Assembly: GCF_034259325.1 (NCBI RefSeq)
Contig: NZ_JAXIVS010000002.1
Coordinates: 434,001 to 498,000 of the forward strand
Length of the DNA: 64,000 nucleotides
Reading direction: 5' to 3'
Source: Hyalangium ruber
GTDB taxonomy: Bacteria > Myxococcota > Myxococcia > Myxococcales > Myxococcaceae
Each line of letters starts with the position of its first letter. Position 1 is the stretch's first letter. Shown here piece by piece: positions 1 through 64,000 of this stretch. The position numbers and the translations under genes were made by a program. The notes under the pieces are model-generated. The model worked only from the letters and a program-made list of their open reading frames with translations. It was not told the origin of the DNA and searched no databases.

Positions 1-8
1 CGAGCGTT

Positions 9-668
9 ATGAGCCGCCCCTACCTCCGCCATCAATCCGGTCGCATGTTCGACAACGCCTTCCTCGAGGCGTGCTCGAAGGTCCACCCGTCGCTGCCCTT
101 CATCTTCTACATCCCCATCACGCTGGCGCTGTTCGGGTGGGGGCTGTACTCGGGGACGACGACGGTGGTGCGCGCGGCGATCTTCGTGCCGCTGGGCGTG
201 CTCACGTGGATCACCATGGAGTACTGCATCCACCGCTACTTCTTCCACTGGGAGGGCAATGGCCCCTTCACGCGGCGGGTGCATGAGATTGCCCACGGCT
301 ACCACCACAAGTACCCGGACGACGCCACGCGGCTGGTGATGCCGCTGGGGGCGAGCATTCCGCTGGCGATCCTCATCTCCGGGCTGCTGTGGCTGCTGGG
401 CAGCCCGGTGTGGGCGCTGCCGTACTTCTGCGGAATCGTCTGGGGCTACCTGGCCTATGACTTCATCCACTGGGCGACGCACCACCTGACGCCGCGCACG
501 GCGTGGGGCAAGGCGCTGCGGGCGCACCACATGGCGCACCACTTCGCGACGCCGGACCGCAACTTCGGCATCAGCAACCGGTGGGTGGATATCCTGGTGG
601 GCAGCGGGGGCAAGCGCCCCGCGAAGCGCTCCGAGGAAGAGCTCAGCCTGGAGCGCCCGCAGGCCTGA
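9..668 (+). CDS. Sterol desaturase / fatty-acid hydroxylase family membrane protein
   Basis: A 219-residue integral membrane di-iron oxygenase of the fatty-acid hydroxylase superfamily. Visible histidine clusters are HRYFFH (about residues 75-80), HEIAHGYHH (92-100), HWATHH (153-158) and HHMAHH (172-177), the set that ligates the di-iron centre. Hydrophobic segments lie between them. Family knowledge suggests hydroxylation of a fatty acyl or ceramide chain, like the C-terminal domain of Scs7/FA2H; the substrate is inferred. The start is the ATG at base 9, and its upstream context is cut by the window edge. The stop abuts the stop of the convergent amylase gene. Confidence 0.85.
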   Translation: MSRPYLRHQSGRMFDNAFLEACSKVHPSLPFIFYIPITLALFGWGLYSGTTTVVRAAIFVPLGVLTWITMEYCIHRYFFHWEGNGPFTRRVHEIAHGYHHKYPDDATRLVMPLGASIPLAILISGLLWLLGSPVWALPYFCGIVWGYLAYDFIHWATHHLTPRTAWGKALRAHHMAHHFATPDRNFGISNRWVDILVGSGGKRPAKRSEEELSLERPQA

Positions 669-3296
669 TCACGGCACGGTGAGCACCGGGGTGTCGTCGA
701 GCACCAGCGGGTCCGTGGCGCCGTCGCCGCCCCAGAACTTCCACTGCTCGGCGGCGGGGACGAGCGGCCGATAGCCGCCGTCATAGTCCCAGGTGGTGAC
801 GTACACCTTCACTCCGCTCAGGTGGGTAAGCCCGCCGAACAGCTCGCCGGGCAGCGTGAGGGAGACGGTGTGGGTGGGCTGATCCACCGTGATGGCCGCG
901 GTGGGAGACACCGGGGCGCCATCCTCGGTGGCCGAGGCGCCAATCGGGTTGAACAGTCCGTTGGACCAGCCGTGGACGCGAACATGGTAGTCCCAGTCCA
1001 TGCCCGTGGGCAGTGAAGCGTTCTGACGCGGCATCACCGTGAGGCCCGTGCGGCCGGGCACGTCGATGTAGACCGTGAAGGCCACGTGGTCGAAGCCGTT
1101 CTGCGGGCTCCACACGGTGGTGACACGGTTCGTCTGGAGCGCCAGCTTCAGCACGGTGCCCGCGCCCTGCACGGTGACGCGGCGCAGGTCTCCCTGGTGG
1201 TTCTCTCCCCAGGTGGCGTCGGTGGGGTAGTGGTAGCGGCCTTCCGGGCCCACGTCATCATTGGCCGGGTCCTCGTGGGTGAGCAGGGTCACGAAGGTCC
1301 GGTTGACGCGGAAGGTGAGCGTCCCCGAGAAGACCTGAGGCTCCTCGGCCCACGCCACCAGCGCGTGCTGGATGTTGGGGTCCACCATGCCGGCGGTGCT
1401 CACGACGGTGCGCCAGGTGCCATCGCCGTTGACCGTCACCGTGCTCGCCGTGCCGAGCGCTCCATCCACCACCACCTTGAAGGTGGCCACGCCGGTGGCG
1501 GTGCCGGACAGCTCGAAGTCCCCGCCCACCGTGGCACCGCTGGTGTTGGTCAGGGTGATGCGGGCCGTCTCGGCGGGCGGCGGCGTCCCCCGGCCCGTGG
1601 GCATGTAGACGCGAGCCGCTCGCGCGGGCAGCTTCAGGGACAGCCCTCCGCCCCGCCCCACGTGGGCATCCCCGGCCCCACCGCCCAGGCTCGTCAGCAG
1701 CTTCAGCTCGCTGCCATCGGTCAGGCCCGTGGGCAGGTTGTCCAGCAGCGTCTCCTCATCCGAGGTGTTGAAGATGACGAAGGCCACCTGCCCCTCGCCC
1801 TCCATCTTGTAGGCGAACACGCCACCCCGGGCCGCGTTCTGCCGCAGCACCGTGGGCACGCCCCGGCGGAAGACGGCGTGCTGCTTGCGCAGAGAGGTCA
1901 CCTCGCGCAGCAGTGCGTACAGCGGCGCGGAGGTGTCGAAGTGGTCCCTGCCGCCCGAGTCGACGCCCTCGCGGAACATCGCGCCGCGCTGCGCGGTGAA
2001 GCCCTGCTCGGTGCCGTAATAGACGACCGGAATGCCCGGCACGGTCATCATGAACAACAGCCCCTGCCGAAGCGCTGCCTCCGAGCCTCCCGTCAGGAAG
2101 CGGTCCACGTCGTGGTTGTCGAGGAAGAGGGGCATCAGGTGCGGCCGCGCGAACAGGGTCTGCGAGAGCGCCAGCCGGTGCGCCAGCTCCGAGGTAGGCC
2201 GGCCCCGGGCGAAGACATCTCCCGCGGTGCGGTACAGCGGGAAGTTGAGCATGCTGGGCAGCAGGTCCTCGCCCGTGGCGGGGTCCTTCATGTACGAAGC
2301 CACCTTCCGGGTGGCGGTGTCCTCGAAGGCGTTGTCGCTGGAGAAGCCCTCGCCAAAGGCCAGGAAGCCCTCCTTGCCCAGGCTCCGGGCCTGTACGAGG
2401 ACGCCCGGGTGCTGGGTGTCGCTCGAGTAGAGGAAGTCTTTGAACGTGGCCTGCGGTACGTAGAAGGCGGTGTCCACGCGGAAGCCGTCCACGCCCACCT
2501 CGCGGATCCAGAAGTTGTAGCTGTCCTTGAGGGCCGCGAGGACCGCCGGGTTCTCCGTGTTCAGGTCGTCCAGGTCCGCGAGCTGATAGTTCAGCTCCTG
2601 GTTGCGCTCACTGTAGTTGTCGATGGTGGGCGTCCAGTGGAAGGCGCCCGCCGCCCGGTGCGCGGGGTTGGTCGGATCCCACTGGTCGAACGGCGCCTGG
2701 GTGGGGCCGCAGCCCGGCTTCGCGTCCCGGTTGAGTACCACTCCAGCCGTCACATCCGCCGGGTTGTAGCTCGTGTAGCGGAAGCAGTTGGCCATGTGGT
2801 TGAGGACGATGTCCTGCACCAGGTACATGCCGCGCTCGTGGAGTCCTCGGGACAGGCGCTGGTAGTCCTCCAGCGTGCCCATGTGCGGATCCACCTGGGT
2901 GAAGTTCCGCGCCCAGTAGCCGTGGTAGCCGCCATAGTTCACGAGCGGGTCCCACCACTGGTTGGCCACGGGCGGCGTAATCCACACGCCGGTGGCGCCC
3001 AGGCCCTGGATGTAGTCCAGCTTCTCCAGGAGCCCCTTCAAGTCACCGCCGCTGTACTTCGCCCCGTTCGCCGGGTCGAACTCTCCCGCGCCCTGGTTGT
3101 CGTTGCTCGGGTCGCCGTTGGCGAACCGGTCGGTCATCACGAAGTAGAGGATCTGGTCTCTCCAGTCCGGCGAGGCAACATGGAGCGAGTCCGTGGGAGG
3201 CACGGGGGATGGCAGCGGTTCCTCCTTGGACTTACAGCCAAGGACGGTGGCGGCGCCGCACACCAGCGCCAGGAGCTTCGAGGGAAAAGAACGCAT
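669..3296 (-). CDS. Secreted GH13 alpha-amylase family lipoprotein with C-terminal glucodextranase-like module
   Basis: An 875-residue GH13 glycoside hydrolase acting on alpha-glucans outside the cytoplasm. I start it at the ATG whose reading begins MRSFPSKLLALVCGAATVLGC, a lipoprotein signal with a lipobox Cys. A longer in-frame reading upstream has no signal peptide at its start. GH13 signatures are present: GVDGFRVDTA (nucleophile Asp), LAFGEGF (acid/base Glu) and FLDNHDVDRF (third Asp), plus an all-beta domain after the barrel. The last 200 or so residues (beginning near DPANDDVGPEGRYHYP) resemble the C-terminal beta-sandwich of glucodextranases and pullulanases. Exact specificity (amylase, cyclomaltodextrinase or maltogenic enzyme) cannot be told from sequence alone. 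Confidence 0.9.
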   Translation of the reverse strand: MRSFPSKLLALVCGAATVLGCKSKEEPLPSPVPPTDSLHVASPDWRDQILYFVMTDRFANGDPSNDNQGAGEFDPANGAKYSGGDLKGLLEKLDYIQGLGATGVWITPPVANQWWDPLVNYGGYHGYWARNFTQVDPHMGTLEDYQRLSRGLHERGMYLVQDIVLNHMANCFRYTSYNPADVTAGVVLNRDAKPGCGPTQAPFDQWDPTNPAHRAAGAFHWTPTIDNYSERNQELNYQLADLDDLNTENPAVLAALKDSYNFWIREVGVDGFRVDTAFYVPQATFKDFLYSSDTQHPGVLVQARSLGKEGFLAFGEGFSSDNAFEDTATRKVASYMKDPATGEDLLPSMLNFPLYRTAGDVFARGRPTSELAHRLALSQTLFARPHLMPLFLDNHDVDRFLTGGSEAALRQGLLFMMTVPGIPVVYYGTEQGFTAQRGAMFREGVDSGGRDHFDTSAPLYALLREVTSLRKQHAVFRRGVPTVLRQNAARGGVFAYKMEGEGQVAFVIFNTSDEETLLDNLPTGLTDGSELKLLTSLGGGAGDAHVGRGGGLSLKLPARAARVYMPTGRGTPPPAETARITLTNTSGATVGGDFELSGTATGVATFKVVVDGALGTASTVTVNGDGTWRTVVSTAGMVDPNIQHALVAWAEEPQVFSGTLTFRVNRTFVTLLTHEDPANDDVGPEGRYHYPTDATWGENHQGDLRRVTVQGAGTVLKLALQTNRVTTVWSPQNGFDHVAFTVYIDVPGRTGLTVMPRQNASLPTGMDWDYHVRVHGWSNGLFNPIGASATEDGAPVSPTAAITVDQPTHTVSLTLPGELFGGLTHLSGVKVYVTTWDYDGGYRPLVPAAEQWKFWGGDGATDPLVLDDTPVLTVP

Positions 3297-3460
3297 GGCC
3301 GGGCAGCGTACAGCGCCCGGAAGCACGGCTTCACAGGAAGGAGGTGGCGGGTGACCACTGGTCCACAAGGGGGGTGGACACGGTATGCTCCTCGCTGGCG
3401 GCCGGGCCTGATCCATCCCGCTCCGATGCACCAGAGAGCGGCCTTGAATCAGGGGATTCG

Positions 3461-4306
3461 ATGAGACACCTCGCTGTGGCGCGCTTCCTCCTCGTCCTCC
3501 TGGCCTGCGGGCTGGGGTGCTCCTGTGCCACGGCTCGCGGCACCTCGGCGGCGGAGGAGGAAGACTCGCTCGAGCTCTTCCTGGACTCCGGAGCGTCGAG
3601 CCTCGTGTGCGACGAGACCCGGCTCGTGGGGGCCACCTCCTTCTCGCCGACGTGCCTCCCCACCGAGGAGTCCTCCCGCGTCACCACCACCGGGCTCGAA
3701 TCGCTGGCCGAGCCCCTGCGTGAGTGCGTCCTCACGAGCCTCCCCGTGGAGACGGGAAACGCGGACCCCACGGCGTGCCAGCGGGGCGCGGCACAGGTCC
3801 TCCATGGACGACTGCGCCAGCTTGGCTGGCTGGACGCGACCGTCTCTCCCCCACCGCGAACCCCCGCGCCTCACACGGCCTCGCTCTCCGTCCAGCTCGG
3901 GGTGCGCTACCAGGTGGGCCCCCTCTTCGTGGAGCCGGACGCGGACGCGCGGGTGGCTCCCGAGCGCATCCTCACGAAGGCCCGCGCCGCGGCGCCCGAG
4001 GGCTCCTGGTACACCTCCAGCGTCCTGGCGGCGATGCACTCGCGCGTCTTCCAGATGCGGAAGTTCCGCGCGGTCTGGGTGGTGGGCGGCGAGCCCGATC
4101 CCGAGCGCCGGCTCGTGCCCGTCACCATCGACGTCTGGGAGAAGCCCTCCAAGCCAGGCAAGAAGGACAAGCCCCCGAAGCTGAGCAAGCAGAAGCGCCC
4201 GGACCACTGCCCGAAGCGAGGCTCCATCTGCCTCAACGGCCGCGACTGCACCTTCGACCATGGCCTGGGCTGCACCGTCTGCTCCTGCAGACCGGGGCGC
4301 TGGTGA
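3461..4306 (+). CDS. Lipoprotein with POTRA-like domain and Cys-rich tail
   Basis: A 281-residue lipoprotein. The ATG at 3461 gives MRHLAVARFLLVLLACGLGC, a signal peptide with lipobox. Residues of about 130-245 show the POTRA/surface-antigen pattern: a short beta strand, G-x-x-Y-x-V-G-P-L-x-V, a predicted helix ending in the residues of an F-x-M-x-K-F-x-x-V-x-V strand, and a closing V-x-I-x-V-W-E. POTRA domains normally handle outer-membrane beta-barrel proteins or lipids. The last 35 residues carry six cysteines and follow a Lys/Pro-rich linker; the downstream paralog lacks this tail. It shares the layout GLESL...EC...G..Y with the next gene, so the two are tandem duplicates, 23 bp apart. 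Function is inferred only. Confidence 0.7.
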   Translation: MRHLAVARFLLVLLACGLGCSCATARGTSAAEEEDSLELFLDSGASSLVCDETRLVGATSFSPTCLPTEESSRVTTTGLESLAEPLRECVLTSLPVETGNADPTACQRGAAQVLHGRLRQLGWLDATVSPPPRTPAPHTASLSVQLGVRYQVGPLFVEPDADARVAPERILTKARAAAPEGSWYTSSVLAAMHSRVFQMRKFRAVWVVGGEPDPERRLVPVTIDVWEKPSKPGKKDKPPKLSKQKRPDHCPKRGSICLNGRDCTFDHGLGCTVCSCRPGRW

Positions 4307-4329
4307 ACTCCCTGGAACGAGGACCACCC

Positions 4330-5007
4330 ATGAATTGCCTCCTGCGCCTCATCGCCGTCAGCATCCTGCTGACCGCCTGTGCCTCGGCGCCCAAGCCTGA
4401 GAACGCGTGGTGGAAGAGCCTGTCCGGCAAGGAGTCCCAAGACGGAGAGGAGGAGTTCTCCTGCCGGGGGACACGCGCGGGCGATGAGCTCGATCGCCTG
4501 GCCAACTGCTGGCCTCCGGGAGTGCCCTCGCTGACCCAAGCCGATGTCACCGGGCTCGAGAGCCTCTCCCACGCCCAGCGAGAGTGCCTGCTCAAGGGCA
4601 TGCCGGCGCTCGTGGCCCAGGGGGAAGCGCGCGGCCAGTGCCACCAGGAACTCGCGGACGTCCTGGGCCGCCGGCTCTATCAGTACGGTTGGCTGAAGGC
4701 GCAGGTAGCGCCGCAAGAGGAACCCACCGCGCCCCCCAGAGCCCGGCTCAGCGTCCAGTTGGGCAAGCGCTACAAGGTGGGCCCGCTCCTGGTCACCACC
4801 GACGCGAGGCCGAAGGTGGAGCCCAAGCGCATCGTCAAGCAGGCCCAGAAGGGCATCCCCAAGCGCCGCTGGTGTACCCAGGCCACGCTGGAGGAGATCC
4901 ACACGCGCGTGTTTGATATGGCGGCGTTCGAACACGTCCACGTGGAACTCGGGGTCCCGGATGATGCGGAGGCCCGAGTCCCCGTGCTCATCCGCGTCAA
5001 GGAATAG
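4330..5007 (+). CDS. Lipoprotein with POTRA-like domain, tandem paralog
   Basis: A 225-residue lipoprotein beginning MNCLLRLIAVSILLTAC, with lipobox Cys at residue 17 and a GAGG ribosome-binding site about 7 bp upstream. It is a shorter paralog of the preceding gene: both have a GLESL...R-E-C-L block, a YGW...A-x-V segment, LSVQLG-x-RY-x-VGPL and a final POTRA-like strand (HVELGV...VPVLIRVKE). It lacks the Cys-rich extension and ends right after the POTRA motif. The stop is 2 bp before the TTG of the PhoD-like gene, so the three genes are probably one operon. I cannot assign a partner. Confidence 0.7.
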   Translation: MNCLLRLIAVSILLTACASAPKPENAWWKSLSGKESQDGEEEFSCRGTRAGDELDRLANCWPPGVPSLTQADVTGLESLSHAQRECLLKGMPALVAQGEARGQCHQELADVLGRRLYQYGWLKAQVAPQEEPTAPPRARLSVQLGKRYKVGPLLVTTDARPKVEPKRIVKQAQKGIPKRRWCTQATLEEIHTRVFDMAAFEHVHVELGVPDDAEARVPVLIRVKE

Positions 5008-5009
5008 GC

Positions 5010-6665
5010 TTGGCCTTCCACTTCGATCGGCACTGCCGCCTGCTCGGGCCCTTCCTCGGCCACATCACCGACACCGAGGCCCGCATCTGGCTGCACATGG
5101 CGGACCTGAAGCCGGGCGAGCGCCGCACGCTGCTGGTCACCGTCCACCCCGAGCGCCACACCGCCCGCGCCATCCGCCGGCTGCCGCTGGTCGTCTCCGA
5201 GGCGGAGTGCGGCGTCGGCGTGCTCACCTTGGAAGGGCTGGAGCCGGACACGCTGTACGCCTACCGCATCTGGTCGGACATGGACGGGCTGGCGCCGGTG
5301 GACCTCAACGGCCTGGAGCCAGGGGACCCGTGCTTTCGCACCCTGCCCCGAGGCGGCTTCGACCATCAGCTCGATTTCCTGGTGATGAGCTGCCACAACC
5401 CGGAGACGGCGGCGCTCGACGGGGCCAACGGCTTCGGCGTCTGGGCGCAGCTGCCCGACGTCATCGCGGCCAACAAGAACGTGCGCTTCGCGTTGCTCAT
5501 CGGAGATCAGATCTACGCCGATGACGTCGAGCGCAAGGTGCTGCGAGAGAAGGACGCGCACAAGCGCCTGAAGCTGTACCTGGGCATGTACCGCAAATAC
5601 TGGAGCGACGTGCGCTACCGCCGCGTCCTCTGCCGACTGCCGGCCTATCTCATGTGGGACGACCACGACATCACCGACGGCTGGGGCTCGCGGGAGGACT
5701 CGTTCACGGGCGGCAACTCGGACACCTTCAAGCCCGAGTGGACGCGGCTGTTCGAGTCGGCGCGCACGGCCTTCCGGCACATGCAGGCCTCGCGCAACCC
5801 GCCGCCGCTGTCCTCCGACTTCCAGGAGGGCTTCGACACGTGCTTCCGGGTGGGGCGCGCGGGCTTCGTGCTGCCGGACCTGCGCAGCCACCGCAACGTG
5901 CGCAAGGGCCAGCTGTGGACCGAGTCCCAGCGCTCGGCCGTGGCGCGCTGGGTGGAGGCGCAGCGTGAGCACCTGGACGTGCTCTTCTTCTGCAGCCCGG
6001 TGGTGTTCTCCCACGGAGACCCGTGGCTGGAGCGAATGGTCCACGGCGGCTGGCCCTACGTGCTGCAGCTCGTGTCGTGGCTGGGCTCGTTCCGGTACGC
6101 GGGCGTGCGCCGGACGGTGAGCACCTTCTACAAGAACATCGGCGATCTGCGCGACGACCTGAATGACAGCTGGGGTTCGGAGCCGAACCGGCGCGAGGCG
6201 GACCGGGTGCTGGACTTCCTCTTCGGGCTGCAGAACCCGCCCGCCGGGCAGAAGCCGCTGAGCGTCGTCATTCTCGCGGGAGACATCCACACGCCGGGTT
6301 ACTCCACGCTGTACTCCTCGGATCCGGCGCACGCGCAGCGCCCGTCGATTCCGCACGTGGTGGCCTCGCCCATCTCCTATCAGCCGTTCAGCTGGCTGGG
6401 GGAGGCGGTGTACCGGCGCCTCTCGCGGGTGGTGAACCTGGGGGAGCGCGGCGTGTACAGCGCGCAGATCAGCCACCATTACTGCCAGCGCAACGTGGTG
6501 GCGGCCTCGCTGCGCAACGTCGCCTCGGACGAGTGGCACCTGAAGGTGAAGTTCTACCTGGAGGGCCACCCCGAGCCGCGCATCCTGCTGTTCGACCTGC
6601 ACCGCTCCTCGGGGCGCGAGGCCATCCCCTGGCCCCACGCACCGGAGCCCAGCCTGTTCGGCTGA
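5010..6665 (+). CDS. PhoD-like metallophosphatase (alkaline phosphatase D family)
   Basis: A 551-residue metallophosphoesterase of the PhoD-like group. Metal-binding motifs are visible: GDQIYADD, WDDHDITDGWG and AGDIHTPG. An N-terminal region of about 110 residues resembles the fibronectin-like PhoD N-terminal domain (EARIWLH...L-E-P-D-T-L-Y-A-Y-R). Translation most likely starts at TTG 5010, two bases after the stop of the upstream lipoprotein gene, suggesting coupling. No signal peptide is evident, unlike secreted Tat-dependent PhoD, so it may be cytoplasmic or exported otherwise. The likely activity is phosphodiester or phosphomonoester hydrolysis; the substrate is unknown. Confidence 0.85.
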   Translation: MAFHFDRHCRLLGPFLGHITDTEARIWLHMADLKPGERRTLLVTVHPERHTARAIRRLPLVVSEAECGVGVLTLEGLEPDTLYAYRIWSDMDGLAPVDLNGLEPGDPCFRTLPRGGFDHQLDFLVMSCHNPETAALDGANGFGVWAQLPDVIAANKNVRFALLIGDQIYADDVERKVLREKDAHKRLKLYLGMYRKYWSDVRYRRVLCRLPAYLMWDDHDITDGWGSREDSFTGGNSDTFKPEWTRLFESARTAFRHMQASRNPPPLSSDFQEGFDTCFRVGRAGFVLPDLRSHRNVRKGQLWTESQRSAVARWVEAQREHLDVLFFCSPVVFSHGDPWLERMVHGGWPYVLQLVSWLGSFRYAGVRRTVSTFYKNIGDLRDDLNDSWGSEPNRREADRVLDFLFGLQNPPAGQKPLSVVILAGDIHTPGYSTLYSSDPAHAQRPSIPHVVASPISYQPFSWLGEAVYRRLSRVVNLGERGVYSAQISHHYCQRNVVAASLRNVASDEWHLKVKFYLEGHPEPRILLFDLHRSSGREAIPWPHAPEPSLFG

Positions 6666-6675
6666 AGTCGAGGGG

Positions 6676-7239
6676 CTACACGCCTTTGAACTTGGCGCCC
6701 GTGGCGCCCATGCGCGTCAGGGCCTTCTTGATGTCCCCGGAGACGATCAGCGTGCCCTCCCAACCCGCCGGGCGGAACACCTTGGCGTCCCCGACTTTCG
6801 ACCTGTCGATTCGCATGTGGTCGACGGCGTAATAGGTCCCCACTTTGTGGGGTACGCCATCCTCGGCGGTCCAGAACTGCACCTTGGAGGCTTTCTCGTC
6901 GATGCATCGGATCAGGCGCGTGGCCACGAGGATGAGGTACTGTTCCGGCTGGCCCTCGACGTCCACGGGGATGAGCTGCACATCGTTGGGAGCCAACTCC
7001 GACAGCATGGAGGCGACATTGATGTGAACGACGGGGATCCTCGAGTTCGTCTCGGAGAAGTCCAGCGGTCGGCCTTCGCTCTCCAGCTGAATCTTCAAGC
7101 GACCTTCGAGGCGAATGGGCGTCCCGAGCCTGAAGTCCCAGTCGTTGACTTCGTGGCCGTGGCCATCGACGGGGTTCTTGAGCTGCCATCGCCGCGGGAC
7201 ATGCAGATCGTCATACAGCTCGAAGAAGTGCTGCGGCAT
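6676..7239 (-). CDS. Imm11/DUF1629-like immunity protein (SitI-type) for the adjacent toxin
   Basis: A 187-residue protein with no signal peptide. It begins 9 bp after the SitA-like toxin gene ends, on the same strand, with a GAGGG ribosome-binding site. The sequence (start MPQHFFELYDDLHVP, later VPVDVEG, a central beta-rich body, and an ending with K-A-L-T-R-M-G-x-T-G-x-K-F) looks like the Imm11/DUF1629 immunity family often found beside AHH-nuclease lipoproteins in myxobacteria. Position and family both suggest it binds and neutralises the C-terminal nuclease domain of its neighbour in the cytoplasm. The family call comes from memory of the pattern, not from a search. Confidence 0.7.
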   Translation of the reverse strand: MPQHFFELYDDLHVPRRWQLKNPVDGHGHEVNDWDFRLGTPIRLEGRLKIQLESEGRPLDFSETNSRIPVVHINVASMLSELAPNDVQLIPVDVEGQPEQYLILVATRLIRCIDEKASKVQFWTAEDGVPHKVGTYYAVDHMRIDRSKVGDAKVFRPAGWEGTLIVSGDIKKALTRMGATGAKFKGV

Positions 7240-7248
7240 GGGTGCCCT

Positions 7249-8607
7249 CTATCGCGGCTTGGCCTTGGTGACGAGTCGGTTCAGCTCGGTTCCCGGTGTA
7301 GCGATCTCCCTGGCCAGCCTCTTGAGCACACCCGTCAGTGCGACTCGGCAGTCCTCCATGCTGCGACAGCGCTTCACCGCGTCATCCAGTCGTGCGTGGA
7401 CCAGACGGTGGTACTGCTCGGGATGCGGCCCGTAGTGCCCTGGGAGCGGCAACCTGTTCGCCTCGTCATCCATCCGCATCCCAGCCTTGGCGAAGATCTG
7501 CCGAAACCTGGGAGTCCACGGTCCACCCCGTAACGTGGACGTATCGTTGGCGATGGTCGCGATGTGGTGCGTATCGACTCGGCCGCCACGTCCGGCCTTC
7601 GCCGCCATCGCCACGGCCCCTGGCGGCAGTGCCACGCGAAAGCCCTCGGCAGTGACCGCGACCTCCCGCACCTCCCCCACTGCCCGCAGCGAGATTCCTC
7701 CCTGCGCTTCGGCCTGCATCGACACCTGGGCCGATCCAGGCAACGTCGGTACCTTGGCCGCGAACCCCTGCGCCGTCTGGTTGAGGGCGGCCATCGCCAG
7801 CATCGCGAGCACTCGGGCCGCGTCGCGCCCGATGACTTTGCCGTAGCGCTCCCCCGCCTGGCGGAGCTGCTCGAAGGTGGTGGCTTCCTTCACCTCCCGC
7901 ATCAACTGGAACCAGCCAGCAATGAGGTTGTAGAGCGTCTCGACTCCCACCCAGAGGATGAGCACGGTCGTCATCGCCGCCGCCAATGCCTTGGTCACCG
8001 GCTCGGGCAATGCCAGCAGGAACATGAGCGTTGCGACCGTCCAGATCGCCGCCTTCATTACCGCCTGGAGGCCCACCATCTCCCCCAATGCGCTCTGGAG
8101 CTCCTCCAGAACGGGGCTCTTGCTCAGGGCCAGCGCCAGGGTGTAGCGACCGTGAAGGTCCAGGTAACGCCCACCTGTCAGCGCGCCCCCCAGACAGTCG
8201 CCATCGGAGCCATACGCCCTTCGGCACCAGCCCCTGTAATCGCTCGTGAGCTTCTCCTCCTCGTCGGTCAACGCCCCTTCCAGAGGAGTGCCTGCCCCAA
8301 GCGGGATGAGCTTTCGGTCTCGGGGCAGGTACAGGTAGTCGCCGCTGAGTGCGTCCAGCGCGAACATCCTCCGCACCGTCTCTCGCGGGGAGGCGATCAG
8401 CCGTACCTCCAGCGCCAGCCGCCTGAGGGACTCTTCGACTTCCTCTTGTCCCAGACGCACAGGCTCCACTTCAGAGGCGCGTGGAACATGAACGAGGGTT
8501 TCACGCTCCCCCGTATCCAACCGGACCCAGCGTTGTGGGCCACTGCACCCAACAACCAACGCCAGCAGGAGCGCCCCGATGCGCTGCAAGCCCATAGGCC
8601 ACCCCAT
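7249..8607 (-). CDS. SitA-like lipoprotein toxin with C-terminal AHH nuclease domain
   Basis: A 452-residue lipoprotein. The signal is GALLLALVVGC with the lipid-modified Cys at residue 21; an alternative ATG 12 bp downstream gives the same signal. The middle (about 165-275) has two or three strongly hydrophobic helices. The C-terminal 110 residues hold a THHIATI motif (His 347-348) followed by N-x-L-P-L-P-G-H-Y-G-x-H-P-x-x-Y-H, the layout of the AHH subgroup of HNH nucleases. In Myxococcus xanthus, SitA lipoproteins of this type pass between kin cells by TraAB-dependent outer-membrane exchange and kill recipients lacking the matching SitI. The presumed immunity gene follows immediately. Confidence 0.75.
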   Translation of the reverse strand: MGWPMGLQRIGALLLALVVGCSGPQRWVRLDTGERETLVHVPRASEVEPVRLGQEEVEESLRRLALEVRLIASPRETVRRMFALDALSGDYLYLPRDRKLIPLGAGTPLEGALTDEEEKLTSDYRGWCRRAYGSDGDCLGGALTGGRYLDLHGRYTLALALSKSPVLEELQSALGEMVGLQAVMKAAIWTVATLMFLLALPEPVTKALAAAMTTVLILWVGVETLYNLIAGWFQLMREVKEATTFEQLRQAGERYGKVIGRDAARVLAMLAMAALNQTAQGFAAKVPTLPGSAQVSMQAEAQGGISLRAVGEVREVAVTAEGFRVALPPGAVAMAAKAGRGGRVDTHHIATIANDTSTLRGGPWTPRFRQIFAKAGMRMDDEANRLPLPGHYGPHPEQYHRLVHARLDDAVKRCRSMEDCRVALTGVLKRLAREIATPGTELNRLVTKAKPR

Positions 8608-8631
8608 CTCGTGAGAGAAGAGTATGGCGCG

Positions 8632-11085
8632 CTACGTGTTCTCGGCCGGCGCGGCGGTGGTGCTGTGCTTGCGCCGCCAGCGCTCCACCAACAACAGCAG
8701 TGACGGGAAGCCCAGCAGCACGATGACGACGTTCACCCCGAAGCCCAGGTTGGCCACGTTGCCGATGGAGTTGAGGCCCGGGTGCTGGGCAATCACCAGC
8801 GCCAGGAAGCCGATGGCGCTCGTCAGCAAACCACCGACGATGGCGCGCCCTGTCTCCGCGTACACCGAGATGAAGTCACTGTCCGGCTCGGACAGGCGCT
8901 GCATCAGATGCACGCCCGCGTCCACCGTGGTGCCAATCAGCACCGGCAGCACCACGATGTTGAGGTAGTTGAACTTCAGGTCCAGCAGCGCCATCAGCCC
9001 CGCCACCGACAGCAGCGTGGGCAGCATGCAGATGAGCGCCGTGCGCAGCCGCCCCAGCGTCAACCACATGGCTGCCAGCACCGAGAGAATGGCCGCGCCG
9101 AGGATGCGCGGCCCGTCCTGCGCCACCATGTCCAGGATGTCCGCGACGATGAGCGCCTCGCCCGCGGCTGACACCTGCGTGCCATCGGGCAGGTTCATCC
9201 CGCGCACCTCCTTGGCGAAGGTCCGCGTCCGCGCGCCGTCCGCGAGGTTGATCGCCGAGTACACCAGCACCACGCCGCCCGCGTCCGCGCCGCCCAACCC
9301 CTCGAATTGCCGCCGCACCGCCTCCGGCAGGTTCTCCCGCTGGAAGGGCTCGGCCCGCGTCATCTTCAGCGCGCGCTCCAGGTTGCTCCGCACGTCCTTC
9401 GGCATCCGCTCCGGATCCAACTTCTCCAGCCGCTGGCGGATGGCCTGCAGCACCGTCTTCTTCTCCTGCTGCTGCTTGGGCACCAGGTCCACCAGCGCCC
9501 CGACGAAGTCGATGGTGGACTCCTTGCCGCGCTCGGCCTTGCGCTTCTCCAGCTGGCGCACCACCTCGTGCTCCATGTCCCGCGAGTCGGTGAGCACCAC
9601 CACCGGCGTCTGCGAGTAGCCGAGGATGCGGTTGACGCTCCGATCCAGGCTCACCGAGGGCACCCGGACGTCCTCCAGCTTGGAGGCGTCGTAGCTGAAG
9701 CTCACCCGCCAGGCCTGGCTGATGAGCACCACCAACCCCAGCCCCACGACGATCGCCACCGCGCGGTAGCTGCGCGGCAGCCACCGGGCCAGCAGCGCCA
9801 GCGGCCCCGCCGAGCCCACATGCGTCCGCGGCGTCCAGCCCCAGCGCGAGGCCAGGCCCAGCAGCGCCGGGAGAATCAACAGGTACGAGGCGATGCTCAC
9901 CAGCATGCCCACCGCCGCGATGATGCCGAACTCGTGGAAGGCGGCGAACTCGGAGATGGACAGGCTCAAGAAGGTGAGCGCCGCCACCAGCGCGGCGATG
10001 AAGGCCGAGAATCCCGTGTGGCTGAACGCCTCGCGCGTCGCCTGCAGCGAATCCTGCCCCTCCGAGCGCAGCGTGGTGTAGCGCCCCAAGAGGTGGATGC
10101 CGTGCTCCACGCCCAGGCCGCCCAGCACCGCGGCCAGGAAGCCCGTGAGGAGATTCACCTTCCCGTACGCCAGCCCCACGAAGCCATACGTCCACGACAG
10201 GCCCGCCAGCACCGGCGCCATGGTGAACACCACGCCCAGCGCGCTTCGGAAGTGGAACGCCAGGTACAGCACCAGCAGCACCATCGCGATGCCCGAGGCG
10301 CGTCCCAGGTCCGCGGTGATCATCTTCTGCTGGTCCATCTTCTTCTTGAAGGTGCCGGTGACAGCCGTCTTGAACGTCGGCCCGTACTTCGAGAAGTCCT
10401 GCTGGGCCAGGAAGTCCTCCACCTGCCCCACCACCTTCTTGGCGTAGTTCAGGTCGGCGCTGCTGCCCTTGGGCTTGAGCATGAGCACCACCAGGCGCTC
10501 CTCGGGGTCGATGAAGTAGAGGTCCTCCCCGTTGGCCATGCGCTGGCTGGCGCTGCCGGCGTACTTCTGCTCGATGTCGGTGAAGTCGATGGGCGGCGGC
10601 GGCGCGTCATCCAGCCGGACGAAGAGCGGGTTGGCCTGCTCCTTCTCCCAGGCGATGCGCGCGTCGATGCGCTCCTGGATGACCTTCAGGTCCGGCACGT
10701 CCACGTAGTAGAGCGCGTGCTCCTCGAAGAAGGGCCGCGGCCGCTGGTAGTTGACGAACTGGATCTCCGGCAACTGGGCCGCCTTCGGCACCATGTCGTC
10801 GACGAACTGCTTGAGCACCGCGGGCTCGGCGCCCATGCCCACCACCACCACGTAGCCCTGGCCGCCGAAGCGCTTGCGCATCTTCTCGAGGTCCTGGACG
10901 CTCGGGAAGGACTTGGGCAGCAGGCCCACCATGTCGGCGTTGAGCGCCAGCGTGCGCGCGAAGAAACCGCCCAGCACCACCAGCACCACCGCCACCACCA
11001 GCGCCTGCCAGGGCTTGCGGTGATTGCGCGCGGCGAGCGCTCCCATCACCGCCTCGATCCGCTCCGCCACCCGCTTGTCGCTCAT
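8632..11085 (-). CDS. RND/MMPL-family exporter (HpnN-like)
   Basis: An 817-residue inner-membrane RND permease of the MMPL/HpnN type, with the usual duplicated layout: one N-terminal helix, a periplasmic domain, five helices, then the same again. Recognisable parts are the first helix (residues 25-45), the following L-L-P-K-S-F-P-S-V-Q-D-L segment, the GGLGVEHGIHLLGRY stretch after TM4, and V-L-I-G-T-T-V-D-A-G-V-H-L in the second half. Relatives move hydrophobic lipids such as hopanoids between membranes; the cargo here is unknown. A close paralog lies divergently at 11550-14066. Confidence 0.85.
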   Translation of the reverse strand: MSDKRVAERIEAVMGALAARNHRKPWQALVVAVVLVVLGGFFARTLALNADMVGLLPKSFPSVQDLEKMRKRFGGQGYVVVVGMGAEPAVLKQFVDDMVPKAAQLPEIQFVNYQRPRPFFEEHALYYVDVPDLKVIQERIDARIAWEKEQANPLFVRLDDAPPPPIDFTDIEQKYAGSASQRMANGEDLYFIDPEERLVVLMLKPKGSSADLNYAKKVVGQVEDFLAQQDFSKYGPTFKTAVTGTFKKKMDQQKMITADLGRASGIAMVLLVLYLAFHFRSALGVVFTMAPVLAGLSWTYGFVGLAYGKVNLLTGFLAAVLGGLGVEHGIHLLGRYTTLRSEGQDSLQATREAFSHTGFSAFIAALVAALTFLSLSISEFAAFHEFGIIAAVGMLVSIASYLLILPALLGLASRWGWTPRTHVGSAGPLALLARWLPRSYRAVAIVVGLGLVVLISQAWRVSFSYDASKLEDVRVPSVSLDRSVNRILGYSQTPVVVLTDSRDMEHEVVRQLEKRKAERGKESTIDFVGALVDLVPKQQQEKKTVLQAIRQRLEKLDPERMPKDVRSNLERALKMTRAEPFQRENLPEAVRRQFEGLGGADAGGVVLVYSAINLADGARTRTFAKEVRGMNLPDGTQVSAAGEALIVADILDMVAQDGPRILGAAILSVLAAMWLTLGRLRTALICMLPTLLSVAGLMALLDLKFNYLNIVVLPVLIGTTVDAGVHLMQRLSEPDSDFISVYAETGRAIVGGLLTSAIGFLALVIAQHPGLNSIGNVANLGFGVNVVIVLLGFPSLLLLVERWRRKHSTTAAPAENT

Positions 11086-11549
11086 GTCTCCGCTCTATCT
11101 GTACGAAAACCCACAATTCAAGCCGCTCACCATCGCCAGCGGTGTCCCCGACAGTCAACGGATCCGCCGGGGAAACCAGGAGGCCAGAGAAGCCCCCGGC
11201 TGCTTGGTGGACGTACCCTGTCATACCCCCTGGCGGCCGACTTTCTTCCCAACCCCGCTCGACAAGCCGCGCTGCTGGCAGGGGTTCGAATGACTGAATG
11301 CTCCGCTTGCGGGGGCGCACCTACATGGTGGGCTTCCCTCTGGGGGTAGAGCGTTCTCGGGGAAGCAGGAACGAGCCTCTAGGGAGCAGCCGAGCGAGCG
11401 GGCGTCGCTGTCGGGCGGGCGCGGCGTGGCCAGTTTGCCGCCCGAGGGAGTGGGGCTCGCACGGCGCGGGCTCTCGGGAGGGGGAGGGCGCCCGGTTCAC
11501 CGCGCCGCCGGGAGGGCCCGGAGGCAAGGTCTCGGCGCCGCCCAGAACG
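11086..11549. other. 464-bp intergenic region between divergent RND exporter genes
   Basis: This gap must hold the promoters of both exporter genes. It has a relatively AT-rich patch just upstream of the minus-strand gene (11090-11125) and then very GC-rich, gene-poor sequence. The plus-strand frame is open through much of the right half, but homology with the paralog supports the start at 11550. A 19-codon reading at 11290-11349 with a CxxC is probably chance. I see no RNA gene or convincing terminator. Confidence 0.6.
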
Positions 11550-14066
11550 ATGGTCTCGGATCCGACGACTTCAACCGGCTGGAGAGGGCGCCTGGAGCGC
11601 GGTCTCGGCGCACTGGCGGCGCGCAACTACCGTCGCCCCGGAGCGGCGCTGGCGGTAGCCGTGGCGCTGAGCCTGCTCGGGGTCTTCTTCGCGCGGGGCC
11701 TGTCCCTGGACGCCAACCTGGTGAGCCTGCTGCCCAAGTCCTTCCAGAGCGTGGAGGATCTGCACGAGTTGGAGAAGCGCTTTGGCGGCATGGGCTGGGT
11801 GGTGGTGGTGGGCGAGGGAGCCGAGCCCGAGGCCTTGCGCCGCTTCGCCGATGACATGGCGCCGAAGCTGGAGGCGCTGCCGGGCATCCGCTTCGTGGAG
11901 GTGCGCCGCCCCGGAGGCTTCTTCGAGGAGCACGCCCTCTACTACCTGTCGTTGGAGGACTTGGAGGAGGTGGAGCGGCGGCTGCAGTCGCGCATCACCT
12001 ATGAGAAGGAGCGCGCCAACCCGCTCTTCGTGGACCTGATGGACGAGGGGCCACCCTCGGTGGACTTCTCGGACCTGGAGGCGAAGTACGGGGCGAGCGG
12101 GGCGCGCCGGCTCTCGGGCAGCGGCGAGGCGTACTACCTGGACGAGGGGGCGCGCCGCGTGGTGCTGCTGGCCAAGCCCGAGGGCAGCTCGGCGGACCTG
12201 GACTTCTCCCGCCGCGTCATCACCGAGGTGGAGAACCTGCTGGCCGCGCAGAACCTGTCGGCGTACGGGCCGGGCTTCAAGACGGCCATCACCGGCACCT
12301 TCCAGAAGAAGCTGGATCAACAGCACCAGATCGGCCGGGACATCGCCGTGTCCTCGGCGGTGGCGGGCGCGCTGCTGCTCATCTTCCTCTTCATCCACTT
12401 CCGCAGCGCGCTGGCGGTGGGAATGGTGCTGGCGCCGGTGGGCATGGGGCTGGCGTGGACGTACGGACTGGTGGGGTTGGCCTATGGGCGGGTGAACCTC
12501 CTCACGGGCTTCCTGGGCGCCATCCTCGGAGGCCTGGGCATCGAGCACGGCATCCACCTGCTGGGGCGCTACCTGCACCTGCGCGGCGAGAACTGGAAGC
12601 CGGAGCACGCCCTGCGCGAGTCCTTCACCCACACGGGCAGCGCGGCGCTCATCTCCGCGCTGGTGGCGGCGCTCACCTTCCTGCTGCTGGGCACCTCGCG
12701 CTTCCGCGCGTTCCGTGAGTTCGGCGTCATCGCCGGCGTGGGCATGCTGCTGCTGGTGGCCGCCTACGTGCTGGTGCTGCCAGCGGTGCTGGGGCTGGCC
12801 TCGCGGCTGGGGTGGAAGCCCGGGCCGGCGGCGACGGCGCACCTGAACGCGCCCCTGGGCCGGCTGTTGGTGCGCTGGCGCAGGCCGCTCACGGTGGTGT
12901 CGGCGCTGCTGGTGGGCGGGCTGGTGCTGGACGTGGCGCGCGTGCGCTTCGACTACAACTTCAGCTCGCTGGAGGACCAGCAGCTGCCCTCCTTCGTGCT
13001 GGATCGGCAGGTGAACCGGCTCATCGGCTATTCGCAGACGCCGGTGGTGGTGCTCACCAACTCTCCGGAGGAGGAGCGCGCGGTGGTGGAAGAGCTGCGC
13101 GCGCGCAAGGCCCAGTTGGGCGAGCGCTCCACGGTGGACTTCGTCGCCTCGCTGGCGACGCTGGTGCCCGAGGACCAGGCGCGCAAACAGCAGGTGCTCC
13201 AGCGCCTCCAGGGGCTGTTGAAGGACGTACCCGAGGAGCAGCTCGAACCCCAGCAACGCGAGCAGCTCGCGGAGCTACGCGAGCAGGTCCAGGCTCCGCC
13301 CTTCACGCGCGAGCAGCTGCCGACCTCCGTGCGCCGACAGTTCCAGGGCACGCAGGGCCAGAGCGGCTTCGTGCTGGTGTACCCGAGCATCAGCCTGGGC
13401 AGCGGAGAGGCCATCCGAGCCATGGCGCGCGAGGTGCGCGGGGTGCAGCTGCCCGGCGGCGGGCGCATCTCCGCGGCGGGCGAGCCCATGGTGCTGGCGG
13501 ACATCCTGGAGATGGTGACGCACGAAGCGCCGCGCATCCTTATAGGGACGGTGCTGGTGGTGCTGCTGGCCATGTGGGTGACGCTGGGCAACCTGCGGCT
13601 GGCGCTGTTGTGCCTGACGCCCACGGTGGTGTCGCTGCTGGCGCTGGTGGGGTTGATGCCGCTGCTGGGCATGGAGTTCAACTACCTCAACATCCTCGTC
13701 ATCCCCGTGCTCATCGGGACGACGGTGGACGCGGGCGTACACCTCTTGACGCGGCTGGTGGCACCCGACAGTGACTTCGTCTCGGTGTACTCGGAAACGG
13801 GACGAGCCATCTGCGGCGGCCTGCTCACGAGCGCGGTGGGCTTTGGCGCGCTCTTCCTCGCGGACCACCCGGGCCTCAACTCGGTGGGCGCGCTGGCCAA
13901 CCTGGGCTTCGGGGTGAACCTGCTGGTGATGGTGGTGGCCTTCCCCGCGCTGCTGCTGCTGCTGTCCGAGCGGCGGCGGCGCAAGCAACTGCTGCGCAGG
14001 GCCCACGCGCGAGACGAGGCTCCGCCGCCGCCTCCGAGCTCCAGCGACGTCCCCTCCGCCAGCTGA
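11550..14066 (+). CDS. RND/MMPL-family exporter, paralog of 8632-11085
   Basis: An 838-residue RND permease. It is collinear with the minus-strand paralog: GALAARN near the start, S-L-L-P-K-S-F-Q-S-V-x-D-L, FEEHALYYL, GGLGIEHGIHLLGRY, GYSQTPVVVLT, and IGTTVDAGVHL in the second half. I chose ATG 11550 because it aligns with the paralog's N-terminus; the frame stays open upstream to 11298, but that stretch is low-complexity and has no match in the paralog. It ends with a basic tail (ERRRRKQ). The function would be lipid or hydrophobic cargo export driven by proton motive force. Two highly similar divergent copies suggest duplication with cargo or condition specialisation. Confidence 0.85.
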   Translation: MVSDPTTSTGWRGRLERGLGALAARNYRRPGAALAVAVALSLLGVFFARGLSLDANLVSLLPKSFQSVEDLHELEKRFGGMGWVVVVGEGAEPEALRRFADDMAPKLEALPGIRFVEVRRPGGFFEEHALYYLSLEDLEEVERRLQSRITYEKERANPLFVDLMDEGPPSVDFSDLEAKYGASGARRLSGSGEAYYLDEGARRVVLLAKPEGSSADLDFSRRVITEVENLLAAQNLSAYGPGFKTAITGTFQKKLDQQHQIGRDIAVSSAVAGALLLIFLFIHFRSALAVGMVLAPVGMGLAWTYGLVGLAYGRVNLLTGFLGAILGGLGIEHGIHLLGRYLHLRGENWKPEHALRESFTHTGSAALISALVAALTFLLLGTSRFRAFREFGVIAGVGMLLLVAAYVLVLPAVLGLASRLGWKPGPAATAHLNAPLGRLLVRWRRPLTVVSALLVGGLVLDVARVRFDYNFSSLEDQQLPSFVLDRQVNRLIGYSQTPVVVLTNSPEEERAVVEELRARKAQLGERSTVDFVASLATLVPEDQARKQQVLQRLQGLLKDVPEEQLEPQQREQLAELREQVQAPPFTREQLPTSVRRQFQGTQGQSGFVLVYPSISLGSGEAIRAMAREVRGVQLPGGGRISAAGEPMVLADILEMVTHEAPRILIGTVLVVLLAMWVTLGNLRLALLCLTPTVVSLLALVGLMPLLGMEFNYLNILVIPVLIGTTVDAGVHLLTRLVAPDSDFVSVYSETGRAICGGLLTSAVGFGALFLADHPGLNSVGALANLGFGVNLLVMVVAFPALLLLLSERRRRKQLLRRAHARDEAPPPPPSSSDVPSAS

Positions 14067-14166
14067 AGCGGTCCGGAGAGCATGCGGCCTGTCGAGCGGC
14101 TCCTGCAGGTGTAGGCACCGCTGCTCACGTTCCCCAAGCAGCAGCACGCACACAGGGAGAGACATC

Positions 14167-14688
14167 GTGAAGATTTCGAAGATGAAAATGCTGGCGGGGG
14201 GCCTTCTGGTTGGTGCGCTGACGTTCATGGGCTGCAAGTCGGACCAGTCGGCCGAGAAGACGGGGGAGCCCACGACGGAGACGGGCACCAGCACCGGCAC
14301 CACGGGTGACCAGGGCACCGGAACCACGGGTGACCAGGGCACGCCGCCGGGCACGGGCGGCTCGGGCGAGCCTACCGAGACCAAGCAGTCGGACGACAAC
14401 CTGCGCATGCCGTACGAGGATCCGCTGCGCACGCCGGAGGACGAGAGCGTGCGGGGCTCCGAGTCCGAGCTGGAGCCCGGCATCCACGACGACGCCACCT
14501 TGGATCCCGGCTCCGGCGTGGGCGGCTCGGGCTTGGGCACGGGGGCCGACGACGGCACCCGGGATGACAACCTGAACGAGGGCGGAAACCTCGAGGAGGA
14601 CTTCCGCATCCCGGACTCGCCCGCCGACACGCTGCCGGAGGACGGGGCGATGAACAACGACCTGGACGTGCCCGAAGGCGCGCGCTGA
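14167..14688 (+). CDS. Small Thr/Gly/Asp-rich lipoprotein
   Basis: A 173-residue lipoprotein: signal MKISKMKMLAGGLLVGALTFMGC with lipobox Cys at residue 23. The mature part is low complexity and acidic, with a short repeat T-G-T-T-G-D-Q-G and stretches rich in Glu, Asp and Gly, so it is probably disordered. No enzymatic motif is seen. A strong hairpin lies about 30 bp after the stop. I do not recognise a family; similar low-complexity lipoproteins are common in myxobacteria. Confidence 0.75.
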   Translation: MKISKMKMLAGGLLVGALTFMGCKSDQSAEKTGEPTTETGTSTGTTGDQGTGTTGDQGTPPGTGGSGEPTETKQSDDNLRMPYEDPLRTPEDESVRGSESELEPGIHDDATLDPGSGVGGSGLGTGADDGTRDDNLNEGGNLEEDFRIPDSPADTLPEDGAMNNDLDVPEGAR

Positions 14689-14716
14689 CCCGCGTCAGCG
14701 CTTGGAGTTGAAAGGA

Positions 14717-14748
14717 AGCAGCGCCCGCGCAACCACGCGGGCGTTGCT
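14717..14748 (+). terminator. Hairpin terminator after the small lipoprotein gene
   Basis: A 13-bp stem (14717-14729 with 14736-14748, one G-U pair) closes a 6-base loop and is followed by GTTT. It lies between the lipoprotein stop and the malic enzyme start, so it most likely ends the lipoprotein transcript. Confidence 0.6.
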
Positions 14749-14805
14749 GTTTGCGGGCCTGGAAGTTACACGAGGGGCCTCGACCTCCTCGGAAGAGACC
14801 CCCTC

Positions 14806-16521
14806 ATGAAACAATACGAGAAGAAGCACGACGCGAACGGCCAGGCCTACCTGGAGACGTCCCTGCCGGGGCTGGTGCTCACCCGCCTGCCGCTGCTCAA
14901 CAAGGGCACCTCCTTCTCCTGGGAGGAGCGCAAGGAGTTCGGGCTGATGGGCGTGCTGCCCACGCACGTCTCCTCGCTGGAGGAGCAGGTCGCCCGCTCG
15001 TACGCGAACTTCAAGAGCTTCCGCACGGACCTGGAGAAGCACGTCTTCCTGCGCGCGCTGCAGGACCGCAGCGAGGTGCTCTTCTACGCGCTGATTGATC
15101 GGCACATCGAGGAGATGATGCCCATCATCTACACCCCCACGGTGGCGCAGGCGGTGGAGCAGTTCAGCCGCATCTACCGCTATCCGCGCGGGCTGGTGGT
15201 CAACCCCGAGAACATCGATCAGATCGACTCGCTGCTGGAGAACACGCCGTTCCCGGACGTGCAGCTCATCGTCGCCACGGACAACGAGGGCATCCTGGGC
15301 ATTGGAGACCAGGGCTTCGGGGGCCTGGCGATCTGCATCGGCAAGCTGTCGCTGTACACGGCGGCGGCGGGCATCGACCCGGCGGTAACGCTGCCGGTGG
15401 AGCTGGACGTAGGCACCAGCCGCAAGGACCTGCTGGAGGATCCGCTCTACCTGGGCGTGCGGCGGCCGCGCATGGAGGGCCAGGAGTACGACGCGTTCAT
15501 CCACCGCTTCGTCACGGCGCTGCAGCGCCGCTTCCCGAACGTGCTCCTGCAGTGGGAGGACTTCAGCAAGCAGAAGGCGTTCGACGTGCTGGACCGGTAC
15601 CGGGACGTGGTGCCCTCGCTCAATGACGACATCCAGGGCACGGGAGCGGTGGTGCTGGCGGGGCTGCTGGCGGCCTCGCGCCAGACGCAGCGGGACCTGG
15701 CGCAGCAGACGTTCCTCATCCACGGCGCGGGCGCGGGCGGAGTGGGCGTGGCGCGGCAGATCGTCCGCGGGTTGCAGCTGCAGGGGATGTCGCTGGAGCA
15801 GGCGCGCGCGCGCATCTTCCTGATCGACTCCAAGGGGCTCATCCTGAAGGACCGGAAGGGGCTGGAGCCGTACAAGCTGGAGTTCGCGCACGAGCCGGCG
15901 CGGGTGGCGGGCTGGAAGCTGCAGGGCGGCATCCCGAGCCTGGTGGAGACGGTGCGGGAGGCGAAGGTGACGGTGCTGCTGGGCCTGTCGGGCCAGCGCG
16001 GCGCCTTCAACGAGGAGGTGGTGCGGGCGGTGACGGCGAACACGCCGTACCCGATGGTGTTCGCGCTCTCCAACCCCACGGCCAACAGCGAGGCGGTGCC
16101 CGAGGACATCTACCGCTGGACGCAGGGCAAGGCGCTGGTGGCGACGGGCAGCCCGTTCGAGGACGTGATGTGGGAAGGGGTGGCGCACCCGGTGGGCCAG
16201 GGCAACAACGCGTTCATCTTCCCGGGGCTGGGGCTGGGCGTGCTGCTGAGCCGGGCGAAGCGGGTAACGGATGGGATGCTGACGGCGGCGGCGCTGGCGC
16301 TCTCCGAGTTCGTGGACAAGGGGCGACTGGCACAGGGCGGCCTGTATCCGCGGATGGACAAGATCCGGGTGGCGAGCAAGCAGGTGGCGGTGGCGGTCAT
16401 CCGCCAGGCGCAGAAGGAAGGCGTGGCCACGCAGACGCTGCCGGAGGACCTGGAAGCCCACCTCGAGGCACGCATGTGGCGTCCCGAGTTCCTGCCCATC
16501 CGCAAGGCCCGGAGCAGCTGA
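14806..16521 (+). CDS. maeA: NAD-type malic enzyme
   Basis: A 571-residue oxidative malate decarboxylase (malate + NAD to pyruvate + CO2 + NADH), cytoplasmic. Family landmarks are the catalytic Tyr region MPIIYTPTV, the first nucleotide/malate segment ATDNEGILGIGDQG, a Lys in I-G-K-L-S-L-Y-T, the metal-site Q-W-E-D-F and N-D-D-I-Q-G-T-G, and the Rossmann fingerprint GAGAGGVGVARQI. Length matches the large eukaryote/E. coli SfcA type (about 565), not the short MaeB type. Use of NAD rather than NADP is a family expectation. The gene stands alone between a terminator and a convergent protease gene. Confidence 0.93.
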   Translation: MKQYEKKHDANGQAYLETSLPGLVLTRLPLLNKGTSFSWEERKEFGLMGVLPTHVSSLEEQVARSYANFKSFRTDLEKHVFLRALQDRSEVLFYALIDRHIEEMMPIIYTPTVAQAVEQFSRIYRYPRGLVVNPENIDQIDSLLENTPFPDVQLIVATDNEGILGIGDQGFGGLAICIGKLSLYTAAAGIDPAVTLPVELDVGTSRKDLLEDPLYLGVRRPRMEGQEYDAFIHRFVTALQRRFPNVLLQWEDFSKQKAFDVLDRYRDVVPSLNDDIQGTGAVVLAGLLAASRQTQRDLAQQTFLIHGAGAGGVGVARQIVRGLQLQGMSLEQARARIFLIDSKGLILKDRKGLEPYKLEFAHEPARVAGWKLQGGIPSLVETVREAKVTVLLGLSGQRGAFNEEVVRAVTANTPYPMVFALSNPTANSEAVPEDIYRWTQGKALVATGSPFEDVMWEGVAHPVGQGNNAFIFPGLGLGVLLSRAKRVTDGMLTAAALALSEFVDKGRLAQGGLYPRMDKIRVASKQVAVAVIRQAQKEGVATQTLPEDLEAHLEARMWRPEFLPIRKARSS

Positions 16522-16532
16522 GCGCCCGGGAA

Positions 16533-17420
16533 TCAGCGGGTCTTTGACTTGTTGGTCTCCTGGATCATTTTTCCGAGCCAGCCCCTGTAGTGGTACGTGC
16601 TCGTGAAAGTCGACCTCTCTCCAGTGATGGCACTGGAGAGGATGCCGACCAGCTTGCTCTCGCGGAAACAGGGACCTCCACTGTCACCACCTCCCGTGAG
16701 AGAGCCCGGCGACTTGAGCTTGAAGGTCTCCCCCGCTGAGTCCTTCTCCGAGATCGTATTGTCCCCAAAGCGGCGGGTCAGTTGGAGGTCTCCGTACACG
16801 CTCTCTCCGCTCTCGACCCTGTCCGCGCCGAAGCCCACGATCGTGACTGCTTCATCCACGTCGATGTCTTCCTCGATGTCCGGCAGCACATGCGTGAACT
16901 TGGCCGCAACCGCTTGAGGCAAGCGGATCAACGCAAGATCTGCCTTGCGCTCTTTGACGATCCTCTTGTCGAGCACCACCTTGAAGCTGGGATGTGGAAG
17001 CACTTCTCCCGTGTGCTCCTCGAAGACATCCTCTTCCTTCGCTCCGAGAGGTTGATACAGCGCCGTCTGCACGGTGGCCGCCCGGTTACATGTCGATGAA
17101 TCCCCTACGAGTACACTCTCCTGCTTGCGCAGCGTGCATACGCAGTGGCCCGCAGTCAGGACGAGCCGAGGGCTGATCAGCACACCCGTACAGTATGGCT
17201 TTCCGCTGCGGGGGAGCGTGATCGCTACAACGGATGAATACCTGTTGCGTCGATCCTCCTGACTGGGCGGCAGGATCGCCAGCACCTCGCCTTCTGCGCG
17301 ATCCGGTACTGGGGCGGTCCCAAAGCATCCCCCACCCATTACCAGCATTGCGACAGCCCAAAAGCCTCGAGCCACCAGCGTGCGTCGGCGCGCCATTCGA
17401 CCTCTCCCGATGAGACTCAT
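16533..17420 (-). CDS. Trypsin-like serine protease (S1)
   Basis: A 295-residue exported S1 peptidase with an intact triad: His92 in LTAGHC, Asp161 in K-A-D-L-A-L-I-R-L, and Ser247 in GGGDSGGPC. The N-terminus (about 30 residues) is a signal sequence ending MGGGC, a weak lipobox. The start ATG at 17420 overlaps the stop of the upstream protease gene by 4 bp (ATGA), indicating translational coupling. Paired cysteines around the active site would form disulphides. The likely role is extracellular or surface proteolysis; the target is unknown. Confidence 0.88.
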   Translation of the reverse strand: MSLIGRGRMARRRTLVARGFWAVAMLVMGGGCFGTAPVPDRAEGEVLAILPPSQEDRRNRYSSVVAITLPRSGKPYCTGVLISPRLVLTAGHCVCTLRKQESVLVGDSSTCNRAATVQTALYQPLGAKEEDVFEEHTGEVLPHPSFKVVLDKRIVKERKADLALIRLPQAVAAKFTHVLPDIEEDIDVDEAVTIVGFGADRVESGESVYGDLQLTRRFGDNTISEKDSAGETFKLKSPGSLTGGGDSGGPCFRESKLVGILSSAITGERSTFTSTYHYRGWLGKMIQETNKSKTR

Positions 17421-18361
17421 GGCGACCGGGCGCCCTCAGCGGCAACTCTCTGAACTTCGGAGCGCACCCATTCTCGATGAAGATAGACCCTCGTGAATGC
17501 GGGCCTGTCGCCAAGGCCCATGCTCGAGACTCCAACCAGTGCCGGGCCTTCTCTCTCCTGGAGCAAACAGGGCGCTCCACTGCCACTCGTGAATGCGAGC
17601 CCGGCTTGGGCTTCGAGCAGCGCCACGTCACTGCCCGCGGCAACCACCTCCGCGACTTTCATCCGCCCGGAGCGGCGGACTCCTTGAATCAGGTCGGTGG
17701 TCGGATCGAGACCGTAGCCGACCAGCACAACGGACTCGCCCGCCTTGGCCTCGGTATCCGCGAGCCGAGCGGGCGAGAAGCCTCCATCCACCTGTTCCTC
17801 CAAGGAGACAACCGCAAGATCCGCGCCGCTCGACATCACGCGAGACTGCGCATCCAAGAGCACCTTCAGGTCGGGATGAGGCCTGACCTTTCCATGACGA
17901 GTCCTCGACTGGATTCTCGTGGGACTTGCGGGCTCGCCCTCTCGCGGATGGTAGAGGACCGTCACGACCTCCGCGCTCTCCGCACAGGCAGCGCCATCAA
18001 TGATGGATTCGCCGTCGCGGCCCTCCCCTGTGAACTTGCGCCTCGCGCATACACAGTGTCCTGCCGTGAGGACCAGTCTCGGGCTGACGAGCACGCCACT
18101 GCACTTGAGCGTCTCCCCCGCCTTCACTGAGGCCTTCACCATGACGGTGAACGCGTACTGGTTCTCTGCATCCTGGAGCCCATCCGCAAAAGCCACTCGC
18201 TCATCGATGGCAAGCGACTCGCCCGCTGTCTCACCGAGAGGCGCACTCGGACTGGCATCCGCGGGCTCATGAGAAGGGGATTGCGAAGAACACTTACCGC
18301 AAGAGAGCAGCAGCACGACGCACACCAGCATTGGGGACAGCGCTGCCCGGCCATCGAACAT
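17417..18361 (-). CDS. Trypsin-like serine protease paralog with altered active-site loop
   Basis: A 314-residue lipoprotein-type S1 family protein: lipobox VLLLSC with Cys21. His102 (LTAGHC) and Asp181 (G-A-D-L-A-V-V) are present. The usual GDSGGP loop reads S-G-S-G-A-P (259-264), so a Ser remains (261), but the Asp that normally forms the salt bridge with the new N-terminus is Gly. The protein may therefore be inactive, weakly active or activated differently. It is first in a two-gene operon with the intact protease downstream, suggesting a regulatory or pseudoenzyme role (inference). Confidence 0.82.
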   Translation of the reverse strand: MFDGRAALSPMLVCVVLLLSCGKCSSQSPSHEPADASPSAPLGETAGESLAIDERVAFADGLQDAENQYAFTVMVKASVKAGETLKCSGVLVSPRLVLTAGHCVCARRKFTGEGRDGESIIDGAACAESAEVVTVLYHPREGEPASPTRIQSRTRHGKVRPHPDLKVLLDAQSRVMSSGADLAVVSLEEQVDGGFSPARLADTEAKAGESVVLVGYGLDPTTDLIQGVRRSGRMKVAEVVAAGSDVALLEAQAGLAFTSGSGAPCLLQEREGPALVGVSSMGLGDRPAFTRVYLHREWVRSEVQRVAAEGARSP

Positions 18362-18489
18362 CTCGTCATTCCTTCACTGTGGCCTTCATCGTGCCACAGG
18401 AAGTGCGGCATGACCTCGCCTTGCAGAAGTGAAGGCCTCCTCCCGAAACGGAGAAGGCCTCCACCTCCTGAATCCGCCTGGCTCGCGCC

Positions 18490-18705
18490 TCAGCTCACCC
18501 CGACACCCGGATAGGGAATGGAGGAGGGCTGTGGCTCGATGATGCGGGGCTCGTGATGGGGATGATGGTCCGGCATCTCGTCGGAGCCCTCGGCGGGGAA
18601 TATCGGAGGAACATGCGGAGCGCGCTCCTCCTCCTCCGAGTGGGCGGTGCGGCTCGGCGGCGGCACTTCCGGTATGGGAATGTGCAATACGTCCTTCTTG
18701 CTCAT
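18490..18705 (-). CDS. Small Pro/His/Glu-rich hypothetical protein
   Basis: A 71-residue protein starting MSKKDVLHIPIPEVPPP. This start is well supported by GGAGGTGAT six bases upstream of ATG 18705. The sequence is rich in Pro, Glu and His (PDHHPHHEP), with no membrane segment or signal, and is likely disordered. Family unknown. The excellent ribosome-binding site argues that it is really translated. A partial inverted repeat around 18433-18451 lies beyond its stop and may end the transcript. Confidence 0.6.
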   Translation of the reverse strand: MSKKDVLHIPIPEVPPPSRTAHSEEEERAPHVPPIFPAEGSDEMPDHHPHHEPRIIEPQPSSIPYPGVGVS

Positions 18706-18883
18706 GGCATCACCTCCGGTGGGCGTCTGCTTCAAGAGTGTTGAGGCCTCGTCCGGCCGGGCACTCTTTTCGAGCCGCTGTCTGGCGCTCGCCCGGAGGG
18801 CAGCCAGCCTTGGCCTGACATAAGTTCACCCGGCGGCCCGTTTCCGAGAGACGAACCACGGTCCGAACACCGAGCGAGGCGGA

Positions 18884-20149
18884 ATGGGCATCAAGCTGTT
18901 GCTGGCAGGTCGATACATGGGCGGAGAGCACCTCTTCTCTCCCCCCGAGGAGCCCGAGCCCTGGCTGCGACGTGTCGAGAGCTGGTTCCAGGACGTCACC
19001 GGCGAGTTCCTGGAGAGTTCCCGCATCGTCGAGGGCCCCCAGGGAGCCCCGCTGCTCCTGCTGCGCCTGCATCCGGCTGCGGGAGAGGTCTCCGTGCTGG
19101 CCGCTGGGCAGGCAAGGGTGGTGGTCTCGGCGGAGACCTTCGCCGTGGGCCCCGGCTATCACCGCTACCTCTGTGACCTGATGAAGCAGTTGGGCCTGGC
19201 GCTCCACATCACCTGGGCGGACCCGAACCTCGAGGAGGGCGTGGGAGACCCGACGGGCTACTTCCACACCGGGGATGCCGGACCGCTGGAGGAGCAGATG
19301 CTCACGGGGCTCGGCGACGCGGCCGGGCAGGTGCTCGAGTACCGGCAGCGCGGGCTCTTCGGCTTCGCGATGTCCATGCGCTTCGGCCACGTCTTCGAGC
19401 ACCCGGGCGCGCTGCTCACGCCCATGGGGCCTCGGGATGAGGCCTGGCTGCGCGCCGTGCATGCGGAGCCGCGCCGGGGCACGGACGTGTTCCCCTGGTG
19501 GGCGCCGGGCGTGAATGCCGCCTCGCGCCTGGGCCGAGCCCTCAGCCGGCTGTGGACGGAGGTGGTGTGGCGCCCGCCGCTGCTGGAGGAGGAGCGCCGC
19601 CTCTTCCGGAACGTGGCGCGGCTGCTGGAGCAGGCCTGGCGCGAGGATCCGACGCTCCCCTACCCCTGGCGCGAGTGGCAGGAGGTGCTGGGCTATCTGG
19701 GCATCGGCGGGACGCTGGCGGAGCAGGTGAGTCAGCGCGCCTCCCAGGCCGCCGAGGGCCCACGCGTGGGCTACCGCCGGGGCTCGGTCCAGGTGGTGCT
19801 GCCCGAGGGCTGGGAGATCCGCATCCCGGGCTCACTCGCCGAGGAGCACCTGAATGACGGCAGCTGGGTGGCGCGAGACCACCGCCGCAGCGTGCGCTTC
19901 GTGCCTTTGGAGGACGCCGAGGACATCGCCCCGGCCAGCCCGGAGCGGCGCGCGCTGGAGATCGAACACCATGGGGCCCGGGTCAGCGGTCGCGCCTCGC
20001 TGCAGGTGGGTCCGGGAGAGTGCCGGCTCACAGCGGTGTGCCGCGCTGGGACACGGCGCGCGCTGTGCCTGGTGAGCTTCGATGATCCGGAGGAGCAGGA
20101 CTGGGCGCTCGGCACGTGGCGCTCACTGGACCGCGCCGCAGCTGCGTGA
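18884..20149 (+). CDS. Hypothetical protein, unrecognised family
   Basis: A 421-residue soluble protein with no signal peptide and no transmembrane segment. It begins MGIKLLLAGRYMGGEHLF. There is an N-terminal region of about 200 residues with alternating hydrophobic strands and a Trp/Pro-rich middle (FPWWAPGVN; YPWREWQEVLGYLG). The C-terminal region of about 120 residues (from Y-R-R-G-S-V-Q-V-V-L-P-E-G-W) looks beta-rich. No catalytic signature is evident. The gene stands alone between divergent and convergent neighbours, and a shared hairpin follows it. I cannot assign a function. Confidence 0.7.
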   Translation: MGIKLLLAGRYMGGEHLFSPPEEPEPWLRRVESWFQDVTGEFLESSRIVEGPQGAPLLLLRLHPAAGEVSVLAAGQARVVVSAETFAVGPGYHRYLCDLMKQLGLALHITWADPNLEEGVGDPTGYFHTGDAGPLEEQMLTGLGDAAGQVLEYRQRGLFGFAMSMRFGHVFEHPGALLTPMGPRDEAWLRAVHAEPRRGTDVFPWWAPGVNAASRLGRALSRLWTEVVWRPPLLEEERRLFRNVARLLEQAWREDPTLPYPWREWQEVLGYLGIGGTLAEQVSQRASQAAEGPRVGYRRGSVQVVLPEGWEIRIPGSLAEEHLNDGSWVARDHRRSVRFVPLEDAEDIAPASPERRALEIEHHGARVSGRASLQVGPGECRLTAVCRAGTRRALCLVSFDDPEEQDWALGTWRSLDRAAAA

Positions 20150-20168
20150 CGCCCGCTGAGAAGAATCC

Positions 20169-20203
20169 CCCGCGCGCCAGCCCCCCCGAGGCCAGCGCGC
20201 GGG
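20169..20203. terminator. Bidirectional hairpin between convergent genes
   Basis: A perfect 9-bp GC stem (20169-20177 with 20195-20203) with a 17-base loop sits in the 69-bp gap between the converging genes ending at 20149 and 20219. It could end transcription from either side; there is no T-run. Confidence 0.45.
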
Positions 20204-20218
20204 AGCCATGCGGTGCGC

Positions 20219-21013
20219 CTAGTACTTCTTCTTGGTGCTGTCGCCGGAGCCCAGCTGGCCTTCCTGGATGTCTCCCTGCTGGCCCTTGTCGAAGTCGCCG
20301 GAGCCACCCATGCCGGTATTCATGGAGTCCTTGTGCTTCATGTCATGCGGCATGTCCCCCGAGCCGCCGACGCCCATGTTGGAGGCGGGTCCGATCTTGC
20401 CGAGCAGCGAGTAGGCCTGCTGCCGATGGCTCGTGACGGACTGGACGTGCTGCTTGAGCACCGGGGTGATGTCCGCGGTGGTGAAGGCCTGCTGAGCCGC
20501 CATCAGCTTGCCGAGCGCCGCATCGTGGTCGCCGACCATGTGCGCCAGGAAACACGAGTCGAACGGCATGCCCTTGAGCGACTGGAGCTTGTCCATCGCG
20601 GCCTTCTCGGCGGCCATGGCCTTGCGCTCCACGTCGTTCATCGGCTTGGGCGTATTGGCCAGCGTGAGGCCCTTCTTCTGCGCATAGGCCATCACCTGCT
20701 GGTCCGCCGTGGTGTGGTCCTTCACCAGCGTTTCACCGTAGGACTTCACCTCCTGGCTCTGGCCGTTCTGCTGCGCCAGCTTGCCGATCTGGATCTCCAT
20801 CTGGTTGATGTGGTGCAGCCGCTCGAGGAAGGCCTTCTCGTCGGCGGGCACCACGAAGCCCATGTGCTCCACCGTGCCGCCCTTGGCCATCGTCTTGCCG
20901 GCCTTGGCGTTGGGGTCCTTCATCATCTCGCCCTGCATGTTCGACTGGGCAAGTGCGGCACCCCCGAACACCAGCGAGCCCGTGAGAAGAAGTCCCTGAA
21001 TCGTGCGCTTCAT
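20219..21013 (-). CDS. DUF4142 (ferritin-like fold) secreted protein
   Basis: A 264-residue exported protein. ATG 21013 gives the signal MKRTIQGLLLTGSLVFGGAALAQ, preceded by a GGGAG-type ribosome-binding site; a longer in-frame reading upstream lacks a signal. The body (about 55-200) is helical with the DUF4142 pattern: E-R-L-H-H-I-N-Q-M-E-I-Q-I-G-K-L-A-Q, K-S-Y-G-E-T-L-V-K-D-H, then D-S-C-F-L-A-H-M-V-G-D-H. The conserved His residues suggest metal binding, but the function is not established. The C-terminal 60 residues are Gly/Asp/Met-rich and repetitive (M-G-x-G-G-S-G-D). It probably lies in the periplasm. Confidence 0.82.
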   Translation of the reverse strand: MKRTIQGLLLTGSLVFGGAALAQSNMQGEMMKDPNAKAGKTMAKGGTVEHMGFVVPADEKAFLERLHHINQMEIQIGKLAQQNGQSQEVKSYGETLVKDHTTADQQVMAYAQKKGLTLANTPKPMNDVERKAMAAEKAAMDKLQSLKGMPFDSCFLAHMVGDHDAALGKLMAAQQAFTTADITPVLKQHVQSVTSHRQQAYSLLGKIGPASNMGVGGSGDMPHDMKHKDSMNTGMGGSGDFDKGQQGDIQEGQLGSGDSTKKKY

Positions 21014-21236
21014 GTGCTGCTCTCCCTTCCTGCGAAAAGACCGTGGCGGCAAGTCCCCCCTCTGGGTGGCTCTCTCCACGGTCGATGAAAAGCGGGGACG
21101 CACCTAGGCCAGACGGTGGGCCGTTCACACCCGACCCAAGGGCAGGGCGTGCTGCGCCACACGTTCCAGCCCCGGTCTTTCCGGCACTCGACGCTCGAGG
21201 TGTCCACCAGCGCAGAGCGCCCGGTGCGCGGGTGGG

Positions 21237-22352
21237 CTACCGCCTGCCTCGGCGCAGCTCCTGGATCTCCGTCGCATAGGTGTCGCCGGAGATGAGATCG
21301 AACGAGGCGCGGACCTCGCTGCCCTCGCGGATGCGCGTCACGGGGATGCGGCGCGCGCCTCGCTTGGCGCGGGTGTCGCCTGTCACGCGCAGCACATAGG
21401 TCTCACCGGTCTCGTGGTCCACGACCTGGACGGCCTTCTTGGAGACGTCGCTGACGCGGCCCTCGAAGACGGCGCTCGCCACGGGGGTCTGCTCCAGCTC
21501 CGCGTTCGCACCGGAACCACCGGTGCCCGTCGCACCCGAGTCCTGGCCCTGCCCCCGAACCTCCCGGGCGTTCGCGAGCTCTCCCTGGAGGCGCTGCACC
21601 TCGGCCTGCAGGCGGGCGATCTCGCCCTGCGCGGCCTCTGGCGTGAGCGCCGCCGAGCCTCCTGTCCCAGCGCCCGGGGTGCCCGTGCCCGTACCGCCCG
21701 GAGTACTCGTGCTGCCTGGAGTACTCACGCCGCCCGGGGTGCCTACCCCTGTCCCCGCCCCCCCCGTGCCGCTGGGAGTGCCAACGCCCGTCGCGGGAGT
21801 GCCGACACCTGTTGCGGGAGTGCCAACGCCCGTCGCGGGAGTGCCGACACCCGTTGAGGGAGTACCGACACCTGTTGAGGGGGTGCCGACGCCCGTCGCG
21901 GGAGTGCCGACGCCCGTCGCGGGGGTACCAACGCCCGTCGCGGAGGTACCCGTGCCCGTGGTCCCCGTCCCGCTGGTACTCCCCATGCTGCCCGTGCCGC
22001 CAGCACTCCCGGAGCCACCGATACCCGTGCTTTGATCAATCGAGCCAGGGAGGGCCGTCCCGGAGCCAGTCGCGGTCCCATTGGACTGCTCCCCCGTGCC
22101 CAGCAAGCTCCGACCCGTGCCGTCTACGGCACCCGTCTGCGCTCCCGGCACCGCCGCGTTCTGCTGCGAGTCCCCCGGCGCCACCGAGAAGCTGCCGCTC
22201 GCGGGCGGCCCCGATGGCGCTCCAACGCTGGAACCTGTCCCTTGGGTTCCAGCCGGCGCGGCGCCTGCTCCCCCGCTCCCCTGCTGAGCATGGCTCGTCC
22301 ACGACACACCCAACGTCAACGCAAAGGCCGCGGCCAGGATCATCTTTCGCAT
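21237..22352 (-). CDS. Secreted Gly/Thr-rich repeat protein with coiled coil and C-terminal beta domain
   Basis: A 371-residue exported protein: ATG 22352 gives MRKMILAAAFALTLGVSWTSHAQ, preceded by AAGGAG with 8-base spacing. About residues 30-225 are Gly/Ser/Thr low complexity, including eight exact-length TGVGTP(A/S) repeats (139-194). A short predicted coiled coil (A-A-Q-G-E-I-A-R-L-Q-A-E-V-Q-R-L) follows. The last 80 residues look like a small beta domain (F-E-G-R-V-S-D-V-S-K-K-A-V-Q-V-V) seen in secreted myxobacterial proteins. The function is unknown; a cell-surface or extracellular-matrix role is a guess. Confidence 0.7.
   Translation of the reverse strand: MRKMILAAAFALTLGVSWTSHAQQGSGGAGAAPAGTQGTGSSVGAPSGPPASGSFSVAPGDSQQNAAVPGAQTGAVDGTGRSLLGTGEQSNGTATGSGTALPGSIDQSTGIGGSGSAGGTGSMGSTSGTGTTGTGTSATGVGTPATGVGTPATGVGTPSTGVGTPSTGVGTPATGVGTPATGVGTPATGVGTPSGTGGAGTGVGTPGGVSTPGSTSTPGGTGTGTPGAGTGGSAALTPEAAQGEIARLQAEVQRLQGELANAREVRGQGQDSGATGTGGSGANAELEQTPVASAVFEGRVSDVSKKAVQVVDHETGETYVLRVTGDTRAKRGARRIPVTRIREGSEVRASFDLISGDTYATEIQELRRGRR
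21771..21938 (-). repeat. 8 x 21-bp coding minisatellite (TGVGTPA/S)
   Basis: Eight tandem 21-bp units inside the secreted repeat protein gene, each encoding T-G-V-G-T-P-(A or S). Units differ mainly at wobble positions. Tandem arrays like this can change copy number by slippage without shifting the frame. Confidence 0.85.
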
Positions 22353-22363
22353 TCGCTCGGCTC

Positions 22364-22382
22364 CTTCTCTCGCCGAGAGAAG
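22364..22382 (-). promoter_or_regulatory. Hairpin overlapping the Shine-Dalgarno of the repeat-protein gene
   Basis: On the minus strand CTTCTCTC-GGC-GAGAGAAG forms a perfect 8-bp stem with a 3-base loop. Its 3' arm runs directly into GGAG, the ribosome-binding site 8 bases before ATG 22352. A folded hairpin would partly hide the AAGGAG. Translational control is an inference. Confidence 0.4.
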
Positions 22383-22594
22383 TTGGGTGCCGGACACCTC
22401 GGGACCAAGGGGCTCACAAGCCACGGAGGCACGGCCCGATCGGCGGCTTGCTTCCCATGCGAGGCGCACTTCCGTCGTCCACTGAATGTCACGCGCCTCG
22501 CAAAGAAGGTGCCAACACCCCGCACGCGCCTTGAAGCCCACGGGGTGCGCCCTACATTGCCCCGTCACTCAACACGGATAGGAACGGACGGGCG

Positions 22595-24733
<2,139 letters not shown>

Positions 24734-24752
24734 ACGACCGCTGAAAGACCAC

Positions 24753-24781
24753 GGGCCGGCTCCCAGGGGAAGAGCCGGCCC
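24753..24781 (+). terminator. Hairpin terminator after glgX
   Basis: A perfect 10-bp stem GGGCCGGCTC/GAGCCGGCCC with a 9-base loop, starting 20 bp after the glgX stop. There is no T-run, which is usual in such GC-rich genomes. Confidence 0.6.
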
Positions 24782-24926
24782 GCTTGGCGCTTCGGGGACG
24801 GGGCGCAGGCCCCACCTGAAGCGTGAATCTTTCACGCGGTGCGAGTACTCGGGGAACACCGCGTGCTCTCACCTTCTAGCAATCGTGATTTTTCAAGTAA
24901 AGCGTGGATTGAAAGGAAACCAATCA

Positions 24927-24989
24927 ATGCTGCTTGAACGGGTGCTGGAGGGTGTCCTTCGCCCGGGCAGTGCTCACTGGGTGACATGA
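24927..24989 (+). CDS. Possible 20-codon mini-ORF with its own hairpin
   Basis: In the 293-bp gap after glgX, an unusually AT-rich patch (about 24880-24930) precedes a 20-codon reading beginning MLLERVLEGVL. An AGGAAA ribosome-binding-like sequence lies about 10 bp upstream, and a strong GC hairpin begins one base after the TGA. It could be a short peptide, an sRNA gene or chance. I have no homology to support it. Confidence 0.2.
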   Translation: MLLERVLEGVLRPGSAHWVT

Positions 24990-24990
24990 A

Positions 24991-25017
24991 GCGCCCGCCC
25001 ACGTGGGGGGCGGGCGC
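24991..25017. terminator. Strong GC hairpin before the sugar dehydrogenase stop
   Basis: A perfect 10-bp stem (24991-25000 with 25008-25017) with a 7-base loop lies 10 bp beyond the stop of the minus-strand dehydrogenase gene. It is most simply that gene's terminator and would work in both directions. Confidence 0.6.
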
Positions 25018-25026
25018 TCCACACGC

Positions 25027-27210
25027 CTAGGGGCAGCCGGTCAGCGAGGAGATCCACGCGTTCACCACTCCCACGCCCTCCGTGTCGATGACGCGGCTGG
25101 CCAGCGGCGGCATCCGGTTGGCGTCCAGCGCGTGCAGCCGCAGGGACAGGAGGGAGCGCTCGGGAGCTCCCGGCGCCAGCAGCTTCGCGTCGGCGACTCC
25201 TAGGCTGCCCTGCTCGGGCGTGGCGTCGCAGACCTTCGTCTGGGCCAGCGGGGTGGAGAAGCGCAGGTCGGCCGGTCCTCGGCCCGTGCTGTTGGGGCGG
25301 TGGCAGTTGGAGCAATTGGAGTGCAGGTAGGCCCGGGCGCGGAGCTCGAGCGCATCACTCCCCATGGGTGTCGGGTAGCGCGACAGGGCCGAAGGCACGC
25401 CTCCCGCCCCGGCCTCGAACAGGCCCACGTGTTCGAGGGTGGTGAGCTGATTGGAGACGCGCTGGGTGGAGGCGTACACCAGGTCCCTGTTGAGCTGCCC
25501 CGTCTCCAGGCCCAGAGAGTGACCCGCGGCGCTGGTGTGGCAGCGCACGCACTCGGCGCGGCTGGGGAAGTACCAGGTCTGGTCCCCCACCTGCCGTGAC
25601 TTGCTGGCGGGCAGCAGCGTGGCGTCCGTCTGCGCATCGTCCCACTCGTAGCTGTAGCCGCCCCAGCTCCCGTCGGGGTGGCGCATGAAGAGCCGCGTCT
25701 CCACGCGTTTGTCCCCGAGGAAGAAGGTCTTCACCAGCACGGAGCCCACGGGCAGCTCCCAGTCTCCGTCGTCTCCCACGCGGATCTGCTTGCCGTCCGG
25801 CAGCGCCAGGAAGCGCTCCTTCTGCGCGCCGTCGGACCAGAGCGGCGCGTTGACGTCATAGGGAATGAGGCCCGAGGCGGGCTTCTGGGGGTTGGTGGGC
25901 TCCACGCAGCCGGTCTCCGACAGCTTCTGCGGGAAGGAGACAGGCGCCTGCGGTCCGCTGGGCACCAGCTTGTGGAGCCTGCCGCTGCTGAAGTCGGTGA
26001 TGAGCACCTCGCCGTCGACCATCTCTCCAAAGGAGGAGAGGGCGACGGAGGTATCCACCAGGAGCTGGGGCGCGGCCTCGCCCGTCACGGCGTCATAGGA
26101 GACGGCCCAGAGGATCCCGGTGGCGAAGTCTCCATAGATGAAGCGGCCCACCAGCGCGGGGATGGCCCGGCCCCGGTACACATAGCCCCCCGTGATGGAG
26201 ACGCCCTCGGAGCGCGGGTACTTGACGATGGGGTCGATCAGCCCGGCGCTGCTGCAAGTCGCCGCGTTGAAACATTGGTCTGCCTCCTTGATTCGCCAGC
26301 CGTAGTTGCCTCCGAGGACGATGCGGTCCACCTCCTCGAGGGCGTTCTGGCCGACGTCGCCGGCCCAGAGCTCACCGGTGGCGCGATCGAAGCTCCAGCG
26401 CCACGGGTTGCGCAGGCCCCAGGCGTAGATCTCCGGCTTGCCGCCGCCGTTGCGGAACGGGTTGGTGGCGGGGATGGCATAGGGGCTGCCGCCGTCCACG
26501 TCGATGCGCAGGAACTTGCCCAGCAGGCTGTTGAGGTTCTGCGCGTAGTTCTGTGGATCTCCGCCAGAGCCACCATCGCCCATGCCGATATAGAGGTAGC
26601 CATCCGGCCCGAAGGCGATGCCGCCGCCGTTGTGGTTGGAGTAGGGCTGATCGACGGTGAGGAGGATCTGCTCGCTGGCCGGGTCCAGGGTGGCCCCGCC
26701 GTCGCTGCTCTTGAAACGGGAGATGACGGAGCGCAGGTTGGTGGGACCGCCAAAGCCCGTATACGAGAGGAACACCTCGCCGTTGGTGGCGAAGCGGGGG
26801 TGGAAGGCCATGCCCAGCAGGCCGGCCTCGCTGCCCGCCGCCGAGTTCACCCGCGAGGTGATGTCGACGAAGCTCGTGGCGGCCGTCACCGCGTTGTCGT
26901 TGGGGAAGACGCGGACGATGCCGCCTCGCTGCACCACGAAGACGCGTCGGTCGTCCTCGGGCGCCTGCAGCACGAAGAGCGGCTGGGAGAAGCGCAGCGC
27001 GGGGAAGACCGGCTGCGTGGTGACGCCGGTGTTCTCCACGGGCCGCTCGCGCGCCAGACAGGTGGGGTTGGCGGGGCGCTCGTCCAATCCGTAGGGAGAG
27101 GGGGTGGGAATGGGAACAGGCTCGGGAGGCTTCTCGTCGGAGCAGCTCGGGAGGCTGAGCACTGCGCAAACGGTGACGACCAACACCGCGGGGGGGAACT
27201 GTCTCGTCAT
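25027..27210 (-). CDS. PQQ-type sugar dehydrogenase fused to a di-haem cytochrome c domain (lipoprotein)
   Basis: A 727-residue exported lipoprotein: signal ending VLSLPSC (Cys23). Residues of about 60-420 form a glucose/sorbosone dehydrogenase beta-propeller (E-A-G-L-L-G-M-A-F-H-P, N-H-N-G-G-G-I-A-F-G-P-D-G-Y-L-Y, G-L-R-N-P-W-R-W-S-F, N-Y-G-W-R), which in relatives binds PQQ. The remaining 300 residues carry two haem-binding CxxCH motifs, CVRCH and CSNCH, in a domain resembling the HNE_0200/SO2930 di-haem proteins. The fusion implies direct electron transfer from a sugar-like substrate to haem in the periplasm. Substrate and electron acceptor are unknown. Confidence 0.88.
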   Translation of the reverse strand: MTRQFPPAVLVVTVCAVLSLPSCSDEKPPEPVPIPTPSPYGLDERPANPTCLARERPVENTGVTTQPVFPALRFSQPLFVLQAPEDDRRVFVVQRGGIVRVFPNDNAVTAATSFVDITSRVNSAAGSEAGLLGMAFHPRFATNGEVFLSYTGFGGPTNLRSVISRFKSSDGGATLDPASEQILLTVDQPYSNHNGGGIAFGPDGYLYIGMGDGGSGGDPQNYAQNLNSLLGKFLRIDVDGGSPYAIPATNPFRNGGGKPEIYAWGLRNPWRWSFDRATGELWAGDVGQNALEEVDRIVLGGNYGWRIKEADQCFNAATCSSAGLIDPIVKYPRSEGVSITGGYVYRGRAIPALVGRFIYGDFATGILWAVSYDAVTGEAAPQLLVDTSVALSSFGEMVDGEVLITDFSSGRLHKLVPSGPQAPVSFPQKLSETGCVEPTNPQKPASGLIPYDVNAPLWSDGAQKERFLALPDGKQIRVGDDGDWELPVGSVLVKTFFLGDKRVETRLFMRHPDGSWGGYSYEWDDAQTDATLLPASKSRQVGDQTWYFPSRAECVRCHTSAAGHSLGLETGQLNRDLVYASTQRVSNQLTTLEHVGLFEAGAGGVPSALSRYPTPMGSDALELRARAYLHSNCSNCHRPNSTGRGPADLRFSTPLAQTKVCDATPEQGSLGVADAKLLAPGAPERSLLSLRLHALDANRMPPLASRVIDTEGVGVVNAWISSLTGCP

Positions 27211-27387
27211 GACTGCTCCGGGGGCCAGGGCTGGGAGACAGAATTTTAGCCCAGTGGGCAGTGCCGACCCTCGCCACGCGCCTCACCCTGAAGTGCGAGA
27301 GGACGCGCACAAGAAAGCACCTCGGGAGTCCCGCGCGGCCCGCTCTCGGGGTAGCCTGTGGCCCGTTCTTCACTGGAGCCTTCAGCG

Positions 27388-29202
27388 ATGTCGTCCCCGA
27401 ACCACTACAAGCCCAACCTGCGCGACCTGCAGTTCAACCTCTTCGAGTTCCTCGACATCGGCCGTACCTCGCTGGGTAAGGGACCCTTCGGTGACTTCGA
27501 CGAGACGGCCGCGCGCCAGACGCTGGAGACCTTCGCGCAGGTCTGCGTCAACGAGATCGCCCCCAGCTTCGCCGAGGCCGACCAGCACCCGCCCGTGCTG
27601 GAGAACGGCAAGGTGACGCTGCCGCCGGGCCTCAAGCGCGCCATCCACGCCTACTTCGAGTCGGGCATGAACCAGCTCGAGCTGCCCCCGCACATGGGAG
27701 GCCTCGGCGCGCCGCCCACGCTGACCTGGGCCACCTTCGAGCTGCTGGTGGGCGCCAACGCCCCGGTGGCCTTCTACACGCTGGGCACCCTGGTGGCCCG
27801 CGTCATCGACCGGCTGGGCACCGACTCCCAGAAGAAGCGCTACCTGCCCACGATGATCGACCAGCGGTGGATCGGCACCATGGTGCTCACCGAGCCGGAC
27901 GCCGGCAGTGACGTGGGCGCCGCCCGCGCCAAGGCCCGCCACGTCGGCGGAGACGTGTGGGAAATCGAAGGCGTCAAGCGCTTCATCACCAGCGCCGAGC
28001 ACGACGCCTCGGACAACATCATCCACATGGTGCTGGCGCGGCCCGAGGGCGCCGGCCCCGGCACCAAGGGGCTCTCGCTCTTCATCGTCCCCAAGTTCTG
28101 GGTGGATGAGGACGGGAAGATGGGCGAGCGCAACGGCGTGGTGTGTACCAAGCTCGAGCACAAGATGGGCATCAAGGGCTCCGTCACCTGCGAGCTGACG
28201 TTCGGTGACGGCAAGCCCGCGCGCGGCCTGCTCCTCGGCGAAGTCCACGAGGGCATCCGGCAGATGTTCCACATCATCGAGCAGGCGCGCATGGCGGTGG
28301 GCATGAAGTCCATGGCCACGCTGTCCACCGCGTACCAGAACGCGCTGGAGTTCACCAAGGAGCGCGTGCAGGGCGCCGACCTGCTCGCCGCGCGCGACAA
28401 GGGCGCCCCGCGCGTGTCCATCATCCGCCACCCGGACGTGCGGCGGATGCTGATGGCGCAGAAGGCGCACTCCGAGGGCATGCGCGCCCTCTGCCTCTTC
28501 ACCACCTCCATCCAGGACCAGGTGGAAATCAAGGGCGGCCACCGCGCCACCGACGCCGCGGAGCTGGACGCGCTCAACGACTTGCTGCTGCCGCTGGTGA
28601 AGGGCTACTGCTCGGAGAAGGCCTACGAGATGCTGGGCGTGTCGCTGCAGTGCTTCGGCGGCTCGGGCTACCTGGCCGACTACCCCATCGAGCAGTACAT
28701 TCGGGATCAGAAGATCGACACCCTCTACGAGGGCACCACCCACATCCAGGCGCTGGACCTGCTGATGCGCAAGGTGGCGCGCGACGGTGGAGCGACGCTC
28801 CAGGGTCTGCTCTCGCAGGTGCGGCAGACGGCCGATTCGGACCTGGGCGGCAAGGAGCTGGAGTCCGAGCGCGCCGCGCTGGGCAAGGCCCTCACCGAGC
28901 TGGAGACGATGCTGGGCACGCTCATGAGCAAGCTGGGCGACTCGCTCTACCACGTGGGCCTTCAGGGCAACCGCGTGCTGATGGCCGTGGCGGAGGTCAT
29001 CATCGGCTGGCTGCTCGTCCGGCACGCGGAGGTGGCGCTGGAGCGCACCAAGGTGAACCCCGGCGACAAGGCCTTCTACGCGGGCAAGCTCGCCTCGGCG
29101 CGCTGGTTCTGCCGCGAGGTGCTGCCCGGCATCAGCCACTCGGCCCGCATGGTGGAGCAGAGTGCGCTGGACCTGATGGAAGTGCCCGAAGAGGCCTTCT
29201 GA
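27388..29202 (+). CDS. Acyl-CoA dehydrogenase
   Basis: A 604-residue FAD flavoprotein. ATG 27388 gives MSSPNHYKPNLRDLQFNLFE; a GTG/TTG-type start 30 bp upstream is less likely. Motifs are L-T-E-P-D-A-G-S-D-V-G (FAD/substrate loop), C-F-G-G-S-G-Y and Y-E-G-T-T-H-I-Q-A-L-D, the last with the likely catalytic Glu. The long form, with a 100-residue C-terminal helical extension (from about 480), matches the large bacterial acyl-CoA dehydrogenase group. It performs the first step of beta-oxidation; chain-length preference is unknown. A hairpin lies 40 bp downstream. Confidence 0.92.
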   Translation: MSSPNHYKPNLRDLQFNLFEFLDIGRTSLGKGPFGDFDETAARQTLETFAQVCVNEIAPSFAEADQHPPVLENGKVTLPPGLKRAIHAYFESGMNQLELPPHMGGLGAPPTLTWATFELLVGANAPVAFYTLGTLVARVIDRLGTDSQKKRYLPTMIDQRWIGTMVLTEPDAGSDVGAARAKARHVGGDVWEIEGVKRFITSAEHDASDNIIHMVLARPEGAGPGTKGLSLFIVPKFWVDEDGKMGERNGVVCTKLEHKMGIKGSVTCELTFGDGKPARGLLLGEVHEGIRQMFHIIEQARMAVGMKSMATLSTAYQNALEFTKERVQGADLLAARDKGAPRVSIIRHPDVRRMLMAQKAHSEGMRALCLFTTSIQDQVEIKGGHRATDAAELDALNDLLLPLVKGYCSEKAYEMLGVSLQCFGGSGYLADYPIEQYIRDQKIDTLYEGTTHIQALDLLMRKVARDGGATLQGLLSQVRQTADSDLGGKELESERAALGKALTELETMLGTLMSKLGDSLYHVGLQGNRVLMAVAEVIIGWLLVRHAEVALERTKVNPGDKAFYAGKLASARWFCREVLPGISHSARMVEQSALDLMEVPEEAF

Positions 29203-29241
29203 GCCCTCGGGAGTAGCAGGGTGTAGGCGCGTCCACATTGA

Positions 29242-29270
29242 CAGGCTCTCTGCCCGGGCAGTAGAGCCTG
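29242..29270. terminator. Hairpin between acyl-CoA dehydrogenase and desaturase genes
   Basis: An 11-bp interrupted stem (29242-29252 with 29259-29270, one bulged T, CCCGGG loop) sits 40 bp after the dehydrogenase stop. TTGACA at 29238-29243 overlaps its left edge, with a weak GTAGAG at 17-base spacing. The same stretch could therefore hold a sigma-70-type promoter for the desaturase gene. Confidence 0.4.
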
Positions 29271-29303
29271 CGCGCTCGTCACTTGCCGACGATGGGAGGT
29301 TTG

Positions 29304-30356
29304 ATGTCCAGCAGCAAGCCAGCGCCCACCGCCTACGAGGTGGTCATGGGCCCTGAGCCGCACCCGGCTCGTACATCCTCGATCCTCAAAGCCCACCCGG
29401 AGGTGCGCAAGCTCTTCGGGCGCACTCCCGCCACCGCGCTGCTCGTCCCGCTGATCCTCGTGGTGCAGTTCGGCACCGCCTACCTGCTGAGGGATCAGCC
29501 CTGGTGGCTCATCGTCCTGGCGGCCTACACGCTGGGCGCGGTGATCAACAACACCTGCTACGTCATCATCCACGAGGCCACCCACAGCCTCATCTTCAAG
29601 GGCCGGATGGGCAACCTGCTGGCCGCCATCGGCGCGGACCTGGTGCATGTCATCCCCTCGGCGGTGACGTTCACCCGCTTCCACCTGGTCCACCACCGTC
29701 ACCAGGGCGAGTTCGACCTGGACGCGGACCTGCCCTCGCACGCCGAGGCGAAGCTGGTGGGCAACAGCACCGTCATGAAGGCGCTCTGGATCGCCTTCTT
29801 CCCGCTCATGCAGGCGCTGCGCATGCCCCGCTTCTCGAAGCTGATCAGCTTCTGGGAGCCGTGGACGGTGGTCAACGCGCTGGCGGTGTTCGCCGTGGAC
29901 GCGGCGGTCCTCTACTTCATGGGGCCGTGGGCGTTCCTCTACGTGGTGCTGAGCATCTTCTTCTCCATCGGCCTGCACCCGCTGGGCGGACGGCTCATCC
30001 AGGAGCACTTCATCATCTCCCACCCGCAGGAGACGTACTCCTATTACGGGCCGTGGAACCTCACCGCGCTCAACGTGGGCTACCACAACGAGCACCATGA
30101 CTTCTCGGCCGTGCCGTGGAACCGGCTGCCGAAGGTGAAGGCGCTGGCGCCCGAGTTCTACGACTCGCTGGTGTGGCACAAGTCGTGGTCGGGGCTGCTG
30201 CTCAAGTTCATCACCGACCCGTCGCTGAGCCTCTACAGCCGCATCACCCGCCCGGGCCCCGAGAAGCGCCGGGTGCTCACCGGCGGCGTGGGCCGCGTGC
30301 CTGACTCGGTGGAGTCGCTGCAGAAGCCGCCCGCCGCCGTCGACTCGGCGGCCTAA
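29304..30356 (+). CDS. Sphingolipid (dihydroceramide) delta-4 desaturase-like membrane enzyme
   Basis: A 350-residue membrane di-iron fatty-acid desaturase. ATG 29304 lies just after GGGAGG (ATG 29292 is an alternative). Histidine boxes are HEATH (90-94), HLVHHRH (127-133) and HNEHHDF (261-267). The last, with the following S-A-V-P-W-N-R-L-P, and the N-terminal A-H-P-E-V-R-K-L-F-G, are signatures of the DES/DEGS group, which introduces the 4,5-trans double bond into dihydroceramide. Four or so hydrophobic helices are visible. Myxobacteria make ceramide lipids, so the activity is plausible; it overlaps the convergent kinase gene by 4 bp. Confidence 0.85.
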   Translation: MSSSKPAPTAYEVVMGPEPHPARTSSILKAHPEVRKLFGRTPATALLVPLILVVQFGTAYLLRDQPWWLIVLAAYTLGAVINNTCYVIIHEATHSLIFKGRMGNLLAAIGADLVHVIPSAVTFTRFHLVHHRHQGEFDLDADLPSHAEAKLVGNSTVMKALWIAFFPLMQALRMPRFSKLISFWEPWTVVNALAVFAVDAAVLYFMGPWAFLYVVLSIFFSIGLHPLGGRLIQEHFIISHPQETYSYYGPWNLTALNVGYHNEHHDFSAVPWNRLPKVKALAPEFYDSLVWHKSWSGLLLKFITDPSLSLYSRITRPGPEKRRVLTGGVGRVPDSVESLQKPPAAVDSAA

Positions 30357-32422
30357 GCCCGGAGGACGTCTCCTCGCACCGGGGGAGGCGTCTTCGCGGT
30401 GATGGGCAGGGTGAAGTGAAAGGTGGCGCCCTGCCCCAGTTGTCCTTCGGCCCAGGTGCGCCCGCCGTGGCGAGAGATGATGCGGCGCACGTTGGCCAGC
30501 CCGATGCCCGTGCCCTCGAACTCCTCGGCGGTGTGCAGGCGCTGGAAGACGCCGAACAGCTTGTTCACGTACTGCATCTCGAAGCCCACCCCGTTGTCCC
30601 TCACCCACACGTGGGCTTCCCCCGCCTCTTCGCGGGCCCCGATTTCGATGACGACCTCGGGCCGGGGCCGGGTGTACTTCAGGGCGTTGGACAGCAGGTT
30701 CTTGAGCGCCAGGCGCAGCAGCGCCGGATCCGCCTGCACCTCGGGCAGCGCCCCTACCCGCCAGTCGATCTTCCGCCCCTCGGCTTCGGGCCCCAGCTCC
30801 CGGCGCACCTCCACCACCAGCTCGCTCAGCGACACCCGGCCCTTCTTCAGCTCCGCCCGTCCCATGCGGCTGAAGGCCAGCAGATCATCCACCAGCTTGC
30901 CGCCCTGCCGGGCCGCCTCGGTGATGGTCTTCATGTACCGCTGGCTGGTGGCATCCAGGGAGCTGCCCGAGCGCTTCTCGAGCAGCTCGGCGAAGCCGAT
31001 GATGTGGCGCAGGGGCGCGCGCAGGTCGTGGCTCACCGAGTAGCTGAAGGACTCCAGCTCCTTGTTGGACTCCACCAGCTCCGCGGTGCGCTGCTGCACC
31101 CGCTGCTCGAGCTCCTGGTTGAGGCGACGGGCCTCCTCCTCGGCCACCTTCCGATCGGTGATGTCGATGACGCTGCCGATGTAGCCGAGGAACTCGCCCG
31201 AGGCACCGAAGCGGGGAACAGCCGAGTCGATGGCCCAGCGGTACTCGCCGTCCTTGCGCCGCAGCCGGTAGTCCACGCGGAAGGCGACCTTCCGGGCGTT
31301 GGACTCCACGAAGAGGTCTCCCGCCATCTTCTCATCGTCCGGGTGGACCGCCGACAGCCACCCCATGCCCAGCCCTGTCTGCTCCGTCTGCCCGGTGAAG
31401 GCGTACCAGCCCTTGGACAGGTAGATGCAGGCCCCGGAGGGGTCCGTCACCCACAACATGACGGGCGCATGGTCGGCCATGTTGCGGAAGCGCGCCTCGC
31501 TCTCCTGGAGCGCCGCCTGGGCCCGCATCTGCACGGTGATGTCGTGTCCTTGGACGAAGATGCCGGCCACCTTGCCATCCACCCCCTGAATGGGCTGGTA
31601 GACGAAGTCCACGTAGACATCGTCCAGGGGCGCGCCCGGGTGCTGCTGCAGGTAGAGCTGCATGCCCCGGCCGACGAAGGGCTTACCCGTGGTGAAGACC
31701 TCGTCGAGCAGCTCGTAGAAGCCCTGCCCCTTCAGCTCGGGCAGGGCCTCTCGGATGGGCTTTCCGATGAGATCCCGGTGGCCGATGATCTGCGAGTACG
31801 CGCGGTTGGCCAGGTCGAAGATGTGCTCAGGCCCCCGCAGGAAGCACATGAAGCCGGGAGCCTCCTCGAACAGCCGCAGCAGGTGGCGGCGCTCGGCATC
31901 GAGCGTCCGGTTGGCCTCCTGGACACGCTGGGCGCGCAGCAGCACGCCAGCCTCCATCTGCACGGTGGAGTTCGGCTTGTCCCGCCCGGCCTCCACTTCC
32001 TGGACGGCCTGCTTGAGCCGCTGCAGCTCCGTCACGTCCACGGTGTGCTGGAGGATGAAGGACACCTCCCCGCGCTCATCGAGGAAGGGCGTGTGCGTGG
32101 CGCTCCAGTAGCGATCCTCGACGACGATGCCTTGCTCCGTGTGGCGCGGCACCCGGTAGGGGATGAGCGCGAGGGTGTCGGGCGCGCGCTCGGACAGGAC
32201 CCGCTCGAACGAGGCCCGCAGCATGCGCGCGCTCTCGTTGTTGGGATTGCTCGGATCGTGCGGGAAGAGCTCGAAGATGGTGCGGCCGAGGAGATCCTCC
32301 AACCGGCTCGCGGTGACCCGCAGGTAGGCGTCGTTGGCCGCGACGTACCTCAGCTCGCGGTCCACCACCATGTACGGGTTGGGTGAGAGGCGGAAGAACT
32401 GCTGGAAGTCAGGCGTGCGCAT
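30353..32422 (-). CDS. Multi-PAS sensor histidine kinase
   Basis: A 689-residue soluble kinase: PAS domain about 5-130, a coiled region, a second PAS about 185-300, a third PAS/PAC about 310-425 (ending [12 protein letters not shown]), coiled coil, then HisKA with His465 in SVSHDLRAP and HATPase with N-L-L-S-N-A-L-K-Y and G-T-G-I-G-L-A-N-V. The HisKA/HATPase pair resembles the phytochrome-type kinases of this island. There is no membrane segment, so it senses an intracellular signal. Its start is adjacent to the stop of the next upstream kinase, suggesting co-transcription. Confidence 0.9.
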
Positions 32423-33976
32423 CTACGGGCTCCTCCCCGCGGGGGCACTTCTGGGAAGCCGCACGGAGAACAGGGTGCCTCCCTCGACCGTGGAGCTCAC
32501 CGAGATGGCGCCGCCGTGCCCGCGCACGATGCTGGCCACGATGTAGAGCCCCAGGCCGATGCTGCGGGTCTGCATGTCCACCTTGGCCGCGCCACGGCTC
32601 AGCGGCTTGAACAGGTTCCCCATCAGCTCGACGGCGATGGGCTCGCCCCAGTTGTGGACCTCGAGCACCACCGTGTCCCCCTCGTCGCGCGTCTTCACCC
32701 CCACCACGGTGTTGGGAGCGGAGTACTTGAGCGCATTGCCCACCAGGTTGGTGATGACCTGGGCGATGCGGTCCGGATCCCACTCCCCATGCGTGTCGCC
32801 CTGCTGCGAGAGCTCCAGCTTGCGGTCCGGGTGGGTGTGCTCGAGCTCCTCCAGCACCTGGGCCGCGTGCGCATGCAGGTCCAGCGGCTTGCGCTCCACG
32901 GGGATGCCGCCGCCGAGCCGCACCTGGGTGAAGTCCAGCAGGTCCCGAATCATGCGGGTGGCGCGCTCGGCGCTGCCGAGGATGCGCCGCACCGAGTTGG
33001 TGCTCTTGTCGTCCAACCCCTCGCGCCGCAGCAGCGTGGCGGCCCCCAGCATGATGGCGTTGAGGGGGTTGCGCAGGTCATGCGAGACGATGCCCAGCAG
33101 CTGCTGCTCGAACTCGGTGCGCTGCCGGACCTCCTCCTCGGCCTGCTTCTGCTGGGTGATGTCGGTGGCGAAGCCCTCGACGAACGCGATGGTCCCGTCG
33201 GGCTGGTACTGGGCGCTGGAGCGGACCCACACCCAGCGCTGCTCGCCCTGCCGGGTGCGAATCCGGAACGTCGCGCTGTACGGGCGCCGCTCCGCCAGCG
33301 CCACCTTCAGCTCCGGCTCGAGCCGCTTCACATCCTCCGGGAACATGATGGAGGCCCAGGTGACCTCGCCCCCGGCGTAGAAGTCCTCGGGTCTCCAGCC
33401 CGTCAGGGCCAGGCTCCCCTCACTGGCGAACTCGAAGAGCCAGGGCAAGTTCGGGTTGCAGCGGAAGACCATGCCGGGCAGGTTGCCCATCAGGGTGGAC
33501 AGGGTGCGCTCACGCTCCCGGAGCTGCTCCTCGGCCCGGCGGCGGTCACTCTTCTCCCGGGCCTCTCGCAGCGCCCGCTCGACGCTGGGCACCAGCCGCT
33601 CCAGCCGGTCCTTGAGCACGTAGTCGGTGGCCCCGCGCTTGAGCAGCTCGATGGCCTTCTCCTCGCCGAGGGCGCCCGACACGAAGATGAAGGGCACCTC
33701 GGGACAGGCGAGGTGCGCCGCGGAGAGGGCGGCCACGCCATCGAAGCCGGGGAGGTTGTAGTCGGAGAGGATCAAATCGAAGCGGCACCCGCTGAGGGCC
33801 TCGTTGAGGCCGACATGGCTGTCCACGCGGGTGAGCTTGAAGGAGAGTCCACCCTCTTCGAGCCGGGCCGAGATGAGCTCGGCATCCAGGGGGCTGTCCT
33901 CCAGCAGGAGGATGGCCAGCGGGCTGTCGGGCTCGGGGGGGATGGACCGACGCTCCGCGGCGGCCGACTTCGTCAT
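32423..33976 (-). CDS. Receiver-PAS-histidine kinase hybrid
   Basis: A 517-residue cytoplasmic hybrid with an N-terminal receiver (20-140; phospho-acceptor Asp72 in L-I-L-S-D-Y-N-L-P-G; Lys in Y-V-L-K-D), a coiled linker, a PAS/PAC domain (about 155-280, ending F-A-T-D-I-T-Q-Q-K), HisKA (His299 in G-I-V-S-H-D-L-R-N-P) and HATPase (N-L-V-G-N-A-L-K-Y, G-L-G-L-Y-I-V). I prefer ATG 33976 (MTKSAAAERRS); the frame also opens earlier at 34027. It has the same domain order as the kinases at 35280 and 39523. Its stop abuts the start of the multi-PAS kinase. Confidence 0.88.
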   Translation of the reverse strand: MTKSAAAERRSIPPEPDSPLAILLLEDSPLDAELISARLEEGGLSFKLTRVDSHVGLNEALSGCRFDLILSDYNLPGFDGVAALSAAHLACPEVPFIFVSGALGEEKAIELLKRGATDYVLKDRLERLVPSVERALREAREKSDRRRAEEQLRERERTLSTLMGNLPGMVFRCNPNLPWLFEFASEGSLALTGWRPEDFYAGGEVTWASIMFPEDVKRLEPELKVALAERRPYSATFRIRTRQGEQRWVWVRSSAQYQPDGTIAFVEGFATDITQQKQAEEEVRQRTEFEQQLLGIVSHDLRNPLNAIMLGAATLLRREGLDDKSTNSVRRILGSAERATRMIRDLLDFTQVRLGGGIPVERKPLDLHAHAAQVLEELEHTHPDRKLELSQQGDTHGEWDPDRIAQVITNLVGNALKYSAPNTVVGVKTRDEGDTVVLEVHNWGEPIAVELMGNLFKPLSRGAAKVDMQTRSIGLGLYIVASIVRGHGGAISVSSTVEGGTLFSVRLPRSAPAGRSP

Positions 33977-34078
33977 GACTTGCGATCCTGTGGGGGTGTC
34001 CGGGCGCGGTGCGCCCTTGGTAAACACCTTTCGTGCCCACGGGACCAGCGCTTCTCAACCCTGAACGTTCACTCCCGT

Positions 34079-34492
34079 TCAGTGTCCGGGCAAGGGAGCG
34101 AGAGGCCGGAGCCGGACCATCTGGTCCATGAGCTGCTCGAGCGCCCGCGCGGGCTCCTCACACAGCCCCGAATGCACCGGGGACGTCTGGAGGATGGTGC
34201 TGCGCGGCGCCACCAGCCAGTGCCAGCGCTCCTTCACGGGCAACTGGCCGATGGGGCCCGCCGCCTTGCCTCCGGCGCAGATGCGGGGAATGGCCTCCAG
34301 GTGGCCGCGCACCACCGCCACGTCCACCTCCGGCGCCAGCGCCACCAGCCGCTTCTCGTCCAGCTCCACCTTCGCCGACAGGAAGCGCTGGGTGAGACAG
34401 AAGAGGATGATGCCCGCGTTGATGAACTCCCCGCGCTCCACGCGCGGCACCACACGCACGATGGCGTAATCAAACGTGTTGCGCGCGGGCAC
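34079..34492 (-). CDS. DUF3037 protein
   Basis: A 137-residue cytoplasmic protein with the DUF3037 pattern: F-D-Y-A-I-V-R-V-V-P-R-V-E-R-G-E-F-I-N-A-G near the start, later R-I-C-A-G-G-K-A-A-G-P-I-G and H-W-L-V-A-P-R-S-T-I-L-Q-T-S-P-V-H. Its molecular function is not known. Its start lies 23 bp inside the end of the HipA-like kinase gene, so the two are translated as a pair. This pairing recurs in bacteria as far as I recall, which suggests a shared function. Confidence 0.85.
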   Translation of the reverse strand: MPARNTFDYAIVRVVPRVERGEFINAGIILFCLTQRFLSAKVELDEKRLVALAPEVDVAVVRGHLEAIPRICAGGKAAGPIGQLPVKERWHWLVAPRSTILQTSPVHSGLCEEPARALEQLMDQMVRLRPLAPLPGH

Positions 34493-35252
34493 GCTCCGCC
34501 TCCTCGATGAACACGGGGGATGCCGCCAGACGCTCGCGCAGCCACGCGAGGTACGCCGCCCGGTGCTCCTCCTTGCTGGGGAAGCCCGCCTCCGCCTCCA
34601 GCCACTCGTCCGGAATCCGCGCCACCGCCCGCTCCAGCACCTCGGGCGTCAACCGCTCGCGCAGCAGGGCCTCCGCGGCGCGCAGCGCCGTGGCCCACGG
34701 CAGCAACACATGGTCCTTGATGGGCGCGAACGCCGTCTTGCTGCGCTCCAGGTAGCCGTCCCACGAGTGCTGGAAGTACATCGACGCCCCGTGGTCGATG
34801 AGCCACAGCGCGCCATGCCAGTGCAGCATGTTCGGGTTCTTCGGCGTCCGGTCCACGTTCGTCACGTACGCGTCGAAGCAGACGATGTTCGAGGCCTCCT
34901 GGGCCTCGGGCGCCGGCCCCGCCACCGGGTCGAACGTGATGGAGCCCGGCAGGTAGTCCATGGCCAGGTTCAGCCCCGCGCTCGCCTTGAGCAGGTCGCG
35001 AATCTCCCCATCCGGCTCGGCGCGCCCCAGCACCGGGTCGAGCTGCACGAACACCAGCTCCGGCACCCGCAGCCCCATCGCCCGCGCCAGCTCGCCCGCG
35101 ATGAGCTCCGCGATCAACACCTTGGGTCCCTGCCCCGCGCCTCGGAACTTCAGCACGTACAGGCCCGCGTCATCCGCCTCGACAATGGCCGGCAGCGAGC
35201 CGCCCTCCCGCAGCGGCGTCACGTACCGGGTCGCTGTCACCGTCCTCAGCAT
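34470..35252 (-). CDS. HipA-family kinase-like protein
   Basis: A 260-residue, short HipA-like Ser/Thr kinase fold. Visible are an N-terminal nucleotide lobe (Y-V-L-K-F-R-G-A-G-Q-G-P-K-V-L-I-A-E), a catalytic-loop-like segment F-D-A-Y-V-T-N-V-D-R-T-P-K-N-P-N, and L-W-L-I-D-H-G-A-S in the metal-binding DFG position. It is shorter than HipA toxin (about 440), lacking the N-terminal subdomain, and there is no HipB-like DNA-binding antitoxin beside it. Its partner is instead the overlapping DUF3037 gene. Whether it phosphorylates a protein, a tRNA synthetase or a small molecule is unknown. It starts 27 bp after the light-sensing operon ends. Confidence 0.82.
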   Translation of the reverse strand: MLRTVTATRYVTPLREGGSLPAIVEADDAGLYVLKFRGAGQGPKVLIAELIAGELARAMGLRVPELVFVQLDPVLGRAEPDGEIRDLLKASAGLNLAMDYLPGSITFDPVAGPAPEAQEASNIVCFDAYVTNVDRTPKNPNMLHWHGALWLIDHGASMYFQHSWDGYLERSKTAFAPIKDHVLLPWATALRAAEALLRERLTPEVLERAVARIPDEWLEAEAGFPSKEEHRAAYLAWLRERLAASPVFIEEAERARAQHV

Positions 35253-35279
35253 TCCCTCGCACTACCACAGTCTCATCGG

Positions 35280-36791
35280 TCACAGTAAAGGCGAGCGAGG
35301 CAGGCGCACCGTGAAGGTGGTGCCCCGCTCGGGGTCCGAGCGCACCTCGATGGTGCCGCCGTGCGCGCGGACGATGTGGTCCACGATGAAGAGCCCCAGC
35401 CCCAGGCTCCGCTCGGGCGAGCCTTCCTCCACGCCCCGCTTCATGGGCTGGAAGAGCCGGGGCAGCAGCTCCGGGGAGATGGGCTCGCCGACGTTGTGTA
35501 CCTCGAGGATGAAGCTCTGCCCCTCGCCCCGCGTCCGCACCGTGACGAGCGTGTCCGGCGGGCTGTACTTCATCGCGTTCGTCACCAGGTTGCCGAGCAC
35601 CTGGGCCACGCGGTCCGAGTCCCACTCCCCGAGGCCATCCGCCTCCTGCGCCAGCTCCAGCCGCCGCTCCGGGAAGGCGAGCTGCACCTCGCTCAGCACC
35701 TGCCGCGTCAGCTCGTGCAGGTCCAGCGGCTTGCGCACCACCCGGAGGCCGCCGCCCAGCCGCGCCTGGGTGAAGTCGAGCGTGGTGTCGATCAACCGGT
35801 GCGCGCGATTGGCCGCGCCCAGGATGCGGTTCATCGATTCCCGCAGGCGCCCGTCGGCATCGGGGCGGCGCAGCACCAGCGTCGCCGACAGGTGGATGGC
35901 GCTGATGGGATTGCGCAGGTCGTGCCCGACGATGCCCGCGAGGTACTGCTCCAGGTCCGAGCGCTGCCGGGACTCCTTCTCCTGGCGCTTCTGCTCGCTG
36001 ATGTCCTGGGAGACGGAGGCCACCACCGTGGGCACGGTCCCCGCGCCGGTGACGAGGAAGACGTCGTGTTGCACGGGGATGAGGTCCCCGGTACGGACGT
36101 GGCGCAGGCGGAACTCGCCCATCCACCGCCCCTGCCGCCAGAGGTCGGGGATGATGTGGGCGTCTCTCCAGGCAAGGTCCTCCGTCGGCAGCAGGTCCGT
36201 CACCTTCAGGTGCGACACGTCCTCGGTCTCGCTCAGCCCCACCATGCGCCGGCCCGCCGGGTTGATGTAGCGCACCGTCCCCTCGGGCGTGGCGAAGCCG
36301 ATGAACGAGGAGGAGTTGGCCACCACGGCGGCCAGCTGCTGCTGCTCGGCCATCAGGCGCCGGTTCTCCGCCTCGCGCGCCTGCAGCTCGCGCCGCATCC
36401 GCTCCCGCTCCAGGGTGTTGCGCACGGCGCGGAACAGGCTCTCCGGGGTGACGTCCGACTTGACCAGGTAGTCGGCGGCGCCGCTCTTGAGCGCCTGCGT
36501 CGCGATCTGCTCGCTGCCCCGCCCCGTCAGCATCACCACCGGCGGAGGTGTACGGCCGTGCCCCTCGTGCAGGCGCTGCAGGAACTTCAGGCCGTTCATG
36601 CCCGGCAGGTGGTAGTCGAGCAGCACCAGGTCCACTTCCCGCGTGCGGCACACCTCCAGCGCCCGCTCGGCGTCCTCCTCCTCGAGGAAGGTGTAGTCGT
36701 TCTCGCGGTCCTCGCGCAGGAAGGCGCGGTAGGTGTGGCGATCCTCGGGGCTGTCCTCCACCACCAACAGCGTGAGTGAAGGCCGCGTCAT
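35280..36791 (-). CDS. Receiver-PAS-histidine kinase hybrid (phytochrome operon)
   Basis: A 503-residue cytoplasmic protein: receiver 5-128 with Asp59 (D-L-V-L-L-D-Y-H-L-P-G) and Lys111, coiled linker, PAS/PAC (about 150-270), HisKA with His290 (G-I-V-G-H-D-L-R-N-P) and HATPase (N-L-V-T-N-A-M-K-Y, G-L-G-L-F-I-V). The start overlaps the stop of the single-domain response regulator by 4 bp. It is the last gene of the four-gene light operon. Having its own receiver at the N-terminus, it could be phosphorylated by the phytochrome kinase and then control its own kinase output (inference). Confidence 0.9.
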   Translation of the reverse strand: MTRPSLTLLVVEDSPEDRHTYRAFLREDRENDYTFLEEEDAERALEVCRTREVDLVLLDYHLPGMNGLKFLQRLHEGHGRTPPPVVMLTGRGSEQIATQALKSGAADYLVKSDVTPESLFRAVRNTLERERMRRELQAREAENRRLMAEQQQLAAVVANSSSFIGFATPEGTVRYINPAGRRMVGLSETEDVSHLKVTDLLPTEDLAWRDAHIIPDLWRQGRWMGEFRLRHVRTGDLIPVQHDVFLVTGAGTVPTVVASVSQDISEQKRQEKESRQRSDLEQYLAGIVGHDLRNPISAIHLSATLVLRRPDADGRLRESMNRILGAANRAHRLIDTTLDFTQARLGGGLRVVRKPLDLHELTRQVLSEVQLAFPERRLELAQEADGLGEWDSDRVAQVLGNLVTNAMKYSPPDTLVTVRTRGEGQSFILEVHNVGEPISPELLPRLFQPMKRGVEEGSPERSLGLGLFIVDHIVRAHGGTIEVRSDPERGTTFTVRLPRSPLL

Positions 36792-37255
36792 CGCCGCCGC
36801 TCCTCGCGCGACTGGGGCCCTTCCGGCAGGACGACGAACTCCAGGTAGAACTCCTTGAGCAGACGCACCATGCGCTCGAAACGCTCCAGGTCCACGGGCT
36901 TGAGCAGGTAGGCGCTCACCCCTGACTGATAACAGCTCTGCACGTCCTTCGGATTGTCCGAAGTGGAGAAGACGATGACGGGGATGCCACGCAGCACGGG
37001 GTCCGCCTTGACCTGCTCGAGCACCTGCCTTCCGTCCACGCCCGGCAGGTTGAGGTCCAGCAGGACGAGCCCGGGCCTGGGTGCCTGCTCGGCGCTGGGG
37101 TAGCGGCCTCTCCGGAAGAGGTACTCCAACGTCTCTTCGCCATCCGAACAGCGAACCAAGGGATTGGGCACGGCCGCTGCCTGGAAGGCGAGCTGGAGCA
37201 TGTCGAAGTCCTCGTCGTTGTCCTCCACAACCAGGACGGGCAGAGCGCTATTCAC
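36788..37255 (-). CDS. Single-domain response regulator (Rcp1-like)
   Basis: A 155-residue stand-alone CheY-like receiver: acidic pair Glu11/Asp12, phospho-acceptor Asp67 in G-L-V-L-L-D-L-N-L-P-G, and Lys119 in Y-L-L-K-P. It has the extra segment L-E-Y-L-F-R-R-G-R-Y after helix 2 that is typical of Rcp1-type regulators paired with phytochromes. There is no output domain. It overlaps the phytochrome gene by 8 bp upstream and the downstream kinase gene by 4 bp. The likely role is accepting phosphate from the phytochrome kinase and passing it on or competing for it. Confidence 0.93.
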   Translation of the reverse strand: MNSALPVLVVEDNDEDFDMLQLAFQAAAVPNPLVRCSDGEETLEYLFRRGRYPSAEQAPRPGLVLLDLNLPGVDGRQVLEQVKADPVLRGIPVIVFSTSDNPKDVQSCYQSGVSAYLLKPVDLERFERMVRLLKEFYLEFVVLPEGPQSREERRR

Positions 37256-39533
37256 CCTCCGTTCCCTCGGCTCCCGGCTCCACGGCCAGGGTGAAGTAGA
37301 ATGTCGTACCCTGGCCCGGCGTGGACTCCAGCCAGATGTGGCCGTTGTGGCGCTCGATGATGCGCTTGACGATGGTGAGGCCCGTGCCCGTACCGCCGCC
37401 GTACCGGTCTCTCCCGTGCAGCCGCTTGAAGATGCGGAAGATGGCCTCGTGGTACTCGGGCTTGATGCCGATGCCGTTGTCGCGCACGTAGTAGGCCACG
37501 CGCGCCTCCTTCCCGTCCGGCACGGCGCCCAGCTCCACCCACCGCTCGGCCTTGTCGTTGTACTTCAGCGCGTTGGTGATGAGGTTGGTGAAGACCTCGG
37601 CGATGCGCACCCGGTCACACCGTGCGGGCGGCAGTGGGTGGGGGATGCGCACCTCCATGCGCGCCTCCTCCAGGCGAGGCTTGAGCAGCTCCAGCACCTG
37701 GGCCACCACCTCGTTGAGGTCCGTCTCCCGCAGCGACAGCTCCGTGCGTCCCACCTGCGAGTAGTGGAGCAGCGAGTTGATAAGGCTCTCCATTCGCTGG
37801 GTGAGCCGCACCACGGTGTCCAGGCGCCCGCGCGCGCCCTCCGGCAGCGTCTCGCCCACCTCGCGCAGGGTGAGCAGGGTGTAGTTGTGGATGCCGCGCA
37901 GCGGCTCCTTCAAGTCGTGGCTGGCCGCGTAGGCGAACGCGTCCAGCTCCACGTTGCTGCGCTCCAGCTCGGTGTTGAGCTTGAGCAGCGCTTCGCTGCG
38001 CTGCAGGGCCACGTCGATGATGGAGCGGCGCAGCTCGGCGGCGGCCTCCACCTCGTAGGCCTTCCACGGCAGGCTGCGGCCGCGCACCGTCTCCTTCCAC
38101 AGCTCGAAGGACTTGCGCGGGTGCAGCCGGGGCTGGCCGTCCTCCATCTCCACGGGCTTGGTGGGGTTGCCGCTCCAGTTGACCGTCTGCACCACCTCGG
38201 GGCGGAACCACAGCACATAGTTGTTGCGGCCCCGGGACATGGAGACGGCAACGAGGCCGGAGGCCACCTCCTTGAAGGCCTCGGCCTCCGGGTAGTGGCT
38301 GGACAGCCGGTCCGTGCAGAACACGTCCTCGTCGGTGCGCGTGCCCAGCCAGCCGAGCAGCCCCGCGAGCTGCGCGTCATCCGGCGCGGCGCCCAGCACC
38401 GTCGTCCTCCCGTGGAAGTGGATGGCGGCTCCCTGGGCATGAACGAGCTCCAGCAGGCCGGACTCATGGCTGCTCAGCCCCGAGACGAAGTCCACCTCGC
38501 GCGCCATGCGCTCCAGGAGCGCCGCGTGGATGGACTTGGCGCGGATGCGCTGGTCATAGTCCTCGCTGCCCTCCTTGGCGGCGAGCAGGCTGGACATGGC
38601 CTCCCCGAGGAACTCGCACGCGGTGCGAATCTCGTAGGGCACGTAGCGGGTGCCCGAGACATGGGTGCAGGAGATGAGGCCCCAGAGCTGGCCCTCCTTC
38701 ACCAGGGAGATGCTCATGGAGGCCTGCACCCCCATGTTGCGCAGGTACTCCAGGTGGATGGGGGACACGCTGCGCAGCACCGAGAAGGACATGTCCAGCG
38801 GGCTGTCGGTCTGCGCGCCGGGCAGGGCCAGCACGCGCGCCGGGCGGTAGTCCACCGTGGGGATGATGCGCAGCCAGTTGAGCCGGTACAGCTCTCGGGC
38901 CTGTTTGGGGATGTCCGAGGCCGGGAAGTGCAGCCCCAGGTACGGGTCGGCCTGGGCGTCCCGGGCCTCGGCGAGCACCGAGCCGTTCCACTCCGCGTCG
39001 AAGCGGTAGATGAGGACGCGGTCGAAGCCGGTCATCCGGCGGATCTCCTGGACGACCGTCTCGCACAGCTCCTGGAGGTCTCGGGCATCGCGCAGGCCCG
39101 ACAAGGCCTCGCGCACCGCGTGGTAGAAGCTGAGGAAGGGGACGGACACCTTCTCGGAGGACGGCTCCAGCTCGAGGATGAGCTTGCCCTGGTGGCGGTG
39201 GGCGATGCCGTCGAAGAAGCGCTCGGTGCCCTCCACCCGCCACGCCACCTTCAGCGGGTTGTGCTGCTTGAGCCGCTCGCTGCGCAGGCTCGCCTCCAGC
39301 GCCTCGCGCACGGAGGGCGCGACGAGCGTCCCCAGCCGGGCACCCAGCAACTGCTCGGCGGCGATGCCCAGGAGGACGGGCGCGTTCTCGCTCACGTGGG
39401 TGATGGAGAGCTCCGGCTCGCGCAGCACCAGCAGCACCCCGTGCGGCTGGACGGCGCCGGGGATGTGGATGGGCTCCTTGTCGCAGTTGGTGAGGTCGAC
39501 GATCTGGCCGACCCGCGCGGCGTCAGTCTTCAT
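37248..39533 (-). CDS. Bacteriophytochrome histidine kinase with Thr in place of conserved His
   Basis: A 761-residue red/far-red photoreceptor kinase: PAS (20-115), GAF (135-300), PHY (about 325-500), HisKA (His539 in A-A-S-H-D-L-K-E-P-L) and HATPase (N-L-I-T-N-A-L-K-Y, G-T-G-L-T-I-V). Cys17 in T-N-C-D-K-E-P is the expected biliverdin attachment site. FPASDIPKQA (Asp207), His260 and the PHY tongue motif PRKSF (472-476) are intact. The usual C-H-H near residue 290 reads C-T-H, so the chromophore-contacting His is Thr290. That substitution is described for Stigmatella aurantiaca BphP1, which influences fruiting-body formation. No haem oxygenase gene lies in this window. The start overlaps the upstream kinase gene by 11 bp. 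Confidence 0.95.
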   Translation of the reverse strand: MKTDAARVGQIVDLTNCDKEPIHIPGAVQPHGVLLVLREPELSITHVSENAPVLLGIAAEQLLGARLGTLVAPSVREALEASLRSERLKQHNPLKVAWRVEGTERFFDGIAHRHQGKLILELEPSSEKVSVPFLSFYHAVREALSGLRDARDLQELCETVVQEIRRMTGFDRVLIYRFDAEWNGSVLAEARDAQADPYLGLHFPASDIPKQARELYRLNWLRIIPTVDYRPARVLALPGAQTDSPLDMSFSVLRSVSPIHLEYLRNMGVQASMSISLVKEGQLWGLISCTHVSGTRYVPYEIRTACEFLGEAMSSLLAAKEGSEDYDQRIRAKSIHAALLERMAREVDFVSGLSSHESGLLELVHAQGAAIHFHGRTTVLGAAPDDAQLAGLLGWLGTRTDEDVFCTDRLSSHYPEAEAFKEVASGLVAVSMSRGRNNYVLWFRPEVVQTVNWSGNPTKPVEMEDGQPRLHPRKSFELWKETVRGRSLPWKAYEVEAAAELRRSIIDVALQRSEALLKLNTELERSNVELDAFAYAASHDLKEPLRGIHNYTLLTLREVGETLPEGARGRLDTVVRLTQRMESLINSLLHYSQVGRTELSLRETDLNEVVAQVLELLKPRLEEARMEVRIPHPLPPARCDRVRIAEVFTNLITNALKYNDKAERWVELGAVPDGKEARVAYYVRDNGIGIKPEYHEAIFRIFKRLHGRDRYGGGTGTGLTIVKRIIERHNGHIWLESTPGQGTTFYFTLAVEPGAEGTEGE

Positions 39534-41151
39534 GACGCACCCCTCCCAGAGAGTCCTTGGGAGGAGTACACGGCAACTCCACGGTGAAGGTCGCGCCCTG
39601 CCCCGGCTGGCTCTCCGCCTCGACGTGACCGCCCAGGGCCTGCACCACCTCGCGGGTGATGAAGAGCCCCAGGCCCAGCCCGCCGTAGTGCCGCTCCGAG
39701 ACGCCGCGCTCGAAGCGACCGAAGAGGCGCGCGCGCATGCTCTCGTCCATGCCGATGCCCTCGTCGCGCACCGTCAGCCGCGCCCACCCCTCCTGCTCCT
39801 CCACCCGCAGGTGAACGGTGCGGCCCGCGCCGAACTTGAGGGCGTTGGACAGCAGGTTGGTCACCACCTGCTCCAACCGCAGCGCGTCCCAGTGGCCCAG
39901 GACGCGACCGGGCGCCTCGAGCTCCAGCGGAGTCCCGGCGCGCGCCGCCTGCGCCTCGAAGCCCGCCACCACGGTGCGCACGATGTCCGCCAGGTTCACG
40001 TCCTGCTCGCGGCGCAGGGAGAGCCGGCCGCTGGTGATGCGCGTGGCATCCAGCAGGCTGTCCACCAGCGCCGTCAGCCGCTGCACCTGTCCGCTCGCGG
40101 CCTCCACGTGCTTTCGCAGCACCTCGTTGCGTGAGCCCTCCGCGCGCACCTCCACCTCACGCATCATGAACTGCAGGCGCAGGGACAGCGGGGTCAGCGG
40201 CGTCTTCAGCTCGTGGCTGGCCACCGAGAGGAACTCGTCGCGCAGGCGCACCGCCTCGCGCAGCTCGCCCATCAGCCGCTCGCGCTCGGCCTCCGCCACC
40301 TTGTGCGGGGTGATGTCCGTGACGAAGCCCTCGATGAAGCGCAGGCTCCCATCCGGGTGGTAGACGCCGGCCGAGCGGTCCCACATCCACCGCTCCGAGC
40401 CACCGCGATGCAGGAGGCGGTAGACCAGGGTGAGCGGCTGCCAGCCCGTGAAGGCCACCTCCGCCTCGCGCGCCACCCGGGCCACGTCCTCGGGGTGGAT
40501 GAGGTCCACCCAGCGGCGAGCGCCCGAGGTGAAGTCCTCGACGGGGTAGCCGGTGAGCTCCAGGCACCCCTCGCTGGCGAACTCGAAGGACCAGTCCGGG
40601 CGACGGCGGAAGACCATGCCCGGCAGGTTGCCCATGAGCATGGCGAGGGTGCGCTGGCTCTCCTGCAGTGCCTCCTCGACCTGCTGCTGGCGCAGCTCGA
40701 ACACCTGGCGCTCGCGCATGCGCAGCTCGGCCTGTTGGCGAAAGAGCGCCTCCCGCGCCTGGTACAGCTCCACGAAGACGCGCACCTTGGCGCGCAGCGT
40801 CTCCGGCTCCACGGGCTTGCGCAGGTAGTCCACCGCGCCGCTCTCGTAGGCGCGCACGATGGCGGCCTCTTCGCGCGGCGAGCCCGACAGGAAGATGAGG
40901 GGCACGGGCCGCCGCGGGGTGTTCTCATGGAGGAGCCGGGCCGTCTGGAAGCCATCCAGCCCCGGCATCTTCACGTCCATGAGGACGAGCGCGAAGTCCT
41001 CGTCCCCGAAGCGCTGGAGGGCCTCCTCGCCTGAGCAGGCCTTCACCAGGTGGAGCGAGAACGGAGCGAGGTGTCGCTCCAGGGCTGCCAGGTCGAAGGG
41101 CTGATCATCCACCAGCAGGACACTGGTGCGCGACTCATTGCCTGGTTGCAA
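39523..41151 (-). CDS. Receiver-PAS-histidine kinase hybrid (first gene of phytochrome operon)
   Basis: A 542-residue cytoplasmic hybrid: receiver 8-130 (Asp59 in L-V-L-M-D-V-K-M-P-G, Lys112 in R-K-P), coiled linker, PAS/PAC (about 170-285), HisKA with His313 (S-V-A-S-H-E-L-K-T-P-L) and HATPase ([16 protein letters not shown]). Its H-box (HELKTP) differs from the HDLRNP form of the other two receiver-first kinases, so it likely belongs to another HisKA subgroup. It opens the operon; a palindrome lies 20-36 bp upstream. The stop overlaps the phytochrome start by 11 bp. Confidence 0.9.
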   Translation of the reverse strand: MQPGNESRTSVLLVDDQPFDLAALERHLAPFSLHLVKACSGEEALQRFGDEDFALVLMDVKMPGLDGFQTARLLHENTPRRPVPLIFLSGSPREEAAIVRAYESGAVDYLRKPVEPETLRAKVRVFVELYQAREALFRQQAELRMRERQVFELRQQQVEEALQESQRTLAMLMGNLPGMVFRRRPDWSFEFASEGCLELTGYPVEDFTSGARRWVDLIHPEDVARVAREAEVAFTGWQPLTLVYRLLHRGGSERWMWDRSAGVYHPDGSLRFIEGFVTDITPHKVAEAERERLMGELREAVRLRDEFLSVASHELKTPLTPLSLRLQFMMREVEVRAEGSRNEVLRKHVEAASGQVQRLTALVDSLLDATRITSGRLSLRREQDVNLADIVRTVVAGFEAQAARAGTPLELEAPGRVLGHWDALRLEQVVTNLLSNALKFGAGRTVHLRVEEQEGWARLTVRDEGIGMDESMRARLFGRFERGVSERHYGGLGLGLFITREVVQALGGHVEAESQPGQGATFTVELPCTPPKDSLGGVRHED

Positions 41152-41170
41152 AACGCCTCCGAAGGCGACG

Positions 41171-41187
41171 ACTCATACACGATGAGT
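41171..41187. promoter_or_regulatory. Palindrome upstream of the phytochrome operon
   Basis: ACTCAT-N5-ATGAGT, a perfect 6-bp inverted repeat 20 bp upstream of ATG 41151, lies in the 189-bp gap between the divergent light operon and the START-like gene. It could be an operator for a dimeric regulator; the regulator is unknown. Confidence 0.35.
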
Positions 41188-41340
41188 TCAGCGCTTGCCC
41201 GAGAGTCGTAACAACACCGCAGCGAATCAACACTGTACTGGAAGACAATGTCGCACACTACGCGGACGCTGGACGGGCCAGGCCGTTTTCCACCGCCAGC
41301 GTGGTTCTCACTCCCCCCCACATCCTCCTGACGAGCACGC

Positions 41341-41841
41341 ATGACTTCAGCGCAGCGCTTCACCCTCTCCTCCCTCCTCTCCGCGCCCCCCGAGCAAGTA
41401 TGGGAGCGCGTGAGCACCCTGTCGGGCGTGAACGCGGAGATGGCGCCCTGGTTCCGGATGACCTCTCCTCCGGGCACGGAAGACCGGCTCACGCCGGAGC
41501 GCGTCGTCCCGGGCCAGCGGCTGTTCCGCTCGTGGTTGCTCCTGGGAGGTTTGCTGCCAGTGGAGTTCGACGACCTGACCCTCGTCCGGCTCGAGCCCGG
41601 CCGGGGTTTCCTGGAGCGCTCGCGGATGGCCCTGCAACGAACCTGGGAGCACGAACGAACGCTCGAACCGCACGCGGAGGGCACGGTGCTCACCGACCGC
41701 GTCCTCTTCGAGCCGCTGCTGCCCCTGCCGGGCCAGTGGGCGCTGTTCGCCGCCGTGTTCCGCCACCGCCACGCGCGCCTGCGCCACCATTTTGGAGGGC
41801 GGGCGCTCGCCGCACCGCGTCGCTCCGGCGACGTCCGTTGA
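41341..41841 (+). CDS. SRPBCC/START-like ligand-binding protein
   Basis: A 166-residue small soluble protein with the SRPBCC pattern: F-T-L-S-S-L-L-S-A-P-P-E-Q-V-W-E-R-V at the start, then a central beta sheet and a C-terminal helix with P-G-Q-W-A-L-F-A-A-V-F-R-H-R-H-x-R-L-R-H-H-F. Members bind hydrophobic ligands or act as cyclase-like proteins; nothing here shows the ligand. It is 61 bp upstream of the S9 peptidase gene on the same strand. Confidence 0.8.
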   Translation: MTSAQRFTLSSLLSAPPEQVWERVSTLSGVNAEMAPWFRMTSPPGTEDRLTPERVVPGQRLFRSWLLLGGLLPVEFDDLTLVRLEPGRGFLERSRMALQRTWEHERTLEPHAEGTVLTDRVLFEPLLPLPGQWALFAAVFRHRHARLRHHFGGRALAAPRRSGDVR

Positions 41842-41902
41842 AGTGGACAGGGGCGGACGAAGCGGGCACGGTGCCGCCCCTCGTTCGACTTCGGAGGAAG
41901 CC

Positions 41903-43966
41903 TTGCCCTTGTCGCTCCTGGCGGCCCTGGCGCTCAGCGCCGCGCCCGCCCAGTCCCACCCGTACAACATTCAAGACCAGGTGACGCTGCGCCGGCTCAG
42001 TGGCTCGAGCGTCTCGCCCGACGGCCAGCGCGTCGCCTTCGTGCTGCGCACCACGGACATGGCGGCCAACCGCGGCCGCACGGACCTGTGGCTCGTCAAC
42101 GCCGACGGCACCGGGCTGCGCCAGCTCACCTCCCACCCGGACGCGGACAACCAGCCCGTGTGGGCCCCCGACGGCCGCAGCCTCTTCTTCCTCTCCTCGC
42201 GCGGCGGCGCCTCGCAGGTGTGGCGGCTGCCCATCGACGGCGGCGAGCCCCAGCAGGTGACGAAGCTGCCGCTGGACGTGGGCGGCTTTTCGCTCTCGCG
42301 GGACGGGGCGAAGCTCGCCGTCGCCCTCGAGGTGTTCCCCGACTGCGCCACGCTGGAATGCACCACCCAGCGCCTCGAGGCACAGTCCAAGAGCAAGGCC
42401 ACCGGCCGCGTCTACGACAAGCTCTTCGTGCGCCACTGGGACACGTGGAAGGACGGGCGCCGCTCGCATGTCTTCGTCGTCCCCGTGGCCGGTGGCACGC
42501 CCGTGGACGTGATGAAGGGCATGGACGCCGACGGCCCCACCAAGCCCTTTGGAGGCCCCGAGGAGGTCACCTTCACTCCGGACGGCCAGAGCGTCGTCTT
42601 CACCGCGCGGGACGTCGGCCGCCAGGAGTCCTGGAGCACCGACCTGGACCTCTTCGTCGCCGCCGCGGACGGCAAGACGCCGCCGCGCAAGCTCACCACC
42701 TCCAACCGCGCCACGGACACGCTGCCGGTGTTCAGCCCGGACGGCAAGACGCTGGCCTACCTCGCCATGGAGCGCCCGGGCTACGAGGCGGACCGCCTGC
42801 GCGTCATCCTCCGCACGTGGCCGGGCGGCCAGGAGCGCGTGCTGACGCAGGCGTGGGACCGCTCCGCCGAGGGGCTCGCCTGGAGCGCGGACGGCAAGAC
42901 GCTCTTCACCTCCGCCTACAGCGAGGGCCAGCACCCCGCCTTCGCCATCGACGTGGCCAGCGGCCAGGTGCGCGCGCTGCTCACGCAGGGCCACGCCACC
43001 GAGGTGCAGCCCGCCGCCGGGGGCCGCATCATCTATTCCTATGACACGCTGAACGCGCCCGCGGACCTGTACTCCGCCAAGGTGGACGGCACGGATGCGC
43101 GGCCCCTCACCCGCGTGAACCAGGAGGCGCTGGCCGCCATCCGCTTCGGCGAGTCCGAGCCCTTCACCTTCGCCGGCTGGAACGGGGAGAAGGTGTTCGG
43201 CTACCTGACGAAGCCCGTCGACTTCGACGCGAAGAAGAAGTACCCGGTGGCGTTCCTGATCCACGGCGGACCGCAGGGCAGCTACGGCAACCACTTCCAC
43301 TACCGATGGAACCCGCAGGTGTACGCGGGCCGAGGCTACGCGGTGGTGAGCGTCGACTTCCACGGCTCGGTGGGCTACGGGCAGGCCTTCACCGACTCCA
43401 TCCGGGGCGACTGGGGCGGCAAGCCGCTGGAGGATCTGCAGAAGGGCCTGGCGGCGGCCACCGCGCGCTACTCCTTCCTGCACCCCGAGCGCGTGTGCGC
43501 GCTGGGCGCCAGCTATGGCGGCTACATGATCAACTGGATCGCCGGCAACTGGTCGGACCGCTTCCGCTGCCTGGTGAACCACGACGGCATCCTGGATGAG
43601 CGCATGGGCTACTTCGACACGGAGGAGCTGTGGTTCCCCGAGTGGGAGCGCGGCGGCACGCCGTGGGACAACGCTGCGGGTTACGCGAGCCACAACCCCA
43701 TCGACCACGTGAGCAAGTGGAAGACGCCGATGCTGGTGGTCCACGGCGGGCAGGACTTCCGCGTGGTGGAGACGCAGGGCCTGGCGACCTTCACCGCGCT
43801 GCAGCGGCGGGGAGTGCCCTCCAAGCTGCTCTACTTCCCGGACGAGAACCACTGGGTGGTCAAGCCCGCCAACAGCGTGCTGTGGCACGACACGGTGCTG
43901 GGCTGGATGGACCAGTGGACGAAGCCGGGCGCGCCGACGGCGGCGCCGACCAAGTCCGCGCCGTAG
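41903..43966 (+). CDS. Exported S9 family prolyl oligopeptidase-type peptidase
   Basis: A 687-residue serine peptidase. I place the start at TTG 41903, which follows GGAGGA and gives a signal peptide (PLSLLAALALSAAPAQS); a reading beginning 111 bp earlier has no signal. The N-terminal two thirds form a WD/TolB-like beta-propeller (S-P-D-G-Q-R-V-A-F, W-A-P-D-G-R-S-L-F-F-L-S). The C-terminal alpha/beta hydrolase has nucleophile Ser in GASYGGY, Asp in H-G-G-Q-D-F-R-V and His in D-E-N-H-W-V. It should cleave short peptides in the periplasm or outside. A strong hairpin follows its stop. Confidence 0.9.
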   Translation: MPLSLLAALALSAAPAQSHPYNIQDQVTLRRLSGSSVSPDGQRVAFVLRTTDMAANRGRTDLWLVNADGTGLRQLTSHPDADNQPVWAPDGRSLFFLSSRGGASQVWRLPIDGGEPQQVTKLPLDVGGFSLSRDGAKLAVALEVFPDCATLECTTQRLEAQSKSKATGRVYDKLFVRHWDTWKDGRRSHVFVVPVAGGTPVDVMKGMDADGPTKPFGGPEEVTFTPDGQSVVFTARDVGRQESWSTDLDLFVAAADGKTPPRKLTTSNRATDTLPVFSPDGKTLAYLAMERPGYEADRLRVILRTWPGGQERVLTQAWDRSAEGLAWSADGKTLFTSAYSEGQHPAFAIDVASGQVRALLTQGHATEVQPAAGGRIIYSYDTLNAPADLYSAKVDGTDARPLTRVNQEALAAIRFGESEPFTFAGWNGEKVFGYLTKPVDFDAKKKYPVAFLIHGGPQGSYGNHFHYRWNPQVYAGRGYAVVSVDFHGSVGYGQAFTDSIRGDWGGKPLEDLQKGLAAATARYSFLHPERVCALGASYGGYMINWIAGNWSDRFRCLVNHDGILDERMGYFDTEELWFPEWERGGTPWDNAAGYASHNPIDHVSKWKTPMLVVHGGQDFRVVETQGLATFTALQRRGVPSKLLYFPDENHWVVKPANSVLWHDTVLGWMDQWTKPGAPTAAPTKSAP

Positions 43967-43979
43967 TCCCGGAGCGGTC

Positions 43980-44010
43980 GGCGGGGGTACGTGAGCAACG
44001 TACTCCCGCC
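43980..44010. terminator. Bidirectional hairpin terminator
   Basis: A 13-bp stem (43980-43992 with 43998-44010, one G-U pair) with a GAGCA loop sits between the converging peptidase and PilT-like genes, 14 bp after one stop and 6 bp after the other. Confidence 0.65.
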
Positions 44011-44015
44011 CGGCC

Positions 44016-46259
44016 TTACTTCGTGGGGGCGGGGGTCTCCGCCGGTCCGTCCGCCTTGAAGCCCGCGCGCTCCAGCATGGAGCGCAGCTCGGCGCGGTTC
44101 ACCGACTTGCTGAGCGCCTCGTTCGGATCCACCACCTTGCGCTTCACCAGGTCGAGCAGGGCGTCGTTGAGCGTCACCATGCCCTGACCACGCGAGGTCT
44201 GCATCACCGAGGGAATCTGGAACGTCTTGCCCTCGCGGATGAGGTTGGACACCGGACCGGTGACGAGCAGCACTTCCTGCGCCGCCACCCGCCCGCCGCC
44301 GATGCGCTTGCACAGCGTCTGGGCAATCACCGCCTTGAGCGACTCGGAGAGCATCATCCGGATCTGCGCCTGACGGTCCGCCGGGAACTGGTCGATGATG
44401 CGGTCCACGGTCGAAGCCGCCGTGTTGGTGTGCAGCGTGCCGAAGACCAGGTGCCCCGTCTCCGCCGTCTCGATGGCGGTGGCGATGGTCTCCAGGTCGC
44501 GCATCTCGCCCACCAGCACCACGTCCGGATCCTCACGCAGCGCGGCGCGCAGCGCGTTCTTGAAGGAGCGGGTGTGGACGCCCACCTCGCGCTGGTTCAC
44601 CAGACAGCTCTTGTTCTTGTGAACGAACTCGATGGGGTCTTCGACGGTGATGATGTGGTCTTCGCGGTGGCGGTTGATGTAGTCGATCAGCGCCGCCAGC
44701 GTGGTGGACTTGCCCGAGCCCGTGGGGCCGGTGACGAGCACCAGCCCCTTGCTGAGGAAGCACATGTCCAACACGTGCTTGGTGAGGCCAATCTCCTCCG
44801 CGGTGCGGATGGTGTTGGGGATCTGCCGCATCACCGCGCCGATGCCCTTGCGGTCCTCGAAGACGTTGACGCGGAAGCGCGCCGTGGCCGTCTCGTGGGC
44901 GAAGTCCGTGTCTTGGATCTCCTCCCACTGCTTGCGGTTCTTCTCTGGAGCGACGCTGAAGACCATCGCCTTGAGGCGCTCGTGGGAGATGCGGCCGTAC
45001 TCCGCCAGCGGGACCATGTCGCCGTCGATGCGCATGTGCGGCACCGTCTCGCTCGACAGGTGCAGGTCCGAGGCGCCGCGCTCCAGCATCGCCTTCATGA
45101 GGGCGAGCATCTGTCCCTCGGCCTCCAAGGTGCGGTCCGTCACGGCCTCGACGGCGGGCGCTGGCGCGGCGGCGGGACTGGCCACCTCGGCCACGGGAGC
45201 CGGCGTCGGGACGAGCACCGGCGCGGGAGTGGGCACGGCGACGGGCACGGGCGCGGGCGTGGGTTGAGGCGCTAGCTCCGGAGCGACATGCACCGGAGGC
45301 GCTACCACGGCGGGAGCGGGCGTAGCGGCCACCGGGGCCGGCACGGGCGGCGCGGCCACTTGCACGGGCGGCGCGGCCACTTGCACGGGCGGCGCAGCCG
45401 GCGCGGGAACTGGAGGCAACGTGGCCGGCCCTGGAGACACATGCGCGGGAGCAGCCACCGGCGCGGCCGCCACGGGAACTGGCGGCAGCGTCGCGGGCCC
45501 CGGGGTGACATGCGCGGGAGCCGCGACAGGCGCGGCCTGGATGGGAATGGGCGGCAGCGTCGCGGGCCCCGGAGCCGCGCGCACGGGCGCCGCGACAGGC
45601 GCGGCCTGGACAGGAATCGGCGGCAGCGTGGCCGGCCCGGCGGGAGCCGGCGCAGGCGCGGGAGCCAAGGAAATCGGCGCGGGCGTCAGCGCGCCCATGC
45701 GCACCGTGGGCGCGGGTACAGCCGGCGCCGGACGAGCAACCCCGGGAGCCGGCGCGGGCGTCGGGGGAGACGCGGCGGGCGCGGGCGCGGGGAACGCTCC
45801 TGGCAGGGGCTCGAGCTCGAGCGAGCCCGTCTCCAGCTCCAGGGGCGGCGCCGGATCCGCGAGCACCGGACCGGCGACCTGCGCCGCCATCTCCAGCATC
45901 TCGAAGGGAGAGGCCAGCTCGAGCTTCTCCTCCTGAACCGCCTCGGGCGCGGGCAGCAGGGAGAAGGGCACCACCGACACCTTCAGGTGCCCCTGCACGT
46001 GCTCCAGCCGCACCTGCACCGAGCCCGCGGGCGCGCTGTAGGGGAACGACGAGGAGCCCTCGGGCGGAAAGGTGGAGCGCTGCTCCGCGGGAACGAGCTC
46101 CGCGAGCGCGCCGATGATCTGCTGGGTGGTGAGGTTCTGCTTCAGCACCGGGAGCAGACCCGTGGCGGTGCGCATGTTCACACCCCCACCGGTTTCGATG
46201 AGCAGCTCCTCACCGGAGTCCTTGAAGAGCTTGTCGATGATCGGGTCGAGCCTGGCCAT
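44016..46259 (-). CDS. PilT-family type IV pilus ATPase with N-terminal domain and long Pro/Ala linker
   Basis: A 747-residue protein; ATG 46259 gives MARLDPIIDKLFKDSGEEL. Residues 1-125 are a predicted small domain; about 140-375 are Pro/Ala-rich with 23-residue repeats. The C-terminal 370 residues are a PilT-type secretion ATPase: L-L-x-x-x-x-S-D-L-H-L-S, Walker A GPTGSGKST (511-519), the Asp-box region, Walker B L-V-G-E-M-R-D-L-E-T-I, His box G-H-L-V-F-G-T-L-H-T-N-T-A and N-L-I-R-E-G-K. PilT proteins power pilus retraction in twitching motility. The long linker and N-terminal domain are unlike canonical PilT (about 345 residues), so it may be a regulator or scaffold version. Confidence 0.9.
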   Translation of the reverse strand: MARLDPIIDKLFKDSGEELLIETGGGVNMRTATGLLPVLKQNLTTQQIIGALAELVPAEQRSTFPPEGSSSFPYSAPAGSVQVRLEHVQGHLKVSVVPFSLLPAPEAVQEEKLELASPFEMLEMAAQVAGPVLADPAPPLELETGSLELEPLPGAFPAPAPAASPPTPAPAPGVARPAPAVPAPTVRMGALTPAPISLAPAPAPAPAGPATLPPIPVQAAPVAAPVRAAPGPATLPPIPIQAAPVAAPAHVTPGPATLPPVPVAAAPVAAPAHVSPGPATLPPVPAPAAPPVQVAAPPVQVAAPPVPAPVAATPAPAVVAPPVHVAPELAPQPTPAPVPVAVPTPAPVLVPTPAPVAEVASPAAAPAPAVEAVTDRTLEAEGQMLALMKAMLERGASDLHLSSETVPHMRIDGDMVPLAEYGRISHERLKAMVFSVAPEKNRKQWEEIQDTDFAHETATARFRVNVFEDRKGIGAVMRQIPNTIRTAEEIGLTKHVLDMCFLSKGLVLVTGPTGSGKSTTLAALIDYINRHREDHIITVEDPIEFVHKNKSCLVNQREVGVHTRSFKNALRAALREDPDVVLVGEMRDLETIATAIETAETGHLVFGTLHTNTAASTVDRIIDQFPADRQAQIRMMLSESLKAVIAQTLCKRIGGGRVAAQEVLLVTGPVSNLIREGKTFQIPSVMQTSRGQGMVTLNDALLDLVKRKVVDPNEALSKSVNRAELRSMLERAGFKADGPAETPAPTK
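45405..45638 (-). repeat. 69-bp coding repeats in the PilT-like gene
   Basis: About 3.4 tandem units encode a 23-residue Pro/Ala-rich repeat, each starting G-P-A-T-L-P-P and containing A-A-P-V-A-A-P. They form the core of the flexible linker in the PilT-like protein. Confidence 0.75.
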
Positions 46260-46384
46260 GGCGTCAGCCGGTGTCCTAGCACGACTCGCCAAACCCCTCC
46301 CAGTCCCGCCCGATCCAGGTTGGAAACCACACACCGGAACACACCAAAATTACAGGTGTGTTTGATACACGGCCGTCTGCCCGC

Positions 46385-47482
46385 CTACCCGCCGGCCTTG
46401 CCGCGCGAGGCCAGCTCGCGCTCCACATAGAGCCGGAGGATGTGCAGGAAGTCCTGCGCATTGGTGACGACACCGAAGGCCTGGTGCGTCCCCCGATCCT
46501 TCAGCTTGTTCACCACGAACTCGGACGAGTCCACGCAGATGGTGGTCAGCTCGCGCAGGCTCCCGTCCGCCTCGGTGACGAAGGAGGGCAGCATGTTGCC
46601 GGTGGCGATGGCGTGCAGCGCCGTGGCGATCATCACCACCAGCGTGGCCTTCTTCGTGTGGCTTCGCATGGCCTCCTGCGCCGCCAGGTTGTCCGTCACC
46701 ACCTCCGGCAGCGGCCCGTCATCCCGAATGGAGCCCGTGAGGACGAAGGGCACCCGGTGCAGCACGCACGCGTGCATGATGCCGTCGCGGACAACGCCCT
46801 GCTCCACTGCCTTGGCGATGGAGCCCGCGGCGCGCACCCGGTTGATGGCGCGCATGTGCAGTCCGTGGCCTCCGGTCGTCGCCTCGCCCGCGCCGCTCAT
46901 GCCCAGCGTGGTGCCGAAGATGGAGGCCTCGATGTCATGCACCGCCACGGCGTTGCCCGCCAGCAGCCCTCCCACGAAGCCGTTGGAGACGAACCACGTC
47001 ATGTCCGCGCGTGCCCGCGAATGCACCAGCGCCGGCCCCGTCACCCACACCGGGTAGCCGCCGCGCTCGCGCTCCTCCACCAACAACCTGGCCATGCGCG
47101 CGTAGTCGACGGGCTTCTCACGCGACACCTCGCTCGTCATGAACTTGAACTCGCCCTCCGCCCCACTCGCCATCCACGAGGCGTGGACGTAGATGCCCTC
47201 GGTGCCGTCCTCGGCCTGTCCCATCGCCACCTGCTCGCCCTGGCGCACGCGGCGCCCCTCGCGCACCCACAGCTCGCCGTCCGCGCTGAGCACCAGCGCC
47301 CCGTCCATGCGTGGCTCGCGCGGCATGCGCCAGCGCCCTCCCACGCGCACGTACGTCGGCAGGTTGGTGGTGGTGAAGAAGCCCTCGGGCAGGACACCGT
47401 CGGCCGGCGCTGGCTCGAAGCGCGCCTCGGGGGACCGCGCGAAGCGCTCAGCGGAGAAGTCGGGATGGGGGATGGTGCTCAC
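46385..47482 (-). CDS. TIGR00300-family protein, likely ornithine cyclodeaminase-type
   Basis: A 365-residue cytoplasmic protein resembling the TIGR00300 (LOR/SDH-like) family. Its stretches S-N-G-F-V-G-G-L-L-A-G-N-A-V-A-V-H-D-I-E, T-G-G-H-G-L-H-M-R-A-I-N-R-V-R, G-I-M-H-A-C-V and F-V-L-T-G-S-I-R-D-D-G-P-L-P-E-V are shared with archaeal ornithine cyclodeaminase and the C-terminal domain of cyanobacterial AgrE/ArgZ, which turn ornithine into proline and ammonia with NAD. Here it stands alone, without an arginine dihydrolase domain. The activity is inferred from family. It lies 25 bp after a zinc-ribbon gene. Confidence 0.8.
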   Translation of the reverse strand: MSTIPHPDFSAERFARSPEARFEPAPADGVLPEGFFTTTNLPTYVRVGGRWRMPREPRMDGALVLSADGELWVREGRRVRQGEQVAMGQAEDGTEGIYVHASWMASGAEGEFKFMTSEVSREKPVDYARMARLLVEERERGGYPVWVTGPALVHSRARADMTWFVSNGFVGGLLAGNAVAVHDIEASIFGTTLGMSGAGEATTGGHGLHMRAINRVRAAGSIAKAVEQGVVRDGIMHACVLHRVPFVLTGSIRDDGPLPEVVTDNLAAQEAMRSHTKKATLVVMIATALHAIATGNMLPSFVTEADGSLRELTTICVDSSEFVVNKLKDRGTHQAFGVVTNAQDFLHILRLYVERELASRGKAGG

Positions 47483-47507
47483 GGGGACAGCCTAACCAGG
47501 AAGCCGC

Positions 47508-47702
47508 TCAGGCTTGTGCCTCCTGATACGTGACGCGCAGCCCTCGATGGGTCACCGTCACGAGCGGACGGCCCATCCAGCCGCAGGCCTTGCAGACGCC
47601 CGCCGGCCCGGCGGCGGAGACGCGCACCGACAGGTCCGCGCCACAGGCGAGGCATCCCTCGGGGATCGTGTAATCGCGGGTTGGCTCATGCACCTCGGTC
47701 AT
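47508..47702 (-). CDS. Small zinc-ribbon protein
   Basis: A 64-residue protein with two CxxC knuckles (C-L-A-C at 17-20, C-K-A-C at 37-40) spaced like a zinc ribbon. There is no other domain. Its stop is 25 bp before the TIGR00300 gene, so the two may be co-transcribed. The role is unknown; nucleic-acid or protein binding is possible. Confidence 0.6.
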   Translation of the reverse strand: MTEVHEPTRDYTIPEGCLACGADLSVRVSAAGPAGVCKACGWMGRPLVTVTHRGLRVTYQEAQA

Positions 47703-47799
47703 AGGTATGAGTTAACGCGCCCATCACGCGCCGCAATGTGGCGCATCCTCGCGCCATGCTCGAGGGCTCTGCGAGCAGGCAAGCAGCGGAGGACCCCGA

Positions 47800-47822
47800 A
47801 ACCCCTGGAGTTTCCAGGGGTT
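47800..47822. other. Perfect inverted repeat upstream of small secreted protein gene
   Basis: AACCCCTGGA-GTT-TCCAGGGGTT, a perfect 10-bp stem with a 3-base loop, lies in the 231-bp gap between the divergent zinc-ribbon and small secreted protein genes, 111 bp before ATG 47934. It could be a 5'-UTR hairpin or an operator. There is no T-run on either side. Confidence 0.5.
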
Positions 47823-47933
47823 GGAGCTGCCCAGCGCGTCCGGGAAAATCCCCCGCAACTTCTCCAGGGTGCCTGGGTTCATGTCGGCACAGACGATGCC
47901 GGCAGGGCCGGCGCGAACCTCAGGAGCAGGACC

Positions 47934-48248
47934 ATGTTCAAGAGCATCTCGGTGGCAGTGGCGGTGATTGTCGGCGTGATGATGGCGGCTCCGGCCGAGG
48001 CGGCCCGGGCGGATCGTCGCCAGGTGAAGCAGCAGGCGCGCATCGTCCAGGGCGTGAAGAGCGGCGAGCTGACGAAGAAGGAGGCGGTGCGGCTCGAGGC
48101 GCAGCACATCGCGGTCAAGCGCGACATCCGCCAGGCCCGTGCCGACGACGGCCGGATCGACGCCGCCGAGCGCGCGCAGATCGAGGCGAAGCAGGACCGA
48201 CTCAACCGCCGCATCCACGTCCAGAAGCACGACGGCCAGTCGCGCTAG
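47934..48248 (+). CDS. Small secreted helical protein
   Basis: A 104-residue protein: ATG 47934 with an AGGAG-type ribosome-binding site and signal MFKSISVAVAVIVGVMMAAPAEA. The mature part is highly charged and helical (R-Q-V-K-Q-Q-A-R-I-V-Q-G-V-K-S-G-E-L-T-K-K-E), with a repeated EF-like loop look (A-D-D-G-R-I-D-A-A-E-R). It is similar in style to small periplasmic proteins of unknown function in Proteobacteria and myxobacteria. No metal-binding set is complete. Confidence 0.7.
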   Translation: MFKSISVAVAVIVGVMMAAPAEAARADRRQVKQQARIVQGVKSGELTKKEAVRLEAQHIAVKRDIRQARADDGRIDAAERAQIEAKQDRLNRRIHVQKHDGQSR

Positions 48249-48358
48249 CGCCTTGGGACTCCGACTCCCCACCTGCGCTCCCGGACCCGCCGCGCGGCGA
48301 ACCTGCCGCGGTGGCGGTGGAGCCCAGCGGAGCCGCACCCGGGGCATTCTTGAGACCT

Positions 48359-48379
48359 GAATCACGATTCATATGATTC
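48359..48379. promoter_or_regulatory. Candidate operator: GAATC/GATTC half-sites upstream of the biosynthetic operon
   Basis: GAATC-AC-GATTC-ATAT-GATTC: a perfect 5-bp inverted repeat plus a third copy, with an embedded TCATATGA palindrome. It lies about 73 bp before the first gene of the KAS III operon in an otherwise GC-rich gap. No regulator gene is adjacent. Confidence 0.4.
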
Positions 48380-48451
48380 CTCCACGTCGGCGCTCGACGG
48401 GATTCCTGGGGCTTCACGGCACGGGAGCCGGCGCCATTCCTCGGAGGAGTC

Positions 48452-49624
48452 ATGCTGGAGACGCGGGCCTGGGTCCTTCATCGCGGTGAGCGGCAGAAGG
48501 AAGGGCAGCCCGTCCCCGCCGAGCTGGTGGAGGAGTCCTTCTCCATCCCCGCGCTCGGCCCGGAGGACGTGCTCGCCGAGCCTCTTTACGGCTGCTGGGA
48601 GGGCAACATGGGGCACGCCCTGCAGCGCGTGCCCGTGGACATCTGCCGCCTGCGCCGCGAGGACAAGGTCGTCATCGGCAACGCCGGCGTGGTGCGCGTA
48701 GTGGAGACGGGCAGCGCCGTCACCCGCGTCCGCGCCGGAGACCACTGCCTGGTGTTCTGCAACGCCGAGCCGGATGAGCATGGCTATCCGGTCAAGGTGC
48801 TGGCCTATGACGCCAGCCACACCATGGGCCTGCTGGCGCGAAAGACGCGACTGCCCCAGCACGTCCTCATTCCCCTGCCGGCCCACAGCCGGCACTCCCT
48901 GAAGCAGTGGGCGGCGTTCTCGCTCCGCTACATCACCGCGTGGTCCAACTGGCGGCTCGCCTACGGCTGCTGGCGCCTGCAGCTCAGCGAGTCGGACTGC
49001 CCGGTCCCCTTCGTGGTGGGCTGGGGCGGCGGCGTCTCCTATGCCCAGCTCCGGCTGGCGAGGCACGCCGGGTGTCGCGTGGCCATGGTCACCTCCCAGG
49101 CGGAGCGGCTGCGGCACCTGGAGTCGGTGGGCATCATCCCCATCGACCGGCGCGAGTTCCCGGACCTGATGCGCGAGCCCGCCCGGTTCGCCTCGGACGC
49201 CGAGTACCGGCGGCGCTACATCCAGTCGGAGAAGCAGTTCCTGGCCCGGGTGAAGGAGGCGGGGCGCGGCCAGGACGTCTCCATCTTCCTCGACCACATC
49301 GGCGCTCCGCTCCTGGAGGCCACCCTCAAGGCGCTGGGCCGCCAGGGCGTGATTGCCACCGCCGGGTGGAAGCTCGGCGCGGAGCTGATCGACCTGTCGC
49401 GCTCCACCGAATGCACCAAGCGCCATCAGCACATCCACACCCACTACGCCCGCTACGCCGAGGCCGTGGCGGCGGTGGGCTTCGCCGAGGAGGCGGGCTG
49501 GCTGCCTCCGGTGGACGATGAGCGCATCTACGCCTGGGAGGAAGTACCGCAGCTCGCGCGCGACTTCGAGCAGGGGCGCGTCGCCTCCTACTTCCCTCTC
49601 TACGCCGTGAACCCCGAGCGCTGA
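48452..49624 (+). CDS. Zn-type MDR dehydrogenase/reductase (first gene of KAS III operon)
   Basis: A 390-residue medium-chain reductase, with GGAGGAG just upstream of ATG 48452. Its N-terminal GroES-like half includes C-W-E-G-N-M-G-H-A-L-Q-R and V-V-I-G-N-A-G-V-V-R-V-V; the Rossmann half has V-G-W-G-G-G-V-S-Y-A-Q-L. It looks distantly like crotonyl-CoA carboxylase/reductase-type and other secondary-metabolite MDR proteins, but I see no complete Zn ligand set. It may reduce an enoyl or keto intermediate of the pathway encoded downstream (inference). It is 8 bp from the next gene. Confidence 0.8.
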   Translation: MLETRAWVLHRGERQKEGQPVPAELVEESFSIPALGPEDVLAEPLYGCWEGNMGHALQRVPVDICRLRREDKVVIGNAGVVRVVETGSAVTRVRAGDHCLVFCNAEPDEHGYPVKVLAYDASHTMGLLARKTRLPQHVLIPLPAHSRHSLKQWAAFSLRYITAWSNWRLAYGCWRLQLSESDCPVPFVVGWGGGVSYAQLRLARHAGCRVAMVTSQAERLRHLESVGIIPIDRREFPDLMREPARFASDAEYRRRYIQSEKQFLARVKEAGRGQDVSIFLDHIGAPLLEATLKALGRQGVIATAGWKLGAELIDLSRSTECTKRHQHIHTHYARYAEAVAAVGFAEEAGWLPPVDDERIYAWEEVPQLARDFEQGRVASYFPLYAVNPER

Positions 49625-49632
49625 GGCCGCCC

Positions 49633-50394
49633 ATGTCCGAGACCCCCGTGGACGCGCTCAGCACCGCGCGGCAGAAGTTCAAGCACCAGTCCCAGGCGTT
49701 CGGCTTCGCGCGGGTCCTCCTCGTGGACCTCATCACGATGACCTTCTCGCTCTCGCCGGGCCTGGTGGCGTGGGCGGCCTTCGTCCTCTTCCTGCGCTGG
49801 AGCTGGGACCGGGCGTGGTTCCCGCTCTGGGCGCTGCTGGCCCCCGGGGTCCTCGCGGGCACGTTCCTGCTCGCGTGCTGGCTCATCCGCCTGTGCATTC
49901 CGCGCATCCGCCCCGGCACCTACAAGATGGAGATGTCCCGGGACTACCTCGCCTGGTACATGACCCTCTGCCTGGGGCACGCGGTGCGCATCTCCGCGCT
50001 CCAGCCGTTCTTCTTCACCTTCTACATCACCAAGTACCTCTACTGGCGGGCGATGGGCGCGCGCATCGCCTACGGGGTGAACTCGTCCCTCTTCGCCGTG
50101 CTGGCGGACTACCCGCTGCTCACCATCGGCAAGGGCTGCACGGTGGGCGCCAACGTCCTCGTCATCGGCCACCTCTTCCTGGGCGACAAAGTGATGTTGG
50201 GCCCGGTGAACATCGGCGACAACGTCTTCCTGAGCTTCGGTGCCTTCGTGGGGCCTCGGACCACCATTGGCGCCAGGAGCTGGATCGGCATGCAGAACAA
50301 GCTCCTGAAGGACACCCTGCCAGAGGACTCGCGCCTCGAGAACTTCGAGTGGGAGCACTTCAACCCGAACCAGAAAAAAGAGCGCCCGTCATGA
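49633..50394 (+). CDS. Membrane-anchored hexapeptide-repeat acyltransferase
   Basis: A 253-residue protein with two N-terminal hydrophobic segments (about 28-85), an amphipathic middle, and a left-handed beta-helix from about 155 (L-L-T-I-G-K-G-C-T-V-G-A-N-V-L-V-I-G-H-L; I-G-D-N-V-F-L; T-T-I-G-A-R-S-W-I-G). The layout resembles the C-terminal acyltransferase part of Pls/PosA-type synthetases. A His in V-I-G-H could be catalytic. It may transfer an ACP-bound acyl chain to an acceptor at the inner membrane. It overlaps the next gene by 4 bp (ATGA). Confidence 0.8.
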   Translation: MSETPVDALSTARQKFKHQSQAFGFARVLLVDLITMTFSLSPGLVAWAAFVLFLRWSWDRAWFPLWALLAPGVLAGTFLLACWLIRLCIPRIRPGTYKMEMSRDYLAWYMTLCLGHAVRISALQPFFFTFYITKYLYWRAMGARIAYGVNSSLFAVLADYPLLTIGKGCTVGANVLVIGHLFLGDKVMLGPVNIGDNVFLSFGAFVGPRTTIGARSWIGMQNKLLKDTLPEDSRLENFEWEHFNPNQKKERPS

Positions 50395-51434
50395 TGACCC
50401 TGGAGCCGCGCCTGAGCGTCCAGGTGCTGGGCCATGGGCGCTCCTGGCCCGGAGCGCGGCCCGTGTCCAATGCCGAGCTGCTCGCGCTCGACCCCGAGCA
50501 GCAGGGCCGCTCTCCCGAAGCATTGGAGGCGCTGGGCCGAAAGCTGACGGCACGGCTGGGCTTCAGTCAGCGCTACCTGGCGCGGCTGCCCAGCTCCGAC
50601 GGCGCCCGTGCGGACGAGGAGACCAGCGAGTCCCTGGCCCTGGCCGCCGCACGGCGGGCCCTCGGGGGACGAAGCGGCGCCGAAGTCGAAGCCTTCATCC
50701 ATGGCACGACGACCACGAGCCGCTACACGGGCTCCCAAGCCGCCGCCATCCTCGGACAGCTCGGCAGCCACGCCGCCGCCTATGAGCTCAAGGCGGGCTG
50801 CTCCACCTCCCTGGCCAGCCTGCACCTGGCGGTAGCGCTGCTGGGCAGCGGCTACGGCAACGTGCTGGTGAGCTGCGCGGAGACTCTCTCCAAGGTGATG
50901 AACCCGGCCCTCAAGGAGACCTGGTTCATCCTCGCCGATGGTGGCGCGTCCGTGTGGCTTCGGCGCGAGGACGTCGCGCCCGACTTCGAGATCCAACGGT
51001 GCCTCTATGCCACCGACGGCAGGCTGGTGGACCTGTACACCACGCCGGGAAAGCTGCCTCCCGACAAGGCCACGCTGGAGCAGTGCGGTTACTGCATGTT
51101 CGGGGACGGTGCGCGGCTCCGGGAGGAGGCGCTGCGGCGCTACCGGGAGATGCTCCAAGCGCTGTTCCCGGACGGGCGCGGCCTGGAGCGGATCCGCTGG
51201 GTGGTGGCCCACCAGATCAACCGCAAGCTCATCGAGCAGGTCTGCCAGGAGAGCGGGCTGAACGCGCGCCTCATCTGGAGCGCGGACCGCTTCGGCAACC
51301 TGGGAGGCACCTCCGTCCTGTTCTCGCTGTCCGAGGCACTGGAGCAGGGCCTGTTCGCACCGGGCGACTCGGTGCTGCTGATGAGCGTGGGCGGTGGCCT
51401 GTCCTTCGCCATGCAGCACTGGGTGAAGCGCTGA
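50391..51434 (+). CDS. Divergent KAS III-family (FabH-like) condensing enzyme
   Basis: A 347-residue thiolase-fold enzyme with the KAS III triad Cys137 (K-A-G-C-S-T-S), His274 (V-A-H-Q-I-N) and Asn303 (F-G-N-L-G-G-T-S). The N-terminus is longer than FabH and the Cys context K-A-G-C is unlike the A-A-C-A-G of true FabH, so the primer or acceptor differs. Relatives include KAS III-like acyltransferases that form C-O or C-C bonds in natural-product pathways. ATG 50391 overlaps the preceding stop; the ACP gene follows after 16 bp. Confidence 0.87.
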   Translation: MMTLEPRLSVQVLGHGRSWPGARPVSNAELLALDPEQQGRSPEALEALGRKLTARLGFSQRYLARLPSSDGARADEETSESLALAAARRALGGRSGAEVEAFIHGTTTTSRYTGSQAAAILGQLGSHAAAYELKAGCSTSLASLHLAVALLGSGYGNVLVSCAETLSKVMNPALKETWFILADGGASVWLRREDVAPDFEIQRCLYATDGRLVDLYTTPGKLPPDKATLEQCGYCMFGDGARLREEALRRYREMLQALFPDGRGLERIRWVVAHQINRKLIEQVCQESGLNARLIWSADRFGNLGGTSVLFSLSEALEQGLFAPGDSVLLMSVGGGLSFAMQHWVKR

Positions 51435-51450
51435 AAGGGTGGAGCGAGAC

Positions 51451-51687
51451 ATGGAGCTGCTGGAACGAATCGGCAAGGCGCTGCGCGTCGCGGGCATGGC
51501 GGAGCTTCCCTCCAGCCCGTCCGAGGAGCTGGCCACCTACGGCATGGACAGCCTGATGATGGTGCTCACCGTGGCGGCCCTGGAGAAGGAGTTCTCGCTG
51601 CGCATCTCCGGTCGTGACTTCTCCGAGGAGGTCTTCCGGGATCTCGACTCGCTGGCGGGCTGGCTGCGGCGGCTGGGCGTGTCATGA
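51451..51687 (+). CDS. Acyl carrier protein
   Basis: A 78-residue ACP with the 4'-phosphopantetheine site Ser34 in T-Y-G-M-D-S-L-M-M and a typical acidic four-helix pattern. ATG 51451 has GGAG six bases upstream; a GTG 12 bp earlier is less likely. It is the only carrier protein in the operon, so intermediates of both KAS III enzymes and the SDR probably ride on it. It overlaps the SDR gene by 4 bp. Confidence 0.92.
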   Translation: MELLERIGKALRVAGMAELPSSPSEELATYGMDSLMMVLTVAALEKEFSLRISGRDFSEEVFRDLDSLAGWLRRLGVS

Positions 51688-52439
51688 GGGTGCTCATCAC
51701 CGGAGGCAGCTCCGACATCGGGCGCTCCATCGCCCGCCGTCGGCTGGCGCTGGGAGACGAGGTGGTTGTCACCGCCTCCTCGGAGCAGTCCCTGGAGGAG
51801 ACGCTGGCCCGCTACCGCGCGGAAGGGCTGGAGGTGCGCGGGGTGGTGTTGGACCTCGCGGCGCCCGCCGCCAGTGAACCGGCGCTCGCGCGGCTGCTAG
51901 AGCAGGGCCTCCAGGGGCTGGTGCTGAACGCGTGGACTCGGCGGCCGCCCCTCTACCGCTTCCACGAGCTGCCCCAGGAGGCGCTCGAGGCGGACGTCAC
52001 CGCCAACCTCATGGGCAACCTCTGGCTGCTGCGCCGGGTGCTGCCCTCGATGGTGGAGGCCCGCTGGGGCCGCATCGTCTTCATCTCCAGCATCTCCACC
52101 GTCAACGGCGCGGGGCGCTACGGCGCCTATGTCCTGTGCAAGTCCGCGCTGGAGGGGCTGATGCGCAACCTCGCGGTGGACTACGGCGCCTTCAACGTCC
52201 TGTCCAACACCGTGCGGCTGGGCATCTTCAAGACGGAGCGGACGAAGAAGTACTGGTCCCGGCAGCGCTACGTGGAGCGGATGAGCGCCGTCATTCCCCA
52301 GGGCGAGTTCGGCTCCCCCGAGCACGTGGGCGAGGTGCTGGACCCGCTGCTCTCCGCGCACGCGTACACCAACGGCGCGGTGTTGGACGTCACCGGCGGT
52401 CTCCCGATGTTCCGGATGGAAGGAGTGTTGCGACCATGA
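51684..52439 (+). CDS. SDR family reductase (FabG-like)
   Basis: A 251-residue short-chain dehydrogenase: cofactor motif T-G-G-S-S-D-I-G (7-13), N-A-W-T in place of the usual N-N-A-G, Ser136 and Tyr149-x-x-x-Lys153 in the active site. Reduction of a 3-ketoacyl-ACP made by one of the KAS III enzymes is the natural guess. It is overlapped by 4 bp on both sides (ATGA), so it is tightly coupled to the ACP and the second KAS III. Confidence 0.88.
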   Translation: MRVLITGGSSDIGRSIARRRLALGDEVVVTASSEQSLEETLARYRAEGLEVRGVVLDLAAPAASEPALARLLEQGLQGLVLNAWTRRPPLYRFHELPQEALEADVTANLMGNLWLLRRVLPSMVEARWGRIVFISSISTVNGAGRYGAYVLCKSALEGLMRNLAVDYGAFNVLSNTVRLGIFKTERTKKYWSRQRYVERMSAVIPQGEFGSPEHVGEVLDPLLSAHAYTNGAVLDVTGGLPMFRMEGVLRP

Positions 52440-53446
52440 GCTTCCTGCGCCCTACGGAGCCGGTATACCTGCTCGGCCCCAAGTCCTGGCTGCCCGAGCG
52501 CGTCGTCACCAACCAGGACGTGCTCGACTGGATGGGGACTCGCGCGCGTCCCAGCTGGATTACCCACCGCACGGGCGTCGAGCAGCGGCGCTGGGTCGCC
52601 GAGGAGCAGGCCTGCAGCGATGTCGCCGCCGCCGCGGCCTCTCGCCTGCTGGAGGACTACCGCATCGACCGGGAGCGCATCGCCCAGCTCCTGCTGGCCA
52701 CCGTGTCCGGCGACTACCCCACCCCGCCCACCTCGCCCCTGGTCCTCCCCAAGCTGGGGCTCGATCGCGTCGGTGTGCTGGACCTGAGCGCCGCCTGCGC
52801 CGGCTTCACCAGCGCCGTCCACATGGGCGCGGCGCTCACGGCGGCCACTGGTAGCGATCAGCTCGTCATCGCCGCCGATATCCGCTCCAAGTTCCTCAAC
52901 CGCGAGGACCTGGCGACCACCGCCCTGTTCGGCGACGGCGGCGCGAGCTGCCTGGTGTCCAGACTCCCCGAGCAGGCGGACTTCCAGTTCGTGGCGAGCG
53001 AGCTGGCGGCTGACCCTTCCATGGCCGACATCATCGCTATCCGCGCCGGTGGCTCCCGGCTGCCGCATCACCAGAACCCGGACCCCACGAAGGTCTTTCT
53101 CAAGATGGAGCACGGGGCCACGCTGTTCATGAAGGGCGTGGACAACATGTCCAACGGCGCCACCTCGCTCCTGCGCCGCCTGGAGATGACCGTGGACGAT
53201 GTGGACTGGTTCGTCCCCCACCAGGCCAACCTGCACCTCATCCGCGCGGTGACCGACAAGCTGGGCGCGGACCGCGCCAAGGTGGTGGAGACGGTGCAGT
53301 TCACCGGCAACACCTCAGGCGCCAGCGTGGGCATCGCGCTCTCGCACCTCAAGGAGCACCTGCCGCTGCGCCCAGGGCAGAGCGTCCTGTTGATCTCCGC
53401 GGGCGCGGGTGGGGCCTCCGCCTGCGCGCTGCTGCGGAGCCTGTAA
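52436..53446 (+). CDS. KAS III-family (FabH-like) condensing enzyme
   Basis: A 336-residue beta-ketoacyl synthase III with canonical residues: Cys121 (S-A-A-C-A-G-F), His262 (V-P-H-Q-A-N) and Asn292 (F-T-G-N-T-S). It is closer to housekeeping FabH than the divergent copy upstream. In the pathway it could prime or extend the ACP-bound chain. The start overlaps the SDR stop. It is the last plus-strand gene of the cluster; 19 bp separate it from the convergent ligase gene. Confidence 0.9.
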   Translation: MSFLRPTEPVYLLGPKSWLPERVVTNQDVLDWMGTRARPSWITHRTGVEQRRWVAEEQACSDVAAAAASRLLEDYRIDRERIAQLLLATVSGDYPTPPTSPLVLPKLGLDRVGVLDLSAACAGFTSAVHMGAALTAATGSDQLVIAADIRSKFLNREDLATTALFGDGGASCLVSRLPEQADFQFVASELAADPSMADIIAIRAGGSRLPHHQNPDPTKVFLKMEHGATLFMKGVDNMSNGATSLLRRLEMTVDDVDWFVPHQANLHLIRAVTDKLGADRAKVVETVQFTGNTSGASVGIALSHLKEHLPLRPGQSVLLISAGAGGASACALLRSL

Positions 53447-53465
53447 CTTCCAGGAGCGGCGGCCC

Positions 53466-54842
53466 TCAGTTGATGCGCTGCTCGGGCTGCAGCGCCTCCA
53501 CGAGGCGGGCACGCTGCAGCTTTCCGTTCGAGGTCCGGGGCAACTGTTCCACCCGGTAGAACTCGGTGGGAATCTTGTGCGGGGACAGGCTGCCACGCAG
53601 CGTCTGCCGCAGCTCGCGCTTGGCAGGGCATGAGCTCGAGGGTCGAAGCTGGAGGAAGGCCGTGAGCGTGGTCCCATACAGCGGGTCCTCCTGCCCCCAG
53701 ACGGCGGCGTCCTCCACGCCCGGCAGCTCACGCAGCGCCGCTTCGATCTCGAACGGGCTCAGACGCTCGCCCCCTACCTTGAGCAAGTCGTCATTGCGGC
53801 CCAGGAGCGTCACCAGGCCGTCGGGTCCCAGCTCCGCGATGTCTCCGGTGCGCAACCACCCATCCTCGACCTTCTCGCGCGTGGCCTCGGGGGCTCCGAG
53901 ATAGCCCAGCATCACCTGTTCGCCTCGCACGCAGAGCTCGCCCTCGCCCGTGAGCTTCACGGCCAGGGTGCCCACGGGAAAGCCGGTGGCGCTGCTCAGG
54001 AAGGCGGGATGATCGCTGCGCAGACACAGCACGCGCGGCGACAGTTCCGTCTGGCCGTAGTTCGTATAGATGCGGCTCGCGGGAAACGCCTGCAACAGGC
54101 GCTGGCGCAGGGGAAGGCTCAGCGCCGCGCCGGCCGAGACCACATGTGTCACTCCCTGGGTACCCTCAGGCCCGGCGCCCAGCAAGCGCAGCAGCGCCTC
54201 ATAGTGGGAGGGAACGCCGCTGATCATCCCCACCAGCTTCCCCTCTTCCAGCAGCGCCTTGAGCTCCACCAGGTTGCCGAGCAGCGTGGTGGGAAGGCCC
54301 GCCGACAGCGCCGGGAGCAACTGTCCCAGCAGCCCGAAGGAGTACGAGAGCGGAAGGAAGAGGGTCTGCATGGGCGCCGCGGCGAAGTCCAGGGAGGCCA
54401 GGACCGCGGCCACGTTCGCCTCGATGTTCCGCCGCGAGAGCTGCACCGCGCGCGGAGCCCCCGTGCTCCCGGAGGTGAACAGCACGAGCGCCGTGTCCGG
54501 GTGGTGCTGGGTCACTCCGGACACACTGCGCCACCCGCTGGTCAAGGATTCATTCAGCTCGAAGCAACACCCCAGCCCCTTCCGCCTTACCTCCACCTCC
54601 GTGGAGGTCCACTCCGGCGCGAACACGGCCAGGGGAATGCCCGCTTCATAGAGGGCCAGGAAGCTGGCGATGAACGCCCGGCTCCGGTGGGCGCGCAGGA
54701 TGGCCACTCCCGGGGGCAGTCCCGCGAGGCGGGCCTTGCGCTCCTCGACCTCCTGCCGCAGGGCTTCGAAGGAGACCGCCTCGGTGCCGAGAAGAAGAGC
54801 TGTCGCGGCATCTGCTCGGGTGAATGCGTACACGGCGCTCAT
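53466..54842 (-). CDS. Acyl/aryl-AMP ligase (ANL superfamily)
   Basis: A 458-residue adenylate-forming enzyme: P-loop L-F-T-S-G-S-T-G-A-P (123-128 core), T-N-Y-G-Q-T-E, G-W-L-R-T-G-D, G-R-N-D-D-L-L-K-V-G-G-E-R and the catalytic Lys441 in R-T-S-N-G-K-L. It is shorter than typical acyl-CoA synthetases. It could load a free acid onto the operon's ACP (acyl-ACP ligase) or CoA. It is convergent with the KAS III operon, with its own promoter region at 54843-55019, so it may be regulated separately. Substrate unknown. Confidence 0.9.
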   Translation of the reverse strand: MSAVYAFTRADAATALLLGTEAVSFEALRQEVEERKARLAGLPPGVAILRAHRSRAFIASFLALYEAGIPLAVFAPEWTSTEVEVRRKGLGCCFELNESLTSGWRSVSGVTQHHPDTALVLFTSGSTGAPRAVQLSRRNIEANVAAVLASLDFAAAPMQTLFLPLSYSFGLLGQLLPALSAGLPTTLLGNLVELKALLEEGKLVGMISGVPSHYEALLRLLGAGPEGTQGVTHVVSAGAALSLPLRQRLLQAFPASRIYTNYGQTELSPRVLCLRSDHPAFLSSATGFPVGTLAVKLTGEGELCVRGEQVMLGYLGAPEATREKVEDGWLRTGDIAELGPDGLVTLLGRNDDLLKVGGERLSPFEIEAALRELPGVEDAAVWGQEDPLYGTTLTAFLQLRPSSSCPAKRELRQTLRGSLSPHKIPTEFYRVEQLPRTSNGKLQRARLVEALQPEQRIN

Positions 54843-54872
54843 GAGGAGACAGCGTACAGGGAGGGACTGTCG

Positions 54873-54901
54873 CGCCCGTTCCGCCTGGGCAGAAACGGGC
54901 G
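54873..54901. other. Inverted repeat in the divergent promoter gap
   Basis: CGCCCGTT-N13-AACGGGCG, an 8-bp inverted repeat in the 177-bp gap between the ligase gene and the large hybrid kinase gene. It may be an operator or a leader hairpin of the ligase transcript. Confidence 0.3.
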
Positions 54902-55019
54902 GGTTCGGCCGGTTTGACTAGGGGACAAATCGCCCCGCGGTACGGCATGCCTCCTGCCGGAATAGGCGATCCTCGGTATTGTGAGTGTCGCCAGGAGTGG
55001 TTCCCCCTGTGGCTGTTTG

Positions 55020-58000
55020 ATGAGCTCTTCCCAGTCCGATCCTCAGGTCCAGCTCGATCGGCAGCGCCTCCGTGAGCGCGAGGAGCAGCTACGCCTCGCC
55101 CAGGAAGCGGGCGGCATTGGCGTGTTCTCGGTGGACATCACCACCAACATCATCACCGTGACCCCGCACTTCTGCCGCCTGTATGGCCTCGAGCCCGTGG
55201 ACACACTCTCCGCGCTCGACATCGAGGCGTGCATCGTTCCCGAGGACCGGTACATCGCCTCGACCGAGGAGTCACGGGTGCGCGGAAACGCGCGGCCCGC
55301 CGTCGAATATCGAATCCGCAAGGCCGACACGGGCGAGCTGCGGTGGATCTCCCGCCGCGCCGAGTTCGTCCAGGACGCCCAGGGAAGGCCGGTCCGGCTC
55401 ATCGGCGTCGTGCTCGACGTGACCGAGCGTCGGCGCGCCGATGACGCGCTCAGCGAGGCCAACGAGCGCATCCAGCTGGCGCTCAACGCGGGCGCGGTGC
55501 TCGGCACCTGGGTCTGGGACATCCCCATCGACCAGATCCGAGGTGACGAGCGCTTCGCGAGGACCTTCTCGATCGATCCCGTCCGGTGCGCCCAGGGGCT
55601 GCCGTTCAGCATCCTCATCGAGTCGATCCACGCCGAGGACCGCGCGCGCATCGAGGCACAGGTGGTGCGGGCCATGAAGAGCGGAGGGCCCTACCGCGCC
55701 GAGTATCGCGTCCGGCAGATCGACGGCTCCTATTTATGGATCGAAGCGAACGGCCACTGCGAGCTCACCGCCGAGGGCAAGCCGCTGCGCTTTCCCGGCG
55801 TGCTCATCAACATCGACGAGCGCAAGAAGGCGGAGCTGCGCCAGGCCGCCCTCATCGAGATCGGCGACCGACTGCGCGAGCTGGGGGACACGGCCGCCGT
55901 CGCCGGTGCCGCCATGGAGGTGGTCGGGCGTCTCTTCGGCCTGCTGCGCGCCGGCTTCGGCACGGTCGCCACGGCCCACCAGCACCTCGTGGTCGAGCGG
56001 GACTGGGTCCGCGGCCCCGGCACGGTCAGCGTGGCGGGCACGCACCCCTTCACCGCATACGGCGCCTACTTCGATGAGCTCCTGCGCGGCGAGACGGTCA
56101 TCGTCTCCGACGCCGAGACGGACCCGAGGACCGCTACCGCCGCCGCCCGGCTGCGCTCGTTCGGCATCCGCGGCATGGTCAACGTGCCGCTGATGGAGCA
56201 CGGCCGGCTGGTCGCTGTCCTGTTCCTCCACGACCTGGAGCCCCGGCACTGGACCCAGGACGAGATTGAATTCACCCGCAACGTCGCCGACCGCATCTGG
56301 GCGGCCAGCGAGCGCATCAAGGCGGTGATGGAGCTGCGGCGAGCCAATGAGACGCTCGAGCAGCGCGTCGCGCAGCGCACGCGTGAGCGCGACCGCGTCT
56401 GGAACGTCTCCCAGGACCTGCTGCTGGTGGCGGACCTCGAGGGCCGCTTCCTCAGCGTCAACCCCGCGTGGACCGAAGTGCTCGGCTGGAGCGCGGAGGA
56501 GCTGCTGGGCAAGACCTCCGCCTGGATGGAGCACCCCGATGACCACCCGAAGACCCGGGCCGAGGTGGCGCGCCTGGCCGAGGGGCTCCGCACGCTGCGC
56601 TTCGAGAATTCCTTCCGGCACAAGGACGGCTCCTACCGCCTCCTGGCCTGGACGGCCGTCCCCGTCCCCGAGGATGGGCTGCTCTACGCCTTCGCGCGCG
56701 ACGTCACCGAGCAACGTCAGGTCGAGGAGCAGCTGCGCCAGGCCCAGAAGATGGAGGCCATTGGCCAGCTCACCGGCGGCGTGGCGCACGACTTCAACAA
56801 CCTGCTCCAGATCATCGGCGGCAACCTCCAGCTTTTGCAGCGCGACCTGGCCGGCAACGAGCGCGCCGCGCGCCGCGCGCAGACCGCCCTCGGAGCCGTC
56901 GAGCGCGGTGCCCGGCTCGCCTCCCACCTGCTCGCGTTCTCTCGCCGCCAGCCCCTCGAGCCCCTGGTCCTCAACCTGGGCCAGCTGCTGAGCGGGATGG
57001 AGGAGCTGCTGCGCCGCGCCCTGGGCGAGCACATCGCGGTGGAGACCGTCATCGCCCCGGATCTGTGGAACACGTTCGTCGACCCCAACCAGCTCGAGAA
57101 CGTCATCCTCAACCTGGCCATCAACGCCCGAGACGCCATGCAGAGCAGCGGCAAGCTGACCCTCGAGGTCGGCAACGCCCTGCTCGATGCGCCCACCGAG
57201 CCGCTGCCCCCGGAGGTGAAGCCCGGCGAGTACGTGCTGCTGTCCGTCTCCGACACCGGCAGCGGCATGCCCCCCGACGTCCTGAAGCGGGCCTTCGAGC
57301 CGTTCTTCACCACCAAGCCCGCGGGCCGAGGCACGGGGCTGGGGCTGAGCATGGTGTATGGCTTCGTCAAGCAGAGCGGCGGCCATATCCAGATCTCCAG
57401 CGCGGTGGGAGTTGGCACGACGCTGAAGCTCTACCTGCCCCGCGCCGCCCAGAGCGAGGCGACGACCACCGAGCTGCTCACCGGCCCCGTCGAGGGAGGG
57501 AACGAGACCGTGCTGGTGGTGGAGGACGATGCCGAGGTGCGCACCACGGTGGTGGAGATGCTGAGCGAGCTGGGCTACCGCGTGCTCAAGGCCGTGGACG
57601 CCCAGAGCGCCATGGCCATCATCCAGAGCGGCGTCTCGGTGGACTTGCTGTTCACCGATGTGGTGATGCCGGGCTCCATGCGCAGCACCGAGATGGTGCG
57701 GCAGGCCAAGGCGCTGCTGCCCGATCTCGAGGTGCTCTTCACCTCGGGCTACACGGAGGACGCCATCGTTCACGAGGGGCGGTTGGATCCGGGCGTCCAC
57801 CTGCTGAGCAAGCCCCACCGCCGCGAGGAGCTGGCGCGCAAGGTGCGCCTCCTGCTCAACAACCGCCAGCAGCGGCTGGAGGCCCGGGCACGGCACGACG
57901 CGCCCGCGCACGCGCCGGTGGCGGAAGCGGAGCGGCGGCTGCGCGTGCTGCTGGTGGAGGATGACGAGGAGATCCGCTCGGCGGCCCATGAGCTGCTGGA

Positions 58001-58298
58001 GATGCTCGGGCACGACGTGGTGTCGGTCTCGAGCGCGGAGGAGGCGCGAGGGGCGCTGGCGGCGGGCACCTTCGAGGTGCTGCTGACGGATGTGACGCTG
58101 CCGGGAATCTCGGGGCTGGAGCTGGCGCGAGAGGCCATGAGGAAGAGCGCTCAGCTGCGCATCATCCTCGCCTCGGGACATGGCCGCGCGGTGCTGGAAG
58201 GAGGCGCCGAGCGCTGGGAGGGCGTGGTGGTGCTGCCCAAGCCCTATGCCCTGGAGGCGATCCGCGGCGCCCTGGCGGAGGCGGTGGGCTCCCGCTGA
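55020..58298 (+). CDS. Large hybrid sensor kinase (PAS-PAS-GAF-PAS-HK-receiver-receiver)
   Basis: A 1092-residue soluble hybrid kinase. In order: two PAS/PAC domains (about 25-140, 150-275), a GAF domain (275-430), a third PAS (455-570), HisKA with His590 in G-G-V-A-H-D-F-N-N-L-L-Q (the NtrB-like HDFNN class), HATPase (N-L-A-I-N-A-R-D-A, G-T-G-L-G-L-S), then two receivers (L-L-F-T-D-V-V-M-P and L-L-T-D-V-T-L-P). ATG 55020 is chosen; GTG 54981 in the same frame is possible, and neither has a clear ribosome-binding site. The signal is intracellular and unknown. It is divergent from the ligase gene. Confidence 0.9.
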   Translation: MSSSQSDPQVQLDRQRLREREEQLRLAQEAGGIGVFSVDITTNIITVTPHFCRLYGLEPVDTLSALDIEACIVPEDRYIASTEESRVRGNARPAVEYRIRKADTGELRWISRRAEFVQDAQGRPVRLIGVVLDVTERRRADDALSEANERIQLALNAGAVLGTWVWDIPIDQIRGDERFARTFSIDPVRCAQGLPFSILIESIHAEDRARIEAQVVRAMKSGGPYRAEYRVRQIDGSYLWIEANGHCELTAEGKPLRFPGVLINIDERKKAELRQAALIEIGDRLRELGDTAAVAGAAMEVVGRLFGLLRAGFGTVATAHQHLVVERDWVRGPGTVSVAGTHPFTAYGAYFDELLRGETVIVSDAETDPRTATAAARLRSFGIRGMVNVPLMEHGRLVAVLFLHDLEPRHWTQDEIEFTRNVADRIWAASERIKAVMELRRANETLEQRVAQRTRERDRVWNVSQDLLLVADLEGRFLSVNPAWTEVLGWSAEELLGKTSAWMEHPDDHPKTRAEVARLAEGLRTLRFENSFRHKDGSYRLLAWTAVPVPEDGLLYAFARDVTEQRQVEEQLRQAQKMEAIGQLTGGVAHDFNNLLQIIGGNLQLLQRDLAGNERAARRAQTALGAVERGARLASHLLAFSRRQPLEPLVLNLGQLLSGMEELLRRALGEHIAVETVIAPDLWNTFVDPNQLENVILNLAINARDAMQSSGKLTLEVGNALLDAPTEPLPPEVKPGEYVLLSVSDTGSGMPPDVLKRAFEPFFTTKPAGRGTGLGLSMVYGFVKQSGGHIQISSAVGVGTTLKLYLPRAAQSEATTTELLTGPVEGGNETVLVVEDDAEVRTTVVEMLSELGYRVLKAVDAQSAMAIIQSGVSVDLLFTDVVMPGSMRSTEMVRQAKALLPDLEVLFTSGYTEDAIVHEGRLDPGVHLLSKPHRREELARKVRLLLNNRQQRLEARARHDAPAHAPVAEAERRLRVLLVEDDEEIRSAAHELLEMLGHDVVSVSSAEEARGALAAGTFEVLLTDVTLPGISGLELAREAMRKSAQLRIILASGHGRAVLEGGAERWEGVVVLPKPYALEAIRGALAEAVGSR

Positions 58299-58373
58299 AC
58301 CTACCTCGGCACACGGGGACTCGATGGGGCGGGCGGACAGCCCTCCGCCCGAGGCGCTAGACTGCGCCCCATC

Positions 58374-59114
58374 TTGGAACGCTCCCGCGCCGCCCCTTCT
58401 CCCGCTTCCCACGAAGCCAGCGTGGCCTCCCTGCCGGAGGGGCTTCCCCCGTTGACCGAGTTGATCCAGGAGGCCCTGGCCCCCGGTGCCGCCCGCGCCG
58501 AGGTGGACAAGCTGCTCGCGGGCCTCGCCGAGCCTCCACCCCCGGAGCCAGACCTGCGCGAGCACGCGGATCGGCTGCTGTCCCTCATCGAGGACAAGCA
58601 CCTGGGGGACTTCACCGGCAGCGATGGCCGCACGGTGCGCGCCGCCGCGGTCCAGGCCCTCGTGTCACTTGGCTACCCCTACGCGCTCGAGGTGCCCCCC
58701 GAGGCGCTCGACGCCTCCGAGCTCCGGGCGTCGCGCGGCGCCGCCGACAGCTCCAGCGGCGCCACCAAGCAGAAGGTGGGGCTGGGCATCATCTCCGTCC
58801 TCGGACTGGGGGAGCTGCTCCCCGCCATCGTCCTCGCCAACATCGCCCCCACGGAGGCAGGCGCGATCTTCGCGTGGAGCCTGCTCTTCATCAGCCTCAC
58901 CACCCTCGTGCCGACGCTCCTGCTGCTGATCGGCCGGGAGCAGCGCATGCGGTTCCTCCAAGGCCTGGGCACGGTGTGGCTCAGCGGGGTGGGCCTGCTC
59001 TGGATGGTGCCGGGCATCTACCTGCTCCTCCGAGAGCCCCTCGGGTTGATTCCCATGGGCATCGGCGCGCTCACCCTCCTCAGCGCTGTGCTCATGAACA
59101 CGGGCGACGATTGA
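58374..59114 (+). CDS. Predicted membrane protein with four C-terminal helices
   Basis: About 246 residues if started at TTG 58374; GTG 58422 is an alternative. Residues 20-125 are soluble, acidic and Ala/Glu/Pro-rich, and the C-terminal 110 residues contain four hydrophobic segments. No family motif is recognised. It starts 76 bp after the hybrid kinase stop. Confidence 0.6.
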   Translation: MERSRAAPSPASHEASVASLPEGLPPLTELIQEALAPGAARAEVDKLLAGLAEPPPPEPDLREHADRLLSLIEDKHLGDFTGSDGRTVRAAAVQALVSLGYPYALEVPPEALDASELRASRGAADSSSGATKQKVGLGIISVLGLGELLPAIVLANIAPTEAGAIFAWSLLFISLTTLVPTLLLLIGREQRMRFLQGLGTVWLSGVGLLWMVPGIYLLLREPLGLIPMGIGALTLLSAVLMNTGDD

Positions 59115-59121
59115 GCGGGGC

Positions 59122-59676
59122 TTACTCCTCCTCGACCTTCGGCGGCTTGCGCAGGTGCCGGTAGGCGATCTCCGACAGCGCCTTGAAGGCGGGCACCTTC
59201 CAGGGTACCCCGTGCCGCGCCCGCCACCCCTCTGACCACTGCATGAAGGCCTCGAGCTGCTCGGGGCTGGGAGCCACCTGCCACCGCGCGGTCTTGGCGC
59301 GCTCCAGCGCCTCCAGCGGGCTGTCCCCCTGGGCCACCAGCACGCAGAGCGCCAGCGTCGCGCTGCGCCCCACGCCGTGCTCACAGTGGATGTAGACCTT
59401 GTGGCCGAGCTCCAGGTGCTCGCTCACCCACCGCACCCCGTCCTCCAGCATCTCCTCGTTGATGGCCCGCAGGTCCACCGTGGGCAGGTGCAAGAAGGTG
59501 ATGCCGTGCTCGCGCAGCACATGCTCGTCGTCACGCGCCTCCACCCGCACGTCCACCACGTGGCGAATGCCGAGCTGCAGCGCCATGTGCTCCACGGCTT
59601 CGACGGGGAAGCGGCCTCCCACCGCCAGCTGGGGCGTTATCCAGTTGAGGTTCAGCTTCCATCCAGGCTCCTTCAT
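59122..59676 (-). CDS. Dual-specificity protein phosphatase
   Basis: A 184-residue cytoplasmic phosphatase with the PTP signature H-C-E-H-G-V-G-R-S-A (catalytic Cys and Arg) and an upstream D-L-R-A loop that may supply the general acid. A GGAGGG ribosome-binding site lies 6 bp before ATG 59676. It may dephosphorylate Ser/Thr/Tyr proteins, which fits myxobacteria with many eukaryotic-type kinases. It is convergent with the membrane protein gene. Confidence 0.85.
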   Translation of the reverse strand: MKEPGWKLNLNWITPQLAVGGRFPVEAVEHMALQLGIRHVVDVRVEARDDEHVLREHGITFLHLPTVDLRAINEEMLEDGVRWVSEHLELGHKVYIHCEHGVGRSATLALCVLVAQGDSPLEALERAKTARWQVAPSPEQLEAFMQWSEGWRARHGVPWKVPAFKALSEIAYRHLRKPPKVEEE

Positions 59677-59991
59677 GCGTGTCCCTCCTCACCCACCGCC
59701 CCGCCGCGGCGCGGCATTCACGGTAGATCCGCACCCCGCTCCCGGGCACCCCTGAGCCACCTCCCTGAAGGATTCCAGACGCTTGGAGACAAGAGTCGCT
59801 GGCGACCCGCCCCTCTACGTGAGGACGAGTCAGCGTTGACGCAACTCAGAGGGTTTCCTGTGCGAGAATAAGCACGACCAAAATGGGTTTTGGAACCGTG
59901 GCTGGAGCCGTCATCCCCCACTCCAGCCCTCCATCACGAGGCTCCCGTCTCATCCCAGCGGGAGCCTCGTGTCATTTCCAGACCCCGACGC
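59677..59991. other. 315-bp intergenic region with two hairpins
   Basis: Between the phosphatase and the degenerate receiver gene. It has an AT-richer patch (59860-59895), then a small repeat GGCTGGAG/CTCCAGCC, then the 13-bp hairpin at 59935-59971. It contains no convincing open reading frame. Part of it must be the phosphatase promoter. A small RNA is possible but unsupported. Confidence 0.5.
59935..59971. terminator. Perfect 13-bp hairpin, likely terminator of the degenerate receiver gene
   Basis: CACGAGGCTCCCG with CGGGAGCCTCGTG, an 11-base loop, 20 bp beyond the stop of the minus-strand gene at 59992. It could also end a plus-strand RNA; it is followed by TCATTT on the plus strand. Confidence 0.6.
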
Positions 59992-60537
59992 TCAGAGCTC
60001 CGTGAGCCGCGAAGGCGGCTCCGCCAGGCCCAACGCGGCGCCGAGGCTCGAGCGCAGCTCTCCCTGCTGCCAGGGGCTCGGCAGGGTGAAGTGGCTCACC
60101 GAGGCGCGACGCATGGAGGAGGCGTGCTCGGAGCCCAGCGCGCTGGACAGCAGGATGCGCGGCCCGTCGTACGCGTGGTCCACCACCCGTGCCAGGAACC
60201 AGGACGCGCCGTGCTCATCGCTCAGGTCCAGGTCGACGATGAGCGCGGCCAGCGAGGGGCTCGCCGACAGCTTGCGCACGGCCGAGTCGAAGGTGCTGGC
60301 GTTGAGCAGCTCGAACTCCCGCGTCAGCTCACGCGCCACCGCGTTGCGCACGCTCGCCGCCTCCGCCACCACGAGGATCGTCGGCGGCTGCTCCGCTCCC
60401 GAGCGCTCCAGCGGCGAGCGCCTCGAGGGGAGCGTCCCCAACACGGAGGGTGCGGGCACACTCCAGTCCTCCAGGCGAGTTGCCCGGCGCCGGAGCCCCT
60501 TGTGCTCCGTCTTCGAGGATTCGGTCGCTGGAGCCAT
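59992..60537 (-). CDS. Degenerate receiver-like protein
   Basis: A 181-residue soluble protein. ATG 60537 (MAPATESSK) is preferred over a TTG 69 bp upstream. The N-terminal 50 residues are Pro/Ser/Arg-rich; residues 50-170 follow a CheY-like alternation (P-T-I-L-V-V-A-E, A-A-L-I-V-D-L-D-L-S-D, R-I-L-L-S-S). The acidic pair at the start is replaced by A-E-A and the conserved Lys position reads F-T-L-P-S, so canonical phosphorylation is doubtful. It may be a pseudo-receiver. Function unknown. Confidence 0.65.
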   Translation of the reverse strand: MAPATESSKTEHKGLRRRATRLEDWSVPAPSVLGTLPSRRSPLERSGAEQPPTILVVAEAASVRNAVARELTREFELLNASTFDSAVRKLSASPSLAALIVDLDLSDEHGASWFLARVVDHAYDGPRILLSSALGSEHASSMRRASVSHFTLPSPWQQGELRSSLGAALGLAEPPSRLTEL

Positions 60538-60728
60538 GAGGCCAGCACCGGAGAGCAGCGGCCTGGACACACGCTCAGAGTAAACCCCCGTGGGGTGCCG
60601 AATCAATCGCGGGTTCGGTCCATCCGAGGACGCCTACATGCCTGGAGAGGACATGCCACAAGGTCCGCATGTCCGTTGGCGGAGTCACGCCTTGTGCGTT
60701 GGTACAAACCCACCCCGGCGATCGGCGC

Positions 60729-61946
60729 TCACCCCGCGACCAGCGTCAGCTCGGTGATTTCGGGCGCGGGCCCCAGCCGCAGCGGCGGCCCCCAGTAGCC
60801 AGTGCCCCGGCTGGTGTACACGCGCACCCCGGCGATCGTCGCCAGCCCGCGGATGACGGGCTGCTGGAGCTTCACGAAGAACATGAAGGGGAAGATCTGC
60901 CCGCCGTGCGTGTGCCCGGACAGCTGCAGGTCCACCTCCAGCCCCCGCGCCAGGAAGGCCGTGCGGGGCTGGTGCGCCAGCAGCAGGCGTGGCACTCCCG
61001 AGGGCGCGCTCGCCAGCGCCACGTCCGGCCGGCACGCGTGCGCCGGGTCCATCCGCCCGCCCTCGTGGTCCGTCACGCCCGCCACGACGAGCCGCGCCTG
61101 CGCGCGTTCGACGACGCGGTGCTCGTTCTGGAGCACCGTGAGCCCCAGCCGCGCCACCTCGGCGGCCCAGGCGGCGCCCCCGTGGTAGTACTCGTGGTTG
61201 CCGGTGACGTAGTAGACGCCGAGCTCGGCGCGCAGCCCGGACAGCGGCGCCACCTCCTCGCGCAGCGTGCGCACGCTGCCGTCCACCAGGTCTCCCGTCA
61301 CCGCGATGATGTCCGGCTTCAGCGCGTTCACCTGCTCCACCACGCGCCGCAGGAAGTGCCGGTCCAGCGTGGGGCCGATGTGGACATCGGAGATCTGCAC
61401 CACGCGCACGCCGTCCAGGCCTGGGCCCAGCTTCGCGATGGGCACCCGCACCCGCTCCACGCGGGCCCGGCCGCGCGCCGTGAGGAACGCGAAGGCGAGC
61501 GCCGGCACCACCACCCCCACCACGCCCAGCGCCTTGCCCCGCGCGAGCGCCTGGGGCTCGGGCGCCGTGCCGAACAGCCCCCAGGCCACGCCCACGAGGT
61601 CCGCCACCAGCGTGGCCGTGAGCAGCAACCCGAAGGCGCCCAGCCACAGCATGGACGTCCAGTAGAGCACCTGGTTGAGCAGTGTGGGCTTCCGGCGCGA
61701 GGCCACGAAGCCCAGGGGAATGGAGACGAAGAGCAGCCCCAGCGCGCCCCAGCCCAGCGTCGTCCACGGTGCGCCCAGGTGGGGCGCGGACACCAGCCGC
61801 ACCCCGAGGTAGGCGTGCAGGCCGCCGATCAGCCCCACCGCGAGGAGCATCGCCAGCAGCCCTCGGATGAAGAGGCCGATGGGGATCTGGCTCATCCTGA
61901 CGCCGTCGCTCTGCTCGTGCTCCACGCCCTGGGAGAACTCCGCCAT
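60729..61946 (-). CDS. Membrane-anchored metallophosphoesterase (YaeI-like)
   Basis: A 405-residue protein: ATG 61946 has GGAG six bases upstream; ATG 61895 is an alternative. It has four hydrophobic helices (about 25-150), then a calcineurin-type phosphoesterase with D-V-H-I-G-P, G-D-L-V-D-G, G-N-H-E-Y-Y, L-L-A-H-Q-P and S-G-H-T-H-G-G-Q. The catalytic domain probably faces the cytoplasm or periplasm at the membrane. Relatives act on phosphodiesters or lipid-linked phosphates; the substrate is unknown. Confidence 0.88.
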   Translation of the reverse strand: MAEFSQGVEHEQSDGVRMSQIPIGLFIRGLLAMLLAVGLIGGLHAYLGVRLVSAPHLGAPWTTLGWGALGLLFVSIPLGFVASRRKPTLLNQVLYWTSMLWLGAFGLLLTATLVADLVGVAWGLFGTAPEPQALARGKALGVVGVVVPALAFAFLTARGRARVERVRVPIAKLGPGLDGVRVVQISDVHIGPTLDRHFLRRVVEQVNALKPDIIAVTGDLVDGSVRTLREEVAPLSGLRAELGVYYVTGNHEYYHGGAAWAAEVARLGLTVLQNEHRVVERAQARLVVAGVTDHEGGRMDPAHACRPDVALASAPSGVPRLLLAHQPRTAFLARGLEVDLQLSGHTHGGQIFPFMFFVKLQQPVIRGLATIAGVRVYTSRGTGYWGPPLRLGPAPEITELTLVAG

Positions 61947-62129
61947 TGAACACTCCGCCAGCCACGCCTGCCTGGCCGTGGCCCTCGAGGATCCGAGCAT
62001 AACGTCCTGCCCCTGGCCGGCGCTCGACATCCCGTAGGGCCGCCCGGCGGGCCAGAGCACGAGCGGGTTGAAGCCCTCGGGCTCGCGGCTATGGTGCGCC
62101 CCGCTCAACCCTCTCACGGAGCAATGCCC

Positions 62130-62927
62130 ATGACGCGGATGCACGAGGTGGACTTCCAGATTCACGGGGACGACATGCAGTTCGTCGAGGTGGAGCTGGA
62201 TCCGAACGAGGCCGCCGTCGGCGAGGCCGGCGCGATGATGTACATGGAGGACGGCATCGAGATGGAGACCCTCTTCGGTGACGGCTCCGAGAAGAAGGGC
62301 GGCTTCTTCGGCTCGCTGCTGGGCGCCGGCAAGCGGCTGCTGACGGGCGAGTCGCTCTTCACCACGGTGTTCCTCAACCGGGGCAGCGGCAAGCGCAAGG
62401 TGGCCTTCGCGGCGCCGTACCCGGGGCGCATCATCCCCGTGGACCTGGGGAAGATGGGCGGCGAGCTCATCGCGCAGAAGGACAGCTTCCTGGCGGCGGC
62501 CAAGGGCGTGTCGCTGGGCATCGCCTTCCAGAAGAAGCTGGGCGCGGGCCTGTTCGGCGGCGAGGGCTTCATCATGCAGCGGCTGCAGGGAGACGGGCTG
62601 GCCTTCATCCACGCGGGCGGCACGCTGCACGAGCGCACGCTGGCCGCGGGCGAGGTGCTGCGGGTGGACACGGGCTGCATCGTCGCGTTCCAGCCGAGCG
62701 TGGATTACGACATCCAAATGGTGGGCGGCATCAAGACGGCCTTCTTCGGCGGCGAGGGGCTCTTCTTCGCCACGCTGCGCGGGCCGGGCACGGTGTGGCT
62801 CCAGTCCCTGCCGCTCAGCCGGCTGGCGGGCCGCATCCTGGCGGCGGCGGGACCAGGCGGGTCTCGCGACGAGGGCAGCGTCCTGGGCGGAGCGGGCCTG
62901 GGAGGCCTGCTGGGAGACAACGAGTAG
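62130..62927 (+). CDS. AIM24/TIGR00266 family protein
   Basis: A 265-residue protein with the TIGR00266 pattern: [47 protein letters not shown] and a Gly-rich C-terminus with G-G-G-L/G-L-L-G-D repeats. ATG 62130 has GGAG 8 bases upstream; ATG 62124 is also possible. Members resemble the yeast mitochondrial AIM24 protein; bacterial function is not known. Confidence 0.85.
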
Positions 62928-62939
62928 CCTCGCGCTCCG

Positions 62940-64000
62940 TCACTCCCGGCGGCGGGCGGCCCACGCGGCCAGCAGCAGCGCCCCGACGCCCAGGCCCACG
63001 CCGGGAGAGGCCCCGCACCCACACCCCACGGAGAGCTCTGGCGCCTCGAGCACCTCGAAGTTCGTGGTCAGGGAGGAGGGGCCGGCGGTGCCCGCCTCAT
63101 CCCAGGCGCGGGCGGTGACGCGGTGGACACCAGGCACCAGCGCCTGCTCGAGGGAGAGCAGGTAGCGGAAGCGGCCCTGCTCATCCCTCGGGACACGGGC
63201 GACTTCCACCTCGTCCACCTCGATGCTCACCGTGACACCGCTGGCGCTCGTCCCGGCCACCAGCGGCGTGGGGTCCACCCCTTCTCCCTCGGCGGGCACC
63301 ACCACGACGGGCCGCACCAGCCCTCCCGGGCTCTCACCTCCGCCATCCGGCGTTCCCGTGCCGCCATCGGGTAGCCCCGCGTCGGGCGTCCCCGCGTCGG
63401 GTGTCCCCGCATCCGGCGTTCCCGCGTCCGCGGGCATCACCACGCTGAAGCGGTTGGCCGCGGACACCGGGCTGCGGACTCCCAGTACCTCCGCCGAGGC
63501 CGCGAGCTGGTGCTCTCCCGGCGCCAGGTCCGTGGGAGGCGTGAACGAGAAGACCCCATCGTTGCCGGGCACCACCTGTCGGTACGCCACGCCATCCAGG
63601 AACAGGTGGACGAGGACGCCGGACTCGGCCGTGCCCGCCAGGGTGGGCCGGGGAGACACTCCCGTGGCCCCATCCACAGGCTGCGTCACCGCCGGCGTAT
63701 TGGGCAACCGGAAGGGCACCTGCACCGTCTGCACGAAGCCCACCGCCGTGCCCCCGTCCAGGACGGCGGGGCCCGCGCCATGGGAGCCCCCCGTCGCCGG
63801 CGTCACGCCCGGCGCTCCAGCGAGCACCGACGTCGCGCACGTGAAGGTCTCTCCCTGGCGGAAGAGAACACCTCCGCCGCCACCGCCTCCGGGCCCCACC
63901 GGGAAGCCTGCCTCGGTCACGCTGCCGCCCGCACCACCCCGAGCCTCGATGCGGCCACACTCGACTTCCTCCACCGCGCGCAAGGAGATCGCGCCGCCCG
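62940..64000 (-). CDS. Large surface protein with MYXO-CTERM tail, 5' end outside window
   Basis: The C-terminal 352 or so residues of a larger protein; the frame is open to the window edge, with Gly-rich text (G-A-I-S-L-R-A, G-G-A-G-G) typical of big extracellular myxobacterial proteins such as AgmC. Two Ig-like/beta domains are seen (P-V-D-G-A-T-G-V-S-P-R-P-T-L-A-G-T-A-E-S-G; P-L-V-A-G-T-S-A-S-G-V), joined by a D-A-G-T-P linker. The end, G-C-G-C-G then a hydrophobic helix and R-R-R-E, is a MYXO-CTERM sorting tail (Cys, helix, Arg), which directs surface anchoring. The AgmC link is a guess. Confidence 0.75.
   Translation of the reverse strand, partial: GGAISLRAVEEVECGRIEARGGAGGSVTEAGFPVGPGGGGGGGVLFRQGETFTCATSVLAGAPGVTPATGGSHGAGPAVLDGGTAVGFVQTVQVPFRLPNTPAVTQPVDGATGVSPRPTLAGTAESGVLVHLFLDGVAYRQVVPGNDGVFSFTPPTDLAPGEHQLAASAEVLGVRSPVSAANRFSVVMPADAGTPDAGTPDAGTPDAGLPDGGTGTPDGGGESPGGLVRPVVVVPAEGEGVDPTPLVAGTSASGVTVSIEVDEVEVARVPRDEQGRFRYLLSLEQALVPGVHRVTARAWDEAGTAGPSSLTTNFEVLEAPELSVGCGCGASPGVGLGVGALLLAAWAARRRE
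63369..63428 (-). repeat. 4 x 15-bp coding repeat (DAGTP)
   Basis: Four tandem units encoding D-A-G-T-P (the last is D-A-G-L-P) form the linker between two beta domains of the surface protein. Confidence 0.8.

Follow-up and report, generated by a model that had tools for sequence, protein, structure and literature searches.

We analyzed a window of 64,000 nt from Hyalangium ruber (Myxococcaceae; genome size, 10.8 Mb), covering positions 434,001 to 498,000 of contig NZ_JAXIVS010000002.1. Six of its genes follow one another closely on the plus strand. They encode an MDR-family reductase of 390 amino acids (48452 to 49624; Pfam ADH_zinc_N); a membrane-anchored acyltransferase of the left-handed β-helix (LbH, hexapeptide) type with 253 amino acids (49633 to 50394; Pfam Hexapep); a KASIII condensing enzyme of a divergent clade, here KS1 (50391 to 51434; Pfam ACP_syn_III and ACP_syn_III_C); an ACP that carries the phosphopantetheine serine in a DSL motif (51451 to 51687; Pfam PP-binding); a FabG-type SDR, or ketoreductase, with a YxxxK motif (51684 to 52439; Pfam adh_short); and a second, FabH/BioZ-like KASIII enzyme, KS2 (52436 to 53446). 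A seventh gene, on the minus strand, encodes a short adenylate-forming (ANL) ligase of 458 amino acids (53466 to 54842; Pfam AMP-binding and AMP-binding_C). Pfam and NCBIfam agree with the domain identities that the original prediction had assigned to all seven genes. The seven-gene unit stays intact in at least 11 species of myxobacteria, and it very probably makes and passes on a small acyl chain of fatty or polyketide-like type.

The plus-strand genes had been described as lying no more than 16 bp apart, with three ATGA junctions, and this is confirmed from the open reading frames and the sequence. The MDR and LbH genes are separated by 8 bp and the KS1 and ACP genes by 16 bp, while the LbH-KS1, ACP-SDR, and SDR-KS2 junctions are 4-bp ATGA overlaps. 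The stops of KS2 and the convergent ANL gene are 19 bp apart. For the ACP, a second open start codon exists (GTG at 51439), although the ATG at 51451 is most likely the translation start because all seven relatives checked begin at the equivalent position. The upstream neighbor, which lies outside the unit (46385 to 47482, minus strand), encodes an ArgZ-like arginine dihydrolase C-terminal region (PF21570 and PF21571).

Results

The same seven genes, in the order MDR-LbH-KS1-ACP-SDR-KS2-ANL, are found by tblastn in 10 further species of Myxococcus and Pyxidicoccus, with about 69 to 90% protein identity. Six of these are Pyxidicoccus caerfyrddinensis, Pyxidicoccus fallax, Myxococcus qinghaiensis, Myxococcus llanfairpwllgwyngyll..., Myxococcus eversor, and Myxococcus dinghuensis. 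All KS1 homologs with 75 to 84% identity come from this one genus group (10 of the 144 other genomes searched within the order). We defined the window-type operon by this gene order, with neighbors that overlap or lie no more than about 25 bp apart. It is present in 11 genomes by tblastn, with junction gaps measured in seven relatives, and the window deviates solely in the strand of its ANL gene. The convergent ANL gene that had been noted is thus real in the window, but it is not the typical layout: ANL is the co-linear last gene of the operon in all 10 relatives and is inverted in place in the window alone. In two relatives (L021 and L026), the KS2-ANL junction is itself an ATGA overlap. With the ANL gene (53466 to 54842) inverted, its expression in the window strain would no longer be coupled to that of the operon.

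Substantial flanking DNA is common solely within two groups of copies (L022/L023/L024 and L026/L105). Therefore, the 11 copies occupy eight chromosomal settings, and the unit has sharp borders, at the MDR and ANL genes. Scanned flanking genes of different copies are unrelated to one another. We find that purifying selection acts on all seven genes (dN/dS, 0.17 to 0.36 for each; window versus L021). With the order kept in 10 further genomes and this constraint on each gene, the grouping exceeds chance.

Both condensing enzymes have the ACP_syn_III domains and the intact Cys-His-Asn triad typical of decarboxylative KASIII enzymes (C137/H274/N303 in KS1; C121/H262/N292 in KS2), and both belong by sequence to the FabH/BioZ family. 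KS1 differs from that family in lacking the CoA-site Trp and in forming its own clade, which unites the 12 KS1 sequences with support of 100/96. Four loci from the KS1 search (L027, L028, L065, and L066) were left out, as the tree placed them among generic FabH-like genes. In the same tree, a single clade for KS2 was neither rejected nor shown. The CoA-site Trp and Arg of FabH, both absent from KS1, are kept in KS2, where the Trp is residue 41. Searches of a plasmid collection returned generic FabH matches alone for KS1 and one weak match for LbH.

The nearest solved relative of KS2 is BioZ, whose triad (C115-H255-N285) corresponds to that of KS2. BioZ holds the carboxylate of its glutaryl primer with S84, R147, and S287. 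These correspond to V90, F153, and S294 in KS2, so a dicarboxylic primer is unlikely for KS2 because two of the three residues are replaced. We reject an identity of KS2 as a BioZ (3-oxopimeloyl-ACP synthase) on V90 and F153.

The MDR has GNA in place of the zinc-ligand GHE motif of alcohol dehydrogenases. Its best solved relative is a putative crotonyl-CoA reductase (9kva), and it resembles crotonyl-CoA reductase/carboxylase weakly over nearly its full length, including a conserved C-terminal His region. However, its score against the NCBIfam model for crotonyl-CoA carboxylase/reductase (crot-CoA-red, TIGR01751) is 62.9 bits, far below the curated cut-off of 378 bits, and it belongs to a subfamily of its own that is found in PKS and NRPS settings. 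Full-length homologs with 43 to 48% identity occur in Burkholderia, Embleya, and Azospirillum (43 to 49% when those of other Myxococcaceae are included). The Azospirillum homolog is part of a PKS-KASIII-ACP-MDR-ANL cluster, and that of Embleya adjoins a megasynthase with an N-terminal adenylating domain. In other Myxococcaceae, MDR paralogs lie beside or inside PKS or NRPS clusters. Because homologs adjoin PKS, NRPS, and other carrier-protein assembly genes, the best inference is that the MDR acts as a reductase for carrier-bound chains. The AlphaFold model of the MDR is too poor to judge fold or pocket (mean pLDDT, 40).

Some of these paralogs have settings of their own. In three genomes (G110, G055, and G102; loci L100, L101, and L104), a second MDR lies in a small NRPS cluster that also encodes an acyl-CoA dehydrogenase and stand-alone adenylation and carrier proteins; two of the three clusters also have a B12 radical-SAM-type gene. 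They look like a starter pathway of the pyrrole-carboxylate type. In two others (G120 and G078; loci L102 and L103), a large PKS gene flanks the MDR on each side; the first of the two ends in a thioesterase.

The SDR is a classical FabG-type enzyme (adh_short, 111 bits; NCBIfam FabG subfamily, 133 bits). The ANL ligase aligns with the core motifs of its family and has the catalytic A10 lysine.

The LbH protein begins with hydrophobic helices and matches Pfam Hexapep at 28.9 bits (cut-off, 27). In NCBIfam, residues 59 to 233 resemble the terminal domain of Pls/PosA-type NRPSs (TIGR02353), with weak similarity to LpxD and NeuD/PglB/VioB. As in that terminal domain, transmembrane helices are followed by a left-handed β-helix, although the HMM match is weak and the LbH protein stands alone at 253 amino acids, without NRPS modules. 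The AlphaFold model (mean pLDDT, 47) is too poor to confirm the helix. All aligned LbH homologs associated with KS1 keep H180, a candidate catalytic histidine. Across the phylum sample, an LbH profile detects 15 genomes; KS1 is also present in 14 of these. This co-occurrence has a Fisher P of about 2e-17 by genome and about 8e-6 by genus overlap, neither corrected for ancestry. In the 15th genome (G161, L107), KS1 has no match, H180 is absent from the LbH protein, and the LbH gene adjoins an exporter-like gene (RND/MMPL-like, read by eye).

A KS1 profile identifies six additional Myxococcota genomes that score above every generic FabH. In these distant genomes, KS1, KS2, ANL, ACP, SDR, and membrane LbH genes appear in different orders, and FAAL and exporter genes replace the MDR. 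G006 (L033) has KS1-ANL-ACP-KS2, an SDR, a membrane LbH, a second ACP, a FAAL, a FUSC exporter, a P450, and an MFS gene. G182 (L064) has KS1-ANL-ACP-KS2 with overlaps, an SDR, an MFS gene, a second ACP, a carboxyltransferase-like open reading frame, a FAAL, and a fatty-acid hydroxylase. Two contigs of G008 (L061 and L108) together hold KS1-ANL-KS2, an SDR, an LbH, an ACP, and a FAAL. The genes of G128 are likewise split over two contigs, one with LbH-KS1-KS2 and a small two-gene insertion (L063), the other with ACP, LbH, ANL, FAAL, and MFS genes (L109). G090 (L032) has KS1, ANL, SDR, and MFS genes. G155 (L062) has KS1-KS2 with an MFS gene and a GH3-family gene; neither an ANL nor an ACP gene was identified beside this pair. 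The neighborhood is thus conserved strictly in the 11 Myxococcaceae genomes and loosely in other Myxococcota.

Two further observations concern these distant clusters. The insertion between KS1 and KS2 in G128 (L063, 9380 to 10035) is a toxin-antitoxin-like pair, ribbon-helix-helix-like and PIN-like when read by eye. The KS2 Trp is also absent in the three distant clusters aligned. FAAL enzymes hand acyl-AMP to a carrier protein. An ACP-bound rather than a CoA-bound primer might therefore suit KS2 in the Trp-less clusters, which fits because a FAAL is present in those clusters or their genomes.

Discussion

We propose, with a probability of roughly 0.45, that the unit encodes a self-contained type II (discrete-enzyme) pathway, in which a short reduced acyl chain is assembled on its own ACP and passed on at the membrane. 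From the gene set and its order, conservation, catalytic motifs, selection, and co-occurrence, we infer the reaction steps and their order of action, as well as the kind of substrate and acceptor. The ANL ligase would adenylate a starter carboxylic acid and load it onto CoA or the ACP. KS2 would take a CoA-bound primer, because the FabH CoA-site tryptophan is kept, and condense it with malonyl-ACP borrowed from the fatty-acid synthesis of the cell. The SDR would then reduce the β-keto group to give β-hydroxyacyl-ACP, and saturation would follow through a host dehydratase and the MDR as enoyl-thioester reductase. The unit has no dehydratase, and thus full reduction requires host enzymes. KS1, without the tryptophan, may carry out a second, carrier-primed condensation; a single condensation does not explain the need for two KASIII enzymes. 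Last, the membrane LbH acyltransferase would take the completed chain off the ACP and pass it to a hydroxyl or amine acceptor. This pathway is supported by the intact Cys-His-Asn triads, the ACP serine, the SDR YxxxK, and the ANL motifs with their catalytic lysine. It is also supported by the domain assignments, by the seven-gene order in 11 genomes and eight settings, by the translational coupling of ANL in two relatives, by the purifying selection on each gene, by the wider clusters that hold KS1, KS2, ANL, ACP, SDR, and LbH together, by the co-occurrence of LbH with KS1, and by the carrier-protein assembly lines that adjoin MDR homologs elsewhere. Against it speak G155, where neither ANL nor ACP was identified beside KS1-KS2, and the split of the G128 genes over two contigs.

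The nearest competitor is a β-hydroxyacyl donor pathway serving a glycan or lipid. KS and SDR activity could yield an (R)-3-hydroxyacyl-ACP, whose acyl group LbH would attach to a sugar or to the head group of a lipid, in the manner of LpxA/LpxD or VioB-type N-acyltransferases; in lipid A synthesis, 3-hydroxyacyl-ACP is the donor for LbH acyltransferases. This reading is a special case of the main pathway, in which the MDR and KS1 merely adjust the chain. The membrane anchor of LbH, its co-occurrence with KS1, and its weak NCBIfam similarities to LpxD and NeuD/PglB/VioB speak for it. However, LbH is nearest to Pls/PosA terminal domains rather than to LpxA/D, and the subset of flanking genes inspected contains no glycosyltransferase or sugar-nucleotide genes. 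We regard such a donor pathway as unlikely overall, although such transfer of a hydroxyacyl chain is a serious alternative as the end point. A role in supplying an unusual starter or extender unit to a PKS or NRPS elsewhere in the genome, as in crotonyl-CoA carboxylase/reductase clusters, appears improbable. Sets of KASIII, SDR, and CCR genes do supply extender units in known clusters, and the MDR is CCR-like by sequence. Yet the unit includes a dedicated ACP and a membrane acyltransferase, and it occupies eight different settings with no adjoining PKS or NRPS in the flanks inspected.

Among known systems, the OleACD, lipstatin (LstABCD), and nocardiolactone pathways offer the most tempting parallel. 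In these, two fatty acyl chains undergo a head-to-head (nondecarboxylative) Claisen condensation, after which the product is ketoreduced and an ANL enzyme forms a β-lactone. The Lst and nocardiolactone sets combine a pair of KASIII-type enzymes with an ANL and an SDR, a complement that the unit matches. Clusters with oleACD and without oleB make β-lactones, LstA and LstB form a heterodimer, and OleA has a Glu117, followed by Pro, that is essential for head-to-head chemistry (PMC7064751). With either KS1 or KS2, structures of OleA give much lower scores than those of FabH or BioZ. At the positions equivalent to Glu117-Pro, placed via FabH Phe87 by what we take to be the OleA-FabH correspondence, KS1 has Thr113-Gly and KS2 has Thr96-Pro, and no aligned relative has a Glu. 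We therefore reject an OleA/Lst identity for KS1 and KS2 on these hallmark residues. OleD is an extended SDR of the 3-β-HSD type, whereas the window SDR is of the classical FabG type. In contrast to OleABCD, Lst, and nocardiolactone clusters, the unit also adds an MDR, a membrane LbH, and a dedicated ACP, which is not part of Ole pathways. Head-to-head chemistry is thus a doubtful account of the locus. Synthesis of mycolate-like α-alkyl-β-hydroxy fatty acids seems more doubtful still. In the mycolate route, FadD32, AccD4, Pks13, and CmrA act as FAAL, acyl-CoA carboxyltransferase, ACP/condensing enzyme, and SDR, respectively. Two distant loci (L064 and L109) have a FAAL, a carboxyltransferase-like open reading frame (by eye), and an ACP, and two more (L033 and L108) have a FAAL and an ACP. 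The window-type unit, however, has neither FAAL nor carboxyltransferase and includes an MDR, which is absent from the mycolate route. A condensation of this kind suits the FAAL branch more than it does the window.

We tentatively suggest that the KS1/KS2 pair with ANL, ACP, SDR, and membrane LbH represents a stand-alone pathway for acyl assembly and transfer, of a class not described before, that is spread over Myxococcota. The class would have two branches, one with FAAL/carboxyltransferase and one with the MDR, and would make a new kind of lipid or signal. The enzymes are all from known families, and their logic is that of discrete fatty-acid-like assembly. We found no described cluster with this gene set in the PDB, NCBIfam, or the open-access literature. 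Together with the conserved neighborhood, this supports the original prediction of a compact, uncharacterized acyl-assembly locus, and the identity of the acyl chain seems unreported so far. The unit is small, sharply bounded, relocating, and conserved in Myxococcus and Pyxidicoccus, which are well-studied producers of natural products. It may be overlooked by rule-based mining, which seeks the modular PKS and NRPS genes that it lacks. With seven genes on about 6.4 kb, it can easily be deleted or expressed, making its product directly testable.

The genome that contains the window also has a further KASIII gene near an ANL-type gene (L069; C2, about 773.6 kb).
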